Source of the DNA: Vibrio gazogenes
GTDB taxonomy: Bacteria; Pseudomonadota; Gammaproteobacteria; Enterobacterales; Vibrionaceae
Assembly: GCF_023920225.1 (NCBI RefSeq)
Contig: NZ_CP092588.1
Coordinates: 1,116,001 to 1,180,000, forward strand
Length of the DNA stretch: 64,000 nt
Reading direction: 5' to 3'
Shown here: positions 1 to 64,000 of the stretch, piece after piece
Layout: each line of letters begins with the position of its first letter
Numbering within the stretch: the first letter of the stretch is position 1
The notes under the pieces: model-generated
The model's database searches: none
What the model was told of the DNA's origin: nothing
Seen by the model: only the letters and a program-made list of their open reading frames with translations
Made by a program: the position numbers and the translations under genes

Positions 1-2
1 TA

Positions 3-647
3 CCCGCGAGCAATGTGTACAAAATTTCAAAACAGGTGCCACTGAAACAGGCCGCATTAGTCGAACCCTATACCATTGCTGCGAATGTATTTGACCGACT
101 CCGTCCATGTGATGGGGATACCATCCTCATCTATGGCGCAGGAGTGATTGGACTGACGTTAGTACAAGTTGCCAAAGTGCTCGGCATTCCATCGATTGTG
201 GTTGATATTGTGGATGAGAAACTTGCCATCGCGAAGCAGCTTGGCGCAGCCCATACTCTCAATTCTAAACAACAAGATGTTGAAGCGGTGATCATGGAAA
301 TGACTCAGGGCGAGGGCGTTCCGTTAATTGCCGATGCAGCATGTATTCCATCTTTAGTTCCCCAAATTTTACGCCTGGCAGCCCCTGCCGGGGCGGTTTG
401 TCTACTCGGATTCTTGTCCGAACCGAGTGAACTGGCACAGATCGAAGTGATTAAGAAAGAACTGACGATTGTGGGCTCTCGGCTGAATAACAAGATGTTT
501 TCGAAAGTAATTCCATGGATTGAAGCCGGTCAACTGAATACGGAAGCCATTGTCAGCCATGAATTTGCATTTGAAAATTTCTCTGCTGCGGTTCATCAAC
601 TTGAAACCTCACCAGAGTCGTCTCGAAAAATCATATTAGCTTTTTAA
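3..647 (+). CDS. Zinc-type alcohol dehydrogenase, C-terminal part (cut by window edge)
   Basis: This is the C-terminal two thirds of a medium-chain dehydrogenase/reductase; the frame is open to the window edge, so the N-terminal zinc-binding catalytic part lies outside. Visible are the QAALVEP segment that precedes the cofactor domain and the Rossmann motif IYGAGVIGLT, followed by an acidic VVDIVDEK stretch suggesting NAD(H) preference. The family oxidises polyols or sugar acids (sorbitol, L-idonate, L-galactonate types). It ends 68 bp before a TRAP transporter on the same strand, which suggests oxidation of the imported substrate. The exact substrate cannot be read. Family call is firm, subfamily open. 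Confidence 0.85.
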   Translation, partial: PASNVYKISKQVPLKQAALVEPYTIAANVFDRLRPCDGDTILIYGAGVIGLTLVQVAKVLGIPSIVVDIVDEKLAIAKQLGAAHTLNSKQQDVEAVIMEMTQGEGVPLIADAACIPSLVPQILRLAAPAGAVCLLGFLSEPSELAQIEVIKKELTIVGSRLNNKMFSKVIPWIEAGQLNTEAIVSHEFAFENFSAAVHQLETSPESSRKIILAF

Positions 648-715
648 CGAAGTACCACCCTACAAATAAACACAACCCTACAAAAACATAAGAATACTGA
701 TAAGAGGCAATAACG

Positions 716-1678
716 ATGAAACGACTTACGCAAGCGTCACTACTCGCGCTTTCCATACTATCCACTGCTGCCATGGCGGCAGACTACACCTTAAAACTCG
801 GTCATGTTGCGAATGAAGCGCATGTCTGGAACAAAGCATTTATACACTTTGCAGACATGGTGGATCAAAAATCAAACGGTCGCCTGAATATTGATATTTA
901 TCCCAACTCGCAATTGGGCTCTGAGCGTGACGTGATTAGCGGCATCCAACTGGGCATCGTTGATATGACGATGAGTGGTGAAACCTTACAAAACTGGGCA
1001 CCGGAAGCGGCATTGCTTGCTGTACCTTATGCGATTCGTGATAGCGAGCATATGGCAAAAGTCGCGAATGGCAAAATCGGGAAAGAGATTGAAAAACAAA
1101 TTACTGAACGGACAGGTTTAGTTCCGATTGCCTGGTTTGAGCGCGGCGCCCGGAACCTGACATCGAATAAACCGGTGAAAGAGCCTGCTGATCTCAAAGG
1201 ACTGACGATTCGTGTCCCTAATGTGCCAATTTTTGTCTCGACATGGAGTGCTTTGGGAGCAAAACCAACACCGATGGCATTTAGTGAAGTGTTTACGGCA
1301 CTCCAACAAGGCACCGTTGACGGCCAAGAAAATCCGTTGTCTTTAATTAAGAGTGCTTCCTTCTTTGAAGTGCAAAAATACGTGAACAAAACGGAGCACG
1401 TTCGTAGCTGGATATACGTATTAATCGGTAAACGACAGCTCGAAAAACTACCGGCTGATTTACAAAAAATCCTGCTAGACAGCGCAGTGGAAATGCAAGC
1501 ATACGAGCACAAATTAGCGACGGAAGCAGAAACAAAACTGGTGGATGAACTCAAAGCGAAAGGCATGAAGTTCATCGATGTCGATCAGGATAAATTCCGT
1601 GCCATTGCGATTCCTGCCGTGAAGAAAAACTTGAAAGGCGATGTCCTCGATCTGTTTGAACAAATTCAACAGCTTTAA
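716..1678 (+). CDS. dctP: TRAP transporter substrate-binding protein, DctP family
   Basis: 320 aa periplasmic solute receptor. A Sec signal peptide (residues 1-21, cleavage probably AMA/AD) is followed by the DctP fold: the start YTLKLGHV, the SGIQLGIVDMT segment and the ligand-carboxylate-binding region KGLTIRVPNVP (conserved Arg), then EVFTALQQGTVDGQENP, a family hallmark. It captures an organic acid and delivers it to the DctQM membrane pair encoded next. It is the first transporter gene of an apparent operon with the upstream dehydrogenase. The ligand is not predictable from sequence; a sugar acid is an inference from the neighbour. Confidence 0.93.
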   Translation: MKRLTQASLLALSILSTAAMAADYTLKLGHVANEAHVWNKAFIHFADMVDQKSNGRLNIDIYPNSQLGSERDVISGIQLGIVDMTMSGETLQNWAPEAALLAVPYAIRDSEHMAKVANGKIGKEIEKQITERTGLVPIAWFERGARNLTSNKPVKEPADLKGLTIRVPNVPIFVSTWSALGAKPTPMAFSEVFTALQQGTVDGQENPLSLIKSASFFEVQKYVNKTEHVRSWIYVLIGKRQLEKLPADLQKILLDSAVEMQAYEHKLATEAETKLVDELKAKGMKFIDVDQDKFRAIAIPAVKKNLKGDVLDLFEQIQQL

Positions 1679-1683
1679 TCCCT

Positions 1684-1707
1684 AGGGGGAAGAATCATCT
1701 TCCCCCT
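1684..1707 (+). other. Intercistronic stem-loop between dctP and dctQ
   Basis: Perfect 10-bp inverted repeat, AGGGGGAAGA and TCTTCCCCCT, around a 4-nt loop, directly after the dctP stop and before the dctQ ribosome-binding site. No T-run follows, so it is more likely an mRNA-stabilising or attenuating hairpin that raises dctP over dctQM expression than a full terminator. Confidence 0.7.
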
Positions 1708-1729
1708 ATCTGTGCAACCGGAGCAGAGT

Positions 1730-2275
1730 ATGGAAGTTATGAATGTGAGTAAAATCAATCAGAAACAAGGGTGCTCGTCAGCGTTAGCCGTGGTTGTTCG
1801 TATTGAATCAATCGCCGATAAGTTATTAGGTTATCTTGCGGCATTAGGCTTAGTCGCATTGAGCAGTGTTGTCCTGTTACAAATCTTTGCCCGATTATTT
1901 TTAGATACGCCCCCGGCATGGACAGAAGAACTGTCTCGCTATCTGTTTATCGGTACGGTCGCAATATCCGTAGGCATTGCTTATAAGCGAGGAGAATTAG
2001 TCTCGGTTGAACTACTTGTGAATGCATTAAGCAACCGTCATGCACATCTATTTAGTGCGTTGGTGGCTGCCATCATCTTTATATTTAGTTGGGTGCTTTA
2101 TCCTGCTGCGGTTCAGTTCGCACAAATCGGAGCGTTTCAACTCTCACCAACCCTGTTTATCCCAATGAGTTATGTTTTTTACTCGACTGTCCTGATACTG
2201 GTCAATTTAATGTTTTTCTCAGCGCTAGGATTTATCCGACATCTCTTGCACTTCTTCAATGCGGAGGCAATGTAA
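1730..2275 (+). CDS. dctQ: TRAP transporter small permease, DctQ family
   Basis: 181 aa from the ATG at 1730, chosen because a GGAG sits 7 nt upstream; an in-frame GTG at 1712 lacks such a site. Four hydrophobic helices are visible (LLGYLAALGLVALSSVVLLQ, the YLFIGTVAISVGIAY region, ALVAAIIFIFSWVLY and the last one VFYSTVLILVNLMFFSALGF). The WTEELSRYLFI motif after helix 1 is typical of DctQ. It forms the membrane complex with DctM. Its stop codon abuts the dctM start, indicating translational coupling. Confidence 0.9.
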   Translation: MEVMNVSKINQKQGCSSALAVVVRIESIADKLLGYLAALGLVALSSVVLLQIFARLFLDTPPAWTEELSRYLFIGTVAISVGIAYKRGELVSVELLVNALSNRHAHLFSALVAAIIFIFSWVLYPAAVQFAQIGAFQLSPTLFIPMSYVFYSTVLILVNLMFFSALGFIRHLLHFFNAEAM

Positions 2276-3553
2276 ATGGAAGTAATCATTCTCTTCGCGA
2301 CCTTTTTCATTTTACTCTTCGTTGGCTTACCGATCGCAATCACCTTGGCACTGGCATCGATGAGTTACCTTTTCTTAATGGACATCCCATATACCGTCAT
2401 TCCGCAAAAGATGTATGCGGGGATGGATAGCTTCGTCTTATTGTGTGTTCCGGGATTCATTCTCGCGGGTAACCTGATGAATCGCGGTAATATTACGGAA
2501 CAGATTATTAATCTGAGTAATGCCATGGTTGGCCATATACGAGGTGGTTTGGGGTTGGCCAATGTAGCCGGTTCGATGCTATTTGGCGGAGTCTCGGGTA
2601 CGGCGGTGGCGGATACGGCCAGCATTGGTGGCGTGATGATTCCCGGCATGTCAAAAGCCGGCTATGACACGCCATTCTCTGCGGCGGTAACGGCAGCGTC
2701 ATCAACAATTGGCCCCATCATTCCGCCGAGCGTACCGATGATTATTGTGGGTACTCTAACGGGGATCTCTGTCGGGCAGATGTTTTTAGCAGGCGCGATT
2801 CCGGGGCTGTTGCTTGGCTTTGGCATGATGATTACGGTCTATATTCTGGCGGTGAAGCGTCACTATCCAAAAGAAGAAAAAGTAACGTTCAAACAGCTAC
2901 TGATTGAAATGAAAAGAAGTAGTTGGGCCGTGTCATTAACGATGCTCATTCTGGTTGGGATTATTGGGGGGTTCTTTACCCCGACCGAAGCTTCGATTGT
3001 GGCTGCCTTTTATGCATTGATCATCGGGTTATACATCTATCGCGGCCTCAAATGGCGTGATGTACCCAGTGTATTGGTTGCAACAGCGGTGACCAGTGCT
3101 TCGCTGTTAATTCTGGTTGGTTTTGCCAATGTATTCGGCTGGATTCTGACTTCAGAGCGCATCCCGCAAATGATCGCCAGCGCGATTCTTAATTTGAGTG
3201 AAAATAAGTTCGTCGTGTTGTTGATTATCAACCTACTGTTGTTACTGGTTGGCTCCTTTATGGAGACCATTGCCGCTTTGATCATCCTGTTCCCGACACT
3301 ATTGGGCGTCGCAACATCAGTGGGCGTCAACCCGGTTCATTTTGGCATTATTGCCGTCCTCAATCTCATGATTGGCCTCTCCACACCACCCGTCGGCGTC
3401 TGCTTGTTTGTTGCATCTTCGATTGGCGGAATATCAATGGAGAAAGTCGCGAAAGCGATTGTGCCATTCTTGATTTGTAACATCATTATTTTGCTGATTG
3501 TGACTTATGTCCCCGCAGTGGCTCTATGGTTACCGGGTATGTTCTACCAATAA
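2276..3553 (+). CDS. dctM: TRAP transporter large permease, DctM family
   Basis: 425 aa, about 12 membrane segments, the usual length of the family. The conserved GGVSGTAVADTASIGGVMIPGM motif region (around residues 100-125), PPSVPMIIVG, GFFTPTEASIVAAFYAL and GLSTPPVGVCLFVASS identify DctM, the sodium-driven transport subunit. The start codon directly follows the dctQ stop. The gene is the last of the operon and is followed by a hairpin shared with the convergent T6SS cluster. Confidence 0.95.
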   Translation: MEVIILFATFFILLFVGLPIAITLALASMSYLFLMDIPYTVIPQKMYAGMDSFVLLCVPGFILAGNLMNRGNITEQIINLSNAMVGHIRGGLGLANVAGSMLFGGVSGTAVADTASIGGVMIPGMSKAGYDTPFSAAVTAASSTIGPIIPPSVPMIIVGTLTGISVGQMFLAGAIPGLLLGFGMMITVYILAVKRHYPKEEKVTFKQLLIEMKRSSWAVSLTMLILVGIIGGFFTPTEASIVAAFYALIIGLYIYRGLKWRDVPSVLVATAVTSASLLILVGFANVFGWILTSERIPQMIASAILNLSENKFVVLLIINLLLLLVGSFMETIAALIILFPTLLGVATSVGVNPVHFGIIAVLNLMIGLSTPPVGVCLFVASSIGGISMEKVAKAIVPFLICNIIILLIVTYVPAVALWLPGMFYQ

Positions 3554-3587
3554 CCCATGGACATGGAGTTTACACTGTAAAACGAGA

Positions 3588-3611
3588 AAAGCCCCTTTCA
3601 TCAGGGGCTTT
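3588..3611. terminator. Bidirectional terminator between dctM and vasL
   Basis: AAAGCCCC pairs with GGGGCTTT around an 8-nt loop. It lies between convergent genes. On the minus strand the stem is followed by TTTTCTCGTTTT, so it fits best as the end of the T6SS operon; on the plus strand the T-run is only three. Confidence 0.75.
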
Positions 3612-3644
3612 CAATCATTCTAACTGATGCCTTTAAAAAGCCAT

Positions 3645-4355
3645 TCAATTGCCAAGTGTCTGCAATAGCCACCAGTACACACCACCACCGGCCAGAGCGC
3701 CCCCTAACACAAACATCAGCGCCAGTTTCCACCAACTGGTGCCCGGTTTGGTAACCTGCACAACCGCCGCAGGGCGGCCGTTTTCGGTAAACTCCCGACG
3801 TTTTAAAGCCACCTGATAACAGGTTTCCAGTCGGTCAATCTGTTCAAAAATAATATAACCGATCGACTCAAAGTCAGCTTTCACACCCGGCCTTTCCGAC
3901 TGAAGCAAATAACTGATGCGATCACAAAGCTGTTCACAACGATAAAGCTCACGCAATATTTCATAACTGGCGCGCAGGTTTTGCAGTTCAATCAACGCTT
4001 GTGCATTGGCCCAATGAAATAACCGCTCAATATATTTATCGCTCTCTTTGATCTCGTCTTTCAGGCTGACCAGACAGCCATACATCAGCTCCAGCCCGTT
4101 GGTGTAGCCGCGTAATCCATCCAGCTTGAGACAAGCAATGCTATAATACACACACATCGCCAAATCCAGTCCGGTGACTTGTGCCAATTGCTCACTGTTC
4201 TGTTTGACCAGTTCCCAATCCGTACCACCGGCAAAGGGAGAACGCTCGCGATAAATCTCTTTCTTGACCGCCTGATACAGGGTGTGATTGTGTAGTTCTT
4301 CTTGTTCGGCTGTGAGTATGAAAGGTGTGTTTTCAATCAATAATCGTGGGGACAT
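3645..4355 (-). CDS. vasL: T6SS accessory protein VasL (VCA0121-like)
   Basis: 236 aa from the ATG at 4355. An upstream in-frame GTG (4406) would place the intercistronic hairpin inside the coding sequence and is less likely. The N-terminus (LLIENTPF...) resembles the ImpA_N start of TssA-type proteins, and one membrane helix lies at the C-terminus (LALMFVLGGALAGGGVYWWLL). It is the last gene of the cluster, after tssM, as in V. cholerae, where vasL is an accessory T6SS gene of the TssA-like family. A role in limiting or anchoring sheath extension is inference from TssA-like proteins. Confidence 0.8.
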   Translation of the reverse strand: MSPRLLIENTPFILTAEQEELHNHTLYQAVKKEIYRERSPFAGGTDWELVKQNSEQLAQVTGLDLAMCVYYSIACLKLDGLRGYTNGLELMYGCLVSLKDEIKESDKYIERLFHWANAQALIELQNLRASYEILRELYRCEQLCDRISYLLQSERPGVKADFESIGYIIFEQIDRLETCYQVALKRREFTENGRPAAVVQVTKPGTSWWKLALMFVLGGALAGGGVYWWLLQTLGN

Positions 4356-4382
4356 GGCGTTCAATTGCCCTAATTCATGCAG

Positions 4383-4402
4383 GGAGTGCCCGCAGGCACT
4401 CC
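4383..4402 (-). other. Intercistronic hairpin between tssM and vasL
   Basis: Perfect 8-bp stem GGAGTGCC/GGCACTCC with a 4-nt loop, 15 bp after the tssM stop and before the vasL start. There is no T-run. It probably modulates read-through or stability of the vasL mRNA. Confidence 0.6.
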
Positions 4403-4417
4403 ACAATGTGTTGAATA

Positions 4418-7400
4418 TTAATACAGGTTACCTGAGAGTTTGAATGATTTAAACAAACGCTGGGTAAACGGATTCATATCGGCTTCAGAGTTAATTCGGT
4501 ACACCATATCACCGCCATCAACCGTAAACTTATAGTCTACCGAGGTGGTACTTGCGGCCAGCACATCACCCGCATCAAGTAAGCGGAAGAATGCCCATGG
4601 TCCCTGAATAATAATACTCCGTGGCGACAGATTCGATTTGGTCGGAATCAGCGTAATTTTCGAGATTGCAGAATCACGCAGTGTATTCGGCCAAATCAAC
4701 TCCACGTTTTCTCTTGAACCATGACTATACGACAAGAACTGTCCGTCAACATTCAGCACACTGCGCCGCTTATTCCCCGTCAAGCGTATCGGTTCAATCG
4801 AGAAGCTCACATCCAGCACACCTTTACGATTGAAGAACGCATCCTGAATTTGTCGTGCCCGTTCAATCTGCTCCAATACTTCAGATTTCACCACACTCTG
4901 ACCGCTTTCTGAGTCAGATAAGCCGACTTTCTCATCAATGAAAATCTTCAACTGATTCTGGTAGAAACTATCCAAAATACCATTCGGGGCAAAGAATTCT
5001 TCAAAGTCAGTCAATGATGCATCTTTGTTCGAGTTTGGATTGAACGGATAGCGATCCGCCAGTTTCTCGCGGAAGACACGGTAAACATCATCATGCCAAC
5101 GCACTTCCAGATATTTCACCGCTTCTTGCTTGATCACATACCAGCTTTCATCCGCCAGTTTGGTCAAGATGCGATCCAACGGTGCCGGTAATCCTGATGC
5201 AACCCGTCTGAGGGTATAAATCGGATCGCCATTGACCAGCTTCATTCTCGCCTTGGTCGCGTTAAGCGCTGCCATCCCCATATCAGGTGATGCCTGAATT
5301 CCTTTCAGGTAGAGCTTCAGTTCATCAATCGAACCCATCACTTCGTTGATATAAGCCGGTTTGTCACCAACCGCGTCCAGCATACCGTTCAGATCGGCGA
5401 ACGGAGTATCAATCATCGACGCCACACGATACTTCGGTGATTTGAGCAGCTCGCTCTGTGCCGCAGAATCATCCGGAATACCGGCGATCATTTTGGTGTT
5501 GGCTTCCAGCGTTCTCAGCAGACGCTGGATTGGCTCAACACTACTGGTGATATTATCCAGTACCGTGACCGCATCGTTGATGTCTTTGAAGTATTTGATA
5601 TCCACTTCTGCCAATGCTGCACGCCAAGTCTTGGTATAGTCCGCCACATAAAGTCCGCGGATTTTATCCCGTAGATCTTGCTTGTCAGCTTCACTGAACT
5701 CAGCAGAACGGTTCTGTCCCAAAACCCAGCCATCGATCAAGGCCAGCTTAGAAACCGATTCAACCTGCGGAATGAAATAGTCTTCAAAACCGCGTTTGGT
5801 CAGCATTTGCGGAATGTATAACCCATCACCGTTCATCACGCGCTCATCAAAGACGAGGTCAAAGATCGGCCCGACCAGATTACGCAGGTTCAGTGACGGG
5901 CCAAGTACCGTCGGTGCATTCAGTTTAAGGTTACGATAGACACGCTGCTTGTTCGGCATCGCATTCAGTTCAGTCTGAACTTTGGCAATGGTCTGATCGT
6001 ATGCACCCATAATTTTATCCGCGTTCGGATCACCGTTTTTCCGGGCTGTCGTCAGATCTGTATGATCCATCGCATAGTCTAAATGCCCCATCAGTTCTTC
6101 CTGAACGGCACGGCGAGCCGGGAACTCTTGCTGCCAGTATTTACCGAAGTAATCCAGCACGATGTCTTTATAACGCCCTTCTTTATCGGTCATCATGCGA
6201 TAAACCCGCAGCGCATCCAGTTTTTCAACTTCGGTGTCCGCTTCATTCATTTTCACGATCACATCAGACAGCAGGATCGGCAGAAAACGGGTTTCCAACA
6301 GGTTCAGGTAGGTCTTTTCAACCATCGGCCCGATGGTGTGACCTTGATACAGCCCCATATCTGAAAAATATTTCGATTTGTTGCGGAAGAAACCGAATTC
6401 CAGCGTGGCCTGACGAATTTTATTCAGTGAGTCGAGCATATCGCGTTGCGATGCCTGATAGATATTTTTCGGCAACTCATTCTTAAACTGATTCACCTTG
6501 GTCAGTACCGCATCCGCATGTTCTACGTTGACCGCATAGTAGCGTTGCCATGCCCCAAACAGTAATAACGATGCGATGGTACAAGTCACACCCGACAACA
6601 TCATCAGACGCCGTTTTCGTTTGGCAACCCGACGGTTATCGGATGCCAGACCTGATTCGGCATAAATAATGTTGCTGAATAACTGCGACGCAAAATAGAC
6701 CGTCGAATTTTTTGCAATTTGCGCCCGGTTGATCGCGTGATCTAAGCCGTAACGACGCGAGGCGGCATCATCAAACGCATTGGTCGGGACGCCTTGCTGA
6801 TAGACCGAGGTAAAGTAAGCCCCCCGAACCACGGCAGATAGCGAATATTGGTCATTGCCCAATGTTTCGCGGAAGAACTGCGTCAGAATGTCTTTCAGCC
6901 CGGAAATTTGTCGGCTGAAACTATAAACGCCATGGCGTTCATCGGCTTCCATCGGAATAGAAACCGCTTTTGGCAACATGTCATTAATCGTTGACATGAA
7001 TTGGAGATAGTCATTTTCGAACTCTTGTAACCAAGCATCTTGGTCATCATTCGGATTGAGCTGGAACGTAAATCCTAATGCTTCTTCTCGTTCTGCTTTG
7101 GAATAGTGTCTGAAAAAAGGTTCAAAGCCATAGAGCAAATCCAGTTTGGTCAGTGCAATATAGACCGGTAACTGAATCGACATGGTTTCCATCAACTCAC
7201 GTAGTCGCGCACGCAGGATACTCGCATAAGCTTTTCGCTCGGATGCTTTAGCTGTCGCCAAATGCGATACGTCCAGCGCCAGTACAATCCCATTCAGCGG
7301 ACGACGGCTGCGGGTACGCTCTAACCATTCAACAAAGTGCTTCCACAAGCGGCGTTCCATTTCACCGTCATTGTCTTCATCACGATTACCTTGCGTCAGC

Positions 7401-7966
7401 AACTCACCGTCGGGGTCAATGACGACCGCCTTATCGCCGATCCACCAGTCGAATGAATAAGGGTTTTCGCTGCGTTGCCCGGAAGCCCGCATGACCGAAG
7501 ACAAAGTAAAGTTCTGTCCGGAGCGGTTAATCAGGCTGGTTTTGCCCGCATTTTCTAACCCGAGCACCAGATACCAGGGGGAAGAATACAGAAAATCGCG
7601 CTTATTCTTCAGGCTCTTACGCATATTGGTAATCACCTGATTCAGCTCAACTTCTTGCCGTTCTTCCATCAGTTTGACCGGGTCTTGACGGAAAATTTCT
7701 TCTTTTTGTTGTTCAGCTTCGTAATTCTGGAGTTTCCGCCACTGCCAGAAACCCCATACCGCGGCCGCCAGCAAGAACACGAGCACACTGGCAAAGATCC
7801 GTGCCGTAATACTCGCTAATGGTTTCGTGTCATAAATCGTGAGCCATGGACCAGCCCACCAAATGGCAATATTAATTAAAATAAAGCTAATGAGCAGTAA
7901 TGCCGGTACCAGTGCTACCATACTCGGCATTAATTTTTTTAGCAGCCCGAAAATCTTTTTCAACAT
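4418..7966 (-). CDS. tssM: T6SS membrane-complex protein TssM (VasK/IcmF)
   Basis: 1182 aa, full length for the family. Two N-terminal membrane helices (about residues 15-40 and 55-77), a cytoplasmic P-loop NTPase domain with Walker A GLENAGKTS (136-144), a third helix at about 455-475 (LMMLSGVTCTIASLLLFGAW), then the large periplasmic IcmF/DUF1215 part. It forms the trans-envelope TssJLM channel with TssJ and TssL. The Walker A is intact, so nucleotide binding is plausible. It lies 17 bp downstream of tssA. Confidence 0.97.
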   Translation of the reverse strand: MLKKIFGLLKKLMPSMVALVPALLLISFILINIAIWWAGPWLTIYDTKPLASITARIFASVLVFLLAAAVWGFWQWRKLQNYEAEQQKEEIFRQDPVKLMEERQEVELNQVITNMRKSLKNKRDFLYSSPWYLVLGLENAGKTSLINRSGQNFTLSSVMRASGQRSENPYSFDWWIGDKAVVIDPDGELLTQGNRDEDNDGEMERRLWKHFVEWLERTRSRRPLNGIVLALDVSHLATAKASERKAYASILRARLRELMETMSIQLPVYIALTKLDLLYGFEPFFRHYSKAEREEALGFTFQLNPNDDQDAWLQEFENDYLQFMSTINDMLPKAVSIPMEADERHGVYSFSRQISGLKDILTQFFRETLGNDQYSLSAVVRGAYFTSVYQQGVPTNAFDDAASRRYGLDHAINRAQIAKNSTVYFASQLFSNIIYAESGLASDNRRVAKRKRRLMMLSGVTCTIASLLLFGAWQRYYAVNVEHADAVLTKVNQFKNELPKNIYQASQRDMLDSLNKIRQATLEFGFFRNKSKYFSDMGLYQGHTIGPMVEKTYLNLLETRFLPILLSDVIVKMNEADTEVEKLDALRVYRMMTDKEGRYKDIVLDYFGKYWQQEFPARRAVQEELMGHLDYAMDHTDLTTARKNGDPNADKIMGAYDQTIAKVQTELNAMPNKQRVYRNLKLNAPTVLGPSLNLRNLVGPIFDLVFDERVMNGDGLYIPQMLTKRGFEDYFIPQVESVSKLALIDGWVLGQNRSAEFSEADKQDLRDKIRGLYVADYTKTWRAALAEVDIKYFKDINDAVTVLDNITSSVEPIQRLLRTLEANTKMIAGIPDDSAAQSELLKSPKYRVASMIDTPFADLNGMLDAVGDKPAYINEVMGSIDELKLYLKGIQASPDMGMAALNATKARMKLVNGDPIYTLRRVASGLPAPLDRILTKLADESWYVIKQEAVKYLEVRWHDDVYRVFREKLADRYPFNPNSNKDASLTDFEEFFAPNGILDSFYQNQLKIFIDEKVGLSDSESGQSVVKSEVLEQIERARQIQDAFFNRKGVLDVSFSIEPIRLTGNKRRSVLNVDGQFLSYSHGSRENVELIWPNTLRDSAISKITLIPTKSNLSPRSIIIQGPWAFFRLLDAGDVLAASTTSVDYKFTVDGGDMVYRINSEADMNPFTQRLFKSFKLSGNLY

Positions 7967-7982
7967 GGACGATATCCTTCGC

Positions 7983-9383
7983 TTACTCTGACGTTGAATA
8001 TTTCTCTAATCGTTGCATGAGTGAGGGTTCCCACTCTGAAACACTTGCTGAACCCGCCTGACGATACAATGTCTGATACTGCTCTTCGGCCATGGCTGAA
8101 AAACCATGATCATTGAGCAGATCAGCAGACATCATCCGCCAATAAAATTTATCTCGGGGTTCGACCGCCTTTTCAAGGCCGCCATTAATCATGGAGAGAG
8201 CGACAGCAATTCCGGCTTCTTTTGCCAAAGTAAATGCTTCCTTACGTTTTTCCTGCCAGCTTCCGACCACCGAAGCCTGCGTGGTCGCCTGCTCCTGCTC
8301 TCCCAGCCATGTATTCACTTCTTCTGAAACAAACGGTTGCCCGCCTTTAAACTTCAGTTCTTTTAACTTGGGTAAACGCTCAAGAAAATAAGCCGCTTCT
8401 TCCCGAATGGCCCGACACCAATCTTTTTTATCCAAAGCCTGAGCAATTTGATAACTCATCATCTGCCCTTCAAACCAATAAGGGGCCATCGTCAGACTCT
8501 GTTCAATCTTGCGCCATAGGGACAAGTCAGGGCTACGCATCAGATCTTGGTAATCTTTGACGCGATCTTGCTGCATCGGCCGCAGCATCGTTTCTCCGTC
8601 CGAATTATGATCCGGCTCGGAAAGAATGCCTGACCACACCGCATGACGCCGCAAGCGAATCGCAAGTCCGATGCCTTGTTCTTGTTCAGCGAGAAACTCA
8701 GACACTTTCAACAATGTCTGTCTGGCCGCCTTATCACTGGAACTGTCAACCGATAAGGGACTGCTGGTTGTTGTGGTTTCCTGCTGTTGTGCTTTCGGCT
8801 TCTGCGCTTTCTGCTCAGCACGCTGACGCTCTTCAGCCAAGCGCATTTTTGAGCGAATGGTGTTTTGAAGACCGGTGAAGTCTTCGGTCACCAGCCCTTT
8901 GGTTTCCACCGCCTGATTGAGGCTATCCAGCGCACTTTCCAGATCGCTCATTAACTCACCGGAAAAACGATTGAAATCCTGTTTTTCGATGACGATGCCA
9001 AAGCGCTGAATGATCTGGCCGAAAAATTTACGCCGTGGTAATGCGCCTCGCGGCCCCGGTGCCGGATAACTCTCTTCCCAGAATAACGAGATAAAATCAG
9101 CCCAGATAAACAGAGACAAATTAAACCGAGCCGGTGTCACTTGATGATGCAAACACTGTAAGAGATAAACCAACAGCTTGATATCTTTCGATTTTTCTTT
9201 GAGTAGTTTTAAAACACTGTGCTCAACTTCATCCCATTGCACACTGGCATGAGAAAGAGAACCGACTTTCATCATCTGATCTTCGACAAAATCAAATAAT
9301 GAATCGTCAATCAACCGTTCACCGACTGGGTTCTCTCCCTCAATCGGTGTGGTAATGCACGGGCGATATTCAGATAGTTCCAT
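7983..9383 (-). CDS. tssA: T6SS protein TssA (VasJ, ImpA-type)
   Basis: 466 aa from the ATG at 9383, eight bases after the vasI stop. The N-terminal ImpA_N domain (SEYRPCITTPIEGENPVG...) and the FIWADFISLFWEESYPAPGPRGALPRRKF segment are diagnostic, followed by a long charged linker and a C-terminal helical domain. TssA proteins organise baseplate and tail-tube/sheath polymerisation. The VasJ class, with an extended C-terminus, corresponds to V. cholerae VCA0119. Confidence 0.93.
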   Translation of the reverse strand: MELSEYRPCITTPIEGENPVGERLIDDSLFDFVEDQMMKVGSLSHASVQWDEVEHSVLKLLKEKSKDIKLLVYLLQCLHHQVTPARFNLSLFIWADFISLFWEESYPAPGPRGALPRRKFFGQIIQRFGIVIEKQDFNRFSGELMSDLESALDSLNQAVETKGLVTEDFTGLQNTIRSKMRLAEERQRAEQKAQKPKAQQQETTTTSSPLSVDSSSDKAARQTLLKVSEFLAEQEQGIGLAIRLRRHAVWSGILSEPDHNSDGETMLRPMQQDRVKDYQDLMRSPDLSLWRKIEQSLTMAPYWFEGQMMSYQIAQALDKKDWCRAIREEAAYFLERLPKLKELKFKGGQPFVSEEVNTWLGEQEQATTQASVVGSWQEKRKEAFTLAKEAGIAVALSMINGGLEKAVEPRDKFYWRMMSADLLNDHGFSAMAEEQYQTLYRQAGSASVSEWEPSLMQRLEKYSTSE

Positions 9384-9391
9384 AATTTCAG

Positions 9392-10084
9392 TTACCAATC
9401 ACAACGTGTTCTTAATGGCTTGAGTGCGTCGCTCAAACCCGAGGTATCGAAAGTCAGACCATCAATCACCTTTGAATTAGAACGCAACACCGTATTGTCT
9501 TTGTTGGCCATAATCCGCATCAGGCTAATCGCCGGCATACCGCGTCCTGAGGAGAGTAACAATCCTGCATCATCGCTACGCCAGTATTGCGTTTCACGCT
9601 GAATCGTCACTTTGGCTCTGGCATCGGGGATCTCACTTGGCAGTGCCAATTCCACCCGACTGATACGGTGAATACAGCTCATCATCAACACTGGTTTTTG
9701 ATCATTCGCGAACCGTGATGCGGGATTCGATGCCAACAGAATCAACCACGCATCATCCCCTTGTTCGGTCAGGTGCATCATTTGGCCCTCACCGAGTTTT
9801 GCCAATGAATCCATCGCATGTAGCCACGACTCTGATGCACCGATCTTCTGCGCTTTGACTGGCGTCAGATGCAACGGGGTTTCAAACACGCGATCAAAAC
9901 AACGTAATCGTTCCAGACGCTCCGAGACACTCCGACACTGATTTGCCTGCTCAACCAACTGCTCCGGTTTGGTTAAAACCTCCGGCTTCGGCATTTGGGG
10001 GTCGGTTGCGGCCATCGCTGCAACCGCGGGAAATAACATCAGTGTCGCCAAGCTCATGACTGAGCGAGAAATTCTTAATTTCAT
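9392..10084 (-). CDS. vasI: T6SS-associated periplasmic protein VasI (TagO)
   Basis: 230 aa with a Sec signal peptide (residues 1-25, AMA/ATD). After it comes the short Cys-containing motif CRSVSERLERLRCFDRVFETP typical of VasI/TagO. Located between vasH and tssA as in V. cholerae (VCA0118). The ATG overlaps the vasH stop (ATGA), so the two are translationally coupled. The molecular role is poorly defined; it is an accessory component of this T6SS type. Confidence 0.88.
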   Translation of the reverse strand: MKLRISRSVMSLATLMLFPAVAAMAATDPQMPKPEVLTKPEQLVEQANQCRSVSERLERLRCFDRVFETPLHLTPVKAQKIGASESWLHAMDSLAKLGEGQMMHLTEQGDDAWLILLASNPASRFANDQKPVLMMSCIHRISRVELALPSEIPDARAKVTIQRETQYWRSDDAGLLLSSGRGMPAISLMRIMANKDNTVLRSNSKVIDGLTFDTSGLSDALKPLRTRCDW

Positions 10085-11616
10085 GGCGCTTTAATCTCCA
10101 GTTTCTGGCATTTGTAAGCCAGTGTCCGTTTGGGAATGCCTAAGCTTTCTGCCGCTTTGGCTCGGTCACCGGAAAACAATCGCAGACGTTCTCTGATAAT
10201 TTTTGATTCAAAATCCTGGATCGCCTGTTTGAGATCTTTAATCACAGTACACGACTCCGGCTCTTCAACCTGAAACAGGTTGACCTCCTCCCGAGGCAGG
10301 ATCCGATGAATAAAACTATTCACCTGAACTTCATGGCCGTCTTGTGTCTGTGCACATCCAAACTCGATTAAATGCTTGAGCTCACGCACATTGCCGTTGA
10401 AATTGTGCTGTTTCAGGCAATCAATCGCTTTGTAATTCAACCCACGGATCTGAGTGCCGTGCGAGTCATTGAATAGCTGAACAAAATGCTGACTCAATAA
10501 CGCAATATCATCGATTCGCTCGGTCAAACATGGCACGGTAATCGGGTATTGAAACAGCCGATAATAGAGATCTTGGCGAAATGCTTTCTGACGAACTTGA
10601 CTCAATAGATTGACGTGCGTGGCAGAAACCAGCCGAAAATCGGAAGTCAGTTCTTCTTTACCGCCAACCGGACGGAATGTTCGCGTTTCAAGCACTCGCA
10701 ACAACTTGGCTTGCAGGACCAAAGGCATATCACCGATTTCATCAAGAAAGAGCGTGCCGCCATTTGCCTGTGCGATCAGTCCCTGTTTATCGGCTTCGGC
10801 CCCGGAGAAAGCGCCTTTGCTATACCCGAACAACTCACTCTCAAGTAAGTTTTCCGGAATCGCGGCACAGTTAATCGCAATAAAGGCTTGATCGGCCCGT
10901 TCGGACAAGTCATGCACCGCCTGAGCCACCAGCTCTTTCCCTGTTCCCGTATCGCCCTGAATCATCACCGATAACTGAGAACCGGCGGCACTGACAATCT
11001 GCTCTCTGAGTTTGATCATCGGTGCACTCTGGCCCACCAACGTCTGGGACAAAGAGTCACTCAGACGTTGCTGCTCACGGGCTCGCTCAACATCGAACAG
11101 AGATTCGCGGAGATCGCGTTGATGCTGCTCTTCACGTTCAATATCGGTTAACAGCGTCCACTGTTGGCTGAATACATCCACATAACGGCAAAAATCGTCA
11201 TCAGAAAATATCTGCTGAAGATGTTCCGTCTCACCAATCAGAAATAGCAGGGTCTTCACGACATCCTGATGAAGGGGTAACGGAACAATGCGGACAACGT
11301 CAAACATACCGACGGATTCAGTCAACTGGGCAAATGCACGATTAGATTGCCAAAAAACCAAACTCTCTAATGACAATGCCATCGGTTTTGAGGACTGGAG
11401 AACATGGGCGAACGGACAGTCAAAATCACTCACCGACCACACCATCTCCAGATCAGGCCGATGAGGGACTAATGTCCGCCCATCAGCACTGGGTACCAGC
11501 AATAAGCAAGTGTCGAGATCCAACTCACGTGAAACCGTATCGATAAAAAGCGTCGCTAATTGCTGCGCTTTTCTGATACCGACGAGATCGGTCGCGTAAG
11601 TTAACCAGCGGTTCAT
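10081..11616 (-). CDS. vasH: Sigma-54-dependent T6SS regulator VasH
   Basis: 511 aa enhancer-binding protein: an N-terminal GAF-like sensory half (1-180), a central AAA+ domain with Walker A GDTGTGKE and Walker B GGTLFLDEIG, and a C-terminal Fis-type helix-turn-helix (DRAKAAESLGIPKRTLAYK). The loop that contacts sigma-54, normally GAFTGA, reads GAFSGA here. In V. cholerae VasH activates hcp/vgrG operons with RpoN rather than the main cluster, and hcp/vgrG are absent from this window, so its targets are expected elsewhere. It sits between clpV and vasI. Confidence 0.95.
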   Translation of the reverse strand: MNRWLTYATDLVGIRKAQQLATLFIDTVSRELDLDTCLLLVPSADGRTLVPHRPDLEMVWSVSDFDCPFAHVLQSSKPMALSLESLVFWQSNRAFAQLTESVGMFDVVRIVPLPLHQDVVKTLLFLIGETEHLQQIFSDDDFCRYVDVFSQQWTLLTDIEREEQHQRDLRESLFDVERAREQQRLSDSLSQTLVGQSAPMIKLREQIVSAAGSQLSVMIQGDTGTGKELVAQAVHDLSERADQAFIAINCAAIPENLLESELFGYSKGAFSGAEADKQGLIAQANGGTLFLDEIGDMPLVLQAKLLRVLETRTFRPVGGKEELTSDFRLVSATHVNLLSQVRQKAFRQDLYYRLFQYPITVPCLTERIDDIALLSQHFVQLFNDSHGTQIRGLNYKAIDCLKQHNFNGNVRELKHLIEFGCAQTQDGHEVQVNSFIHRILPREEVNLFQVEEPESCTVIKDLKQAIQDFESKIIRERLRLFSGDRAKAAESLGIPKRTLAYKCQKLEIKAP

Positions 11617-11618
11617 CC

Positions 11619-14315
11619 TTATTCAACCTCACCGATGAATTCACCATCAACCGCAGCCAGATAGACCCGGTTAATCGATTCACGCTGCGCAAGCTTGTTC
11701 AACAGTGCCAGCGAGACCGGTGGTAACAGTTGGCCTTCGATAATCGCTTCCAGCATCCGCGCACCATTTTCAGAACGGGTCGCCCGGGTCAGGATTTCCT
11801 CAATCAATGAATCGGCAATCTCAACTTCTGCGGCATAACGCTCTTGGAATATTTTTTCCAAACGAGTCAGTTTCGCCTGAACAATTTCAGCCAAGACTTC
11901 TTTCTTGAGCGGTAAGTAAGGAATCACTTCCATCCGAGCCAACAGCGCTGGTTTAAAGAAGTCAGCCAGTTCAGGATATAATCGGTCTGCAATGATTTTC
12001 GGTTCGTCAGCATAATCAACAATGGTCTGATAACCGAGATTCGATGTCAGGAAGAACACGATGTTCTTACAGTCGATAACTCGCCCTTCACCATCGGCAA
12101 GCTCACCTTTATCAAACGCCTGATAGAAAATATTCAGCACTTCAGGATGCGCTTTTTCAACTTCATCCAGCAGTACCACCGAATAAGGCATTTTGCGGAT
12201 CGCTTCCGTCAACACTCCCCCTTCACCGTAACCGACATAACCCGGAGGTGAACCGATCAAACGTGAAACGGTATGTTTTTCTTGGTATTCAGACATGTTG
12301 ATGGTGGTCAGGAATTGTTGTCCGCCATAAAGTTGTTCAGCTAACTGAATCACCGTTTCGGTTTTACCGACACCACTTGGTCCCACCAACAGGAAAGCCC
12401 CTTTCGGACGGCCGGGACGACGTAAGTCGGCACGGGCTGTCAATAAATGACGGTGAACCCGTTCGATAGCCGTGTCCTGACCTTTGATGGTTTCCCCTAA
12501 AATAGACGTCAGATGGGTAATTTTGTGCAATTCATCAGTATTCATTTGATCGACAGGCACGCCCGTCCAGTCTGCAATCACTTCTGCAATCTGGTCTGAA
12601 TCGACTTGCGGATAAATCAGACGCTCACGATGCGGAATCGCTTCAAGCGTGGCATACTTCTCTTGCAGTTCACGCTTCAGCGTTTCCATCACCTCTTGTG
12701 GCGATTGCTCTGCGGATGCTTCCTGCCCTTCAACCAACTCATCCAAGACTTCAAATGAAGTGGCTTCAGCCGGTTGTGCATCGCCCTCAGCGTGTTGCAA
12801 CGAAAGCGCAATCAACTGTGAACGGAGCTCAATAATGGATTCAACCAGCGTTTTCTGACTTTCCCAGCTTTCAAGCAGCGTTAATTTTTCCGCTTCGTCT
12901 TGCGCTTCCTGAGCACGCAGCTCATCCAGACGTTTGACATCATTTTCACTGCCGAGGAACTGTGCCCTTTCGAGCATGTCGATTTCTAACTGGCGCTGAT
13001 AGCAATTGGTTTCCAACTGAGCAAGGCGCTTCGGTGGCGTGGTCAGGTGAATCGCAATTCTGGCACAAGCGGTATCTAAAACATCAATGGCTTTATCCGG
13101 CAGTTGGCGTCCTGAAATATAGCGAGCCGATAGTTCAGCAGCCGCTTTCAATGCTTCATCGGTGATCAAAACGTGGTGGGCTTTTTCATACACACTATTC
13201 AGACCACGCAGGATATCAACCGCCTGACCGATGCTTGGCTCTTCCAGTTTCACCAGTTGGAAACGACGGGTCAGCGCCGGATCTTTTTCAAAATATTTTT
13301 TGTACTCTTTCCAAGTCGTCGCAGCAACGGTACTCAGCTCACCACGGGCAAGTGCCGGTTTGAGCAAGTTGGCCGCATCGGCGCCACCTTCCTGATTACC
13401 GGCACCGATCAAGGTGTGCGCTTCATCGATAAACAGAATAATTGGCGTCGGTGACGTTTTAATCGCATCAATCACACCTTTAAGGCGTTTCTCGAATTCA
13501 CCTTTGACTGACGCTCCGGCCTGAAGCAAACCTAAATCGAGCGCCATGATATCGACATTTTTCAGTTGGTCAGGCACGTTGCCAGCAACGATTCGCAGCG
13601 CAAGGCCTTCAATCATGGCACTTTTACCGACCCCGGCATCACCGACGACAATCGGGTTGTTCTTGCGGCGACGACACAGGATATCAATCATCAGATTGAT
13701 TTCATTTTCACGGCATAAGACCGGATCCAGCTCACCACGACGGGCCTGCTCACTGACATTCGAACAGTATTTCTGTAACGGTGTGCTTGCTTCTGTCAGG
13801 GGAGATTTCGCGCTACTTTTTTCTGCCGTTTTATCGACTGCCGTTTCAGAGGAATCGGCGACAACAGCCGCGAAGTTTTTCTTCAGCGTTTCCCGGTTAA
13901 TACTTTCTAACAGGGCGATTAGTCGTACGGGCAGATAGCGATCAACCCGAGTCAGTGCCGCCAGAAAAATCGCACCGGAGCGTAATTCATTTTGATCCAG
14001 CTCGGTAGTGGACAATAACCAGGCTTCCTGCAATAACTCAACCAGTAATGGCGAAAAAGCAGGATAAGTGTCCAGTGCATGTTCACGCGTATACGAGCTG
14101 GCAATAGCTTGTCTGACATTTTCAAAATCGATATTGGCCTGCTTGAGGATGACACGGATATCTGACAGCGGGTTGTCCAGCAGAACATCGAGATAGTGTT
14201 CTAGCGTCACTTCAGGATGTTGACGTTCAATACATAAAGAAGCCGCCTGCTCAAGCGCCAGCTTACTTTGTTGGTTTAACTTTGAAATAAGAGTGGGTAA
14301 TTCAATTCGGATCAC
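11619..14315 (-). CDS. clpV: T6SS AAA+ ATPase ClpV/TssH
   Basis: 898 aa from the GTG at 14315, which gives the expected N-terminus IRIELPTLI and has AGGTGA upstream; a GTG at 14324 is the alternative. Order: N domain (1-150), first AAA+ with GDAGVGKSA and ILFIDEAH, coiled middle domain (about 410-560), second AAA+ with GPSGVGKTE and [11 protein letters not shown], and the C-terminal D2-small domain. It disassembles contracted TssBC sheaths. Both ATP sites appear intact. Confidence 0.96.
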
Positions 14316-14337
14316 AGCGATCACCTAGCCTAAAAAA

Positions 14338-15111
14338 TTAATTAAGAAGTTGACTTAACTGGTTCACAACGTCAGCCGATTTCTCGTGCAATAACCATGT
14401 GTAACCCAGAAAGATCCCGCTCCACAGCAGGAAGAATCCAAGAAAAACGGACCAAACCGGCAGTTGACGATTCAGACGGTACTTGGCATCGACGATATGT
14501 TGATTGGCTTGATTGAGTGGTTGAATCTTTTTCTCTTCAAGCGCGGCCAGCATATCGTATAAGTGACTGATCACTCTTTCGCGCTCATTGTGACCATTTT
14601 CCATCACGCGATACTTGCCTTCGAAGCCGAGGATCAGGCAGTGATAGATAAATTCCAACAGAAGCTTGTAGCGTTGCGGTTCGCCTTCAAGACGAGCAAG
14701 AATGGTGTAGACCTTTTCTCCACCCCAAGTTTCATTATGAAAACGAGAAAGCATTGAGTGGGATGCCCAGATACTGGAAGAGCCCCATTCCGTGCCCATG
14801 ACGGCTTCATCGAGAAACGTACACAAGATGTATCGATAAGCCATCAATACGGCATTATCAAAACCTTTCTCGGTCAGTTCGATTTCAATCGCTTTGATCT
14901 CTTCAACCGTTTGATGATAGATCTGTTCGATATTCGGACAACTGGTCATACTCCGAACCCGGAGTGACAGACCAAATAACGGGGTCGCTGCATCAATCAG
15001 GACATTGGGGTTATCCCCCCGTAATTGGAACCAATAGTCTTGGTCCCGGTTGATATTTTCCACATTATCAAACAATAAATTGTCAATGTGTTCACCCGTA
15101 TTCTGCACCAC
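14338..15111 (-). CDS. tssL: T6SS inner-membrane protein TssL (DotU-type)
   Basis: 257 aa; GTG start with AAGGAG 6 nt upstream. The cytoplasmic DotU domain (YRYILCTFLDEAVMGTEWG...) is followed by a single C-terminal membrane helix (WSVFLGFFLLWSGIFLGYTWLL). No OmpA-type peptidoglycan-binding extension is present, as in the short TssL of V. cholerae. It partners TssM and the TssK baseplate protein encoded just upstream; the gap to tssK is 2 bp. Confidence 0.95.
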   Translation of the reverse strand: MVQNTGEHIDNLLFDNVENINRDQDYWFQLRGDNPNVLIDAATPLFGLSLRVRSMTSCPNIEQIYHQTVEEIKAIEIELTEKGFDNAVLMAYRYILCTFLDEAVMGTEWGSSSIWASHSMLSRFHNETWGGEKVYTILARLEGEPQRYKLLLEFIYHCLILGFEGKYRVMENGHNERERVISHLYDMLAALEEKKIQPLNQANQHIVDAKYRLNRQLPVWSVFLGFFLLWSGIFLGYTWLLHEKSADVVNQLSQLLN

Positions 15112-15113
15112 AA

Positions 15114-16448
15114 TTAACTCCTTATCGCCCAGAATTGTAAGTCAAGGTCTTCAAATGCCGCTGCCACATGGAAAGCAAAGCCGCTGGCTTGTCTGATCAT
15201 TGACCAAGCTGAACTGGATTTATCAAGTTGATAGTAGGTATAGCCCGCATGGTAAGGGAGCTGACGCGGCGCAACAGGTAGCGGCGTCAATGGGATACCC
15301 GGCAGTTGGAGAGAAATCAGCTCTCTGATCTTCTCAACAGAAGCGACTTTGGTCTGTTGTACGAACACACGACGCAGCTCATCCAGCGGCATTCTTGCTT
15401 TAACAGCAATAATAAAGTCGGCATCTTCCATAAGGTTGGTGTCATGGATTGGCGCAACCATGAGGCCATATTTGCGTTTATCCAACTGGATAGAAACCGC
15501 ACGCGGTTCAAGCACGACACTCAGGCTCTGTCTCATGTGACGAATCAGCGTCATGAAACAGTCCGTCGGCATGTCATGGTTATAAACCGGAATGGTTGGC
15601 GGTAGACGACTTTCATCGGTAAACGTTGCCAACTCACCACAAATCGACGCTAAACATTCAAACAGCCGTTCTGGATGAAGCGTCCGGAGTTTGGATAAAT
15701 GCTCAATCAGCGGCTGCAAGCGGTTCAGCGCCTGTAATAACATAAAGTCAGACACATCAGCCACCGCGCCCTGACCGGGAGAACTGATCCGTTCTGCGAT
15801 ACTTTTCGCGCGTTCATTCATCAGTCCGGCGATTTCAGTCACCACCCGATGCAGCGTCACGTTGACAGATGAATTGAGATGACACGGGATAAATTCAGGA
15901 TCCAACACCAAACTCCCATCCGGGCGTTTTTCGAGAATCCGGGCAATGGCAAATGATGCATAGGAGCTGCGGTCTTCTTTTTCCAGCATCAGATGCATGC
16001 GCACCGGAGACACATCGATCGTGGTGGTATCGCCCTGCATACTTTGGACATCGCGGACATCCATCCGGCGACTTTCATAACGCCCGGTGCCGCGTTCCTC
16101 CGGCCAACTCACTTCGAGCAGCGATTCGGTCCGCAATGGCAGTGCCAGATAGACCAATTGCCCGGCCAGTGAAGCATCTTCGATTTCCAGCGGCTCAGGG
16201 AGTGAGTCTTCCTGCGGAATGTTAAAAACAGTACCGTCAGGCATCACGCCTGATAAACGTTCAATTGCAATCCGGCCGAATGCCAGATATTCCGGATTTA
16301 ATGCCAGCTCAGAGATGCCGTACAGATAGCCACTGACAGAATTCATCCGTGCATCAACATAGTATTCTGTATATCGTTGTTGTTGTTGGAAATGCTGAGG
16401 CTTGATAAACAATCCTTCGTTCCAGATAACACGGTTACGTGCAAACAT
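15114..16448 (-). CDS. tssK: T6SS baseplate protein TssK
   Basis: 444 aa, normal length. The start RNRVIWNEGLFIKPQHFQQQQRYTEYYV is the family signature; the body matches the TssK shoulder/neck domains and a C-terminal head domain. It links the TssFGE wedge to TssL/TssM at the membrane. Encoded five bases after tssJ. Confidence 0.96.
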   Translation of the reverse strand: MFARNRVIWNEGLFIKPQHFQQQQRYTEYYVDARMNSVSGYLYGISELALNPEYLAFGRIAIERLSGVMPDGTVFNIPQEDSLPEPLEIEDASLAGQLVYLALPLRTESLLEVSWPEERGTGRYESRRMDVRDVQSMQGDTTTIDVSPVRMHLMLEKEDRSSYASFAIARILEKRPDGSLVLDPEFIPCHLNSSVNVTLHRVVTEIAGLMNERAKSIAERISSPGQGAVADVSDFMLLQALNRLQPLIEHLSKLRTLHPERLFECLASICGELATFTDESRLPPTIPVYNHDMPTDCFMTLIRHMRQSLSVVLEPRAVSIQLDKRKYGLMVAPIHDTNLMEDADFIIAVKARMPLDELRRVFVQQTKVASVEKIRELISLQLPGIPLTPLPVAPRQLPYHAGYTYYQLDKSSSAWSMIRQASGFAFHVAAAFEDLDLQFWAIRS

Positions 16449-16453
16449 CTCGA

Positions 16454-16945
16454 TTATTCCACTTTTTCTAATTTAACATCGTAGTCTTTGAACAGCATCA
16501 GCAGGTGATACTCACGGCCTTTATTCAAGACCTTGACAGCTTTCTTCCATTCACTCAGTTCGGGTTCGGCAAAATGGGCCATGACACCGATATAATGCGT
16601 ATCCGGAGAAATTTTGAATGCATTCACAAACTTAAACTGACCGGGCATCATCATATAATCGTAATCTCTGACAAAGTTACTCCGGAGCGCTTTCTTATAG
16701 TTGGCTTTGATCGTGTCATAGTCGGCTGACATGAACATGGAATCATCTTCCAGTTCAAAGACCTGTACTTCAATCGGTGATGCTTCGCCCCAGATATTGG
16801 GGTTTACACCAGCATCCGTCACCATACTGAATGTCACTGTTGTCGGAGCTTCTGCCGGATTATATTCATCTGCTGCCGTGCTACTGCTACTGCTGCACGC
16901 AGTAAGCATTAGCAAAGCGAATAAAACACAAGCAAACTTTTTCAC
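16454..16945 (-). CDS. tssJ: T6SS outer-membrane lipoprotein TssJ
   Basis: 163 aa. Lipoprotein signal peptide with lipobox LTAC (Cys17), then a Ser-rich spacer and a small beta-sandwich with NPNIWGEASPIEVQVFELEDDSMF typical of TssJ. It anchors TssM to the outer membrane. It lies 2 bp downstream of the Fha gene. Confidence 0.95.
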   Translation of the reverse strand: MKKFACVLFALLMLTACSSSSSTAADEYNPAEAPTTVTFSMVTDAGVNPNIWGEASPIEVQVFELEDDSMFMSADYDTIKANYKKALRSNFVRDYDYMMMPGQFKFVNAFKISPDTHYIGVMAHFAEPELSEWKKAVKVLNKGREYHLLMLFKDYDVKLEKVE

Positions 16946-16947
16946 AA

Positions 16948-18498
16948 TCAGAACTCCAGTTGCTTCTCACGGATTTTCTTGTCGTAAGCCTGTTCGAAAA
17001 TTTCCCAAAACAGCTTTTCAAATCCTTTTTGACGGTTAGACGTCAGTTCTTGGTAGTAGCTGCTATACATATTCCAAGCCCATTCGTCCTCAGAGTTGCT
17101 GCGTTGCTCATTCGGGCGCTTATAATTATTGAAGCGACGCAAGAGTACCTGAGGAGAGAATGCTGCCAGTATCTGACTCAATGCTTCTGTCGTCGCATAC
17201 TGAACGGCTTCGTTATGATCTTGAATGCTTTTCAAACTTTCAGTAATGGCTGCCGGTGCCGACAAATGCACCAGACTCTTTTGCGAGTCATACATGGTTC
17301 TCATGGTCTCTTCATAAGACAGACCCAACCGCAACGGATTATCTTCAATTGGCTGAAGATTGCGGTTCATCATATCGAAACGACCGTGATTCACTTGTTT
17401 GTGCAGCTCCAGTAATCCTTTGACACATGCCTGCAACGACAGACCCAGCTCTTCGGAAAGGAAGTGCATTTTTTCCATATCATGGCTATCGGTCAGATCC
17501 ACACCCAAGCCATCCAGCATCGGACCGGTCAGCAGATGTTTTCCATGATGATTTGTTTCAACAGACTGTTCTGATGTCGATGACATGCTTTTTGCGACTT
17601 CTTCTTCGAGTAGATCGAGTACGTTCTCATCCATCCCATAGCCCTCTGATTCGTTGTTCACTGATTGATAATCGACTGATCCATGACTCACAGATCGGTT
17701 GTGCACAGATTGATTGTCTGTCGCATTAGTGTGGTTACTGCGCGTATTGGCAGGCGCCGCCTGCCGTACGTCTGCTTTGGGCTTTCTGCCCAACTTGAGT
17801 GCCCCGAATCTGAAGATTTTCTTCAGACTAATCGACGCGGTCATATCGTATTCACCGTTTTCCTGCTGCGTTTCCTGCAATGGCTGCTGGTAATATTCTT
17901 CAGCAGCGAGCAAAGGTTGTTCTTGGTTTTCATCTTCTGCCCGGACTTCATCTTCATCACCATCAATCAGCACATAACTGTCATCTTTGTTCTGGGGAGA
18001 GAGTTCATCCAGTGCCATTAATGGGTCCGTCACGCTGTGATCGACTTTATCGGTACGGTGTAAAGTCTCGGCTTCACCGTTATCGTCCGCTAAAAGACTG
18101 TGACGATCGTCATCAAATAACTGCTCCAGTACATTGCTTGAAGCAATATCATCATCACCCGTATTGCCTAAATGAACACGGAGAGAGTAAGGACCGACTT
18201 GAATTTCATCTTTGTTTTCCAACCGGGCTAAGTTGTTGCGGCCCAACGGCATCGACGAACCATTCACATAAGTTGCACCGCAGTTATCACGAACGCAAAA
18301 AGCGCCGTCAACGACCACAATTTCACAATGATTCGGGTAAATGGCGCCATTCTTATCCGAGAGGTGCCAGAAACTATCTGCCGCCGTTCCGATTGTTCCA
18401 CCGGCAGGCGTCCAAGACGTCCGCGAGATCAAGCCGGACTCCAACACCTGAACATTGGTGACAATGATGTTGAGGGAAGGCTGTTTACTTTGAACCAT
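16948..18498 (-). CDS. tagH: T6SS FHA-domain protein TagH (Fha, ImpI-type)
   Basis: 516 aa from the ATG at 18498; a GTG at 18501 overlaps the tssG stop and is the alternative. The N-terminal FHA domain (about 1-115) binds phospho-threonine peptides. An acidic, low-complexity middle (120-310) leads into a C-terminal domain (about 320-516) shared by VasC-type proteins of this cluster (VCA0112). No Ser/Thr kinase (PpkA) is encoded here, so the phospho-partner is unknown. Confidence 0.92.
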   Translation of the reverse strand: MVQSKQPSLNIIVTNVQVLESGLISRTSWTPAGGTIGTAADSFWHLSDKNGAIYPNHCEIVVVDGAFCVRDNCGATYVNGSSMPLGRNNLARLENKDEIQVGPYSLRVHLGNTGDDDIASSNVLEQLFDDDRHSLLADDNGEAETLHRTDKVDHSVTDPLMALDELSPQNKDDSYVLIDGDEDEVRAEDENQEQPLLAAEEYYQQPLQETQQENGEYDMTASISLKKIFRFGALKLGRKPKADVRQAAPANTRSNHTNATDNQSVHNRSVSHGSVDYQSVNNESEGYGMDENVLDLLEEEVAKSMSSTSEQSVETNHHGKHLLTGPMLDGLGVDLTDSHDMEKMHFLSEELGLSLQACVKGLLELHKQVNHGRFDMMNRNLQPIEDNPLRLGLSYEETMRTMYDSQKSLVHLSAPAAITESLKSIQDHNEAVQYATTEALSQILAAFSPQVLLRRFNNYKRPNEQRSNSEDEWAWNMYSSYYQELTSNRQKGFEKLFWEIFEQAYDKKIREKQLEF

Positions 18499-18500
18499 CA

Positions 18501-19517
18501 CTATTGCCTCACCTGAATTAACACATTTTTCTCGCGCTCACCTGAGCCAAGAAACGAATACCACCCCAAGGCCACACTATCCTGAGAGTCCAATCGAAGT
18601 ACGGGGACTTCTTTCTCATCCATAGAGAGCTCCAAGTCATAAGCCATCTGCTCTCGCAAGACGAATTCCACCAACTTACACAGGGGTTGAAACTCCTTCC
18701 CGATCGGCAGAAAATCTGCAAATCGCTCGCGTGACAGTCCTTTAATACAAATCACAAATTTACCGTTACAATCCATCACCGATTCACCGATGACGGTGTT
18801 CATCCCTAAGTTGCCATTTTGCTGACCAAGGGAAAGTTGCTGCGACGGGTCAATCATCACCCTGCGCTTTTCCCACTGCCGGATGCTGACATCTTCCAAA
18901 TCAAAGCAGTGGGCAATAATCCCCGCAACCACTTGCGGAGAACGACTTCGTCCCGCCAGTACACCCGCGTAAGCGAGCATTTTGCACCAGTTGATTGGTG
19001 TATCGCCCCTTAAATCAGGATCAGCCAATCCGACGAGCGCAAATAATTGTTGTGAAAACAGGTCCTGCGCGTCGTCCTGAAAACGCACGTAATAACGATA
19101 TTTACGCCAGATTCGATAGACCAAATTAATCAGGCGGTTATTGAAAAAATCCAGAAAAGGACGTTTGAATCCGCCCGGATCTTCAACTGCCAACTGCTCA
19201 AGAATGAAGCCGGGTAACGGAGACTGCGATCCGGTCAAACCAAAAAAGTTGGTTTGTAAAATCAAATGTTCGTCATCAAACTGGGTCAAATCCTTCACAT
19301 CAGCAGGCGAGAACCCCAAGCTGGGATTCGCACTGAATATCAGGCGACAAACTCTTTCCCAATCTTCATCTTCCGGATTTGAACACTGAAGTTTTTGTAA
19401 CAATTCCACCAGTTGGAAGAAATTGTACGACCTCACCTTATCCGGTATTGGTATGAGCGCTTGCTTTTTTTGAGCTGAATCTATATCAGCGGCTGCATCC
19501 CTGTCCGGGTTCCCCAT
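18501..19517 (-). CDS. tssG: T6SS baseplate protein TssG
   Basis: 338 aa; family signature near the start is SYNFFQLVELLQKL, then FGLTGSQSPLPGFILEQL and FLDFFNNRLINLVYRIWRKYR. TssG is the core subunit of the baseplate wedge together with TssF and TssE. The start overlaps the end of tssF by 37 nt, suggesting coupled translation. Confidence 0.95.
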   Translation of the reverse strand: MGNPDRDAAADIDSAQKKQALIPIPDKVRSYNFFQLVELLQKLQCSNPEDEDWERVCRLIFSANPSLGFSPADVKDLTQFDDEHLILQTNFFGLTGSQSPLPGFILEQLAVEDPGGFKRPFLDFFNNRLINLVYRIWRKYRYYVRFQDDAQDLFSQQLFALVGLADPDLRGDTPINWCKMLAYAGVLAGRSRSPQVVAGIIAHCFDLEDVSIRQWEKRRVMIDPSQQLSLGQQNGNLGMNTVIGESVMDCNGKFVICIKGLSRERFADFLPIGKEFQPLCKLVEFVLREQMAYDLELSMDEKEVPVLRLDSQDSVALGWYSFLGSGEREKNVLIQVRQ

Positions 19518-21253
19518 GAGTATTTCTCGTTATTACTGACGTTGACCAAAATCAGTTCATGAAATGAATTGATGTTGGCATACAAAGCAAAAAAGTGGCT
19601 CAACACCCGACCAAACAGATAAAGATCACCTTCCGAACCAAAACAGCTCTGATCAATATGAATCTCGGATTGCAAACCACGTACAGGAAGCCCTCTTAAT
19701 AATTTGTCTATGGGCTTCGATTCTATTTTGATGATGCCTTCCAAACGCTTTTTCGCCACACGCTCGGCCTGACGGTCAACAAGAGCGCGGAAGTCATAAA
19801 TTCTAAGTACACTGCTCAGTGCATCTTTCGAAAGCAGCGACAGATAATTCAATGATAAATTTGAAATTAACCCCCACAGCAAGCTGCCATCCAAAACCGG
19901 ACGCAACGGCTGAGTCGGTGCAATAATATTTTTGAACGTCACATAGTCGGGCGAGGTGTCTGTTGATTGACAGATATCTCCGACCCCAAGCTCAATCGGT
20001 AATAATCGATTGGTACAGGTCAGTTGAATCGAAATCGCTTCATCGACATCGACCGAGAGCGTTTCATCCCCACGGATAAACGACATAAAGGTGTCGAAGC
20101 CATCATTACGCTGACTATCTTTGACGCGTGAACGGTAGTAGAGCACTTCGCGGTGTCTGGCTCTTTCAACCTGATGCTGAAAACTTTCAAATGGGTGATA
20201 AACGCGTTTTTCACCACGAATCCGTTGACTATCCTGCGTTTTATCCTGCCAGCCATAAACGCCGTCGATACTGAATACTTCATAGTGTGACGGATAACGA
20301 CTCGATGGAATCACGCGATATTCAGACTGCTTACCGGTCAAGTCAATTGGATCCGCATCATGCTCGAACAGGTTAATAATCGGCACACAGTAAAGTTGGA
20401 AACTGCTCTGATTAATCCGCACATCTGTCGGGAGTGTTTTCGAAAAATGAATGCGGAGCGTCATTTTGCCACGCACTGATTTCGGCAACACTTTATCCAG
20501 TGCATGAATATCAAAGAAGTGGAAAGCCTCCGGAAATGACAGATACTCCTGTAAAATCCGATATCCTTCATACACATTTTTCGGGTACGGCAACAGTGCA
20601 TCTTCACCGGCAAAACCAACCGACTGAAGGGCATCCCGCGGAATACTGAACTCAGTCCCATTGACGTCGATGACCATTTTATCCAGATGGTGATGAAGCC
20701 ACAGGTACAGCATTTGTGCGCTATACAGCTCGCCACCAAGATAAAAGCGTAAACTGTCAACCAACGCTTCTCCGACAGACATCTCGCCTTTCATCGCTAA
20801 ATTGATATCAACGGTACTCGATTCTCGCGTGTGGTGAGAGGTAATATCCTCAATCACCAAAGGGTAAACTGCGACGTCACGACATGTCCGGAAATGACAT
20901 ACCGTGCCTAAGACTTTCTCTGCACTATCAAGTTGAATACCTGCGCGGACAATCTGCTTCTCACTGACTTTCGATTCCGGCTGGAATGCAACAATACTCA
21001 TGCTCGGAACAGGCCGAAGATAGTTCGGCCATAGCATGTTAATAATCGAATGCGTCAGCTCAGGAAACTCATCTTCAACTTTTTCACGCAGGCGTGCTGT
21101 CAGGAATGCAAAACCTTCCAGTAGGCGTTCAACATCCGGGTCGGTCACCTGACCGTGAAGAAAACGAGAAAGCTGGGGATGGATTTCAGTGAAACGCTTC
21201 CCCTGCTCTTTCAAAAATGAAAGTTCTTCTCGAAAGTACTTATCTTGTGCCAT
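19481..21253 (-). CDS. tssF: T6SS baseplate protein TssF
   Basis: 590 aa, full length. The start YFREELSFLKEQGKRFTEIHPQLSRFL and LLEGFAFLTARLREKVEDEFPELTHSIINMLWPNYLRPVPSM are strongly characteristic. Two copies per wedge bind TssG in characterised systems. Three bp downstream of tssE. Confidence 0.97.
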   Translation of the reverse strand: MAQDKYFREELSFLKEQGKRFTEIHPQLSRFLHGQVTDPDVERLLEGFAFLTARLREKVEDEFPELTHSIINMLWPNYLRPVPSMSIVAFQPESKVSEKQIVRAGIQLDSAEKVLGTVCHFRTCRDVAVYPLVIEDITSHHTRESSTVDINLAMKGEMSVGEALVDSLRFYLGGELYSAQMLYLWLHHHLDKMVIDVNGTEFSIPRDALQSVGFAGEDALLPYPKNVYEGYRILQEYLSFPEAFHFFDIHALDKVLPKSVRGKMTLRIHFSKTLPTDVRINQSSFQLYCVPIINLFEHDADPIDLTGKQSEYRVIPSSRYPSHYEVFSIDGVYGWQDKTQDSQRIRGEKRVYHPFESFQHQVERARHREVLYYRSRVKDSQRNDGFDTFMSFIRGDETLSVDVDEAISIQLTCTNRLLPIELGVGDICQSTDTSPDYVTFKNIIAPTQPLRPVLDGSLLWGLISNLSLNYLSLLSKDALSSVLRIYDFRALVDRQAERVAKKRLEGIIKIESKPIDKLLRGLPVRGLQSEIHIDQSCFGSEGDLYLFGRVLSHFFALYANINSFHELILVNVSNNEKYSWGTRTGMQPLI

Positions 21254-21256
21254 GTA

Positions 21257-21694
21257 TCAATACACTCGATATTGACGGTTTTGATCCAATAACAGATTCA
21301 GTTTTACCGTGTCATGAACAGCACTGCTATTCACTTCTGCGGTGATCCGAAATCTCAGTGATAATGGGTTCAAATCGTCTCTTTCTGACGTCACCACAAT
21401 ATCTTTCAATCGTGGCTCATATTTTCTCAAACAGTCCTTAATCGCCATGCGGATTCTGACAGCCAGATCAAGTGTTTCCAGTGTCGCATCGTTAAAATCG
21501 ACGAGACCCAGCTCAGGGGCGCTCTGCGCTTCCCCCAGCCGAGTATTCAGAACATTGGAAACGTTCCGCTTGATCGAATTAAGCACATCGTTTGCATCTG
21601 GGCCCTGAGTCAAAGACCGGGGTCTTTCGCCGGCTTCCAAACGTTCAAAGAAGCCGACGCCAAATGCAACCTCTTCAGGCGCAATATAAGACAT
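21257..21694 (-). CDS. tssE: T6SS baseplate wedge protein TssE (gp25-like)
   Basis: 145 aa with the phage T4 gp25-like lysozyme-fold domain: GVGFFERLEAGERPRS at the N-terminus, SIKRNVSNVLNTRLGEAQSAPELGL, and the EPRLKDIVV region. It initiates sheath polymerisation. One base separates it from tssC. Confidence 0.95.
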   Translation of the reverse strand: MSYIAPEEVAFGVGFFERLEAGERPRSLTQGPDANDVLNSIKRNVSNVLNTRLGEAQSAPELGLVDFNDATLETLDLAVRIRMAIKDCLRKYEPRLKDIVVTSERDDLNPLSLRFRITAEVNSSAVHDTVKLNLLLDQNRQYRVY

Positions 21695-21695
21695 A

Positions 21696-23171
21696 TTACT
21701 GATCTAAACGGCCAACGAGTGACAGTTCAAAGTTCGCACCCATGTACTTGAAGTGTGGGCGAACTGCCAGCGATACCTGATACCAGCCTGGGTTACCTTC
21801 TACATCGGACACTTCAATGCGTGCAGCACGAAGTGGACGACGACTACGAACGTCTGCCGGTGGGTTTTCCTGATCAGCAACATACTGTTTGATCCAACCA
21901 TTCAGTTCACGCTCAAGATCTTGTCTCTCTTTCCATGAACCGATCTGTTCGCGTTGCAATACTTTGATGTAGTGCGCGAGACGGTTGATGATCATCATGT
22001 AAGGGAGCTGAGTACCCAGCTTGTAGTTGGTTTCTGCTTCTTTACCTTCTTTCGTATTCGGGAAGATTTTTGGCTTCTGAATCGAGTTGGCAGAGAAGAA
22101 TGCTGCATTGTCGCTGCCTTTACGCATCGTCAGTGCAATGAAACCTTCTTCTGCAAGTTCAAATTCTTTACGGTCAGTGATCAGCACTTCCGTTGGAATC
22201 TTCGCTTGTAAAGCACCCATTGTTTCAAAAACGTGGACCGGTAGATCTTCAACCGCACCACCACTTTGAGGACCAATGATGTTCGGACACCATCTGTATT
22301 TTGCAAAGCTATCGGTCAAACGCGTTGCAAATGCAAAGGCGGTGTTACCCCACAGATAATGTTCGTGAGATTCACGGACACTTTCCTGATAGTTAAAGGT
22401 TTTGATTGGGTTTTCGATTGGATCGTAAGGTACACGCAACAAGAAACGTGGTGCAGTCAGACCCAGATAGCGTGCATCTTCAGATTCACGCAGAGAACGC
22501 CACTTGGTATATTTCGGACTTTCGAAGATCGATTTCACATCTTTGATATTAGGAAGTTCTTCAAAAGAGTCGATACCAAAGAATTCAGGACCTACACTCG
22601 AAATGAACGGTGCATGAGCCATTGCGCCAAGCGCGCCCATGTACTGAAGTAGTTTCATATCCGGTGTAGATGGTGTGAACGCATAGTTGCCGATCATCGC
22701 GCCTGTTGGTTCACCACCAAACTGGCCATAACCAGAAGAATAAACCTGCTTATACAAACCCGATTGAGAGATTTCCGGTGCAAACTCAAAATCTTCCAGC
22801 AGTTCTTCTTTAGTGACATGGATGATGTCAACTTTGTTGTTTTCCCTGAAATCGGTACGGTCGACGAAAAGCTTCAGTCCACGCCATGCCGATTCCATTT
22901 GTTGGAATTTTTCATGGTGAAGGATCTCATCCATTTGCGCACTGATTTTTTTATCCAGCTCAACCAGCATTTGGTCAACCAGTGATTTATTGACTGGTTC
23001 TGATTCTTGGCTCGAACCAATCAGGTTTTCGATAAACGCGGCAACACCTTTTTTCGCGATATCATAACCTTCTTCATTCGGCGCAAGACGTGTTTGAGCC
23101 ATAATTTCATCTAACAGGCTGAGTTCACCAGCCTGGGGACTTTCTAGTACCGTTTCTTCTGTAGCAGACAT
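21696..23171 (-). CDS. tssC: T6SS sheath large subunit TssC (VipB)
   Basis: 491 aa. Characteristic stretches include MESAWRGLKLFVDRTDFR, YSSGYGQFGGEPTGAMIGNYAF, and the conserved C-terminus GWYQVSLAVRPHFKYMGANFELSLVGRLDQ. With TssB it forms the contractile sheath that ClpV recycles. It follows tssB by 55 bp. Confidence 0.98.
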   Translation of the reverse strand: MSATEETVLESPQAGELSLLDEIMAQTRLAPNEEGYDIAKKGVAAFIENLIGSSQESEPVNKSLVDQMLVELDKKISAQMDEILHHEKFQQMESAWRGLKLFVDRTDFRENNKVDIIHVTKEELLEDFEFAPEISQSGLYKQVYSSGYGQFGGEPTGAMIGNYAFTPSTPDMKLLQYMGALGAMAHAPFISSVGPEFFGIDSFEELPNIKDVKSIFESPKYTKWRSLRESEDARYLGLTAPRFLLRVPYDPIENPIKTFNYQESVRESHEHYLWGNTAFAFATRLTDSFAKYRWCPNIIGPQSGGAVEDLPVHVFETMGALQAKIPTEVLITDRKEFELAEEGFIALTMRKGSDNAAFFSANSIQKPKIFPNTKEGKEAETNYKLGTQLPYMMIINRLAHYIKVLQREQIGSWKERQDLERELNGWIKQYVADQENPPADVRSRRPLRAARIEVSDVEGNPGWYQVSLAVRPHFKYMGANFELSLVGRLDQ

Positions 23172-23226
23172 TAATCAAGTTCCTATGACAATAAGTTAAA
23201 AAACACCAAAAGTATTGCGTCTATCG

Positions 23227-23739
23227 TTACTCTTGAGGTTCTTTTTCTTCAGACCCGCCGACAATATCCAGTTCAGCAAGGAGCTTTTCACGAGACTCTT
23301 CAGATGCGATCAGGGCTTGTAAGCGCTCTCTGAATGCGGGGATATTTCCTAAAGGACCTTTTAAAGCAACCAAGGCTTCACGAAGTTCGATCAGCTTATT
23401 CAATTCCGGAACCTGAGCCGCAACTGAATCTGGGGCAAAATCTTGCAACGACTTAAAGCTCAGTTCGACTGGTAACTCAGCATCAGGGTCATCACCCAAT
23501 TTATTTTTTACAGTTGCGCTGATTGAGAGGTTACTCTCACGCATCACTGACTCGAAGTTGTTCTTGTCAACAGAAACAGATTGACGATCCTCAACCGGTG
23601 TTTCTTCCGTATGACCTTTAAAATCACCAACTACTAATGTTTTGAGTGGTAATTCAATTTCGGCCTGTTGATCCCCTGTCGCAGGAACATATTTAATATT
23701 AATGCGCTCTTTCGGAGCGACACTACCTTCTTTAGACAT
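23227..23739 (-). CDS. tssB: T6SS sheath small subunit TssB (VipA)
   Basis: 170 aa. The start APKERINIKYVPATGDQQAEIELPLKTLVVGDFKG is diagnostic; the C-terminal helix with LEALVAL-type heptads contains the ClpV-interacting region in homologues. AGGAG-like GGAGACTT precedes the start. A 250-bp non-coding gap with two palindromes lies upstream, so this gene may have its own promoter. Confidence 0.97.
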   Translation of the reverse strand: MSKEGSVAPKERINIKYVPATGDQQAEIELPLKTLVVGDFKGHTEETPVEDRQSVSVDKNNFESVMRESNLSISATVKNKLGDDPDAELPVELSFKSLQDFAPDSVAAQVPELNKLIELREALVALKGPLGNIPAFRERLQALIASEESREKLLAELDIVGGSEEKEPQE

Positions 23740-23863
23740 ATCAAGTCTCCAATACCTATGCCAATAGTCGTTGCTTGCGTATATTCATTTCACCAGCAAA
23801 ACGGTATCTGAGCAGAAATAATATTCTGGCTCAGACATGAGAACACGAATCACATTCGCATCA

Positions 23864-23895
23864 ATTAAATAAGTAAAAACATCTACTTATTTAAT
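23864..23895. promoter_or_regulatory. 12-bp perfect inverted repeat upstream of tssB
   Basis: ATTAAATAAGTA and TACTTATTTAAT flank an 8-nt spacer, about 125 bp upstream of the tssB start. It is A+T rich and not followed by a T-run. It could be an operator for the sheath genes or a weak hairpin; no known regulator site is recognised. Confidence 0.5.
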
Positions 23896-23951
23896 AATGT
23901 TTTCAAATCGATAATATTACATTTGAATTCAACCAATTATTAACTCCCCCT

Positions 23952-23979
23952 TATTTTATTTAAGGGAATAAATAAAATA
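23952..23979. other. A+T-rich 11-bp inverted repeat after the VCA0106-like gene
   Basis: TATTTTATTTA and TAAATAAAATA around AGGGAA, 11 bp beyond the stop of the upstream gene; an overlapping CCCTT/AAGGG stem adds GC pairs. It may end or slow transcription from the PAAR gene pair, which would separate it from tssB. Confidence 0.5.
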
Positions 23980-23990
23980 CTGTGTCTTAT

Positions 23991-25187
23991 TTATAAATCC
24001 CAATAAGTGTCGTGATTATAAAAGGTTACCTTTTCTTTATAAGTGTCTGTAATCTTTTGGGCACGCTCAATATCCGGGGGCGTCATCTCATTGGTAATAT
24101 CAACAAAAAATTGTTCCATTGATTTATGTAAACTGGTCAGCCGATCGCTGCCGGCATAATCCAGATAAAGCTCAGAATAAGCACGGGCTTTAATCAAGTC
24201 TTCATCGACAAACCGATAAGATGATGCTTCACCTGCATATATTTTCGCGACCACGGCCAGAGATGTCAGATCACCGGCATCCAATGCCCGCTTGCGCCAT
24301 TCAAACGCTTTCTTAAAATCGCCGCGACCTTCATATAGTTCAACACATGCTTTCATCGCCGGGATAAAATGATGTTCCGCTGCATTACGATAGTTGGTAT
24401 AAATCCCAGTCGAAAATCTTGTTTCCGTATATAACTGATTAATATCATCAAGTGATCTTCTGGAATTATCCATCCATGCCAGCGGATAACTGTAATCCAT
24501 CGCACGTTGTAAATAGTATTCAGACTGATCCGGGTCAGTTTTTTCATAGTAAAGCGACAGATAATAAACAGCTTTTGCAGGTTGTGTCGCTGCGAGTCTG
24601 ACCAAACCATCATGGTAGCGTTTATGCCATGACTGTCGAATCGTGGTCCGTAACCAAGTGCCATGTTGGTACAGATAATTCATCGCGTGCAAATTACCCT
24701 GATTTGCCGCCTGCTCAACATACTCTCTGACAAGCCGAGGCGTCCGGATGGTCGGATTATATTCCGACAACTCTATCGCATATAAATAAGCAGCATCCGC
24801 ATCGCCTTTGTCAGCAGCATATTGTAGATAATGCCGTGCTTCTTCATTTTTAAACTGTGCACGCAGCAAACGTCCCTTCTCATAAGCCTGAGTCGGCGTC
24901 AAAAAATTAATATCATAATCATACTTTTGCTGATTTGCCTGCTGGTCGGATTCCGGCATCTGAATCGAAACACGATTCAAGTCGTCATTATCTATATTCT
25001 CATGACCTAAACGCTCATGACCTAATCTGTCACGACCCAAGTTTTTATGACCGGTGGCATATGGATTTTCATCAATTGTCACCGCCGCCTCAGGATTCAC
25101 AACGTCGTCTGCCATAACAGCGTTGCTGCAAAAACCGAGCACAAAAGTACTGAGCAAAAATACCTTATTTTTAGCCGATATTAACAC
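23991..25187 (-). CDS. T6SS cluster-associated Sel1/TPR-repeat protein (VCA0106-like)
   Basis: 398 aa from the GTG at 25187, chosen because AAGGTGG lies 5 nt upstream and this start gives a proper signal peptide (NKVFLLSTFVLGFCSNAVMA). Sel1-like helical repeats are visible: EEARHYLQYAADKGDADAAYLYA, EYVEQAANQGNLHAMNYLY, ARAYSELYL. It is predicted to be periplasmic. Position between PAAR and tssB matches VCA0106 of V. cholerae; function is not established. The start overlaps the end of the PAAR gene by 17 nt. Confidence 0.8.
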   Translation of the reverse strand: MLISAKNKVFLLSTFVLGFCSNAVMADDVVNPEAAVTIDENPYATGHKNLGRDRLGHERLGHENIDNDDLNRVSIQMPESDQQANQQKYDYDINFLTPTQAYEKGRLLRAQFKNEEARHYLQYAADKGDADAAYLYAIELSEYNPTIRTPRLVREYVEQAANQGNLHAMNYLYQHGTWLRTTIRQSWHKRYHDGLVRLAATQPAKAVYYLSLYYEKTDPDQSEYYLQRAMDYSYPLAWMDNSRRSLDDINQLYTETRFSTGIYTNYRNAAEHHFIPAMKACVELYEGRGDFKKAFEWRKRALDAGDLTSLAVVAKIYAGEASSYRFVDEDLIKARAYSELYLDYAGSDRLTSLHKSMEQFFVDITNEMTPPDIERAQKITDTYKEKVTFYNHDTYWDL

Positions 25188-25455
25188 TGCTACCACCTTG
25201 TAAAGCACCACCACAACTGATCGGGTCACCAGCACGAGCAGCGGGCTTCCCATCAACCATTACCGTTCCTGAACCTGCTGCAATAGAGCGTCCATGAGGT
25301 GGATGTTTCGGCTTATCATGTGGCACAAGAGGGTCGCCTTGCCGAGCCGCAGGAATACCATCATATTTAACGGTTCCTGACCCTGCAGTGACAGGAGTAG
25401 GAGGAAAGCCATCATGATCAGAACCTGTATTACCAACGACGATTCCGTTTCCCAT
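25171..25455 (-). CDS. T6SS PAAR-repeat spike-tip protein
   Basis: 94 aa. Two PAAR-type units are visible: AGSGTVKYDGIPAARQGDPL and AGSGTVMVDGKPAARAGDPI followed by SCGG; conserved His/Cys residues bind zinc in homologues. It sharpens the VgrG spike. No effector extension is present. AGAGG precedes the ATG. It is the first gene of the T6SS cluster, as in V. cholerae (VCA0105). Confidence 0.92.
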   Translation of the reverse strand: MGNGIVVGNTGSDHDGFPPTPVTAGSGTVKYDGIPAARQGDPLVPHDKPKHPPHGRSIAAGSGTVMVDGKPAARAGDPISCGGALQGGSSVNIG

Positions 25456-26426
25456 TATTATGCCTCTGTTGTTAGCTGATAAACGTGTAAATTAATGCAA
25501 AACCAGTTGAATGATCACCATATTTTGCCGGCAACTACTTAGAATCTATCTATTTTATTTATTCTTGCCGATTATTTTTTATTCAGTCGGGCAATATCTT
25601 GCCTATCTCAAGCAATATCTTGCCTAATTGGTTAAATAATTTTCTCTTATATTGACAAAATAATCTAGTGCAGGATATCTAAAAACATTTTTATTATTTA
25701 ATAATTTTTCATTTACCGCAGAAGATCACAAAACAACCTAAGGCTAGATGTCAGACAGATTACATTCATGATAGAGACCAATAATTTGCATAGAATTTTC
25801 ACAAAAAAGTTTGCACTCTGACAACAAAAACGTATAATAATCGGTTTTTCTACAAAAAATACCCAAGTTTTCTTGAATTAGAGAAATAAAATAAGTCACA
25901 CCACATATAATCAGATCATAAAAATATGATATCGATTCCATTTTTAATACAAGTTGAATGAGTCAAATATTTATTTTACTCATGCAAAAATATCCAAAAC
26001 TCATATTTTCATGAGTGATATTCCAAATTTTTAATCAATAATATATTAAAAGTGCTCAAATTATATTCACCCACTCTATAACTGGTCATATCAGTTCTAT
26101 TGATATAAAAAAAATGAATAACACAACGTATAAAAATATTGCGTGTAGCGATAAAGTTCAGAGCACTCGATCCACCAAGTTTAATGATCCTCAGGCCGCT
26201 TCTTAGAAATGTCGAGCAACATGGATAAACTGACTGAACAGTCCTCTGACCTTTAAAATAAGTGATGATGAGCTTGTTTTTATACCATGAACTTATCCAT
26301 ATTTTTTGTATTGTTTTTTATGCATCATATTGATAATGTTTCGACGATTTACCCATAATAAAAACTGAACTGATATGCATGAAATAATTCATATTTTTCC
26401 GGAATCCTAACAGGCGGAGTGGCTTT
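25456..26426. other. A+T-rich intergenic region between T6SS and the FIST chemoreceptor
   Basis: About 970 bp of very A+T-rich DNA between divergent genes. It must carry the T6SS promoter (minus) and the chemoreceptor promoter (plus). The only clear internal structure is a 15-bp direct repeat (listed separately). A 65-codon minus-strand frame at 25744-25941 has no recognisable domain and no good ribosome site and is not called. Confidence 0.7.
25591..25626. promoter_or_regulatory. Direct repeat with 21-bp period upstream of the T6SS operon
   Basis: GCAATATCTTGCCTA occurs at 25591-25605 and again at 25612-25626, two helical turns apart and about 136-171 bp upstream of the PAAR start. The spacing suits a dimeric activator or repressor binding on one face. 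The binding protein is unknown. Confidence 0.45.
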
Positions 26427-28445
26427 ATGTTCAATCGAACTTGGCGAAATACCTCAAAAAAACAATCCCTGAATCACGAACCCCCAGTCAAAGTAAAAGC
26501 AATCTCAAGCCATGAGATTGGTGTCAATCAATTAAAAGAAATGAGCTTCCATGCCAGTGCCACAACACTTGTTCTCGCCTATGTGTCACCACACCTTCCT
26601 TTCGAAGCGATTTCAAGAAAATTAAAAGAGGCGATGCCTTTTGCAAAACATGTCGTGTCGATCATGAGTGCAGGAGAGCTGGGCGGGCGGGATAAGAAAG
26701 GGCTCTACCATGCCACACCGCAAAGCTGGGATAATATTGTCATCCAAAGCTTCAGTGAGCAGGTATTCCAAGCCATTTCTATCGCTGAAGTGCCTCTTTA
26801 TTGCGAAGATATCAAAAGTGGTCAAATCAAGTTTACCCGCCAAGACCGGATCGCACGAATTCAGAATGAAATCAAAAAAGTTAACCTTGATTTTCCCGTC
26901 AGCTACCTTGATACCGTGGCACTGACGTTCTTTGATGGTCTCTCTTCTTCTGAAAATTTCTTTGTACAAGCCCTCTACCAGTCTGATTGTTTTCCCTGCT
27001 ACTTTATTGGTAGCTCAGCCGGCGGCAAACTGGATTTTGGTCAGGCCGATGTTGCCTTAGACGGAAAAATCCTGACCAACAAAGTCTGTTTGGTGTTTGT
27101 GAAACTGGCACCCGCCATTCGCTATGGCATCTTAAAAACACACAACTTTGAAGCGACGTCAACTCACTTTACGATTGCAGAAACAAACGCCGCCACGCGC
27201 ACTGTGCAAACATTCCTTGATGAATCGACGATGACACTCCAGTCCCCCCTATCGATGTTATGCCGACATTTTGCTTGTCCCCCATCCGAACTGGAGTCCG
27301 TGCTTGAACAATATAGTTTCGGGGTAAAAATTGGCAACGAAACGTATATCCGCTCAATTGCCAATATTAACGATGAAGATGAAACCATCAATTTCTTCTG
27401 CGACTTTTCATTCGGTGACAAATTATATCTGATGAAAGCAAAAGATTTCTCAGAATCAATCCAGCGTGATTATGCCGCATTTCAGCGTGGTAAGCCGCGA
27501 GACCCCATTGCGATGCTCGCAAACGACTGTATCCTGCGTCGCTTACATAATGGCCCTTCGCTCTCTGCCGTGCATAATTTTGACCATATTCCTGCGGTTG
27601 CCGGATTCAGTACATTCGGTGAATTTTTGGGGCTGCATCAAAATGAGACGCTTACCGCGCTTTATCTGTATCAAGTGCACGAAGGGGAATCATTTCACGA
27701 CGAATACACCAATAACTTTCCCATTTACTACAGCCACTTCAAAGCCTATTTCTTACAGAATGAATTGCATAGTTTGAAGAAAGTCGCTTCACTGCAACAG
27801 ACCACGATCCGGGACTTATTCCGCTACAAGGAACTATTGGAACGGATGCTTCAAAGCTTACAGAACGTCGCATCTTACGCCAAAGACACCTCAGACGTAC
27901 TCCAAGATGTTCAGACACAGTTTTCCGGACTCTCCAGTGAAATGAGAAAACAAGCTGAGCATAGTCAGGAACTCCAGCAGTATGTTGAAACCTTGAAAAC
28001 CAATTCAAGCAAGATTCAGGATATTCTGGATGTCATTGATGGGATAGCCGAAAGAACCAACTTACTGGCACTCAATGCTGCGATTGAGGCCGCCCGAGCC
28101 GGAGAACAAGGACGAGGATTTGCCGTCGTTGCCGATGAAGTGAGAAACTTATCCCAAAGTACCCAAAAAAGCCTCAGTTCTACCGGAGAGACGGTGAACA
28201 ATCTCTATTCTTCAATCGATGCCATCAAAGATGTCATTGAAACAACCGTTGCCCTGATGGAACATGTCAATAACGCTTCACTCGACCTGAATGAAGAAAT
28301 GAGCAAGATGTTAACCCTGTCCAACGAAGCTTCTTCCAGCATTGAAGAAAGCATCAACGATATCAATGAAGTTCAGTCTGAACTGGCTCAAATTGATCAG
28401 AACGTTCTGACCATCACACGGTTGACCGAATCTCAAGCCCAGTAA
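26427..28445 (+). CDS. Soluble chemoreceptor with FIST sensory domain
   Basis: 672 aa. The N-terminal half is a FIST sensory module (FIST_N about 45-250, FIST_C about 255-400; [34 protein letters not shown]). A coiled-coil stretch (430-480) leads to the MCP signalling hairpin tip [34 protein letters not shown] (about 535-570). No signal peptide or membrane helix is present, so it is a cytoplasmic receptor. FIST domains are thought to bind small ligands such as amino acids. GGAG lies upstream of the ATG. Confidence 0.93.
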
Positions 28446-28589
28446 TGCAAGTATGTGGCATCATTTCTCCTCTGCAGATAAATGGTGCCAGCCCATGGAC
28501 CCGGAAAAATATCATTCCCCCGCCCGAGGGAATCCGGTAAAATTGCGCTTTGTGCATGAAAATGATCCATTGAGGAAATAAGGGAATAG

Positions 28590-29594
28590 ATGGCGACAAT
28601 CATTGATGTCTGTAAAGCGGCCGGTGTATCAAAAGCGACCGTCTCCCGAGTGATCAACGGTAGCCCGCAAGTCAAAGAGAAAACCCGGATACGGGTACTT
28701 GATGCGATGAAATCATTGGGATTTCAACCAAACGTTCTGGCACAAGCCTTAGCAACTAACACCTCAAACACGATTGGGCTTATCCTGCCTCACTTTGATA
28801 GTTATTACTTCGGTTCAATCTTGAAACAGACCGCGCAAACGCTCCAAAAATCCCAAAAAAAACTGTTTGTCATGGAAAGTCATAACAGTGAAGCCGGAGA
28901 AATTGAAGCGCTGAATACACTCGCGCTTCAACGCTGTGATGCCATCATGATCTACAGTCGTTATCTCAGCGAAACTCAGCTCGTCCACTATCAAGAACAG
29001 ACACAACGACCGCTGGTTGTCTTAAACCGCAGTTTATCCACACAGCAGTTGGTCAGTTTCAGCTTTGACCAATACCAACTCGGTTCGCTTGCGGTAGAAC
29101 ATCTGTTGCAACTCGGCCATCGTAACATTGTTTGTCTGACCACACCGTTGAACAATCAAACTGGCCAGCTTCGATTACAGGCTTATCGCGATCACCTCGC
29201 TCAACACAATATTCCAGTGAATGAAGCCTTGATCATCGAGGGGAAAAGCACCCATATCTGGGGATACTCCGCCGTTATGCAGTTGTTGGATCAGGGGCAA
29301 ACATTCAGTGCCATCTTTTCTTGTAATGACGACATGGCTCTCGGAGCGATCCGGGCGTTACATGAACGAGGGCTTTCGGTGCCTCAGGATATCTCCGTGA
29401 TGGGTATCGATAATGAGCCAGCGGCATTTTATTCTATCCCGAGCCTATCTACTGTCTCTCTGCCTATCGAACAACTCACCATTGATGCAACCAATCTGGC
29501 GATTAACATGGCCAATAAGATCACCAGTACGCCGCAGCATTTCGAATATTTCGGCGCACTGGAACGACGGGAATCAACACTCCCCCTCTCATAA
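28590..29594 (+). CDS. LacI/GalR-family transcriptional regulator
   Basis: 334 aa. The N-terminal helix-turn-helix and hinge (IIDVCKAAGVSKATVSRVINGS... ALATNTSNTIGLILP) are followed by a periplasmic-binding-protein-like effector domain ending with FEYFGALERREST. Such proteins bind sugars and repress sugar genes. No sugar operon is adjacent, so the target is not evident; autoregulation is possible. An imperfect palindrome ATTCCC/GGGAAT lies at about 28517-28536, upstream of the start. Confidence 0.93.
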   Translation: MATIIDVCKAAGVSKATVSRVINGSPQVKEKTRIRVLDAMKSLGFQPNVLAQALATNTSNTIGLILPHFDSYYFGSILKQTAQTLQKSQKKLFVMESHNSEAGEIEALNTLALQRCDAIMIYSRYLSETQLVHYQEQTQRPLVVLNRSLSTQQLVSFSFDQYQLGSLAVEHLLQLGHRNIVCLTTPLNNQTGQLRLQAYRDHLAQHNIPVNEALIIEGKSTHIWGYSAVMQLLDQGQTFSAIFSCNDDMALGAIRALHERGLSVPQDISVMGIDNEPAAFYSIPSLSTVSLPIEQLTIDATNLAINMANKITSTPQHFEYFGALERRESTLPLS

Positions 29595-29916
29595 TCCATG
29601 ACTTGTGATTACTCATCCGTATACCGCCCCCACCGTCGCTCATATCTGATGCAGGCGCACTCGTTAATGCCCCGCAGCCACACAAACATATATTGATGAC
29701 ACTGACATGGTCTTAACCCAAAATTAACCTTTATATGATAAGCAGATATAAGTCAATAGAATGATTCCTCTATCTCACATATCAAGTGTGACTAAGTTCA
29801 AAAAACTTGAAAGTAACGAACGAAATTATGTTATCGAAGTCACACTTATTTCGGCTCATAATCACTCCCGACATAACGAAATAATAAATGAACCAACAAC
29901 GAATATGGGTGAGATT

Positions 29917-30243
29917 ATGAAAAACCAACTATCACTAGCTGCCGTTACTGCAATTGCAACGCTACTTTCAGCCAATGTATTTGCATCTGAATCACAATAC
30001 GACATGAATATCTATACGCTACCGGATCAAGCGATTGTCAAAGTGACTGAAAACGGCCAACCTGTCAGCCAGGTTCCTGTTGAAGTTGATGGTGGCAGTC
30101 AGCACCAAACATTAATGACTTCTGCGCACGGTACTGTCATTGTAGAAAACAATGAAAACCATTCCCGTAGCTTCAAGATTAGTGTCAATGAACCAAACGG
30201 TGAACAAATCGTTACTCATCGTTTTATTTCAGTACAACACTAA
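29917..30243 (+). CDS. Small secreted protein of unknown function
   Basis: 108 aa from the ATG at 29917, preceded by GGTGAG; an in-frame ATG at 29761 would put 52 unrelated residues ahead of an obvious signal peptide (KNQLSLAAVTAIATLLSANVFA/SES). The mature part is a small beta-rich domain (IYTLPDQAIVKVTENGQPVSQVPVEV...) with no Cys. The pattern resembles carboxypeptidase-regulatory/Ig-like periplasmic folds but no family is recognised. A strong terminator follows. Monocistronic. Confidence 0.75.
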   Translation: MKNQLSLAAVTAIATLLSANVFASESQYDMNIYTLPDQAIVKVTENGQPVSQVPVEVDGGSQHQTLMTSAHGTVIVENNENHSRSFKISVNEPNGEQIVTHRFISVQH

Positions 30244-30287
30244 TCCAAATCGATACTGTCCATAGGGCTTTCGAGCCCAACCTAAGC

Positions 30288-30318
30288 AACAGGGGAGCGC
30301 CGCTCCCCTGTTTTATAT
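30288..30318 (+). terminator. Rho-independent terminator of the small secreted protein gene
   Basis: AACAGGGGAG pairs with CTCCCCTGTT around a 5-nt loop, followed by TTATATTT. It lies between convergent genes. Confidence 0.88.
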
Positions 30319-30354
30319 TTACAAAGTAAGTGAATACCAGATTGATGGCGTTTG

Positions 30355-31581
30355 TCACTCAATCGCCATTGCCAGCAAACTGATCGGGTGAATCGCTTCA
30401 AGCCGGGTGTTCTCTTCGATCTGCCATTTACAGGTTTCACAATCCGTGATCACCATATCCGCACCCGATTGATCAATCGATTCAAACAAGTGTGCCCCGA
30501 TCTTCATCGATACCGAATAGTTCTCGGTCTTAAAACCATATGTTCCGGAAAGGCCACAACATTCACTATCGAGGACCGTCACCGTGACTCCCGGAATCAT
30601 TTTCAGTAATTCAATGGTAAAAATCGCCTGTCCGCTGCGTTCCAAATGGCAAGGCGTGTGATAAACCACATGCAGATTCAATGGTTTCATTGCCGGTTGC
30701 TGTCCATTCATAAATGATCGCAGTAAAAATCGTGTCACATATTCGATTTTGTCGGCGACCTGAGAATTATCGACCCCGAGTACATGCGGGTATTCCTGCT
30801 GCAATGTAAAAGAGCAGGTCGACGACGTGGCAAGAATCGGGGTTTGATAATCCTGCACAGCCGATATCATCGATTGAACATTTGCCTCAGCGTTCTGACG
30901 TGCTTTGTGATGAAATCCGTTCGCCATCAAAGGCACACCACAACATTTTTCACGCTCCAGCAAGCGAACTCCGATGTTCATCGCATTCATAACTTTGATG
31001 AAGTCTTTACCCAGTTGCGGATGGTTGTAGTTCACATAACAGCCGTGAAAATAAGTCACCTGATGCTGATACAACGGCTGACGGGTGCAGTTTTGTTTGA
31101 ACCACCGTCTGAATGTCCCGTGGGAATACTTGGGTAATGATTTATGCTGGTGAACCCCAATCACCTGATGCATGGCTTTTTTGACTATCGGTAGAGCGGT
31201 CGTTGCATTGATAAGCGGTGCCAACGGTGATGCCAGTGTACCGAATAGATCGGTATGACTGAGGATATAATCCCGGATGCGTTTCGGATTAAGCGGCTCC
31301 TTGCCATATTTACCACGGGCCACAGCAATCATATCGCCAATTTTGACCCCGGAAGGACACGCAGTTTCACACCGTTTGCAATTGGTGCAATATTTCAACG
31401 CTTCATCGTAATAAGCCGGATTTTTGATACGTAAACGCTCACCATCCGGACCACACTGTTTCGGGCCCGGGTAGTCAGGATTTGCCTTCGAAACCGGACA
31501 ATAAGCGGTACATACCGTACACTTGATACACTGTTCAAACGAGGTACTCTGAGGGGCAAGCTGAGTAAAACGACGATTCAT
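30355..31581 (-). CDS. glpC: Anaerobic glycerol-3-phosphate dehydrogenase subunit C
   Basis: 408 aa from the ATG at 31581, which overlaps the glpB stop (ATGA) and has AGGAGG upstream. Two 4Fe-4S ferredoxin motifs, CIKCTVCTAYCP and CTNCKRCETACP, sit in the N-terminal third, and two CCG-type cysteine-rich domains (CCGVPLMANG, CCGLSGTYG) follow. It anchors GlpAB and passes electrons from glycerol-3-phosphate to menaquinone. Last gene of glpABC. Confidence 0.96.
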   Translation of the reverse strand: MNRRFTQLAPQSTSFEQCIKCTVCTAYCPVSKANPDYPGPKQCGPDGERLRIKNPAYYDEALKYCTNCKRCETACPSGVKIGDMIAVARGKYGKEPLNPKRIRDYILSHTDLFGTLASPLAPLINATTALPIVKKAMHQVIGVHQHKSLPKYSHGTFRRWFKQNCTRQPLYQHQVTYFHGCYVNYNHPQLGKDFIKVMNAMNIGVRLLEREKCCGVPLMANGFHHKARQNAEANVQSMISAVQDYQTPILATSSTCSFTLQQEYPHVLGVDNSQVADKIEYVTRFLLRSFMNGQQPAMKPLNLHVVYHTPCHLERSGQAIFTIELLKMIPGVTVTVLDSECCGLSGTYGFKTENYSVSMKIGAHLFESIDQSGADMVITDCETCKWQIEENTRLEAIHPISLLAMAIE

Positions 31582-32981
31582 GAAAGAGCCTCCTGACAAG
31601 TTGCCGGACAAACATTATCGGTGATGCATTGCTCGACGGCATGATACGCAGTTGCAATGGCAACACCGCCACCACTGCCTTCAAACACGGGGTCATAGCC
31701 GGCCAGCATTGCCCCACAACAATAAAGGTTAGTAATCGTTTCCCCGCAATAACTCGGATGCAGCTGATCGTTGGTTGATACCCCAAAAGTCATGAACGGA
31801 TGCGGCTGATGCTGCGCGACAAAATCATGCCCGCCCCATTGTGTTCTCGGCGTGATTTGCGCGACGTCCAAACCGAAAACTGGCTCTTTGATCGCCTGTC
31901 GTGATGCCTGTAACCCCTGACTGAAATAACTGCCGGTTGCCATAATATAATGCTCGGCCCGAACCGGGATATCGGTCAGATTCCGGGTATACACTTCTGT
32001 CAGACGGTGTCCTTCAAAGTGGCCGCCGAGCACTTGATCCCCCTTGAGATGAACGCCCCCCGCCTGAATAAAAATCCGGTGTAACGCGGCTTCGAGGCGC
32101 ATGCCCATCAACGACGGTGGCATGGTCGGGACCTCATGAAAGTGACGCTGCGTTTCCTGCTGTAAGCGATCTAAGATTGCCATCCCATCACCATGACCGA
32201 CGACCGCAGGCAAAATCACCAAATCATCGGACTGGGTCATCTCGGTCAGTTGTTCACAAAATGCCGACCAAATCGGCGCCTGTTGCAGCAGATGAGCAAT
32301 ATCAAGCGAACGTCGTTCACACGGATGACGCTGATCATGTTCAACACTGGGGAGATGAATCGTAGCAATCCGGATCGGCAACCCGGAAAAATCAGCAATA
32401 CGGGCTAAATTATCCTTCAGGATCTGTGGCTGAAAATCGCGGTATCCTGCCAGCGCAATAATCACAATTTCACGAAAAGGGGCGTTCGTACGATGCTGAT
32501 AGACATGTGGTTGAGATAACCAAGTTGCTTTCAGGGTCCCAAACGGTGTAATACGCCAATGGTTGGCATGATCCGGCTGATGAGAAAGCGCAACCTCTGC
32601 GGCCAGCATCTCTTTAAACCACAACAAACTCTGCTTGACGCCTGTCCGGCCAACTTTCACATAGGGATGTTGCACCGTCTGACGGATGGTCTGTTGCCGT
32701 GAGTCGGCCTCTTCCGGTAACGCCGCTTCCTGCAATACAGCGGACGCAAGTTCATCATTTTCTAACTGAGCGCTTTCTAACTGAGAAATGGCCGCGAAAG
32801 GATCCACGACTGGCTCACCCGTCGGCAGGCGACCCAACACATCAATAGAGCCTGAAGAAAAATGCAGCGCACTCTGCCCCTGACTGATCAGCACGGTTTT
32901 CCGACCAGCCTGCTGACTGCGGATCGCAGCACAATAACCGGCAATTCCGCCGCCGATCACGGCGATATCATAATTCATCAT
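31578..32981 (-). CDS. glpB: Anaerobic glycerol-3-phosphate dehydrogenase subunit B
   Basis: 467 aa flavoprotein; the N-terminal dinucleotide-binding motif IAVIGGGIAGYCAAI and the C-terminal NLYCCGAMLAGYDPVFEGSGGGVAIATAYHA match GlpB. It works with GlpA and GlpC in anaerobic oxidation of glycerol-3-phosphate. Its start overlaps the glpA stop and its stop overlaps glpC, so the three are translationally coupled. Confidence 0.95.
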   Translation of the reverse strand: MMNYDIAVIGGGIAGYCAAIRSQQAGRKTVLISQGQSALHFSSGSIDVLGRLPTGEPVVDPFAAISQLESAQLENDELASAVLQEAALPEEADSRQQTIRQTVQHPYVKVGRTGVKQSLLWFKEMLAAEVALSHQPDHANHWRITPFGTLKATWLSQPHVYQHRTNAPFREIVIIALAGYRDFQPQILKDNLARIADFSGLPIRIATIHLPSVEHDQRHPCERRSLDIAHLLQQAPIWSAFCEQLTEMTQSDDLVILPAVVGHGDGMAILDRLQQETQRHFHEVPTMPPSLMGMRLEAALHRIFIQAGGVHLKGDQVLGGHFEGHRLTEVYTRNLTDIPVRAEHYIMATGSYFSQGLQASRQAIKEPVFGLDVAQITPRTQWGGHDFVAQHQPHPFMTFGVSTNDQLHPSYCGETITNLYCCGAMLAGYDPVFEGSGGGVAIATAYHAVEQCITDNVCPATCQEALS

Positions 32982-34627
32982 TGGCGTTCCTCCTGCTGCG
33001 GATCTGTGTCCATCACCGGTTGCTCTCCCACGCCAAGCAATCCCTGATAGATCCAGTAACTGAACTCCGCTTCCCGTAACGCATTGCCCCAGAAGATCGG
33101 TTTAATGCCTTTCCAGCGTTCTTCCAGAAAGTCGGTCAACAAGGCACCGGATTCACAACCATCCATCTCAGTGTATTCTGAAAACAGCGCCGCAGCCCGA
33201 TAACTACACAATTCACCCTGACAGGGGCCCATCCCTAAACGAGTCCGACGCCTGAGATCAATCAGGTTTTTGACATCCAACTGTGAAATCGCATATTCGA
33301 TTTCACCGGCTGTCACCATTTCACACTCACAGATCACCGCCTGACTTTCAGGGTTGTCGGCTAAAAATTGTTCCGCGCGTTCACCGTGACGGTAAATTGC
33401 CGATTCATAAACGGGTTTGGCGAGACTGGCTGTTTTTTTCGCCTGCTTCGGCATGCCGTTGGCTCCCGGCAGCGGTTTGATATGGGTTTCACACGGTGCG
33501 GAATGACCCAGTTTTTGCGCGACCATATCAGTTGCCCACTCCGCCATGAGACGATAAGTCATAAGCTTACCACCGGTAATCGTCGTTAGCCCTTTCAGGC
33601 CATCCCGCGCTTCATGATCCAGTAAAACGATCCCCCGGCTGATATTGCGGCCGCTACCATCATCATCAACAGAAACTAACGGCCGGACACCGGCATATGC
33701 CCGGAGGACCCGCGTATTGGCCATAATCGGGGCGAGCTTTTCCCCTTCTTTGAGCAGTAAGTCAACTTCACGTTCAGTCACTTGCAAATTGTCTATCTGG
33801 TCATAATCCACATGTTCAGAGGTCGTACCGATTAAAGATATGGTATCTCCGGGCACCAGAATATCGGCATCGGCCGGTTTGCGGCAGCGATTAATCACCA
33901 GGTTATTAATCCGGTAATCCAGAATCAGCAAAGACCCTTTGGCAGGAAACATGCGAATCTTCAGATCCGCATACTCACAAATGTTTTGCCCCCAGATACC
34001 AGCGGCATTGATCACCTCTTTGGCATAGATTTCAAGATGTTCACGGGTATCTGAACGCCAGGCCCGAACGCCAAGCACAGTATCCCCCTGACGAATCAGG
34101 CCTTGTACCCATGTACGATTTAATACACGCGCACCATGTTCTTTCGCGTCCAGAATGTTCGCACTACACAACCGAAAAGGATCTAATGTGCCGTCAGGCA
34201 CTTTGACGGCACCAAGCAACTGTGGGTTAACATGCGGCTCTAAAACCAGCGCTTCTTTGGCACTTAAACGCGTCGTTTCAATACCGGCAACGCCACAAGC
34301 CTTAATGAATGTATCCTGATAAGCCAAATCGTCTTCCGGTAATGTGACAAACAAACCGTTGGTCGGTTCGACACAGTGTTTGGCGATCCGCCTGAGGATT
34401 CGATTTTCCTGAATACATTCTTTTGCGGATTCAGGGTCAGTCACCGCATAACGCGCGCCCGAATGTAATAAACCATGATTTCGCCCCGTCGTCCCGGAAG
34501 CAATATCATCCCGTTCGAGTAAAATACAGTCGATACCACGTAACGCGCAATCACGCACGATGCCAGTGCCTGTCGCACCACCACCGATAATAACGACATC
34601 TGTTTCCAACCTTCGGGCAACCACCAT
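32978..34627 (-). CDS. glpA: Anaerobic glycerol-3-phosphate dehydrogenase subunit A
   Basis: 549 aa. FAD motif VVIIGGGATGTGIVRD at residues 11-26, the DAO fold with SGARYAVTDPESAKECIQEN, and a C-terminal BFD-like iron-sulfur region (CECEMVTAGEIEYAI ... GMGPCQGELC). It is the catalytic subunit oxidising sn-glycerol-3-phosphate to dihydroxyacetone phosphate. First gene of glpABC, divergent from glpF across a 525-bp regulatory region. Confidence 0.97.
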   Translation of the reverse strand: MVVARRLETDVVIIGGGATGTGIVRDCALRGIDCILLERDDIASGTTGRNHGLLHSGARYAVTDPESAKECIQENRILRRIAKHCVEPTNGLFVTLPEDDLAYQDTFIKACGVAGIETTRLSAKEALVLEPHVNPQLLGAVKVPDGTLDPFRLCSANILDAKEHGARVLNRTWVQGLIRQGDTVLGVRAWRSDTREHLEIYAKEVINAAGIWGQNICEYADLKIRMFPAKGSLLILDYRINNLVINRCRKPADADILVPGDTISLIGTTSEHVDYDQIDNLQVTEREVDLLLKEGEKLAPIMANTRVLRAYAGVRPLVSVDDDGSGRNISRGIVLLDHEARDGLKGLTTITGGKLMTYRLMAEWATDMVAQKLGHSAPCETHIKPLPGANGMPKQAKKTASLAKPVYESAIYRHGERAEQFLADNPESQAVICECEMVTAGEIEYAISQLDVKNLIDLRRRTRLGMGPCQGELCSYRAAALFSEYTEMDGCESGALLTDFLEERWKGIKPIFWGNALREAEFSYWIYQGLLGVGEQPVMDTDPQQEERQ

Positions 34628-35152
34628 CTATATGAACCTTCTGATATCAATGCACTGACAAATAGTGTGTCATTTATTATCTAAAATGTTCGATATATTG
34701 CTCACAAAAGAGCGAACGAACATTTTTAACCAATCCAGAGTCCAATGAGAGATCGTCATATTACGTGGTTTGTCACAATTATGATGGGTGCGGAACGACG
34801 TGGCAGAGGCAAGTAGACTCTGGAGTGAATCGCCCTCCCTTCCCCTGCATACGCTGATGCACAGTCGTCATCCGTCAACGATAACACCACAACTATCAAT
34901 GCTTTTATCAATAAAGATAGGAAATACAAGCGATTTTTTGGCTCAAAACTGACATTTTAGCATCCATATTGTTCCATTAAACAGGATGTCATCCTGTAAA
35001 ATTATGCTCCAATTAACAAAAATAGAAATAGAAGGGACACAATTGTGCTCGAACACTCATTAATTATGTTTGTTTGTTTTCGCGCAAAGAATTCTATGCA
35101 GAATGAGCCGTGCATCCGTGCATATACGTGAGTAAAACAAGGACTCTTACCT
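34628..35152. promoter_or_regulatory. Divergent glpA/glpF control region with GlpR-like operators
   Basis: ATGTTCG at 34686-34692 and its inverse CGAACAT at 34717-34723 form GlpR-type half-sites just upstream of glpA, with GCTC/GAGC between them. A second GTGCTCGAACAC site lies at about 35043-35055, nearer glpF. GlpR represses glp operons through ATGTTCG-type inverted repeats in Escherichia coli. No glpR gene is in the window. Promoter elements were not pinned down. Confidence 0.6.
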
Positions 35153-36004
35153 ATGGCTCGAACAAAACAACATACCCTACTAGGGGAATGCATCGCTGAA
35201 TTTATCGGAACAGGGTTACTGATATTTTTTGGTGTTGGCTGTGTGGCAGCGCTGGTTCTCACCGGAGCGTCATATGGGCAATGGGAAATCAGTATCATTT
35301 GGGGGCTCGGCGTGTCGATTGCAATCTATTGCACGGCAGGTGTCTCCGGCGCACATATCAACCCTGCAGTAACGATTGCTCTGGCAGCATTCCACGGTTT
35401 TAACAAAGCAAAAGTACTGCCTTACATCGCATCACAAATCCTCGGTGCATTTTGCGCTGCGGCATTAATTTACGCGTTGTATAGCAACCTATTCGCCAAC
35501 TATGAAGTCACCCATGACATGCTGCGCAGCAGTCAGGCGGCACTCGCAACAGCCGGTATTTTCTCAACTTACCCGAATGCATCATTATCCTTCTTTGGTG
35601 CCGTGGCCGTTGAATTTACCATCACTGCGGTACTGATGTTTGGGATTCTGGCGCTCGGTGATGAAAATAACGGCGCACACAGAAACGCGATGAACCCACT
35701 GTTGATCGGGATACTCATTGCCGTCATCGGGAGCTCATTAGGGCCATTGACCGGTTTTGCCATGAACCCCGCCCGGGATTTCGGCCCCAAACTGTTCGCT
35801 TATCTGGCTGGTTGGGACTTTGCCTTGACTGGCGGTAAGGATATCCCCTATTTTATTGTGCCGATCGTCGGACCGATTGCCGGTGCGTGCTTCGGTGCCT
35901 GGGCTTATCCTAAATTCATCGCGACATACTTGCCGACCGTCGGCGTCGGTTGCACCATCCCGAACCAATGTGACACCAAAGACAATACAGAGGCGCATAT
36001 TTAA
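35153..36004 (+). CDS. glpF: Glycerol uptake facilitator (aquaglyceroporin)
   Basis: 283 aa, six membrane helices. Both NPA boxes are present: SGAHINPAVT and GFAMNPARDFGP, with Asp after the second Arg, as in glycerol channels. Passive glycerol entry across the inner membrane, coupled to phosphorylation by GlpK encoded 86 bp downstream. Confidence 0.97.
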   Translation: MARTKQHTLLGECIAEFIGTGLLIFFGVGCVAALVLTGASYGQWEISIIWGLGVSIAIYCTAGVSGAHINPAVTIALAAFHGFNKAKVLPYIASQILGAFCAAALIYALYSNLFANYEVTHDMLRSSQAALATAGIFSTYPNASLSFFGAVAVEFTITAVLMFGILALGDENNGAHRNAMNPLLIGILIAVIGSSLGPLTGFAMNPARDFGPKLFAYLAGWDFALTGGKDIPYFIVPIVGPIAGACFGAWAYPKFIATYLPTVGVGCTIPNQCDTKDNTEAHI

Positions 36005-36090
36005 CCGCGCTCAATCACAAATTGGATAAAAGTAAAAATAATTTAAGCAGCAACTAAAACACGAAACAATAAAAGATAAAGGAATGAACC

Positions 36091-37605
36091 ATGACTGAGC
36101 AAAAATACGTAGTCGCCCTTGATCAAGGGACAACAAGCTCAAGGGCCGTCGTACTTGACCATGATGCCAATATCGTCAGTGTATCTCAGCGTGAATTTAC
36201 TCAAATTTATCCCGAAGCCGGTTGGGTCGAGCATGACCCGATGGAAATCTATGCAACCCAGAGCTCAACATTAATCGAAGCCATTAGTAAGGCTGGGATT
36301 CGTAGTGATGAAGTGGCAGCAATCGGGATTACCAACCAACGTGAAACAACGATCGTCTGGAATAAAGAAACCGGTAAACCGGTCTACAATGCCATTGTCT
36401 GGCAATGTCGCCGTACCGCAGAGATCTGTGAAACCCTCAAGGCACGCGGACTGGAATCATACATTCGGGAAAACACCGGGCTATTATTAGACCCTTATTT
36501 CTCCGGAACAAAAATCAAATGGATTCTGGATAATGTCGAAGGTGCCCGTGAAGATGCCGAAGCCGGCAAATTGTTGTTCGGGACCGTGGATACTTGGCTG
36601 GTGTGGAAAATGACACAAGGTCGCGTCCATGTCACAGACTACACCAACGCCTCACGGACGATGCTGTTCAACATCAATACCTTGCAATGGGATGAGAAAA
36701 TTCTGCAAGAATTCGGCATTCCGCTTTCCATGATGCCGGAAGTTAAAAAATCTTCGGAAGTCTACGGTCAAACCAACATTGGTGGTAAAGGGGGAACGCG
36801 TATTCCAATCGCCGGGATTGCCGGAGACCAGCAAGCCGCGCTGTACGGGCAAATGTGTGTTCAGGCAGGACAGGCAAAAAATACCTATGGTACCGGCTGC
36901 TTCCTGTTGATGAACACCGGACAGGAAAAAGTCACCTCCAGTAATGGTCTGCTGACCACACTGGCCTGTGGCCCGAATGGCGAACCGGCTTACGCACTCG
37001 AAGGTGCCGTCTTTATGGGTGGTGCGGCAATTCAGTGGCTCAGAGATGAACTGAAACTGATCTCCGATGCGAGAGATTCCGAATATTTTGCGACCAAAGA
37101 AGATACCGCAAACGGGGTTTACGTGGTGCCGGCATTTACCGGTTTAGGCGCGCCATATTGGGATGCTTATGCACGCGGTACCATTGTCGGCCTGACCCGG
37201 GGCGTCAATTCAAACCATATCATTCGTGCAACACTTGAAAGTGTCGCCTATCAGACTCGGGACGTGCTGGATGCCATGCAAGCGGACTCCGGTATTCAAC
37301 TGGCAGGGCTAAGAGTTGATGGCGGCGCGGTTGCCAATAACTTCCTGATGCAGTTCCAGTCTGATGTGCTGGATACGCAGGTACTTCGTCCGAAAGTCAC
37401 CGAAGTGACCGCTTTGGGCGCGGCCTACCTTGCCGGTATTGCCGTCGGTTTCTGGGATAGCTTAGACGAGCTCAAAAACAAAGCCGAGATTGATCGCACT
37501 TTCTCACCACATCATGATGAAGAAAAGCGGCAACGTCGTTATAAAGGCTGGAAACGCGCAGTCAAATGTGCACAAACCTGGGCTGAAATGCATAACGAAG
37601 AGTAA
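36091..37605 (+). CDS. glpK: Glycerol kinase
   Basis: 504 aa FGGY-family kinase, full length. ATP/phosphate motifs [14 protein letters not shown] (N-terminus) and [13 protein letters not shown] are intact; [15 protein letters not shown] and [20 protein letters not shown] complete the signature. It traps glycerol as glycerol-3-phosphate, the substrate of GlpABC encoded divergently. GGAATG-type Shine-Dalgarno precedes the ATG. A terminator follows. Confidence 0.98.
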
Positions 37606-37636
37606 TCAGCCACACCGATCAGCAAATTGATCATAC

Positions 37637-37670
37637 AAAGCACTAAGCCAATCTGGCTTAGTGCTTTTTT
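37637..37670 (+). terminator. Rho-independent terminator after glpK
   Basis: Perfect 13-bp stem AAAGCACTAAGCC/GGCTTAGTGCTTT with a 5-nt loop, followed by a T-run. Confidence 0.93.
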
Positions 37671-37757
37671 ATTGGCACAGGTTTTGATTCGTTTTTTATT
37701 AGCACGTCTGTCTTTTTATTAACACGTCTTTTTATTAACACGCCTTTTTTATTAACG
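37661..37757. repeat. Tandem imperfect repeats of a T-rich unit
   Basis: The unit TTTTTATTARCACG recurs five times with spacings of roughly 16-35 bp, beginning inside the glpK terminator tail and ending 33 bp before the fecE-like stop. It looks like slippage expansion of a terminator tail. A+T rich, no coding frame. Confidence 0.65.
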
Positions 37758-37790
37758 CGAGTGGATATTACCGCACGAAATCGAGCAGCA

Positions 37791-38558
37791 CTACTTGACC
37801 ACACACATCGGCGTGCCGGCGATCGGATCGCGATGAACTTCAGCATCCAGCGCAAAGACATCCGCCAGCAATTGTGTGGTCAGTATTTCCTCCGGCGCCC
37901 CCTGAGCGACAACCCGCCCGCCATTCATCACAATCAGATGATCACAATAACGACAAGCCTGATTGATATCATGCAGGACCGTTACTAATGTTTTTCCTTC
38001 ATGATTCAAGAGGCGCATCAGTTTCATCAGCTCAACCTGATGGTTCAAATCAAGATAGGTTGTCGGCTCGTCGAGAAAAACATAGTCGGTATCCTGCGCC
38101 AGCGTCATCGCAAGCCAGACCCGTTGACACTGACCACCGGACAGCTCCGCGATTTTCCGTTCGGCAAATGCCGTCACCCCCGTCAATTGCATGGCCAATT
38201 CGACTTGATGCTGATCGGTCTGGGTTAACTGTCCCCAAAAACCGGTATAAGGGCTCCGGCCATAACCGACCACATCGCGGACCAGAATCCCCTCTGGCAC
38301 TTCCTGAGACTGAGGCAATAGCGATAGCACCCGAGCCATCGCCTGTGATGAGTAATCCCGAATATCTTTGCCCTGCCACTGAACCATGCCTGACTGCGGG
38401 GCGAGAAGACGCACTAACGCTTTCAGCAGGGTTGATTTCCCGCACCCATTGGGCCCGAGCAAAGCGGTGATTTTCCCTGATAAAATCTGTAGGTTCACCT
38501 GCTGAACAATCGGTGTTTCACCGTATCCGACATCAAGATTCTCTGTCTTCAGTCCCAT
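37791..38558 (-). CDS. Iron-siderophore ABC transporter ATP-binding protein (FecE/FepC type)
   Basis: 255 aa ABC ATPase with Walker A GPNGCGKST (about 36-44), Q-loop LPQSQEV, signature LSGGQCQRVWLA, Walker B DYVFLDEP and switch His in VLHDINQ. The length and the YGRSPYTG segment are typical of Fe3+-siderophore/B12 importers. It energises the two permeases encoded immediately upstream in the same operon. Confidence 0.95.
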   Translation of the reverse strand: MGLKTENLDVGYGETPIVQQVNLQILSGKITALLGPNGCGKSTLLKALVRLLAPQSGMVQWQGKDIRDYSSQAMARVLSLLPQSQEVPEGILVRDVVGYGRSPYTGFWGQLTQTDQHQVELAMQLTGVTAFAERKIAELSGGQCQRVWLAMTLAQDTDYVFLDEPTTYLDLNHQVELMKLMRLLNHEGKTLVTVLHDINQACRYCDHLIVMNGGRVVAQGAPEEILTTQLLADVFALDAEVHRDPIAGTPMCVVK

Positions 38559-38560
38559 GT

Positions 38561-39523
38561 TTATCTCATTTTGACTAATAAATACAAAAAGTAAGGCGCC
38601 CCGATTGCAGCGGTGAGGATCCCGGCCGGCAGTTCAATCGGCGGATCAATCACCCGAGAAACGAAATCTGCAACCAGTAAGATCAAGGCACCGACCAACA
38701 TGCCTGTCGGCAGCAAAATTTGATGCTTACCGCCGACCAGTTGACGCGCCAAATGAGGGGCGATCAACCCCAAAAAGCTAATCGGCCCGCAAATCGCGAC
38801 CGCAGCCGAAGTCCACCCCACCGCAATTGCCAGCGCAATCAATCGGGTCAGCTTGACGGTCACTCCCAGACTGGTCGCCCGCTGCTCGCCTAATACCAAA
38901 ATATTGAGTGGATGACTTAACCCCAGTACCACAGGCAGAAGTACACACCACGGTAACAAGAGCTGAATCTGCTCCCAACTGCGTCCCCAGAGACTGCCGG
39001 TCAGCCAGAGTAAGGCGTTGTTAATATCCAGCGGATGAATCAGCATGATGAAATCAATCGCACTGCCATAAAAAGCTGCGAGTGCCACACCGGTAATCGC
39101 CAGTTTCACCGGTGCCAGATTGCCTCGTACCAGCAATGCCAGAATCAAGGCCGAAACAATCCCCCCGACCAGTGCAACCCACGGCAGCCATAAGACCGAG
39201 ACTGCCGGAAACAGCGTCATCATCACGACGGCCGCTAACCCCGCACCATGACTGACACCCAGAATATCGGGCGATGCGAGCGGATTGCGAATCACACCTT
39301 GGATCAAGACACCGGCCGTTGCCAGCATCGCCCCGACCAGAATTGCCACAATCGCGCGCGGAAAACGGTAGTCATAAATCGTAAAAGCAAAGGCACCTTG
39401 ATTGTGTAATCCTTGCCATAACTGCGTCCAGCTCAGATCAACCGCCCCGTATTTCAGACTCGCTAAAAAACTGACGACAATCAGCCCACTCAGGATCAAC
39501 GGCATCTTCAATCCATGATTCAT
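38561..39523 (-). CDS. Iron-siderophore ABC transporter permease (FecD type)
   Basis: 320 aa from the ATG at 39523, which overlaps the preceding stop (ATGA). FecCD/BtuC-family permease with about 9-10 helices; NPLASPDILGVSHGAGLAAV and GPISFLGLIAPHLARQLVGGKHQ (coupling-helix region) are hallmarks. Forms a heterodimer with the next permease. Confidence 0.93.
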   Translation of the reverse strand: MNHGLKMPLILSGLIVVSFLASLKYGAVDLSWTQLWQGLHNQGAFAFTIYDYRFPRAIVAILVGAMLATAGVLIQGVIRNPLASPDILGVSHGAGLAAVVMMTLFPAVSVLWLPWVALVGGIVSALILALLVRGNLAPVKLAITGVALAAFYGSAIDFIMLIHPLDINNALLWLTGSLWGRSWEQIQLLLPWCVLLPVVLGLSHPLNILVLGEQRATSLGVTVKLTRLIALAIAVGWTSAAVAICGPISFLGLIAPHLARQLVGGKHQILLPTGMLVGALILLVADFVSRVIDPPIELPAGILTAAIGAPYFLYLLVKMR

Positions 39524-40551
39524 CGTTCTTTCCTGACCAGATAGATAAAACAAGGCGCGCCCATCAGTGCCAGCACGGCACCCGCCGGTGTTTCTGAGGG
39601 GAAAATCACCCAGCGACTAAACATATCGGCACTTAACGTCAGCATCGCCCCGACCAAAGCGGTGCCCGGCACCAACCAACGCAGATCATAGCCAAATAAT
39701 TTCCGCGCCATATGCGGCACGATCAAGCCGACAAACGCAATCGAACCCACGGCACTGACACACACCCCGACGATGATAAAAACCAATAGTCCGGTGAATG
39801 CGCGAATCCATGTCAAACGAACACCGAGGCTTTGGACCCGCTCATCCCCCAGAGCAAATAAATTCAACTTAGGCGCCAAAGCCCATGCCATCAGCAAAGC
39901 AAGCAATAACGGCGGCCAGCTCAAAACGACCTGTTGCCAGCTCACACTGGCAAAAGAACCGGCAAGCCACGTCATCACCCCTGTGGCCTGATCTTCAACC
40001 AAGATCACCAGCGCTTTGGTCATCGCTGCGCACAACGCAGAGACGGCAATACCAGCCAAAACCAGCTGTTTACGCTCGGCTCCGGTGCGCCATGCGCCCC
40101 CGAGCACCACCACAATTGTCCACGCCAGTGCCCCGCCGACAATCGCAGCAATCGGCTGGCTAAGATAGGCTTGTTGTAAAAACAGGGTTGATGTCAGTGC
40201 AACACCCAAAGCTGCACCGGCATTGACGCCAAATAAACTGGGTGATGCGAGCGGATTACGGGTCAGCGTCTGCATTAACAGCCCGGCAACGGCCAGCCCG
40301 GCACCCACCAAAATCGCTTCAATCACTCTGGGAAGGCGGATCTCAACAATGACCGTTTCGGCAATCCCCGGGGGTTGAGAGGAAAAAAAGGCATTATAAG
40401 GTGTACTGAGCGACATCGGAATGGCAGAAAAAGCCCACAACCCCCACCACGCGAGCAACACCACCAATCCACTCAGACACAAGAGCAGCGTGATACGTAT
40501 CATCCGGGTGTGCGTCGCGCTGGGACGAATGGTTGGCGAGGGACGACTCAT
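39520..40551 (-). CDS. Iron-siderophore ABC transporter permease (FecC type)
   Basis: 343 aa FecCD-family permease: LPRVIEAILVGAGLAVAGLLMQTLTRNPLASPSLFGVNAGAALGV and GSIAFVGLIVPHMARKLFG are diagnostic. Its ATG overlaps the stop of the binding-protein gene. The four genes are therefore coupled. Confidence 0.93.
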   Translation of the reverse strand: MSRPSPTIRPSATHTRMIRITLLLCLSGLVVLLAWWGLWAFSAIPMSLSTPYNAFFSSQPPGIAETVIVEIRLPRVIEAILVGAGLAVAGLLMQTLTRNPLASPSLFGVNAGAALGVALTSTLFLQQAYLSQPIAAIVGGALAWTIVVVLGGAWRTGAERKQLVLAGIAVSALCAAMTKALVILVEDQATGVMTWLAGSFASVSWQQVVLSWPPLLLALLMAWALAPKLNLFALGDERVQSLGVRLTWIRAFTGLLVFIIVGVCVSAVGSIAFVGLIVPHMARKLFGYDLRWLVPGTALVGAMLTLSADMFSRWVIFPSETPAGAVLALMGAPCFIYLVRKER

Positions 40552-41441
40552 GACGATGGCGACACCAACTGAAGTAAGTCTTTTGCCATATATTCAGCCG
40601 CCAGAATTCCCCGACATCTTGACCAAAGGTTACCACTCACGGAAATCACATGATGCGCCCGAACAGCCCCTAACATCTGCCACAAAGGCTGCTTTTTCCA
40701 CCGCCGGATAATACTGTTCGGGGTATAGTCACCGACGACGAGATAGTCCGGATTGATTGCTAACAGCTGTTCCAGTCCAATCTGGTGACTGGCACGATCA
40801 TTATATAATGCCGGGGGCGACTTAAATCCTAATGCCTGAGCCACCCCGCCCGCATATGAATCATTGCCATGCGCATGAAAAGCATTTTCCCGCGCGACAC
40901 CAAACAACAACGTTTTACCCTGTAAAGCGTGCAACTGCTGACGATATTCAGCCATCCGTTGTTGATGTAAAGCGAGTCGTTGCTGCATTGCCTGTGCTTT
41001 GCCGACAACGGTGCCAATGACAGCAGCGGCAGCCAGATTATCGGCATAGGTCTCCCGACGCGAGTGGAGCATCAGTGTCGGCGCAATTTTCGCCAAATCA
41101 TCATACACAGCCGCATGACGATCCGCATCAGCAATGATCAGATCCGGTTGCAGCGCGGCAATCATCTCCAGTGACGGTTGAGAACGCGTTCCCACCGAAA
41201 CCCAGTCGGAAAACTGCGCCCGGACAGCCGGTAACAGACGCTCGGCATCTTTATCATCGGCAATCCCGACAGGGCTGACATGGACAGCCGCCAGTGCATC
41301 TGCAAAAGAGAACTCCAAGACAACAATTCGCTTCGGAATATAATCGATTGAAAATGTGCCCCGTTGATCCTGAACCGTCACCGCCAGAACCGATGTCGAA
41401 ACCCCGCACAATAACAAGAGTAGCAAAGCAATACGTCGCAT
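40548..41441 (-). CDS. Iron-siderophore periplasmic binding protein (FecB/FhuD type)
   Basis: 297 aa from the ATG at 41441, with AAAGG 5 nt upstream and a clear signal peptide (RRIALLLLLLCGVSTSVLA). The mature protein has the type III binding fold: KRIVVLEFSFADALAAVHVSPVGIADD, SLEMIAALQPDLIIAD. First gene of the importer operon, behind a Fur-like box. Ferric citrate or hydroxamate siderophores are both possible. Confidence 0.9.
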   Translation of the reverse strand: MRRIALLLLLLCGVSTSVLAVTVQDQRGTFSIDYIPKRIVVLEFSFADALAAVHVSPVGIADDKDAERLLPAVRAQFSDWVSVGTRSQPSLEMIAALQPDLIIADADRHAAVYDDLAKIAPTLMLHSRRETYADNLAAAAVIGTVVGKAQAMQQRLALHQQRMAEYRQQLHALQGKTLLFGVARENAFHAHGNDSYAGGVAQALGFKSPPALYNDRASHQIGLEQLLAINPDYLVVGDYTPNSIIRRWKKQPLWQMLGAVRAHHVISVSGNLWSRCRGILAAEYMAKDLLQLVSPSS

Positions 41442-41499
41442 AGAGCCTTTCAGCATGTTGTAAAACATCCAAAAATCAAAGTATTGAGTCATATTTAAA

Positions 41500-41514
41500 T
41501 GAGAATTGTTCATA
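41500..41514. promoter_or_regulatory. Candidate Fur box upstream of the iron importer operon
   Basis: TGAGAATTGTTCATA resembles the 7-1-7 Fur consensus TGATAATnATTATCA and lies 59-73 bp upstream of the binding-protein start. It would give iron repression of the operon. Confidence 0.5.
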
Positions 41515-41638
41515 TTACGAAAAACGCAGGTATAACACCAGCAATAGGCACGGTTTGTCTCTCAATCACATTCGGTCTGACTGAGACAAGCCGTTGATAC
41601 AAAGATCTGATAGCGCAATCTGATACAAAAGAACGATA

Positions 41639-41665
41639 CAAAAAGGCCCGGAAAAACACCGGGCC
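41639..41665 (-). terminator. Rho-independent terminator of the TonB receptor gene
   Basis: Read on the minus strand: GGCCCGG, a 7-nt loop, CCGGGCC and then TTTTT, just downstream of the receptor stop. Confidence 0.9.
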
Positions 41666-41673
41666 AATGCATA

Positions 41674-43815
41674 TCAGAATGAATAATCTGCTTGTAAATA
41701 AACACGACGCCGCTCACCGACAAACGAGCCGGTTGCCTCAGTGAAACCACTGACCGCATAGGATTTATCAAACAAGTTTTTCACATTCAGCTGGAACTTC
41801 CAGTCATGCCACAAGGTCTGCCATGACATATCGTACACCGTGAACGGCTTCACTTTTTGCGCATCTTGGGTGAGCTGTTCACTGACATAATCCGCCCCGA
41901 ACCCGATGGAGGAATCAATCGCAGGGAAATGATAGCGCGTCCATAAACCCAATTGGTTATGCGGTGCGTTGGCAAAACGTTTGCCGACCGTCCGGTTAGA
42001 AAACTCACCATATCCCTGCTTAACCAACGTATCGTTATACGCGTAAGACAGGTTCGCAACCCAGTTTTCCGTTAAGTCAGCCAAGATATCCACTTCGATC
42101 CCCTGACTACGAACCTTGCCATACGCCACCTGCTTATCACTGTCATTCGGATCGGTTTGCAGGACGTTTTCCTTGGTAATGTGGTAGAGCGCCACATTCA
42201 TATTGACCCGATTATCAAACAGGTACGTTCTCACCCCGGTCTCATACATCAAACTCTCTTCCGGATCGAACGGCCCGCCATTATCGGACGCCTGAGATGC
42301 CGCAGCCTGAGGAACAAAACCGGTTGCAATCACCGCATAAGGGTGGAATTGTGCGTTGATCTTATAGGTAGAGCCGATCCGGTAAGAGAACCCTGTTCCG
42401 GTGTACTGTTCTTGCGTCTCTTTCTTCAAATCAACCACTTTATCGCGGTAACCGTCAAGCCGAACACCTGACAGCACATTCCATGCATCGGTAATTTGCC
42501 ATTGATCCTGAAGGTACGCCCCGTACCGCTCTTCACGTGAGTCGGTATGCTTGGAAAGGGAGCTTTTATATGATGAGACATCGTCCGGCGTGTAATCCGG
42601 ATTAGTCAAACTCCGGTCGGAAACACCATCTTTACGCTGCGCACGGTAATAGGTAAATTCATTGTCGAGCCGATAATAATCAGCCCCGAACAGCAGCGTA
42701 TGTTGTTCCAGCTGTGCCACCAGATTCGCGGTCACAGAGCCCGCTTTATTGGTTCGCAACTGATCGCGATATTCACGGGTAACCGTATCATTGATACCGT
42801 CACCGTTCGTATCTTTCAACGAGCGTGATTCATGGTATTTTTGCGTATCTTCATTTTCAAAATAACGCAAAGTCACATCACCGGAGAGCCAGTCATTGAT
42901 ATTATGATTCACACGCACCTGATAGACTTGCGCCTCCAGATCATGGTAATCGCTGGCATCATTGGCATTCCATGATGCAGCGGCTAAAAAGTTACCGTCA
43001 TCATCGGTCGGAATCCCGCGGATTCGTCCCCCGCCGATATGCTGAGTCACATTGATATATTGCAGACCAATCGTGGTATCGGCTCCGGCATCCCACTCAT
43101 AACCTAAATCGATAATGCGGTTACGGGTGTCGGTATTTTTACGATAAGGATTTTCATGATCTTGATAAATACCGAGACGATAACGCTGCGACTGATCGGC
43201 ATTGGCAGAGCCGGATAACGCCATCTGAGCACTGGTAAAATCTTGATTACCACCGGTTACAGCGACATGGCGTTTAGTCGCGTATGTTGGCTTTTTAGTT
43301 GTATAGTTGATGGTGCCACCCGGTTCACCACTGCCCATCACCGCTGCCGCAGGGCCTTTGAGCACTTCAACCCGCTCAATATTAAATAACTGTGGAATCG
43401 ACAACCCTTCAAACGGGTCGCCGCGCACACTGTCATACAGTACGTGGTCCTGACGGAAGCCCCGGAACGTCACATAAGAATAGTTGTATTGGCTGACACC
43501 GCTCATTGAGCGGTACAAATCGGTAATCTGCCGTGCGGCCTGATCCTCGATCAACTGGCGGGGCAGCACCTGAATCGACTGCGGTGTATCATCAATCGCG
43601 GTCGGGGTTTTCGTCGCCAGAGAGGTTTCTTCAGCACGATAAAGAGACAGTGCCCGTCCGTGGACAGTCATGGTTGCATCGGCAGAAGTTGTCTTGGTGT
43701 CGTCACTTGCCACTGCTGCGGCAGAAAAGCTGAGCGCGATCATCAACGCTAAAGGTGTTTTTTTACCTAAAGGAGAAGATGTCGGCGTTTGATTATTGTG
43801 TTTGGCATGAATCAT
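41674..43815 (-). CDS. TonB-dependent ferric-siderophore receptor
   Basis: 713 aa outer-membrane receptor. After a long signal region (residues 1-37, AVA/SDD) come a TonB box-like ATMTVHG, the plug domain (TPQSIQVLPRQLIEDQAARQITDLYRSMSGV, VEVLKGPAAAVMGSGEPGGTINYTTKKP) and a 22-strand barrel ending in aromatic F (VYLQADYSF). The plug resembles FhuE/FpvA/FoxA-type siderophore receptors. Transcribed in the same direction as the iron ABC operon and separated from it by a terminator. A weak Fur-like palindrome lies near 43871-43892. Confidence 0.94.
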   Translation of the reverse strand: MIHAKHNNQTPTSSPLGKKTPLALMIALSFSAAAVASDDTKTTSADATMTVHGRALSLYRAEETSLATKTPTAIDDTPQSIQVLPRQLIEDQAARQITDLYRSMSGVSQYNYSYVTFRGFRQDHVLYDSVRGDPFEGLSIPQLFNIERVEVLKGPAAAVMGSGEPGGTINYTTKKPTYATKRHVAVTGGNQDFTSAQMALSGSANADQSQRYRLGIYQDHENPYRKNTDTRNRIIDLGYEWDAGADTTIGLQYINVTQHIGGGRIRGIPTDDDGNFLAAASWNANDASDYHDLEAQVYQVRVNHNINDWLSGDVTLRYFENEDTQKYHESRSLKDTNGDGINDTVTREYRDQLRTNKAGSVTANLVAQLEQHTLLFGADYYRLDNEFTYYRAQRKDGVSDRSLTNPDYTPDDVSSYKSSLSKHTDSREERYGAYLQDQWQITDAWNVLSGVRLDGYRDKVVDLKKETQEQYTGTGFSYRIGSTYKINAQFHPYAVIATGFVPQAAASQASDNGGPFDPEESLMYETGVRTYLFDNRVNMNVALYHITKENVLQTDPNDSDKQVAYGKVRSQGIEVDILADLTENWVANLSYAYNDTLVKQGYGEFSNRTVGKRFANAPHNQLGLWTRYHFPAIDSSIGFGADYVSEQLTQDAQKVKPFTVYDMSWQTLWHDWKFQLNVKNLFDKSYAVSGFTEATGSFVGERRRVYLQADYSF

Positions 43816-43974
43816 GAGATGGTCTGATCCGTTTATTCAATTGAGATGTGCATTAAAAGAGATGAAAATCTAAATGAGTTTAATTCCCATTTCAAGTAAT
43901 TGTTAAATTTATCGCTAAAATGGCGTTAAATTGCCGGAAAATGAATGCATTGGGTTGTGTATTGTGGTGATGCG

Positions 43975-44912
43975 AGGTGGCACTGGTTTTATATTCTAAG
44001 CCTTTGGCTCTCATGCATGACGCACAATATATTTTTTCGGTTTCAGAGGCATCGGTGCTCTGTGCGCCAGTTCATCTTTCAACAATGAAAGACGAACCAG
44101 AAAATTCTTTTGGTCTGGCTGAGTCGCACGCTGTCCAGAACCAGCTTTTACGGGCGTCCTGCCCGGAAAAGCTTAATCATTCTTCCCTGAATGATTTTCT
44201 TGGTTGAGGGGCTGATTTGAATTAGGTGGAACATTTATACAGACAAGTTGCTGATGTGGGATCCCTATTTTCAACCTGCTGAATAACTGCCATTGCCACG
44301 GTGTGACCGACTTCCCGTAATCTTACCCACTGAATGCGCCTTTGACGCCCAAGTATGACGCACAATATATTTTCCCGATTTCAGAGGCATCGGTGCTCTG
44401 TGCGCCAGTTCATCTTTCAAGCATGAAAGACGAACCAGAAAATTCTTTTGGGCTGGCTAAGTTGCACGCTGTCCAGAACCAGCTTTTACGGGCGTCCTGC
44501 CCGGAAAAGCTTAATCATTCTTCCTTGAATGATTTTCTTGGTTTAGGGGCTGATTTGAATTAGGTGAAACATTTATACAGACAAGTTGCTTATGTGGACT
44601 CCCTATTTTCAACCTGCTGAATAACTGCCATTGCCACGGTGTGACCCACTGAATGCGCCTTTGACGCCCAAGTATGACGCACAATATATTTTTTCGGTTT
44701 CAGAAGCATTAGTGCTCTGTGCGCCAGTTCATCTTTCAAGAATGAAAGATGAACCAGAAAATTCTTTTGGTCTGGCTGAATCGCACGCTGTCTAGAACCA
44801 GCTTTTACGGGCGTCCTACCCGGAAAAGCTTAATCATTCTTCCATGAATGATTTTCTTAGTTGAGGGGCTGATTTGAATTGGGTGGAACATTTATACAGA
44901 CAAGTTGCTTGT
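43975..44912 (-). repeat. Tandem array of three inverted-orientation multi-hairpin repeats
   Basis: Three copies of the repeat core, at 44018-44210, 44356-44548 and 44675-44866, in minus orientation, with units of 338 and 319 bp. Each core, read on the minus strand, starts CCAAGAAAA and carries a hairpin AATCATTC/GAATGATT, a hairpin TTTTCCGGGC/GCCCGTAAAA, a hairpin GTTCGTCTTTC/GAAAGATGAAC and ends TTGTGCGTCA. The spacers are also repeated (ACATTTATACAGACAAGTTG and CCATTGCCACGGTGTGACC). The last unit breaks off exactly where an integron core site GTTAGGC begins (44911). Short reading frames in it are shared by-products of the repeat. Confidence 0.85.
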
Positions 44913-44919
44913 TAGGCAA

Positions 44920-45447
44920 CTACCCAACCCTTACAGCTGATGTCAAAGTTTCACCAACATTTATATGACAGTTTGTAAAAAGAAGTTTTTCAAACTCTTT
45001 CACAGTCCGAAACATTGTTTCAACTATCTCGGGAGTTAGACAGCTATCCCAAGGACAACTCATTTGCTCACGCAATTCTTCTCGAGTTGTAACATCTGTT
45101 TCAATTTCTATTGGCTCACCATGGGCTACATGATCTCGTAACTCTTTTAACTGCCATAGTTTTTCGTAAAGACCAACACTCTTATCAAATTCAACGCCCG
45201 CCTTGGCACACACTTTCGTTATTTTGTTTTTGTACCTGTCGAATTCTTTCCATTTTGGTATTTTTTTGTATCCAACAAAATTAACCAGCGCCTCAACAGA
45301 GAAAGCCAAAGAGACTAAACAAGATAGGCAATCTAATTTAATGCCATCAAGATTTTCATCCGCTAACTTTTTCCGAATAGTTTCCCGTTGGAAATGAGCT
45401 AAATTCAGAAGATCGTTATGAGGATAAACTTTTACTCGATATGTCAT
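44920..45447 (-). CDS. HEPN-like protein in an integron cassette
   Basis: 175 aa, all-helical in appearance, with no signal peptide. Near the C-terminal third it carries R104-D-H-V-A-H109 (an R-x4-H motif, as in HEPN-superfamily RNases), preceded by a long helix LYEKLWQLKEL. The ATG has a GGAG-containing ribosome site. It is flanked by an attC-like site upstream (45462-45516) and by GTTGCCTAACAAGCAAC just past its stop, consistent with a mobile gene cassette. RNase or toxin activity is inference; no antitoxin partner is adjacent. Confidence 0.6.
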   Translation of the reverse strand: MTYRVKVYPHNDLLNLAHFQRETIRKKLADENLDGIKLDCLSCLVSLAFSVEALVNFVGYKKIPKWKEFDRYKNKITKVCAKAGVEFDKSVGLYEKLWQLKELRDHVAHGEPIEIETDVTTREELREQMSCPWDSCLTPEIVETMFRTVKEFEKLLFTNCHINVGETLTSAVRVG

Positions 45448-45461
45448 ATTTTCTCCTTGTA

Positions 45462-45516
45462 GCCTAACGCATGAAACAATTGCAAAATATATGTCAATTG
45501 ATTCGTCTTGTTAACT
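45462..45516 (-). other. Short integron attC site
   Basis: On the minus strand GTTAAC ... GCGTTAGGC bracket a hairpin in which GAATCAATTG pairs with CAATTGTTTC, leaving one unpaired base; single unpaired bases are typical of attC. It lies directly ahead of the HEPN-like cassette. Confidence 0.55.
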
Positions 45517-45611
45517 GTATAACGGCTTACGCAAAAAATAGTACACCAAAGCAATACGCGACTGTATCATTTACCACCGCTAACTAAAAACAAATATGAA
45601 GTTAAGGCTAT

Positions 45612-46379
45612 ATGGAGCAACTTTCTTTTTTTTCAGTACCAAGTCCTTGCATAGGCGTATGCTCAGTCGATGAAAAGGGGTATTGCAAAGGCTGCATGAG
45701 AAAACGAGAAGAAAGGTTCAACTGGTTGAATTTGACCAACGAACAAAAATTACGAATTATCGAGCAATGTCGCCAACGATATCGCCGAAAAATTACATCT
45801 AGATCAATTTCCACAAACGATGACAACATCACTGGAAAGCAGACTAGCATAGCTCAAAATGATGACTTTTTCAGCCAACTTAAAGACATTGTTGAACAAG
45901 GTGATGTTGATATCGATTCCGATGTCAGAAACGAGCTAGAACAAACCATATTTCAAGGGAAAAGTGTCGATAGTCTTTCCGAAAAGGCATTGAACACAAT
46001 AATTTGGTTACTTAAAAATTTCTTTTTACCTTTTTTTGTTTCATGTATCGCCACCGCATATATGGAAAGAGCTGATTTGATCAGAGATTATTTTTCGAAT
46101 GTTAGCTCAAGTAGAGAGATAAAGAGTGAAATTCGTAAGCAGACATTCGGCAACGATACAAAAACTCTCAGGGTCATAATCGGTAACAACCTCAATCTTC
46201 GAGAAGGACCGGCCAAAAAGCATACCTCATTCGGTACATTGCATCTTGGTGACGTTGTTGAAGTAATAGATAACACTGATAAAAGTTGGATTTATGTGCG
46301 TGTTGTGTTGGATGACGAAGTACTTACAGGTTGGGTATTCAGAAGATATACTAAGAAGCTAAATTATCTGACTAAATAG
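45612..46379 (+). CDS. DUF1289-membrane segment-SH3b fusion protein
   Basis: 255 aa. The N-terminal DUF1289 zinc-binding-like motif has Cys13, Cys17, Cys25, Cys28 (SPCIGVCSVDEKGYCKGCMR) and the helical NLTNEQKLRIIEQCRQRY. A hydrophobic helix follows at about 130-153 (LLKNFFLPFFVSCIATAYM), then a C-terminal bacterial SH3 domain (about 183-250; NLNLREGPAKKHTSFGTLHLGDVVEVI). It is transcribed opposite to its cassette-like neighbours and lies between two attC-like sites. The domain combination is unfamiliar to me; SH3b suggests peptidoglycan or ligand binding outside the membrane. Confidence 0.8.
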   Translation: MEQLSFFSVPSPCIGVCSVDEKGYCKGCMRKREERFNWLNLTNEQKLRIIEQCRQRYRRKITSRSISTNDDNITGKQTSIAQNDDFFSQLKDIVEQGDVDIDSDVRNELEQTIFQGKSVDSLSEKALNTIIWLLKNFFLPFFVSCIATAYMERADLIRDYFSNVSSSREIKSEIRKQTFGNDTKTLRVIIGNNLNLREGPAKKHTSFGTLHLGDVVEVIDNTDKSWIYVRVVLDDEVLTGWVFRRYTKKLNYLTK

Positions 46380-46386
46380 AGATACA

Positions 46387-46460
46387 GTTAACGCCGCAAA
46401 CAGCGGCGAGCGTAGCGAGTCCGGTAGCCAACGACTGCGAACTGATTTGCTTTGTTAGGC
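46387..46460 (-). other. Integron attC site
   Basis: On the minus strand GCCTAAC (46460-46454) and GCGTTAAC (near 46388) bracket a hairpin; GCAAATCAG pairs with CTGTTTGC leaving one bulged T, the classical extrahelical base. The stop codon of the preceding gene overlaps the first core site, as is usual for cassettes. Confidence 0.7.
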
Positions 46461-46772
46461 ATCTTCATTGTCTACGTGAAGGACAAGGGTATTCTTCGTT
46501 ATATGGATATTTGTTTCTTTTGAAGGAGTAAAGAGTACGCAGCCTGCGGAATGCCCTGTTTGGGAGTCTCTAAGATAGTTGCCTCCGGCCCAGCCATTTT
46601 CCTGAGCTTCGCTTGCAAACCAGTGCTTAATATTGTCAGTCATCCGCTTTCTATCGGTGTCATTTGCTTGATTATATAGCGCTATTATTCGTTCATTAGA
46701 ACAAAATACTGCGTTATCTTTCAGTTTGGTATTTTCCGGATTAGGGAAAACAAAGTTTCTACCTTTTGCCAT
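46455..46772 (-). CDS. Small cassette-encoded hypothetical protein
   Basis: 105 aa from the ATG at 46772, which has AAGGAG upstream; an in-frame start at 46802 lacks one and lies next to the attC end. Sequence begins AKGRNFVFPNPENTKLKDNAVF and contains HWFASEAQENGWAGGNYLRDSQTGHSAGCVLF. No known domain recognised, no signal peptide or membrane helix. It is bounded on both sides by attC sites, so it is a typical single-gene cassette. Confidence 0.7.
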   Translation of the reverse strand: MAKGRNFVFPNPENTKLKDNAVFCSNERIIALYNQANDTDRKRMTDNIKHWFASEAQENGWAGGNYLRDSQTGHSAGCVLFTPSKETNIHITKNTLVLHVDNEDA

Positions 46773-46810
46773 ATTCCATCTCCTTTTGGTGTGTAAACTC
46801 AATTACCTAA

Positions 46811-46925
46811 CGCCCTGTTAAGGTGTGAGCAACGCAATACCGATGCCGCCGCATACCACCTTAAACACCAAACACAACGCATAGTAAAAATGCCACGCGT
46901 TGCGAATCACTCTTAAACAGTTTGT
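46811..46925 (-). other. Canonical Vibrio-type attC, interrupted by an IS110 element
   Basis: Read on the minus strand this is the long palindromic Vibrio repeat: ACAAACTGTTTAAGAG at one end, CAACGCGTGGCATTT in the middle and CACACCTTAACAGGGCGTTA at the other, matching the V. parahaemolyticus/V. cholerae repeat pattern. Its first bases (TAACAAAC) are displaced to 48116-48124 by the insertion of the IS110 element; joining the flanks restores an uninterrupted site. Confidence 0.88.
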
Positions 46926-46998
46926 ATGGGAAATTATCCCCATTAATCGACCTGTTTCGGGTAATGTGAGACCCAGGCTTTAGCTGCAACTAAAGCTT

Positions 46999-47070
46999 TC
47001 TATGTCGTAGTTCGATTGAACGCTGGCTCCTCTATCGAGAGACCGATAACAAACATGAACGCGACATAGA
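46999..47070 (+). ncRNA. Candidate bridge-RNA target loop of the IS110 element
   Basis: TCTATGTCG (46999-47007) pairs with CGACATAGA (47062-47070), closing a 54-nt loop in the non-coding region ahead of the transposase, where IS110 elements encode a bridge RNA. The loop holds ATAACAAAC (47046-47054), perfectly complementary to the right target GTTTGTTAT (48116-48124), and TTGAACG (47016-47022), which can pair, with two G-T wobbles, to the bottom strand of the left target TTAAACA (46913-46919). Structure and guides are predicted by eye. Confidence 0.55.
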
Positions 47071-47141
47071 ACTCCAAGCACTAAACTCGAATACTCGACT
47101 GGGTCTCGAACCCGCATTACGCAAGCAAGAGTTAGCTTATT

Positions 47142-48098
47142 ATGAATACAAACACACTTCAAAATATTAATGTCGGTGTTGATACCGGCAAAGCAAATCT
47201 AGATATCTATATCCGCCCACTTGATATCTTTTTTACGGTTTCTAATGATGGTAAAGGAATAAAAGAAGCGGTAAAAGTCATCAAGAAACATCAGCCTGAA
47301 CGCATCGTTATCGAAGCAACCGGCCGCCTTGAAATGCCTTTTATTATCGCCTGTTCCAAAGCCAATTTACCTTTTGTAATTGCCAATCCTATCCACATTA
47401 AACGCTTCGCTGGCGCTATTGGCCGCAGAGCTAAAACGGATAAACTGGATGCTCAATTAATCGCTCATTATAGCGAAGCCATTCAACCTCAACTGACCCA
47501 GTTAAAACCAGAAATCATGCGATTAATGAGTGATTTAGTCGCCCGTCGACATCAAATTTTAACGATGCAAACCATGGAAAAGAATCGCTTACAACAACTC
47601 CCTAAAACGCTTCATTCCACAATCAATCCTATCATTACTTCCTTCAAAAATCAGATAGAGAAGATCGAAACACTCATCATTGCTCTCATTGAAAAAACGC
47701 CTTCTTATCAGAGCAAAAATATCATTTTACAAAGTGTCCCAGGCATCGGGAAAGTGAGTGCGGCCGCCATCATTAGCAACGTTCCTGAGCTGGGTTACAT
47801 CAACAATAAACAAGCGGCTTCTCTAATAGGTGTTGCTCCCATGAATAGAGAAAGTGGCCGCTATAAAGGCAAACGAATTATCCAAGGTGGGCGTGCTCAG
47901 GTGCGTACAGTCCTGTATATGGCGATGATGTCTGCAATGCAATCTAACCCTGTTTTTAAGACCACATATCAGCGATTACTGGAAGCAGGAAAACCCAAAA
48001 AAGTAGCCATCATTGCCTGTGTTAGAAAGATGGTTGTGATCCTGAATTCAATGCTAAGAGACGGAACTATGTGGAATGAAAATATGGCGAAAAATTAA
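47142..48098 (+). CDS. IS110-family transposase (DEDD recombinase)
   Basis: 318 aa. The RuvC-like N-terminal domain carries D14 (VGVDTGKA), E58 (IVIEATG), D100 and D103 (AKTDKLDA), the DEDD set. The C-terminal transposase_20 domain (SVPGIGKVSAAAIIS ... ASLIGVAPMNRESGRYKGKR) has the conserved Ser in MNRESG thought to be the nucleophile. Frame and key residues are intact, so it may be active. It is carried within an attC site. Confidence 0.95.
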   Translation: MNTNTLQNINVGVDTGKANLDIYIRPLDIFFTVSNDGKGIKEAVKVIKKHQPERIVIEATGRLEMPFIIACSKANLPFVIANPIHIKRFAGAIGRRAKTDKLDAQLIAHYSEAIQPQLTQLKPEIMRLMSDLVARRHQILTMQTMEKNRLQQLPKTLHSTINPIITSFKNQIEKIETLIIALIEKTPSYQSKNIILQSVPGIGKVSAAAIISNVPELGYINNKQAASLIGVAPMNRESGRYKGKRIIQGGRAQVRTVLYMAMMSAMQSNPVFKTTYQRLLEAGKPKKVAIIACVRKMVVILNSMLRDGTMWNENMAKN

Positions 48099-48139
48099 CT
48101 ATTGACGCCATACTCGTTTGTTATGTTACGGTCTGATTT

Positions 48140-48676
48140 CTATGCTAATTTTTGGATTAAGCGATCTGAAATACTCTTCGATACACCTAACCATTCCATT
48201 GCTTCAGCCTTAGTAAGATCAATTCCACTCACATGCACAATTTCATTTCTCAAACGATACATTTTTAGAATTAGATCGGCTAAACCACTATCAATCTTCT
48301 CTGAACCTTGTAATTGCCGAACTATCTTGGTAATTGGCTGACGCTTACCGTCAGATCCTTTAGTTATAAGGATATTCTCGATATTTTGCCAAGATTGTAA
48401 AAATGCCCATTCTGGTGCTGTCTGCACTAATTCTAAATCACTAGCACTAAAAGACGAGCTAGGATAAGCAATGGTGATTCCTAATTCTATTGCATCACCT
48501 TTGACTTCATCGATAGCTTCAACCAGATCAATTTCTATATCGCCATACTTTGCTTTTTTTACTCGTTGTAATAGCTTGGCAACATCTTTTTTGAAGTACA
48601 ACAATGCTCCTGCGACGACTATTGGCCAAGCCAAATGTCCCACAAGATCAACAACTAACTTTAAATACTCGATCAT
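48140..48676 (-). CDS. Membrane-anchored HEPN-like protein
   Basis: 178 aa. One N-terminal membrane helix (LVGHLAWPIVVAGALLYF, about 11-28), a charged coiled segment (YGDIEIDLVEAIDEVKG), and a C-terminal helical domain with R143-N-E-I-V-H148, an R-x4-H motif like that of HEPN RNases and DUF4145-type proteins. Its stop is followed by the displaced half of the Vibrio attC, so it is the cassette whose attC the IS110 element split. Function unknown; defence or stress role is inference. Confidence 0.65.
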   Translation of the reverse strand: MIEYLKLVVDLVGHLAWPIVVAGALLYFKKDVAKLLQRVKKAKYGDIEIDLVEAIDEVKGDAIELGITIAYPSSSFSASDLELVQTAPEWAFLQSWQNIENILITKGSDGKRQPITKIVRQLQGSEKIDSGLADLILKMYRLRNEIVHVSGIDLTKAEAMEWLGVSKSISDRLIQKLA

Positions 48677-48690
48677 TTACCTTTCCACTT

Positions 48691-48745
48691 GAGTAACATA
48701 ACAGTTTATTATACAGAATCACTCTACAGGAATACTTCTGTATAA
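48691..48745 (-). other. attC-like hairpin ahead of the membrane HEPN cassette
   Basis: TTATACAGAA (48709-48718) and TTCTGTATAA (48736-48745) form a perfect 10-bp stem with a 17-nt loop next to GTAACATAACAG. Size and position suit a short attC, but the core sites are degenerate. Confidence 0.4.
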
Positions 48746-49117
48746 CTTACTGACACTCGATGAAATTTTTGTCCTAATAACATGAAAATACAGACAAAAT
48801 GCCAGTAAAAAATATCATTACATCAGGAATCACAGCATTGTGCTGTCTAATCTGCGCACGAATGATTCACCAGTGCTACCACCATTCGGAACATCTCGGA
48901 TAAGTGCCATGTGTTCTCGAATAAGCATCGAAACACCATACATAGCATTGAATAAGTTGCAGAAAATCGCCAGAAAAAATTGACATAAACATGACATTTT
49001 TTGATATGGATAAGGTTTGTACAAAATTGCAGCGTTTTAACAATCAGTGGAAATTGTGATGCGGTGGTTTAGTGCGCGATGACATTCCTGAGTTTAGTAA
49101 CTCATTTAGCTTCAACA
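48746..49117. other. Intergenic stretch with no clear gene
   Basis: Contains a 64-codon minus-strand frame (48830-49024) with hydrophobic start LCQFFLAIFCNLFNAMYGVSML and end VPNGGSTGESFVRRLDSTML. It lacks a convincing ribosome site and is not called; a small membrane peptide or gene remnant is possible. Confidence 0.4.
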
Positions 49118-49244
49118 AATGTTTCACTCAATTCAAATCAAGCACCAAACCAAGAAACCCATTCTCCCGTGAATGATTTTCTTGGTTTAGGGATCTATTG
49201 GGATTGGATTAAAATGCCAAGTGTTGGGAAGATAGTGAAACATT
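49118..49244. mobile_element. 127-bp MITE-like short member of the multi-hairpin family
   Basis: Bounded by perfect 10-bp terminal inverted repeats AATGTTTCAC/GTGAAACATT. The centre is an 11-bp hairpin AAACCAAGAAA/TTTCTTGGTTT (49147-49157, 49178-49188) enclosing ATTC/GAAT, equivalent to the first hairpin of the full-length repeats. The left half follows their 5' flank (TTCAAATCAAGCACCAAACC). It is best described as two facing 5' ends of the repeat with everything else deleted. Confidence 0.6.
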
Positions 49245-49264
49245 AACGATTGACGTCATACTCG
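49242..49264 (+). mobile_element. Solo right end of an IS110-like element
   Basis: 21 of 23 bases match the right end of the intact IS110 element (48094-48116), again directly beyond a cassette gene stop codon. No transposase is attached, so it is probably the scar of a deleted relative. Confidence 0.5.
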
Positions 49265-49268
49265 TTTA

Positions 49269-49700
49269 TTACCCATCTTGAACCCCAACCATTGAAAAGT
49301 GGTGACTCGCGATATTGAAACCTTCGCGTAAATAGAATTTATGTGCGGGAAAACGCTGAACACCAGAATCCAGATGAATTTGCTCACAACCAATTTCTAA
49401 GGCGTACGTTTTAAACCAATCAATTATGAATTTGCCAACGCCACGCGAACGAAATTGAGAGTTAGTCACCAAGTCTTCAATATAAATGTGCTTACCCCAA
49501 GCTAGCTTCTCACCGACACTAAATCCTGCTACGGCCAGTACACCTTCTGATGATTTAACATAAACGACTTTGTAACCATTCAATTGCTGTTTGTCGATCT
49601 GACGAGATAAAGTATCTACATTGTAATTTGGGCGAAGTTGTAACATTACCTCTAGGGCTGATTCATAATCAGAATTTTTCTCTAAAAATCGAACTTCCAT
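49269..49700 (-). CDS. GNAT-family N-acetyltransferase
   Basis: 143 aa from the ATG at 49700 (TGGAG upstream); a longer in-frame start overlaps the previous gene and lacks support. The acetyl-CoA-binding motif is QFRSRGVGKFIIDW, followed by LDSGVQRFPAHKFYLREGF. Substrate unknown; GNATs are common integron-cassette cargo. Nearest neighbour is a GrpB-family gene 31 bp upstream. Confidence 0.88.
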   Translation of the reverse strand: MEVRFLEKNSDYESALEVMLQLRPNYNVDTLSRQIDKQQLNGYKVVYVKSSEGVLAVAGFSVGEKLAWGKHIYIEDLVTNSQFRSRGVGKFIIDWFKTYALEIGCEQIHLDSGVQRFPAHKFYLREGFNIASHHFSMVGVQDG

Positions 49701-49731
49701 GTTTTCTCCATTTTGACGGCATAGCTTCTTG

Positions 49732-50253
49732 TTATGTAAATTTCCACCGGACTGCCTTTGCTTCATATTCTTTTATAAAGCTATTTTTGTAATCAATGTA
49801 AACATCTATGTCATTGTTACAAATTGCTGCACCCGCCTTTTTAATTTCTCCGTACTTAAACGCAATATTTGGGAACGCTCTTAAATAATCTCGAAATGCG
49901 AGATGTCTTTTAACTTCTGGCGAATCTGCTAAAAATGCATGGACTTGATGAGTTCGTTGTATTCCGCCTTTTTGGAAATAACGGCGACCTTTGATACCAA
50001 ACTCTCCCTTCACCAAATATCCCAGAGAAGCCATATTTTCTGATTCATCATCTAATGTATCAAGGCTTGTTACTTCCAAAAGGATATCGATAATTGGTTT
50101 AGCACATAATCCTTTAACCGATGTACTGCCTATGTGATGTATTGCATGAATATTAGCGGCAGTTAGAACAGAACTAATTAGATCTTTTTCTCTAGCAAAA
50201 TCGACAACCCACTGCGGCTGATAATCAATGACTTCAATAATCCTTTGACTCAT
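49732..50253 (-). CDS. GrpB/UPF0157 family nucleotidyltransferase-fold protein
   Basis: 173 aa. Family hallmarks are VVDFAREKDLISSVL, IHHIGSTSVKGLCAKPIIDILLEV and the HLAFRDYLRAFPNIAFKYGEIK block. GrpB proteins have a minimal nucleotidyltransferase fold; biochemical role unknown. The stop codon sits in CATAACAAG, a cassette-end type sequence, and an attC-like stretch lies upstream. Confidence 0.9.
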   Translation of the reverse strand: MSQRIIEVIDYQPQWVVDFAREKDLISSVLTAANIHAIHHIGSTSVKGLCAKPIIDILLEVTSLDTLDDESENMASLGYLVKGEFGIKGRRYFQKGGIQRTHQVHAFLADSPEVKRHLAFRDYLRAFPNIAFKYGEIKKAGAAICNNDIDVYIDYKNSFIKEYEAKAVRWKFT

Positions 50254-50267
50254 AACTTCCTATTTAC

Positions 50268-50443
50268 CTAACACTGAGCGAAGCCGCGCATTCACTTAAC
50301 TAACAACAAAACAAAACTTAAAAACACATGCGCCGGACATTTATGCGTCTGCTTGAGCGTCTTGCATCCTCTGATGGCTAACGTTAGCAACAGCAGCAAA
50401 CTAGAGCCTAAGCAATTAGTCTGTCTGATGATTGCTTTTGTTA
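50268..50443 (-). other. attC-like spacer between the YCII and GrpB cassettes
   Basis: On the minus strand a short hairpin AAGCAAT/ATTGCTT begins right at the stop of the upstream gene (GTAACAAAAGC) and is followed by TTAGGC; the spacer ends with GCTTCGCTCAGTGTTAGGT, a classic attC right end, 15 bp before the GrpB start. It may be one long or two fused attC sites. Confidence 0.45.
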
Positions 50444-50770
50444 CGTTTGTGAGCTAGCACGATTAGCTTCTGTTTGCGGATCTGCTACTAGCCAGTTATT
50501 CATGGCGTTTGCTTCTATTAATTCTTTTACCACCAACTCACCATAATAGCCCTGACTTACAAATGGATCGGATTGAACAATTTCCTTAGCTGCCTCTAAA
50601 CTATCTGACATTATTACTTGAATTGCTGAATCATTGTCCGAAAACGGACCGCATAGCACCAAAACTCCTGACTTCTCTTGAGCCTTAAGATAGCTTACAT
50701 GCTTACGTAAAAGTTCATCGCTGAATAACTGTCTATTTTTCTTAGACAAAATTGCCACATACTTATTCAT
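50441..50770 (-). CDS. YCII-family protein
   Basis: 109 aa from the ATG at 50770 with AGGAAAAGGAAG upstream; an in-frame start at 50827 has none. The YCII fold is suggested by YVAILSKKNRQLF, the His in RKHVSYLKAQEKSGVLVLCGPFSD and SLEAAKEIVQSDPFVSQGYYGELVVKEL. These ferredoxin-fold proteins carry a conserved His-Asp pair; function uncertain. A cassette-type gene. Confidence 0.85.
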   Translation of the reverse strand: MNKYVAILSKKNRQLFSDELLRKHVSYLKAQEKSGVLVLCGPFSDNDSAIQVIMSDSLEAAKEIVQSDPFVSQGYYGELVVKELIEANAMNNWLVADPQTEANRASSQT

Positions 50771-50950
50771 ATACTTCCTTTTCCTTTGAACATAGACATA
50801 ATGACTCCCCACGAGGCTAGCTTCCAATTCCGTGGGTTAGTGTAAAACCAGATCCATAATTAGTGTGTCAACAACTAAATCATGGAAGCTAGCATGATTG
50901 AACATAGCATAGTTTTTATAGGGCTGGCACTCATAAGGATTCTACCCCGT

Positions 50951-51355
50951 TTTCACGGATGAATGGTTAGGCTTTTCCGGGTAGGACATCCGTAAAATCC
51001 GTGCCCGGACAGTACGTGACTCAGCCAAACAAAAAAGATCTTCTGGTTACGCTTGCATCTCGGCAAAAGTCACTCGCGCACAAGACACCAATGCATCTGA
51101 AACCGAAAAACGAGATTGTGCGTCAAATTTGGGAGCCGGAGGCTAGGCAAATAAAACTTGTGATGTAGGTGTTTGGGACGCAATTACTTTCCTTGATCTC
51201 ATTAACATCTCCGAAAGCGCCCCAGATACTTTTTCACGGCAGAAAAAGTATCCCAAAATGCCTAAGATTTGAGTTCAGCGTACATAATCAGGGGCGCTTT
51301 TATTCGCTCCTGCTCACGAAAAGCTTAAAATTCATCCATGAATTTTACCCTGAGT
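50951..51355 (+). repeat. Multi-hairpin repeat, B-type copy with long 3' extension
   Basis: Core to 51144 (first hairpin partly lost: TTTCACGGATGAATGGTT), then hairpin II TTTTCCGGGT/ATCCGTAAAA, a decayed hairpin III, and TTGTGCGTCA. The extension has GATACTTTTTC/GAAAAAGTATC (51225-51252) and AAAATTC/GAATTTT. Orientation plus. The most diverged full copy. Confidence 0.75.
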
Positions 51356-51416
51356 TCAGTAAATTCTCTTCCTATCTCTCTGCAAAGAAAATTAATGAAA
51401 TCTGAATCATTAGGGA

Positions 51417-51617
51417 GAAAACCTCAGGACGAGGTTTTCAGGATTTTCCGGATAGGGACATCCGTAAAATCCGTGCCCGGACAGGACGAGACTCAGCCAA
51501 ACAAAAAAGATTTTCTGGTTACTCTTGCATCTCGGCAAGAGTAACTGGCGCACAAGACACCAATGCCTCTGAAACCGAAAAACGAGATTGTGCGTCAAAA
51601 TTCGATGCCAAAGGCTG
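51417..51617 (+). repeat. Multi-hairpin repeat core copy
   Basis: Plus orientation. Hairpin I is entirely different in sequence but still pairs (AAACCTC/GAGGTTT), hairpin II is CGGAT/ATCCG, hairpin III is GTTACTCTTGC/GCAAGAGTAAC, and the end is TTGTGCGTCA. No long extension follows; it stops about 40 bp from the nucleotidyltransferase gene. Confidence 0.8.
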
Positions 51618-51654
51618 GAATAAAATAGCAATGACTGCCCTCAGGCAGAATAAA

Positions 51655-52530
51655 TCAATCGATCCGCGCCAAACAAACCCGTTCAACCAGCGCTTTTAAC
51701 TGCAACACTCGCCCTTCGAGATAAGCCAGCTCTTCTACGGTGATTTCATAATGCTCCGAATAACGGGCTTCGATATAGGCGCGTTGCAAGCGACGAAAAC
51801 TGCGACGGTGGAATTTATTGTCGAGGGGGAAAATCATCTTAAACTCTGGCTCGATTTGCGCGCACAATTTACTCAGCTTTTCGATATTGTGGGATTTGGG
51901 TAAGTAGTTGGTGCATGTGAGTAATACACAGGCCAAAAAGCGTTCTGTCGATTGATGAAGTTCAAAAGCAGCGATGGATAACTCTTCTTGATTTAAGTAG
52001 TGATGATAACCAGTGATAAAGGCATTTGCGCTTTTAAACCACTGCGCATAATGCTTGCGAGCAATTGCCCGTTTCTCAGCCTCGGTTAAATCCCCCGGCT
52101 CGATCAGCGGCTTCGGTGTCGCGGCAAACAGTTCAATCCCTTCTTCACGGATATCCTTAAAAAAATAGTGTCCCTGTTGCAATCGTTCATTCACTTCCTG
52201 CAAATCATGAACAATCAAACCAAGCGGTGCGGATTTTACTTTGCGATCAATTTGCTCTTCCGCCCGCTGCCAGACCACATAATCTTCCACCAAAGCAGAT
52301 TTATTCACGATCACCAGAATATCGTAATCGCTGATGTAACCATTAACCGGATCTCTGACCCAGTTCCCTTTGGCGTAACTACCGAACAGAATAATTTTCA
52401 GGATGCGAAACTCGCTTTTACTCCCCGTTTTACCTTCAAGATAGTCGTCCAGCGTATCGCGCAGAATGGTCGAGATCGTCGCAAGCTCTTGCTGTTTATA
52501 TTCGGGCAGGTGATCGAGGGAGGTTTTCAT
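51655..52530 (-). CDS. Single-chain MNT nucleotidyltransferase-HEPN protein
   Basis: 291 aa. An N-terminal minimal nucleotidyltransferase domain has GSYAKGNW (G50-S51) and the metal-binding pair D68-Y-D70 (SDYDILV). A C-terminal HEPN domain (about 150-285) has AYIEARYSEHYEI. In two-gene MNT/HEPN systems the MNT AMPylates the HEPN RNase; here both domains are fused, so self-regulation is plausible. The promoter-leader upstream (52568-52700) is nearly identical to that of the next nucleotidyltransferase module. Confidence 0.85.
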   Translation of the reverse strand: MKTSLDHLPEYKQQELATISTILRDTLDDYLEGKTGSKSEFRILKIILFGSYAKGNWVRDPVNGYISDYDILVIVNKSALVEDYVVWQRAEEQIDRKVKSAPLGLIVHDLQEVNERLQQGHYFFKDIREEGIELFAATPKPLIEPGDLTEAEKRAIARKHYAQWFKSANAFITGYHHYLNQEELSIAAFELHQSTERFLACVLLTCTNYLPKSHNIEKLSKLCAQIEPEFKMIFPLDNKFHRRSFRRLQRAYIEARYSEHYEITVEELAYLEGRVLQLKALVERVCLARID

Positions 52531-52567
52531 AAAACGTGCTTCGCTTTGGTGGATAACATGGCTATAG

Positions 52568-52700
52568 CATAAAAGAAGCGTTCAGCAAAAAACACTGTTT
52601 ATCATAGTATTAGCATTGCTGACGGATAAAATGCGACGCGGTTCGTTTTTATTTCTTTCCCCGATGATTGTCTCAGGCTTCGGCTTCGAGGTGTGACGCA
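52568..52700 (-). promoter_or_regulatory. Duplicated promoter-leader, copy 1
   Basis: About 133 bp nearly identical to 53776-53909, in the same position relative to a nucleotidyltransferase gene (38 bp from the start here). On the minus strand it contains TTATCC, 17 bp, TATGAT as a credible sigma-70 promoter. Its far end contains TGTGACGCA, the end motif of the multi-hairpin family. Confidence 0.65.
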
Positions 52701-52723
52701 AATTATAATATTGAAGGAAATCT

Positions 52724-52744
52724 AAAAACCGCCGAATGGCGGTT
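52724..52744 (-). terminator. Rho-independent terminator of the two-gene module
   Basis: Minus strand: AACCGCC, 4-nt loop, GGCGGTT followed by TTT, just after the stop of the 127-aa gene. Confidence 0.85.
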
Positions 52745-52751
52745 GTTTTGT

Positions 52752-53135
52752 CTATGTATGCCTGTAGTGCCGAGTCTGGTATGGCAACATGGCTCTGAGC
52801 ATCAGCTTGAGATCACTTTTCAATCCCCACTTTCTCGCATATTTGTCAACTTTGCGGTCATGTGGCATGACCGTTGTTTTTCCTATGCGAAATTGACGTG
52901 ACAAAAGATTCACAACATCAAGCAATTTCTTTTGCTCTTCTGGAGTAACGCAGTTATATCTCATTAATCTGTCGAGCAAATAATTAGCAGCCCTTGCAGA
53001 TCTGGCGTCTAATTGGCTGACATCAGGTACAAAGTTTTCATGCCAAACAGCAAGCGCAACTGACTTAACATCTTCAGATGATGCCTCTTGAAAGTCTCGA
53101 CTGACCAACCTATCAAATGCATGCTGCGCTTTCAT
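52752..53135 (-). CDS. Unknown helical protein paired with a nucleotidyltransferase
   Basis: 127 aa, no signal peptide or membrane segment, rich in helices (ARSARAANYLLDRLMRYN, EEQKKLLDVVNLLSRQF) and ending in a basic stretch (YQTRHYRHT). No domain recognised. It starts 13 bp after the nucleotidyltransferase stop and is followed by a strong terminator, so the two form a bicistronic unit. A toxin-antitoxin or defence partner role is inference from organisation. Confidence 0.6.
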   Translation of the reverse strand: MKAQHAFDRLVSRDFQEASSEDVKSVALAVWHENFVPDVSQLDARSARAANYLLDRLMRYNCVTPEEQKKLLDVVNLLSRQFRIGKTTVMPHDRKVDKYARKWGLKSDLKLMLRAMLPYQTRHYRHT

Positions 53136-53148
53136 GATAAAACCGGAA

Positions 53149-53736
53149 TTAGATACTCTTTAATACTTGTGTAGCATAAGCGATATTGTAACGCAATCGG
53201 TCTGGCGTAGGGCTGTAATATAAAGCCTCACTCGCCCGCTTTGTAAAGGCTTCAATAGAAAAACGTTCAGCAACGTATAGTGACACAATATCATTCACAT
53301 CATATGAAGTGCATCTGCCTAATTTTGATATAGCGATATCGACCGCGCTAACTAAGTAGATATGAATAACCGCTTCACCAGATTGAATAAGAATAGAGTC
53401 ATCCCGCCAATCTGGGTGAAGATCTGGGATAGCAGGGTTAAATGTGTCATCAAAGGTGAGCGTTCTATGTGTTCCGTCTTCGTCATCATAATCTGCGTCA
53501 TCTAATTCAACAATTAACTCACTGATATCAAGTCTTCGACTCGCCTCAAGCTCAACATCAAGATCATTACTACCTCTCGCATTCGTATAAATATGCACAG
53601 CACAACCACCAAATATAAATGCCCTGATAGTACCACTTGGAAGCGCACCATATTTATCTTCCGCAATATTTGAAATTTCACTTAAAATGTTGAAAACCGC
53701 CTTTGCGAGAGGCGTATTTTTATGTAGTGGCTTCAC
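53149..53736 (-). CDS. Nucleotidyltransferase-fold protein (DUF6036/AbiEii-like)
   Basis: 195 aa. The fold is suggested by IFGGCAVHIYTNARGSNDLDVEL: G43-G44 and D58-L-D60 correspond to the GG and DxD metal-binding motifs of DUF6036/AbiEii-type nucleotidyltransferases. SAVDIAISKLGR and DVNDIVSLY are also typical. Related families act as toxins in bacteriophage-defence or toxin-antitoxin pairs. It is first in a two-gene unit behind the duplicated promoter-leader. Confidence 0.75.
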   Translation of the reverse strand: MKPLHKNTPLAKAVFNILSEISNIAEDKYGALPSGTIRAFIFGGCAVHIYTNARGSNDLDVELEASRRLDISELIVELDDADYDDEDGTHRTLTFDDTFNPAIPDLHPDWRDDSILIQSGEAVIHIYLVSAVDIAISKLGRCTSYDVNDIVSLYVAERFSIEAFTKRASEALYYSPTPDRLRYNIAYATQVLKSI

Positions 53737-53775
53737 GCTGACACTCCTAATTGTAAGCAGATAAAATCGCTACAA

Positions 53776-53909
53776 CATAAAAGAAGCGTTCAGAAAAAAA
53801 CACTGTTTATCATAGCATTAGCATTGTTGACGGATAAAATGCGACGCGGTTCGTTTTTATTTCTTTCCCCGATGATTGTCTCAGGCTTCGGCTTCGAAGT
53901 GTGACGCAT
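53776..53909 (-). promoter_or_regulatory. Duplicated promoter-leader, copy 2
   Basis: Near-identical to 52568-52700 and located 40 bp upstream of the DUF6036-like gene. Promoter TTATCC, 17 bp, TATGAT on the minus strand, here with a TG extension before the -10. Confidence 0.65.
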
Positions 53910-53982
53910 AATGCCTTTCTCTGGAATCTGAGACAGCGACGTCTTGTGCGCCCCAGTGCTTGATTTGAATGACGTGAAACAT
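53902..53982 (-). repeat. Internally deleted copy of the multi-hairpin repeat
   Basis: Keeps both ends of the family in minus orientation (TGACGCATAAT at one end, TGTGCGCCCC, then GATTTGAATGACGTGAAACAT at the other) but lacks the internal hairpins. It joins directly to copy 2 of the promoter-leader. Confidence 0.5.
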
Positions 53983-54026
53983 CACTCAATTGACCCGATA
54001 GACTCAGTGGAAAATAAAAGACCGAA

Positions 54027-54278
54027 TCAATCCTTAAAGCATGGTAAGCCTTGCGAGGCTCTCCATTGTTTGACAATCTCAACAATGCGCTCGGGGGTTG
54101 CATCTGCCGGATCATCTGGATAGTAAATTAAGTCTGAACCATCAGGGTGTTCTGTCAGCTTTTCAAATAAAAGAACTGCATCAATATGTTCTTGCTCTGT
54201 TGGGTAGTCATCAATACTGATCCTTCTCACAAGAGATAAAAACTCATCTTGTGTATAAGAAGTAATATTCTTTTCCAT
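54027..54278 (-). CDS. Colicin/S-pyocin DNase immunity protein
   Basis: 83 aa, complete. The fold of Im2/Im7/Im9-type immunity proteins is clear: SYTQDEFLSLVRRI, then FEKLTEHPDGSDLIYYPDDPADATPERIVEIVKQWRASQGLPCF, including the conserved EHP-GSDLIYYP loop that contacts the nuclease. It inhibits an HNH DNase bacteriocin. Its cognate nuclease is reduced to a C-terminal remnant ending 1 bp upstream, so it now acts as an orphan immunity gene. Confidence 0.92.
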   Translation of the reverse strand: MEKNITSYTQDEFLSLVRRISIDDYPTEQEHIDAVLLFEKLTEHPDGSDLIYYPDDPADATPERIVEIVKQWRASQGLPCFKD

Positions 54279-54279
54279 C

Positions 54280-54406
54280 TTACTGATTACCTTTTTTATG
54301 TATATCTATATGATTTTTCGGGGTTGTGACTCGAATATTATCAACATCATACACCTTGCCACCATGTTGGATTTCTTCTACATGATGAAGCTCAAATTTG
54401 ACTCTT
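54280..54406 (-). pseudogene. Remnant of an HNH DNase bacteriocin (last ~42 codons)
   Basis: In frame to a TAA one base before the immunity ATG, the minus strand encodes [20 protein letters not shown] then [18 protein letters not shown], the C-terminal H-N-H zinc finger of colicin E2/E9 and S-type pyocin nucleases (catalytic and metal His residues retained). Upstream the frame runs into the multi-hairpin repeat at about 54407, so receptor-binding, translocation and most of the nuclease are gone. Confidence 0.88.
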
Positions 54407-56203
54407 CCACCCAACCAAGAAAACCATTCAAGGAAGAATGGTTAAGCTTTTCCGGGCAGGACGCCCGTAAAAGCTGGTTCTGGACAACGCGTGACCAAGC
54501 CAGACAAAAAGATTTTCTGGTTCGTCTTTCATCTCTGAAAGATGAACTGGCGCACAGAACACCGATTCCTCTGAAACCGAAAAGCGAGATTGTGCGTCAA
54601 ATTTCAGAGCCAAAGGCTAGGCAAATAAAACTTGTGATGTAGGTGTTTGGGACGCAATCAAATTAATTGATTTCATTAGCATTTTCGGACGCGCCCCAGT
54701 TCCTTTTGATAGATGTCAAAAGGAACCAAAAGCATCTTTTTTGGTTCAGTGCGTGTTATCAGGGTCGGATTGATTCGCATCCTGCTCAAGCAATCCTGAA
54801 AAATCGTCCATGATTTTTCACCCTGAGTTCAGTGACCAATCTAGCTTTTGCTATGTTTCACCCAACTCAAATCAACCACCCAACCAAGAAAACCATTCAT
54901 GGAAGAATGGTTAGGCTTTTCCGGGCAGGACGCCCGTAAAAGCTGTTTCTGGACAATGCGTGACCAAGCCAAACAAAAAAGATCTTCTGGTTACTCTTGC
55001 ATCTCGGCAAGAGTAACTGGCGCACAAGACACCAATGCCTCTGAAATCGAAAAACAAGATTGTGCGTCAAAATTTGGAGCCGGAGGCTGAGGAGATGAAC
55101 ATTGTGGCGCTGTTGTTTGGTGCGCAATGAGTTTATTGATTTCTGCGGCATCTGATGCACGCGCCCCAGGTACTTTTGGCGTTCCAAAAGTACCCAAAAG
55201 AACGTTTTAGTTCGTGAATGCTGACCGGGTCGCTTTTATTCGCTCCTGCTCACGAAAAGCTTAAAATTCATCCCTGAATTTTACCCTGAGAACATCGATC
55301 AATTTGGCTTCACTTTAAAGAGATTTCACCCAACTCAAATCAACCACCCAACCAAGAAAACCATTCATGGAAGAATGGTTAGGCTTTTCCGGGCAGGACG
55401 CCCGTAAAAGCTGGTTCTGGACAACGCGTGACCAAGCCAGACAAAAAGATTTTCTGGTTCGTCTTTCATCTCTGAAAGATGAACTGGCGCACAGAACACC
55501 GATTCCTCTGAAACCGAAAAGCGAGATTGTGCGTCAAAATTTGGAGCCGGAGGCTAGACTAATAAGACTTGTGATGTAGGTGTTTGGGACGCAATCACAT
55601 TCATTGATTTCATTAGCATTTTCGGATGCGCCCCAGTTCCTTTTGATAGATGTCAAAAGGAACCAAAAGCATCTTTTTTGGTTCAGTGCGCGTTATCAGG
55701 GTCGGATTGATTCGCATCCTGCTCAAGCAATCCTGAAAAATCGTCCATGATTTTTCACCCTGAGTTCAGTGACCAAATTGACTGTTTGAAAATGTTTCAC
55801 CGCACGCAAATCAATCACCAAACAAAGAAAACCATTCACGGATGAATGGTTAGGCTTTTCCGGGCAGGACGCCCGTAAAAGCTGGTTCTGGACAACGTGT
55901 GACGCTGTCAAACAAAAAAAGATCTTCTGGTTACTCTTGCATCTCGGCAAGAGTAACTGGCGCACAGAGTACCCATGTTTCTGAAACCGAAAAACGAGAT
56001 TGTGCGTCAAATTTCAGAGCCAAAGGCTAGGAGGGGGAATATTAAAAGCAGATTCTGGACAACATGCGACGCCGTCAAACAAAAAAGATTTTCTGGTTCG
56101 TCTTTCATCTCTGAAAGATGAACTGGCGCACAGAACACCGATGCCTCTGAAATCGAAAAACAAGATTGTGCGTCAAAACTCGGTGCCGGAAGGTAGCAGG
56201 GAA
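54407..56203 (+). repeat. Higher-order tandem array of multi-hairpin repeats (A-B-A-B-A)
   Basis: Cores at 54415-54620 (A), 54884-55092 (B), 55352-55558 (A), 55823-56029 (B) and a 5'-truncated 56044-56196 (A), with start-to-start steps of 469, 468 and 471 bp. A units have hairpin III GTTCGTCTTTC/GAAAGATGAAC and spacer hairpins GTTCCTTTTGA/TCAAAAGGAAC and GAAAAATC/GATTTTTC. B units have GTTACTCTTGC/GCAAGAGTAAC, GGTACTTTTGG/CCAAAAGTACC and AAAATTC/GAATTTT. Short reading frames inside differ by frameshifts between copies and are not called as genes. Confidence 0.88.
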
Positions 56204-56246
56204 GATTGAAAATTGAGGTCCAGTGATGACACGATGACTCATGATA

Positions 56247-56284
56247 TGGCGACAACCCGAACTGCCATCATATGGGTGTCGCCA
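56247..56284. other. Stem-loop downstream of the esterase gene
   Basis: TGGCGACA(A)CCC pairs with GGGTGTCGCCA around a 15-nt loop, just past the esterase stop on the minus strand. No clear T-run; possible terminator or repeat boundary. Confidence 0.5.
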
Positions 56285-56308
56285 CTACTGATTATCATGC
56301 ACCAAAGC

Positions 56309-57478
56309 TTATAATGTACCAAAGCCTATAGAGCCATTGCAGTGAAGCCACTCTGAGAATGAGCCACCACCACAAGTACCATTGCCCCATGCGCCGGTGT
56401 TATCGTATTGATCTTCAGCTTGGCGAACGGCACCATTGACGACAATGTAATCAACTTGAACATCACGATTGCCGCCATCATTGGTAAAGCCAACACGAAT
56501 CTCACCCGTCGCATTCGTCTTTACAGTATAGTCAGCCATATAATTTTTCGCGGTCCAGTTTTTGACGGTGGTCCCGCCGACTTGCAGGTTAACGCTTTCA
56601 TCGCCAACAACACCACTTAACCGAACAACGATCGTGTTACTTCCAGTGCCATCATCAGCACCAGTATCCACTAACTGCAACATTTTGGTTGCATAGCGCT
56701 TACCCATTTCACGTGCGCCCGCAGAATCAAAATGATATTGATCGTGAATATTCAAACCCGCTGCACTGACAACATGCGCGTTGGAAATCAGTGACGGTAA
56801 TTGCGCGATTAAACGGTTATGGCTAGAGCAACATGCCGGATAAGGCAGTTCACCCGCGATGAAAGGAACATTACCAATCCCCAAATCGTTACGGATATCT
56901 GTCACTAATTGCTTAACACGCCCAGGCCAAGCCGGATCACCCGTATTACTTTCACCTTGATGAAAAATAATACCTTTGATGACGCCCCTCTGCTGCGCTT
57001 TACGTGCCAGATCCATTAGCCATTGATAACCACCATAAAGGTTGTTCGGTGTCGAACCAAAAGTAGGTTTACATGCGTTAAAATCACGACAATTTTTCAG
57101 AAAATATTCGATTTTTTGACCGCCATGTGCAGCACCGACTAAACCAATCGTGACCTTGCTGTCAGAATTGTTCGCCATGATTTTGCCAAAATTATCGCCA
57201 GGCCCTAAAGCACCGGAACAACGGACGAGAGGTGGTGATGCGACACGCCATTGACCGTAATATCCGATGCCCCCACATGACTCGTCTTGTAATACCATGA
57301 CTCTGGGATTCGTGATACGATCTTGAGGTTCAACAGGTGATGCACCTTCCATGTTCGATTGCCCGACCATCAAGTAAATATGAAAGTTGGGATCAGGCGC
57401 AGCCATAGCCGACATCGACATCAAAGCAGTCAGTGCAATTAAGCTATATATATTCTTTATATATTTCATAATCATCAT
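56309..57478 (-). CDS. Secreted CE6-like acetylxylan esterase with C-terminal xylan-binding module
   Basis: 389 aa; signal peptide to about residue 27 (SMSAMA/APD). The SGNH/SASA-type esterase domain has the nucleophile motif GQSNMEG, GAAHGGQKIEYF, FHQGESNTG and the C-terminal Asp/His region HDQYHFDSAG. From about residue 285 a calcium-type beta-sandwich follows (NTIVVRLSGVVGDESVNLQVGG ... GAWGNGTCGGG) resembling CBM36/CBM60 xylan-binding modules. It removes acetyl groups from xylan, aiding the arabinoxylan enzyme encoded upstream. Start may alternatively be the ATG at 57469. Confidence 0.85.
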   Translation of the reverse strand: MMIMKYIKNIYSLIALTALMSMSAMAAPDPNFHIYLMVGQSNMEGASPVEPQDRITNPRVMVLQDESCGGIGYYGQWRVASPPLVRCSGALGPGDNFGKIMANNSDSKVTIGLVGAAHGGQKIEYFLKNCRDFNACKPTFGSTPNNLYGGYQWLMDLARKAQQRGVIKGIIFHQGESNTGDPAWPGRVKQLVTDIRNDLGIGNVPFIAGELPYPACCSSHNRLIAQLPSLISNAHVVSAAGLNIHDQYHFDSAGAREMGKRYATKMLQLVDTGADDGTGSNTIVVRLSGVVGDESVNLQVGGTTVKNWTAKNYMADYTVKTNATGEIRVGFTNDGGNRDVQVDYIVVNGAVRQAEDQYDNTGAWGNGTCGGGSFSEWLHCNGSIGFGTL

Positions 57479-57547
57479 CTTAATTTTGTGTTGTAAGATT
57501 GAATGTGGCAGTTAAAACATCCACCACCACATCATTATTTGATTCAT

Positions 57548-57572
57548 ATCGCCACCATGATCTGGTGGCGAT
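57548..57572. other. Perfect stem-loop between the two xylan genes
   Basis: ATCGCCACCA/TGGTGGCGAT, 10-bp arms, 5-nt loop, 18 bp past the stop of the large glycosidase and before the esterase gene. No T-run; likely partial terminator or mRNA-stabilising element. Confidence 0.65.
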
Positions 57573-57590
57573 AGCTTACTTACTGCATGA

Positions 57591-60500
57591 CTACTTTGCG
57601 CTAATTAGACCAAGTCTATAAGGAAAACGATTGTAGTCTGATACGCCTGAATTTGGATTTTGCCCTTGATACAAATACTGCATATTACAGGCATTAATCT
57701 TAAGGGTTTGATCATATCCTGAACGGATCATCTCACCGTGACTAATATCATCCGTCCATTTGCCGCCAGGGAAAGACACATTTGCCGCCCCTGCAAAAGG
57801 ATTTGATTTGGTATCAGCTAACGGTGTCCAAGGGCCATCTAAACTTGTCGATGTCCAAGAGCGGAAATAACGAGGAGAATATGCTTCTACTAATAATAAA
57901 TATTTATTAGTTCCTTCCACTTTGTAAACGTTAGAGGCTTCAAACAATCTCGCCGAGGTATCTTGCATCACAACTTCATAACCGGAAAAGTTCGGGAAGT
58001 TACCAATCGAGACTTTTGAACGATACAACTTACCGTCGTCGCCAGAGAAGAATAGATGACAATAGTTATCGTCACAGATCACCCAATAATCGATACCATT
58101 ACTCAATCCATTCCGTAACAATGGTTTAGGCGTTGTCCAACCCGCTGGATTACTAATATCAGTATTAGTCGAATATTTAGCACCCCATTGGTAAATCATG
58201 TACCATTTTTTTTCTGGTTCAAAAAAGAATACTTGAGGTGCAACGGTATTGCCTGCCCGAGTGGTGTTCATATCGACTTGATTTGCAGAACCAGCTTGAT
58301 TCCAGTCACTAAAGTTTAAGTAAACCCCACCCCAAGTGTTTCTAGCCGTATCAAATACCGTCGCAAATACGTGATATTTATTGTTGTAACGAACAATGGT
58401 TGGATCTTTAATTGACGCCCAATTCCGTCTTTGAGGAGAAATGAGCGGACCGGTTGATGTCCAGCTGAATTTCGATTTCAAATCACACGTTTGATTGCCA
58501 CTGCCAGCTTCACCCCCAATTGAAAAATCATCCGCATAAAAACTCACGGTTTCATTGTCAGATTCAATAATAAAATGCTCAAAAGGTGTGCCGCTTTGGG
58601 TATAAAAGCCTTGTAATAACGTCCAGTGATTCGCCGATGCAACAGCAGTCGCAACCTGTTCATACTCATTGTACGTTGAGTTATCACCGTCATCTTGACG
58701 TTTTGCAGTTAACGTAATTGGTACATCAGCTGAGCCGGCGGCTAATTTAACCCATACCGCGACGTCATATTGATTACCATTGACTAAGGAGCCGACATTA
58801 AAGGTAATGCCGTGCCAGTTTGCAGTGCGCCCAGTAATGAATACACTTGATGAACCACTGTGACTTTGTGTGTAGCTTAAACTAAGAGAGCCGGCCGTTT
58901 TAGACCAATTCATTAAGCCGCCTTCCGCGCCACCGTTATCAGCAAAGTTATCACTCGGTACTTGATAACCACCATCATTGCCACCATTGCCACTGTTATC
59001 ATCCGCGACTAGACGAATATTACCGTTTGCAGCATTGAGTGTGACTTTATCTAATTTAGCGCCATCTTCGCGTCGTAAAATCCTTAGCGTGTGATCGCCG
59101 GCAGCAACGTTATTGAAAGTCTGAAGCGTAATTTTACCCCAGCCATTTGTAGCGGTGTTGTTTTGAGTGATCCAACTCCCCGAATCTAACCGATAATAAA
59201 ATGAATCATCGTAACCGGCAGCCAATGACGCCAGCATTTCAAAACCGACATTCGTGGTTTGAGAAAGATTGAATTTTATTGCCACCTGTCCGCTGGCAGA
59301 ATTAGAAGGACTACTTAATACTTGATGACTACCGTTGTTTGGCCATTCAATATATTGCCCATTGGAAGCGCCACCATCTGATTTTACAGTCAGTGGACTA
59401 AAGCTACTTTGTCCTGATAAAGACTCTAATTCGACCGCTAATGAGCTACTTCCAGCATTTCCACCATTGCCGATAAACTGATACCAGTTTAAGTTATGCC
59501 ATCCATTCGCGCGCAAATAGACATCATGCACACCGCTTATCGTGGTGTTTAATGCCGTTGATTGGGTTTGCCACGTTTGCCAGCCACCAGTGTTATCAAT
59601 ATCAATTGTGGCAACTGGAGAATTATTGAGGCTATCCAAAATAACGTCTAAACTTGAGCCACTCTCTGTTGCTGCTCGTAGTTTTAACTCTTGAGCACCG
59701 TTGCCAAAGTTGACACCAGATACTTTTATCCAATCCCCCGTACCCATCATGATATTCAAGGTACCATCAGAGGCGTTCTCAGTTTCTATGCCATTTTCTT
59801 CATCAAACATCTCCGCCTGATTGATATTAAATGCATTGACAGTTTTAAGTTGTGGTGCGCCAGCGCGTCCGGCGTTCACTTGTTTTATGGTACCGTCAGC
59901 GTTGTACTCTAAAAGGTCAACATTGATTGAACGCTGAAAAGTACTCGCGCCACGTGCGTTAGCCACAGCCCGATTATGATAAAAAATGTAACTTTTACCT
60001 TTATAGTCAATAATTGAAGCATGATTGTTATTTGAGTTATTTTCCCATGGATTGGGCAAAACCGTACCTCGGTAGGTAAATCCTGTAGTCGGATTATTAC
60101 TGGTCATATAATTAATTTTCATGCCCGAACTGGTATCGGAAGAATATGATAAGTAATAAGTGCCGTTATGCTTATGCATATAAAGCGCTTCAAAGAAGTT
60201 GGGGACATTGAGGGATATGGCACTGCCACTGGTGCTAATCATGTCATCATTTAATTTGATCACACGGGCATTCCCCTCACCACCGCCACCAAAATACAAA
60301 TAGGCTTGACCATCATCATCAATAAACACGCTGGGATCAAAGATCCACTGCACACTGCCATTTGGTGTACTGCCATCTACCAAAGGATGACCGAGTGGAT
60401 CGACATAAGGACCTTCCGGACTATCAGCAACGGCCACACCAATTGAACCGCCACCATCAGGAAAATATAAATAGTATTTTCCATTACGCTCGATAAAATC

Positions 60501-60830
60501 AGGGGCGTAAGCCAAATTGGCCCAGTTCGTATTCGTTTTAGAATTCCAAATAATGCCGTGATCTTGCCAGTTCACCATGTCATCGGAAGAAAATAAATAG
60601 TAATCTTGCAATTGGCTATAATCGGTTTGAGTATCCTGATCGTGCGTGGTCACTACATAGACCCGCCCATTAAAAACACGGGCGGCAGGATCAGCCGTAT
60701 AAACATGTGATACAACAGGATTCGCTGCAAGCACAGTTTCAGGTACAGTAACACTGCTTGCAAGTACTCCAAGAACAATGGCTGCCGATGCCTTGGCATA
60801 CACCTTCTTAGAGAGACACTTTATATTCAT
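57591..60830 (-). CDS. Secreted bifunctional arabinoxylan enzyme, GH43-CBM-CBM-CBM-GH62
   Basis: 1079 aa. Signal peptide 1-35; GH43 five-bladed propeller about 38-325 with candidate catalytic Asp in YTADPAARVF, Asp in IFDPSVFIDDDG and Glu in FFEALYMHK; CBM6-like domain about 335-455 (TGDWIKVSGVNFGNG, LRANGWHNLNWYQF); a second beta-sandwich about 465-605; a CBM4/9/22-like domain about 625-775; then GH62 arabinofuranosidase about 785-1079 (ISPQRRNWASIKDPTIVRYNNKYHVFATV). It should cleave xylan or arabinoxylan side chains. Gly/Asn-rich linkers separate modules. Confidence 0.88.
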   Translation of the reverse strand: MNIKCLSKKVYAKASAAIVLGVLASSVTVPETVLAANPVVSHVYTADPAARVFNGRVYVVTTHDQDTQTDYSQLQDYYLFSSDDMVNWQDHGIIWNSKTNTNWANLAYAPDFIERNGKYYLYFPDGGGSIGVAVADSPEGPYVDPLGHPLVDGSTPNGSVQWIFDPSVFIDDDGQAYLYFGGGGEGNARVIKLNDDMISTSGSAISLNVPNFFEALYMHKHNGTYYLSYSSDTSSGMKINYMTSNNPTTGFTYRGTVLPNPWENNSNNNHASIIDYKGKSYIFYHNRAVANARGASTFQRSINVDLLEYNADGTIKQVNAGRAGAPQLKTVNAFNINQAEMFDEENGIETENASDGTLNIMMGTGDWIKVSGVNFGNGAQELKLRAATESGSSLDVILDSLNNSPVATIDIDNTGGWQTWQTQSTALNTTISGVHDVYLRANGWHNLNWYQFIGNGGNAGSSSLAVELESLSGQSSFSPLTVKSDGGASNGQYIEWPNNGSHQVLSSPSNSASGQVAIKFNLSQTTNVGFEMLASLAAGYDDSFYYRLDSGSWITQNNTATNGWGKITLQTFNNVAAGDHTLRILRREDGAKLDKVTLNAANGNIRLVADDNSGNGGNDGGYQVPSDNFADNGGAEGGLMNWSKTAGSLSLSYTQSHSGSSSVFITGRTANWHGITFNVGSLVNGNQYDVAVWVKLAAGSADVPITLTAKRQDDGDNSTYNEYEQVATAVASANHWTLLQGFYTQSGTPFEHFIIESDNETVSFYADDFSIGGEAGSGNQTCDLKSKFSWTSTGPLISPQRRNWASIKDPTIVRYNNKYHVFATVFDTARNTWGGVYLNFSDWNQAGSANQVDMNTTRAGNTVAPQVFFFEPEKKWYMIYQWGAKYSTNTDISNPAGWTTPKPLLRNGLSNGIDYWVICDDNYCHLFFSGDDGKLYRSKVSIGNFPNFSGYEVVMQDTSARLFEASNVYKVEGTNKYLLLVEAYSPRYFRSWTSTSLDGPWTPLADTKSNPFAGAANVSFPGGKWTDDISHGEMIRSGYDQTLKINACNMQYLYQGQNPNSGVSDYNRFPYRLGLISAK

Positions 60831-61495
60831 CGTGTATTCCTTTTATAAAGTAATAATATCCTATTAGCTCGGATTAGATGTTGTGATGTTTCTCGATTAA
60901 GAGACTTAATTAAAATAAGGTCACTCGATTGTTATCAGATTGAAAAAATAATGATCGCCAGTCAATTATGTCGCTTAATTGAAGAATTTTAGAGTGGTTA
61001 CCTTGACTATTTTGTCAAATGACAACCGACTTTTTGACGCTAGTCTAAAATGTAGTGTTTAACTTTGAGAGTGCAATATTCATAATTTGTTTATCGATTA
61101 TGTTTTTTATTATCTTTGATCTCTACCACTAATCACAGACACATGAATAAGTAAGTACACAATAACGATTGAGACACTTGTCACAATAAAAATTGCAAAA
61201 CAAATACAACTGAATTTAAAAGAAACAAACCACTCTTTTCATTACAAAAATCGGTATTACTGCCACTAATAGAGATTTAGATATTCATGAATTTCAAGTT
61301 GATGAATGATGAAATAAATACCAGAAAAATAAAAGTGAGATCCAACGTGGGTCTTTTACTTTTATAAATAATTTAATTATCAATAATAAACGTAGCGGTT
61401 TTAATTTCAGCCTCCGAATAAATAACATTGAAATATTTCTAGTGCCGAAAATTTAATTCAGGGCACACAATATAATGCGCTCTGAATTGACTTAT
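60831..61495. other. A+T-rich region upstream of the arabinoxylan enzyme
   Basis: About 660 bp with no gene. It must hold the promoter of the minus-strand xylan genes. Nothing recognisable beyond A+T richness and short palindromes such as TTTGTCAAATGACAA near 61012. Confidence 0.6.
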
Positions 61496-61621
61496 TTACA
61501 CAACGCGTGCTGAATGCTGCAATAATTGATGATACTCCTTAGGCAATCCACCATCATGGGAGTCGTTTTGCCGTTTGATTCGCCGAAAAAATGAGTCCGC
61601 GAGCAGGTGAGCTGCCCTCAA
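61496..61621 (-). pseudogene. Possible C-terminal remnant of an unknown gene
   Basis: A 41-codon open frame with no proper start reads AAHLLADSFFRRIKRQNDSH followed by DGGLPKEYHQLLQHSARVV and a stop. Its amphipathic, protein-like composition contrasts with the surrounding A+T-rich sequence. It could equally be chance. No family recognised. Confidence 0.25.
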
Positions 61622-61653
61622 TCATTCATCCAACACTTCACGAGTGATGCTGA

Positions 61654-62145
61654 TTATTGACTCGTCCCCTGTTTCGATATTGTCTTCGACATATTGAAAC
61701 CCGTTACGGCAAAGCCAACCTCTTTATACAACTTTAATGCGCGTTCATTATGATACGCGACTCTTAACTTTATTTGATTGATGTCGGCTGATTGAAGCTG
61801 TTTTTCTAACGCGGATATGGCTTGCCGGCCGAAACCTCGGCTTCTATGCTCTGGCGCGATAAAGAAATCGTAGATAAACGTTGAACTGTCGTTGTGATTA
61901 ACGGAATGCCATAGGTAACCGACTAAACGTTGTTCCCCTTCAACTTCCGCATCAATACATAGCAGTGAATGTTCTGTGTTTTCCAGACCATTTGGAAAAT
62001 GACGATGCAAATCTTTTTCCGCCAGCTCAATTGCCAACGCTATTGAATGACCGTAATTCGCAGCGATTTCCTGACTATAGTCATCAATAAAATACTGACA
62101 GAATGCTGGATATTCTTCTTGTCTCATCTCTCTGAGTACAACCAT
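61654..62145 (-). CDS. GNAT-family N-acetyltransferase
   Basis: 163 aa, start with AAGGAAGAG upstream. The acetyl-CoA signature is EHRSRGFGRQAISALE, followed by RVAYHNERALKLYKEVGF. N-terminal MRQEEYPAFCQYFIDDYSQEIAAN resembles acetyltransferases acting on small molecules. It is preceded by a Vibrio attC right end (62184-62227), suggesting cassette origin. Confidence 0.9.
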   Translation of the reverse strand: MVVLREMRQEEYPAFCQYFIDDYSQEIAANYGHSIALAIELAEKDLHRHFPNGLENTEHSLLCIDAEVEGEQRLVGYLWHSVNHNDSSTFIYDFFIAPEHRSRGFGRQAISALEKQLQSADINQIKLRVAYHNERALKLYKEVGFAVTGFNMSKTISKQGTSQ

Positions 62146-62183
62146 TTCTCTTCCTTTTTATACGATGAATTTGAATCGCAACA

Positions 62184-62227
62184 TAACACCTAATTTAAGG
62201 TGTGAGACACACCATACCGATACAACG
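62184..62227 (-). other. Right-end fragment of a Vibrio-type attC
   Basis: On the minus strand TATCGGTATGG ... CTCACACCTTAAATTAGGTGTTA parallels the end of the canonical attC at 46811-46850 (CATCGGTATTGCGTTGCTCACACCTTAACAGGGCGTTA type). The left half is missing, cut by the upstream gene's end. Confidence 0.55.
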
Positions 62228-62229
62228 AT

Positions 62230-63174
62230 TTATACAGCACCCTGCTCGAAGGCTAAAATATTCTCAAATGCTATTTTGAAGTACAGCTCATAACTATTTT
62301 GTTCAACGTATCCAAGATGAGGCGTTGCCGTTACGTTGGGTAATGAAAGTAAGGGTTCGTTACTTGAAGATGCAGGCTCATGATCAAACACATCGATGGC
62401 TGCTCGCTTCGTCGGAACGGAGACAAGCTCATGATAAAGTGCCGAGGTTTCGACAAGTTCTGAACGACTGGTATTGAGAAACAGAGAATCTGGTTTCATA
62501 AGACGAAGATCCTCGGCCGAAACACATGCTCTCGTTGCGTGATTTAAACGTAAGTGTAGTGACACTATATCTGAGGTAGAGAAAAACGCTTGTTTTGACG
62601 CCGCAGCTTCAAAACCATGCTCGATAGCTAAATTTCTAGATTCAATACTCCCCCAAACGACAACTGTCATTTCAAACGCTCTTGCATATTGAGCAATGCG
62701 TTGTCCTATTTTCCCATAACCCCAAATACCGAGTTTCAGCCCCTTTAAAGTACGACCTAAGCCAAGTACGCCGGAGTCCTGCCATCGGTTATTTTGGAGG
62801 TTGGAAACATATGTTGGAATATGACGACTGGCTGCCATGAGCAAAGCCCAACACAACTCTGAAGGCGCGATTGGAGAGCCGCGACCTTCCAGTACTTTCA
62901 CGCCGTGTTTCTCACACAAACGAACATCAATATGATTGCTGACTTTACCCGTTTGACTGATAACCTGTAGCCGTGGCAACTGAGACAGTAGTGATTCGGT
63001 GATGGCGGTGCGCTCTCGGATTAACACGAGAGCCTCAGTATCGATAAGCTTGGTGACTAACTCTGCCTCCGGGAGTGTTGCATTGAGGATCGTGACATCG
63101 TGCGCTGACAATAATTCGAAACAATCCAGAGTTTTGACCACGTCCTGATAGTCATCCAATACCGTTATTTTCAT
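62230..63174 (-). CDS. D-2-hydroxyacid dehydrogenase (NAD-dependent)
   Basis: 314 aa. Rossmann motif GLKLGIWGYGKIGQRIAQYARAF (about 145-168), catalytic Arg in TSRSELVET, Glu in FDHEP and His in ATPHLGYVE, the standard R-E-H triad. An SHIDVRLCEKHGVKVLEGRG block is also typical of the family. Substrate cannot be assigned. It lies between attC-like sequences, like its neighbours. Confidence 0.92.
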   Translation of the reverse strand: MKITVLDDYQDVVKTLDCFELLSAHDVTILNATLPEAELVTKLIDTEALVLIRERTAITESLLSQLPRLQVISQTGKVSNHIDVRLCEKHGVKVLEGRGSPIAPSELCWALLMAASRHIPTYVSNLQNNRWQDSGVLGLGRTLKGLKLGIWGYGKIGQRIAQYARAFEMTVVVWGSIESRNLAIEHGFEAAASKQAFFSTSDIVSLHLRLNHATRACVSAEDLRLMKPDSLFLNTSRSELVETSALYHELVSVPTKRAAIDVFDHEPASSSNEPLLSLPNVTATPHLGYVEQNSYELYFKIAFENILAFEQGAV

Positions 63175-63191
63175 TCAACTCTCCTTGTTTT

Positions 63192-63280
63192 TATAACGTC
63201 TGCAATTTCTGCAACTAAAGTGGGTCACAGTGAACTGGTAAAGCATAACGAACACGTGACCCAAACCGCTGAGTATAACG
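63192..63280 (-). other. attC-like hairpin between dehydrogenase and racemase genes
   Basis: TGGGTCAC (63221-63228) pairs with GTGACCCA (63256-63263), and TATAACG occurs at both outer borders (63192-63198 and 63274-63280). Size and layout suit an attC, but core sites diverge from the GTTRRRY consensus. Confidence 0.45.
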
Positions 63281-63292
63281 TATCACCTTGAT

Positions 63293-64000
63293 TTATATTG
63301 CCATATCATTCGATATTGCGAGTTGAACCGCCCTTGCAGCATGAATTTCAGTCGTGTCATACAATGGTACTTGTGTATGTCCTTGTTGAATCAGTAGCGC
63401 GATTTCAGTACAACCAAGTATCACAGCCTCGGCACCCTGATCATGTAAACTGTTTACAATATTCAAATACTGTTCTCTTGATTCAGTGCAAATTATCCCC
63501 CGACACAATTGATCATAAATGATGTCGTGAACAACGGTTTGATCGTGGGTGTTAGGAACAATCACATCAATCCCAAACTTATCAACTAAGCGGCTTTTAT
63601 AGAAATCCTGCTCCATTGTGAAGCGAGTACCAAGTAACCCAACTTTCTTAACGCCGTCAGCAACCAATTTATCGGCCGTTGCATCGGCAATATGAAGAAT
63701 TGGGATAGAAATTTCAGCCTCAATTTCCGGAACAACTTTATGCATTGTATTTGTGCAAATCATTAAAAAATCAGCACCGCCAGCTTCAACTGACTTTGCT
63801 GCATTCGATAAAATCAATGCCGTTTCATCCCATTTGCCTTCATGTTGTAGCTTTTCAATTTCATCGAAATCAACACTATATAAGCAAATTTTTGCAGAAT
63901 GTAGGCCACCAAGTTCAGACTTAACACCTTCATTGATTGCCTTATAATAGCTGACGGTTGATTCCCAACTCATCCCACCTAACATTCCAATTGTTTTCAT
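63293..64000 (-). CDS. Aspartate/glutamate racemase family protein
   Basis: 235 aa, complete; the ATG is the last codon of the window. The cysteine pair of the two-base racemase mechanism is present: FLMICTNTMHK (about residue 82) and AVILGCTEIALL (about 197). The start KTIGMLGGMSWESTVSYY is typical of the YgeA/RacX group. It interconverts D- and L-amino acids, likely Asp or Glu. It may be an integron cassette, as an attC-like hairpin follows its stop. Confidence 0.92.
   Translation of the reverse strand: MKTIGMLGGMSWESTVSYYKAINEGVKSELGGLHSAKICLYSVDFDEIEKLQHEGKWDETALILSNAAKSVEAGGADFLMICTNTMHKVVPEIEAEISIPILHIADATADKLVADGVKKVGLLGTRFTMEQDFYKSRLVDKFGIDVIVPNTHDQTVVHDIIYDQLCRGIICTESREQYLNIVNSLHDQGAEAVILGCTEIALLIQQGHTQVPLYDTTEIHAARAVQLAISNDMAI

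What the first reader, a model, noticed from the sequence alone, without database searches (positions are those of the whole stretch)
46999..47070. Candidate bridge RNA whose loop matches the attC target
A 9-bp stem closes a 54-nt loop upstream of the transposase. ATAACAAAC in its second half is perfectly complementary to the right target GTTTGTTAT, and TTGAACG in its first half can pair with the left target with two wobbles. This is the arrangement known for IS110 bridge RNAs (left guide, then right guide) and would explain attC specificity. TTGAACG also matches the inner part of classical attC sites.
Basis: partly seen in the sequence, partly recalled or inferred. Interest (0 to 1): 0.76.

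Follow-up and report, generated by a model that had tools for sequence, protein, structure and literature searches.

The report
Bridge RNA aiming IS110 at attC
A jumping DNA element in a marine bacterium appears to carry a small guide RNA that steers it into the recombination sites of integrons, the gene-collecting platforms of bacteria, and its relatives change guide and target together.

Summary
The stem-loop at 46999-47070 is the target-binding loop of an IS110-group bridge RNA upstream of a DEDD transposase (47142-48098) related to IS621 and ISCro4. Relatives give the decisive evidence. In 75 distinct guide/flank pairs the left guide matches its own insertion site far better than shuffled sites (0 of 20,000; also 0 of 20,000 with hosts stratified). 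Two natural right-guide changes are mirrored in their targets. The donor guide tracks the element's right end. Stems show compensatory changes. The IS621 donor-guide motif ATTTGCAAG recurs in 10 of 54 sequences. The rebuilt target is an attC type with matches in 179 of 196 same-genus genomes. Two corrections: of the nine right-hand bases only TGTTAT is target DNA at that junction, and specificity is for sequence, not for attC as such. An identical second copy sits in an IS630-type gene that matches the guide better; eight empty copies show the exact target. No transcript or activity was measured.

The parts
46923..48118 (+). IS110-group insertion sequence, from the first base after the left core to the end of the right core (1196 bp)
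   Evidence: second copy, identical in transposase and left end, with other flanks and eight empty sites, gives the boundaries
46806..46922 (+). left part of the interrupted attC (R'' ACCTAAC to L' and left core TT)
   Evidence: rebuilt attC matches 179 of 196 same-genus genomes at E<=1e-10; hairpin test and R''-L'' motif
48119..48125 (+). right target TGTTATG, R' box of the attC
46912..46922 (+). left target CTTAAACAG plus core TT
46959..47140 (+). bridge RNA region, modelled on an alignment of 52 sequences (first row identical to the window)
   Evidence: alignment A1 and pair counts
46977..46996 (+). 5' stem-loop, 7 bp
   Evidence: 98.4% of cells paired, 4 of 7 pairs with changes on both sides
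47000..47069 (+). target-binding loop, closed by 9 bp, a bulged A, then 4 bp
   Evidence: 94.5% of cells paired, 7 of 13 pairs with changes on both sides
47016..47024 (+). left target guide TTGAACGCT
   Evidence: covaries with left flanks in 75 distinct pairs
47045..47053 (+). right target guide GATAACA plus AA, the complement of core TT
   Evidence: two compensatory guide/target changes in relatives and match to R'; AA/AG follows the donor core TT/CT in 88 of 89 loci
47076..47137 (+). donor-binding loop
   Evidence: outer 4 bp 99.5% paired, CTC/GAG unchanged in 52 of 52, apical GGGT/ACCC with one pair changed on both sides; the TAA/TTA part of its stem is poorly kept
47091..47097 (+). left donor guide ATACTCG
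   Evidence: equals the right end at 48110-48116; guide and right end agree 7 of 7 in 85 of 89 loci
47116..47125 (+). right donor guide ATTACGCAAG
   Evidence: AT, 1-4 bases, GCAA in 49 of 54 sequences; exactly ATTTGCAAG, as in IS621, in 10 of 54
47142..48098 (+). DEDD/serine transposase, 318 aa
   Evidence: Pfam PF01548 and PF02371; NCBIfam NF033542 212.8 bits, cut-off 140; IS621/ISCro4 alignment
48099..48118 (+). right end with TTGACG (48102-48107), left donor and donor core TT
   Evidence: in the circle TTGAC and GATAAT of the left end lie at one fixed spacing in 39 of 46 distinct junctions; the window copy is among the 7 without it

Best explanation
The region 46959-47140 encodes the bridge RNA of an IS110-group element. 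Inferred cycle: the transposase with this RNA excises the element as a circle that joins right end, core and left end. The donor-binding loop (ATACTCG and ATTACGCAAG) holds that junction and the target-binding loop holds the new site. TTGAACGCT pairs with the bottom strand left of the core and GATAACA with the top strand right of it. Strands are exchanged at a core whose second base is T, and the element lands without target duplication. Because the right guide spells the R' box of attC and the left guide spells a common L' arm, the element often settles in attC sites of chromosomal integrons, but will take other linear DNA with a good match. Shown here by sequence: RNA architecture, guide/target and guide/donor covariation, exact empty site. 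Inferred: transcription, RNA-protein binding, chemistry.
For: Left guide against own left flank, best of two registers: 6.36 of 9 against 4.85 (sd 0.12) shuffled, 0 of 20,000, 75 distinct pairs; 36 guide classes 6.34 against 4.29 (sd 0.19), 0 of 20,000. Shuffled only within host groups 6.76 against 5.51 (sd 0.12), 0 of 20,000. Thirteen guides outside the common type: 6.69 against 3.88, 0 of 20,000. Right guide: L075 TAATAA with target TTATTA, L074 TAACGAA with TTCGTTA. Donor guide equals right end in 85 of 89 loci; guide core AA/AG fits donor core TT/CT in 88 of 89 (loci not deduplicated). Core second base T in 75 of 75, as stated for IS621. Pair counts: 93.1% of cells paired, 123 double-change cells against 33.6 shuffled. 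IS621 donor guide motif shared. Eight exact empty sites of the second copy.
Against: No RNA or activity data. In the window itself the left guide matches only 6 of 9. Four of 75 pairs match 4 or fewer of 9: L003 (the 83% copy in this genome), L023, L042, L099. Within the 34 Vibrio pairs the gain is small (6.94 against 6.43, 3 of 20,000 shuffles as high). The shuffles are not corrected for the tree of the elements. Outside the donor-guide motif the RNA is not significantly similar in sequence to IS621 (best local score 24, shuffled median 23, 95% 28). No bridge RNA family of Rfam was matched. The minimum-energy fold and RNAalifold pair the 5' part with the donor loop instead.
Confidence: 0.93

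Rival explanations
1. The transposase recognises the folded attC hairpin (or its protein-binding boxes) and the guide-like letters are a by-product of attC sequence bias.
For: 39 of 75 distinct targets are called attC by motif or hairpin; attC sites often share TTAAAYGC and TTGTTA, so guides of one type match many of them, and shuffled matches are already high, in Vibrio above all.
Against: The 36 targets not called attC (some of them surely attC sites that the tests missed) match their guides at least as well: 7.0 of 9 against 5.11 shuffled, 0 of 3,000. The second identical copy sits in a transposase gene of IS630 type with a near-perfect linear match and eight empty twins. Unusual guides go with unusual flanks (L111, L090, L081, L075, L103).
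Confidence: 0.04
2. The structure is a cis-regulatory leader or attenuator of the transposase mRNA, not a guide.
For: It lies directly upstream of the start codon and can adopt two exclusive folds that both show some compensatory change: the donor-loop hairpin and the 10-18/143-151 helix.
Against: A leader would not follow the flanking DNA of each insertion, nor the right end of the element. A regulatory side role is not excluded.
Confidence: 0.02
3. It is an IS1111-attC element of the already described ISKpn4/ISPst6 kind.
For: Same kind of target and an RNA-guided DEDD transposase (PMC11187229, passages).
Against: RNA upstream, not downstream; left guide before right guide; short 6-bp subterminal repeat CCATAC/GTATGG instead of 11-13 bp; transposase aligns over its length with IS621. 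No IS1111 transposase was aligned here.
Confidence: 0.01

Closest known systems
IS621 (IS110 group) and its bridge RNA
   Same: upstream RNA with 5' stem-loop, target loop then donor loop; guide strands; core with second base T; TGTAT right donor and ATTTGCAAG donor guide (exact in 10 of 54 relatives); DEDD plus serine transposase; -35 box in the right end and -10 box in the left end of most relatives
   Different: lands in attC, whereas IS621 is reported for REP elements (a title in the reference list shown); no significant overall RNA sequence similarity; longer right guide; two left-target registers in use; donor core TT in this copy
IS1111-attC elements ISKpn4, ISPst6, ISPa25 with seekRNA
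   Same: RNA-guided DEDD transposase, target at one end of attC sites
   Different: RNA downstream of the gene, guide order reversed, long subterminal inverted repeats; a separate group that reached the same kind of target
ISEc21 (IS110 family, seekRNA shown)
   Same: upstream non-coding region, order of strand matches reversed relative to IS1111, no target duplication
   Different: targets a transposase gene of the IS3 family; not attC
ISCro4 transposase (PDB 9t56)
   Same: best PDB match, E 6.6e-29
   Different: its target and RNA were not examined here

Membership tests
IS110 family, IS110 group, with bridge RNA | DEDD RuvC-like domain plus Tnp domain with catalytic serine | tested here: met
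   PF01548 and PF02371; D14, E58, D100, D103, S238 lie in the motifs GxD, IEATG, KTDxxDA and ESG shared with IS621 in the alignment; IS621 residues named. Matched by motif, not by computed residue numbers
IS110 family, IS110 group, with bridge RNA | long non-coding left end upstream of the gene, holding a structured RNA | tested here: met
   219 nt from 46923 to 47141; z -4.98; compensatory pairs
IS110 family, IS110 group, with bridge RNA | target loop with left guide 5' and right guide 3', covarying with targets | tested here: met
   for the right guide only two independent changes are available
[quoted passage not shown]
   85 of 89 loci for the left donor guide; right donor guide motif in 49 of 54
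IS110 family, IS110 group, with bridge RNA | insertion without target duplication at a dinucleotide core ending in T | tested here: met
   empty sites of one insertion; second core base T in 75 of 75
IS110 family, IS110 group, with bridge RNA | promoter formed at the circle junction | tested here: inconclusive
   39 of 46 distinct junctions fit TTGAC/GATAAT; the window copy does not
IS110 family, IS110 group, with bridge RNA | RNA co-purifies with and programs the transposase | not testable with these tools
   needs bench work
IS1111-attC group | non-coding RNA region downstream of the transposase gene | tested here: not met
   20 nt from the stop to the end of the right core; RNA upstream
IS1111-attC group | subterminal inverted repeats of 11-13 bp | tested here: not met
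   6 bp CCATAC/GTATGG only, by reading the ends
IS1111-attC group | targets attC sites | tested here: met
   window copy; 39 of 75 targets in the clade called attC
IS1111-attC group | transposase related along its length to IS1111 transposases | not tested
   no IS1111 transposase was aligned

The most novel reading that the evidence does not exclude
A whole clade of IS110-group elements in Vibrio, Shewanella, Photobacterium, Pseudoalteromonas and relatives lives largely on integron attC sites by RNA guiding. Its right guide is frozen on the R' box that the integron integrase needs, its left guide is naturally reprogrammed over L' arm variants, and a one-base slip between left guide and core lets one RNA use both attC spacings. 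This is a second, independent RNA-guided route to attC beside IS1111-attC, and a natural series of reprogrammed bridge RNAs with known targets.
Probability: 0.75. Interest if true: 0.68.

Novelty: new variant of a known kind. Interest (0 to 1): 0.6.

Why it matters
It suggests what decides where an attC-seeking element lands: a short RNA that reads sequence, not the folded attC. It offers dozens of natural guide/target pairs, including compensatory right-guide changes and two spacings, from which the rules of bridge RNA targeting can be read and tested. It also points to a recurring parasite of integron arrays: insertion splits the attC between L' and R', which should stop that site from being used by the integrase (inference from attC anatomy as recalled).

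Tried and rejected
Rfam search of 44000-51000 at E<=1: no bridge RNA family, only three sub-threshold TwoAYGGAY hits and one chance miRNA hit. A single register for the left guide was assumed first and gave a weaker signal; two adjacent registers carry it, and shifts -1, +2, +3 do not. A short-arm hairpin test for attC was too weak (3 of 75 above the 98% null); the longer arm (21 of 75) and the R''-L'' motif (33 of 75) were used instead, so the attC count is rough and probably low. One search printed a related test and then stopped with an error while saving; its numbers are not used. A scan of the window for guide matches found nothing of note; it asked for TGTTATC with at most one mismatch at a fixed gap, so it says little, and its attC count in the window (1 of 45 TGTTA[TG] sites) misses attC ends that can be seen by eye. 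Handshake-guide bases after the right guide were looked at by eye and showed no clear rule; not claimed. The helix joining the 5' end to the donor loop (10-18 with 143-151) is kept in 92.9% of cells but with few compensatory changes (2 pairs, 8 cells); RNAalifold chooses it, and it is left open as an alternative fold. Whole-sequence similarity to IS621 RNA: not significant. The attC paper of the IS1111 group (PMC2447020) is not held, so only its citation was seen. No structure prediction and no tree of the clade was made.

Full report
What is there. The window lies in a genome of 4.71 Mb in two contigs (window = C2:1116001-1180000). At 47142-48098 is a 318-residue transposase with both IS110 domains (PF01548, PF02371), named by NCBIfam as an IS110 family RNA-guided transposase (212.8 bits, cut-off 140). 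Its best solved relatives are ISCro4 and IS621 (E 6.6e-29 and 1.9e-28), and the DEDD and serine motifs are kept (matched by motif). Upstream is a non-coding left end that folds far better than shuffles (z -4.98).

Boundaries. The own genome holds a second copy on the other contig (L001, 100% identical in the transposase and in the 216-nt left end), an 83% copy (L003) and fragments. The flanks of L001, joined, match eight places in the genome at 100% over all 93 bases, besides the two halves at L001 itself. The one of these looked at (L113) is an uninterrupted element with helix-turn-helix and DDE_3 genes, that is, IS630 type (the type name is recalled; genes and domains). This gives the exact event: target TTTGAACGC-GT-TGTTATCC, left junction ...GCGTTGTATGGG, right junction ...ACTCGTTTGTTATCC, no duplication. 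In the window the same logic gives left target CTTAAACAG, core TT, right target TGTTATG, element 46923-48118.

The target is an attC. The rebuilt 138-base site matches 179 of 196 genomes drawn from the genus at E<=1e-10 (as a rule only four candidates a genome were scored, and the printed list is cut). In the printed rows the matches, other than the window's own, run through the insertion point (base 125 of the query) to base 130 or beyond. The array around it shows further attC-like ends at 44905-44917 and 46444-46460 and small cassette-like genes (reading by eye). No integron integrase passes the cut-off in this genome (best 73.7 bits against 265), so the array looks like one without its integrase. 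Of 75 distinct targets in the clade, 33 carry an R''-L'' motif upstream against 2.7% of random windows, 21 exceed the 98% null in a hairpin test, and 39 pass one or the other of the tests used.

Relatives. 21 of 100 genomes, the own one included, hold the transposase at E<=1e-60; 143 relatives were found in genome contigs, of which the best 80 gave 79 loci. Of 112 loci then held, 110 gave a transposase alignment (two did not: L005, L006), 99 have the conserved core of the target loop, 83 also a readable left flank, and 75 remain after removing repeats of the same guide and flank. Sixteen plasmid records match at 60-80% identity, some probably the same elements again; the named top rows are Pseudoalteromonas, Vibrio, Photobacterium and Salinivibrio.

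Guide and target vary together. With the left guide taken as nine bases and the better of two adjacent registers, own flanks match 6.36 of 9 against 4.85 (sd 0.12) after shuffling, 0 of 20,000; by guide class (36) 6.34 against 4.29, 0 of 20,000. With the guide shifted by one base to the IS621 definition: 6.76 against 5.51 when flanks are shuffled only within host groups, 0 of 20,000. By group: 34 Vibrio pairs 6.94 against 6.43, 3 of 20,000; 7 pairs of other Vibrionaceae 7.71 against 5.76, 81 of 20,000; 34 pairs of other families 6.38 against 4.54, 0 of 20,000. These shuffles are not corrected for the tree of the elements. Matches of 7 or more occur in 43 of 75 pairs against 21% of shuffled ones. 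Failures: L042 with 3 and L003, L023, L099 with 4 of 9. The right guide is nearly fixed: TAA and one later A are invariant in 52 aligned sequences. Where it departs, the target departs too: L075 has TAATAA and target TTATTA, L074 has TAACGAA and target TTCGTTA. Right flanks that do not fit the right guide also occur: L019 and L067 (TTATGTGG), L083 (TTGCATGG) and L026 (TTCTTAT, guide GCTAACAAG); some may be later rearrangements, which was not tested.

Two registers. Own-pair matches exceed shuffles at the canonical spacing and at one extra base (0 of 2,000 each), but not at -1, +2 or +3 (829, 619, 1,272 of 2,000). Over all 75 pairs 28 fit best at the canonical spacing, 42 with one extra base, 5 tie; of the 43 strong pairs, 22 are canonical and 21 shifted. 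One guide does both: TTAAACGCT meets CTTAAACGCTTTGTTA in L018 and TTAAACGCTTGTTA in L034 (flanks read together). The shifted register is not merely an artefact of T-runs at junctions, because L001 is of this kind and has eight exact empty sites.

Donor side. The left donor guide equals the right end of its own element, 7 of 7 bases, in 85 of 89 loci, including classes ATAGTCT, ATAGTCG, ATACTCG, ATAGTCA and ATAGCCC. The two right-guide bases opposite the core are AA with donor core TT and AG with CT in 88 of 89 (not deduplicated). The right donor guide has the IS621 form: AT, some bases, GCAA in 49 of 54, and exactly ATTTGCAAG in 10 of 54; the same nine letters stand just before the IS621 transposase gene. 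Published pairing for that stretch is in PMC11208158 (passages). Beyond this motif, sequence similarity of the two RNAs is not significant.

Structure. On 52 sequences the proposed two-loop structure, derived in part from the window sequence, pairs in 93.1% of cells (87.6 shuffled), with 13 pairs changed on both sides (8.9 shuffled) and 123 such cells (33.6 shuffled), and sliding the partners by one to three bases drops pairing to 28.6-44.1%. The target-loop stem alone has 7 of 13 pairs changed on both sides. The inner donor stem is weak (72.1%). An alternative helix joining the 5' end to the donor loop is 92.9% paired with little covariation, and RNAalifold prefers it; a switch between the two is possible but untested.

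Expression. In 46900-47200 no promoter-like site was found. In the circle, TTGAC of the right end and GATAAT of the left end stand at one fixed spacing in 39 of 46 distinct junctions. The window copy has GGAAAT instead, so its own promoter may be weak.

Novelty. Bridge RNA and seekRNA are known (PMC11208160, PMC11187229, PMC11208158: passages seen), and attC targeting by RNA-guided IS1111 elements is known (PMC11187229 passages; Post and Hall, Tetu and Holmes seen as citations only). Six searches of open-access papers on IS110, attC, integrons, bridge RNA, seekRNA and IS621 list only the top of their results (20 of 89, 25 of 55, 20 of 131, 20 of 2,561, 12 of 134, 8 of 8); no listed title or abstract start describes IS110-group elements guided to attC. 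One paper on Shewanella integrons reports IS110 elements in arrays and states that its analysis did not detect IS interrupting attC sites (PMC9229058, passages). Preprints, most subscription papers and supplements were not searched, so the claim of novelty is limited to these listings.

Noticed in passing
window 44000-44956: Three direct repeats of 300 nt (spacing 338 and 319, 94% and 83% identity to the first), with a 54-nt part recurring at 49160-49213; each of the three gives a sub-threshold Rfam TwoAYGGAY hit on the minus strand.
   Followed up: partly
window 49229-49271: A 43-nt stretch 84% identical to the right end of this IS (48081-48123), reading CATACTCGTTTATTA near its end, so an older related element may once have sat here.
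   Followed up: partly
G000 C1:2241666-2241713 and C1:2244741-2244779 (L125, L126): Fragments of the left end of this IS family on the larger contig; the one in L126 follows an attC-like arm, pointing to a second degraded cassette array there.
   Followed up: partly
L113, C2:656960 and seven further places: An IS630-type element whose target stretch is intact in eight places and split once (L001). The eight intact places match TTGAACGCGTTGTTA, so eight of nine good sites are empty.
   Followed up: yes
window 46959-47140: The left part of the donor-loop hairpin can pair either locally or with the 5' end of the RNA; both options keep some compensatory changes, which could mean a conformational switch.
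   Followed up: partly
G000 C2:927571-927672: A short stretch resembling the first 34 positions of the integron integrase model (E 6e-4), with stops inside, possibly an integrase remnant.
   Followed up: no
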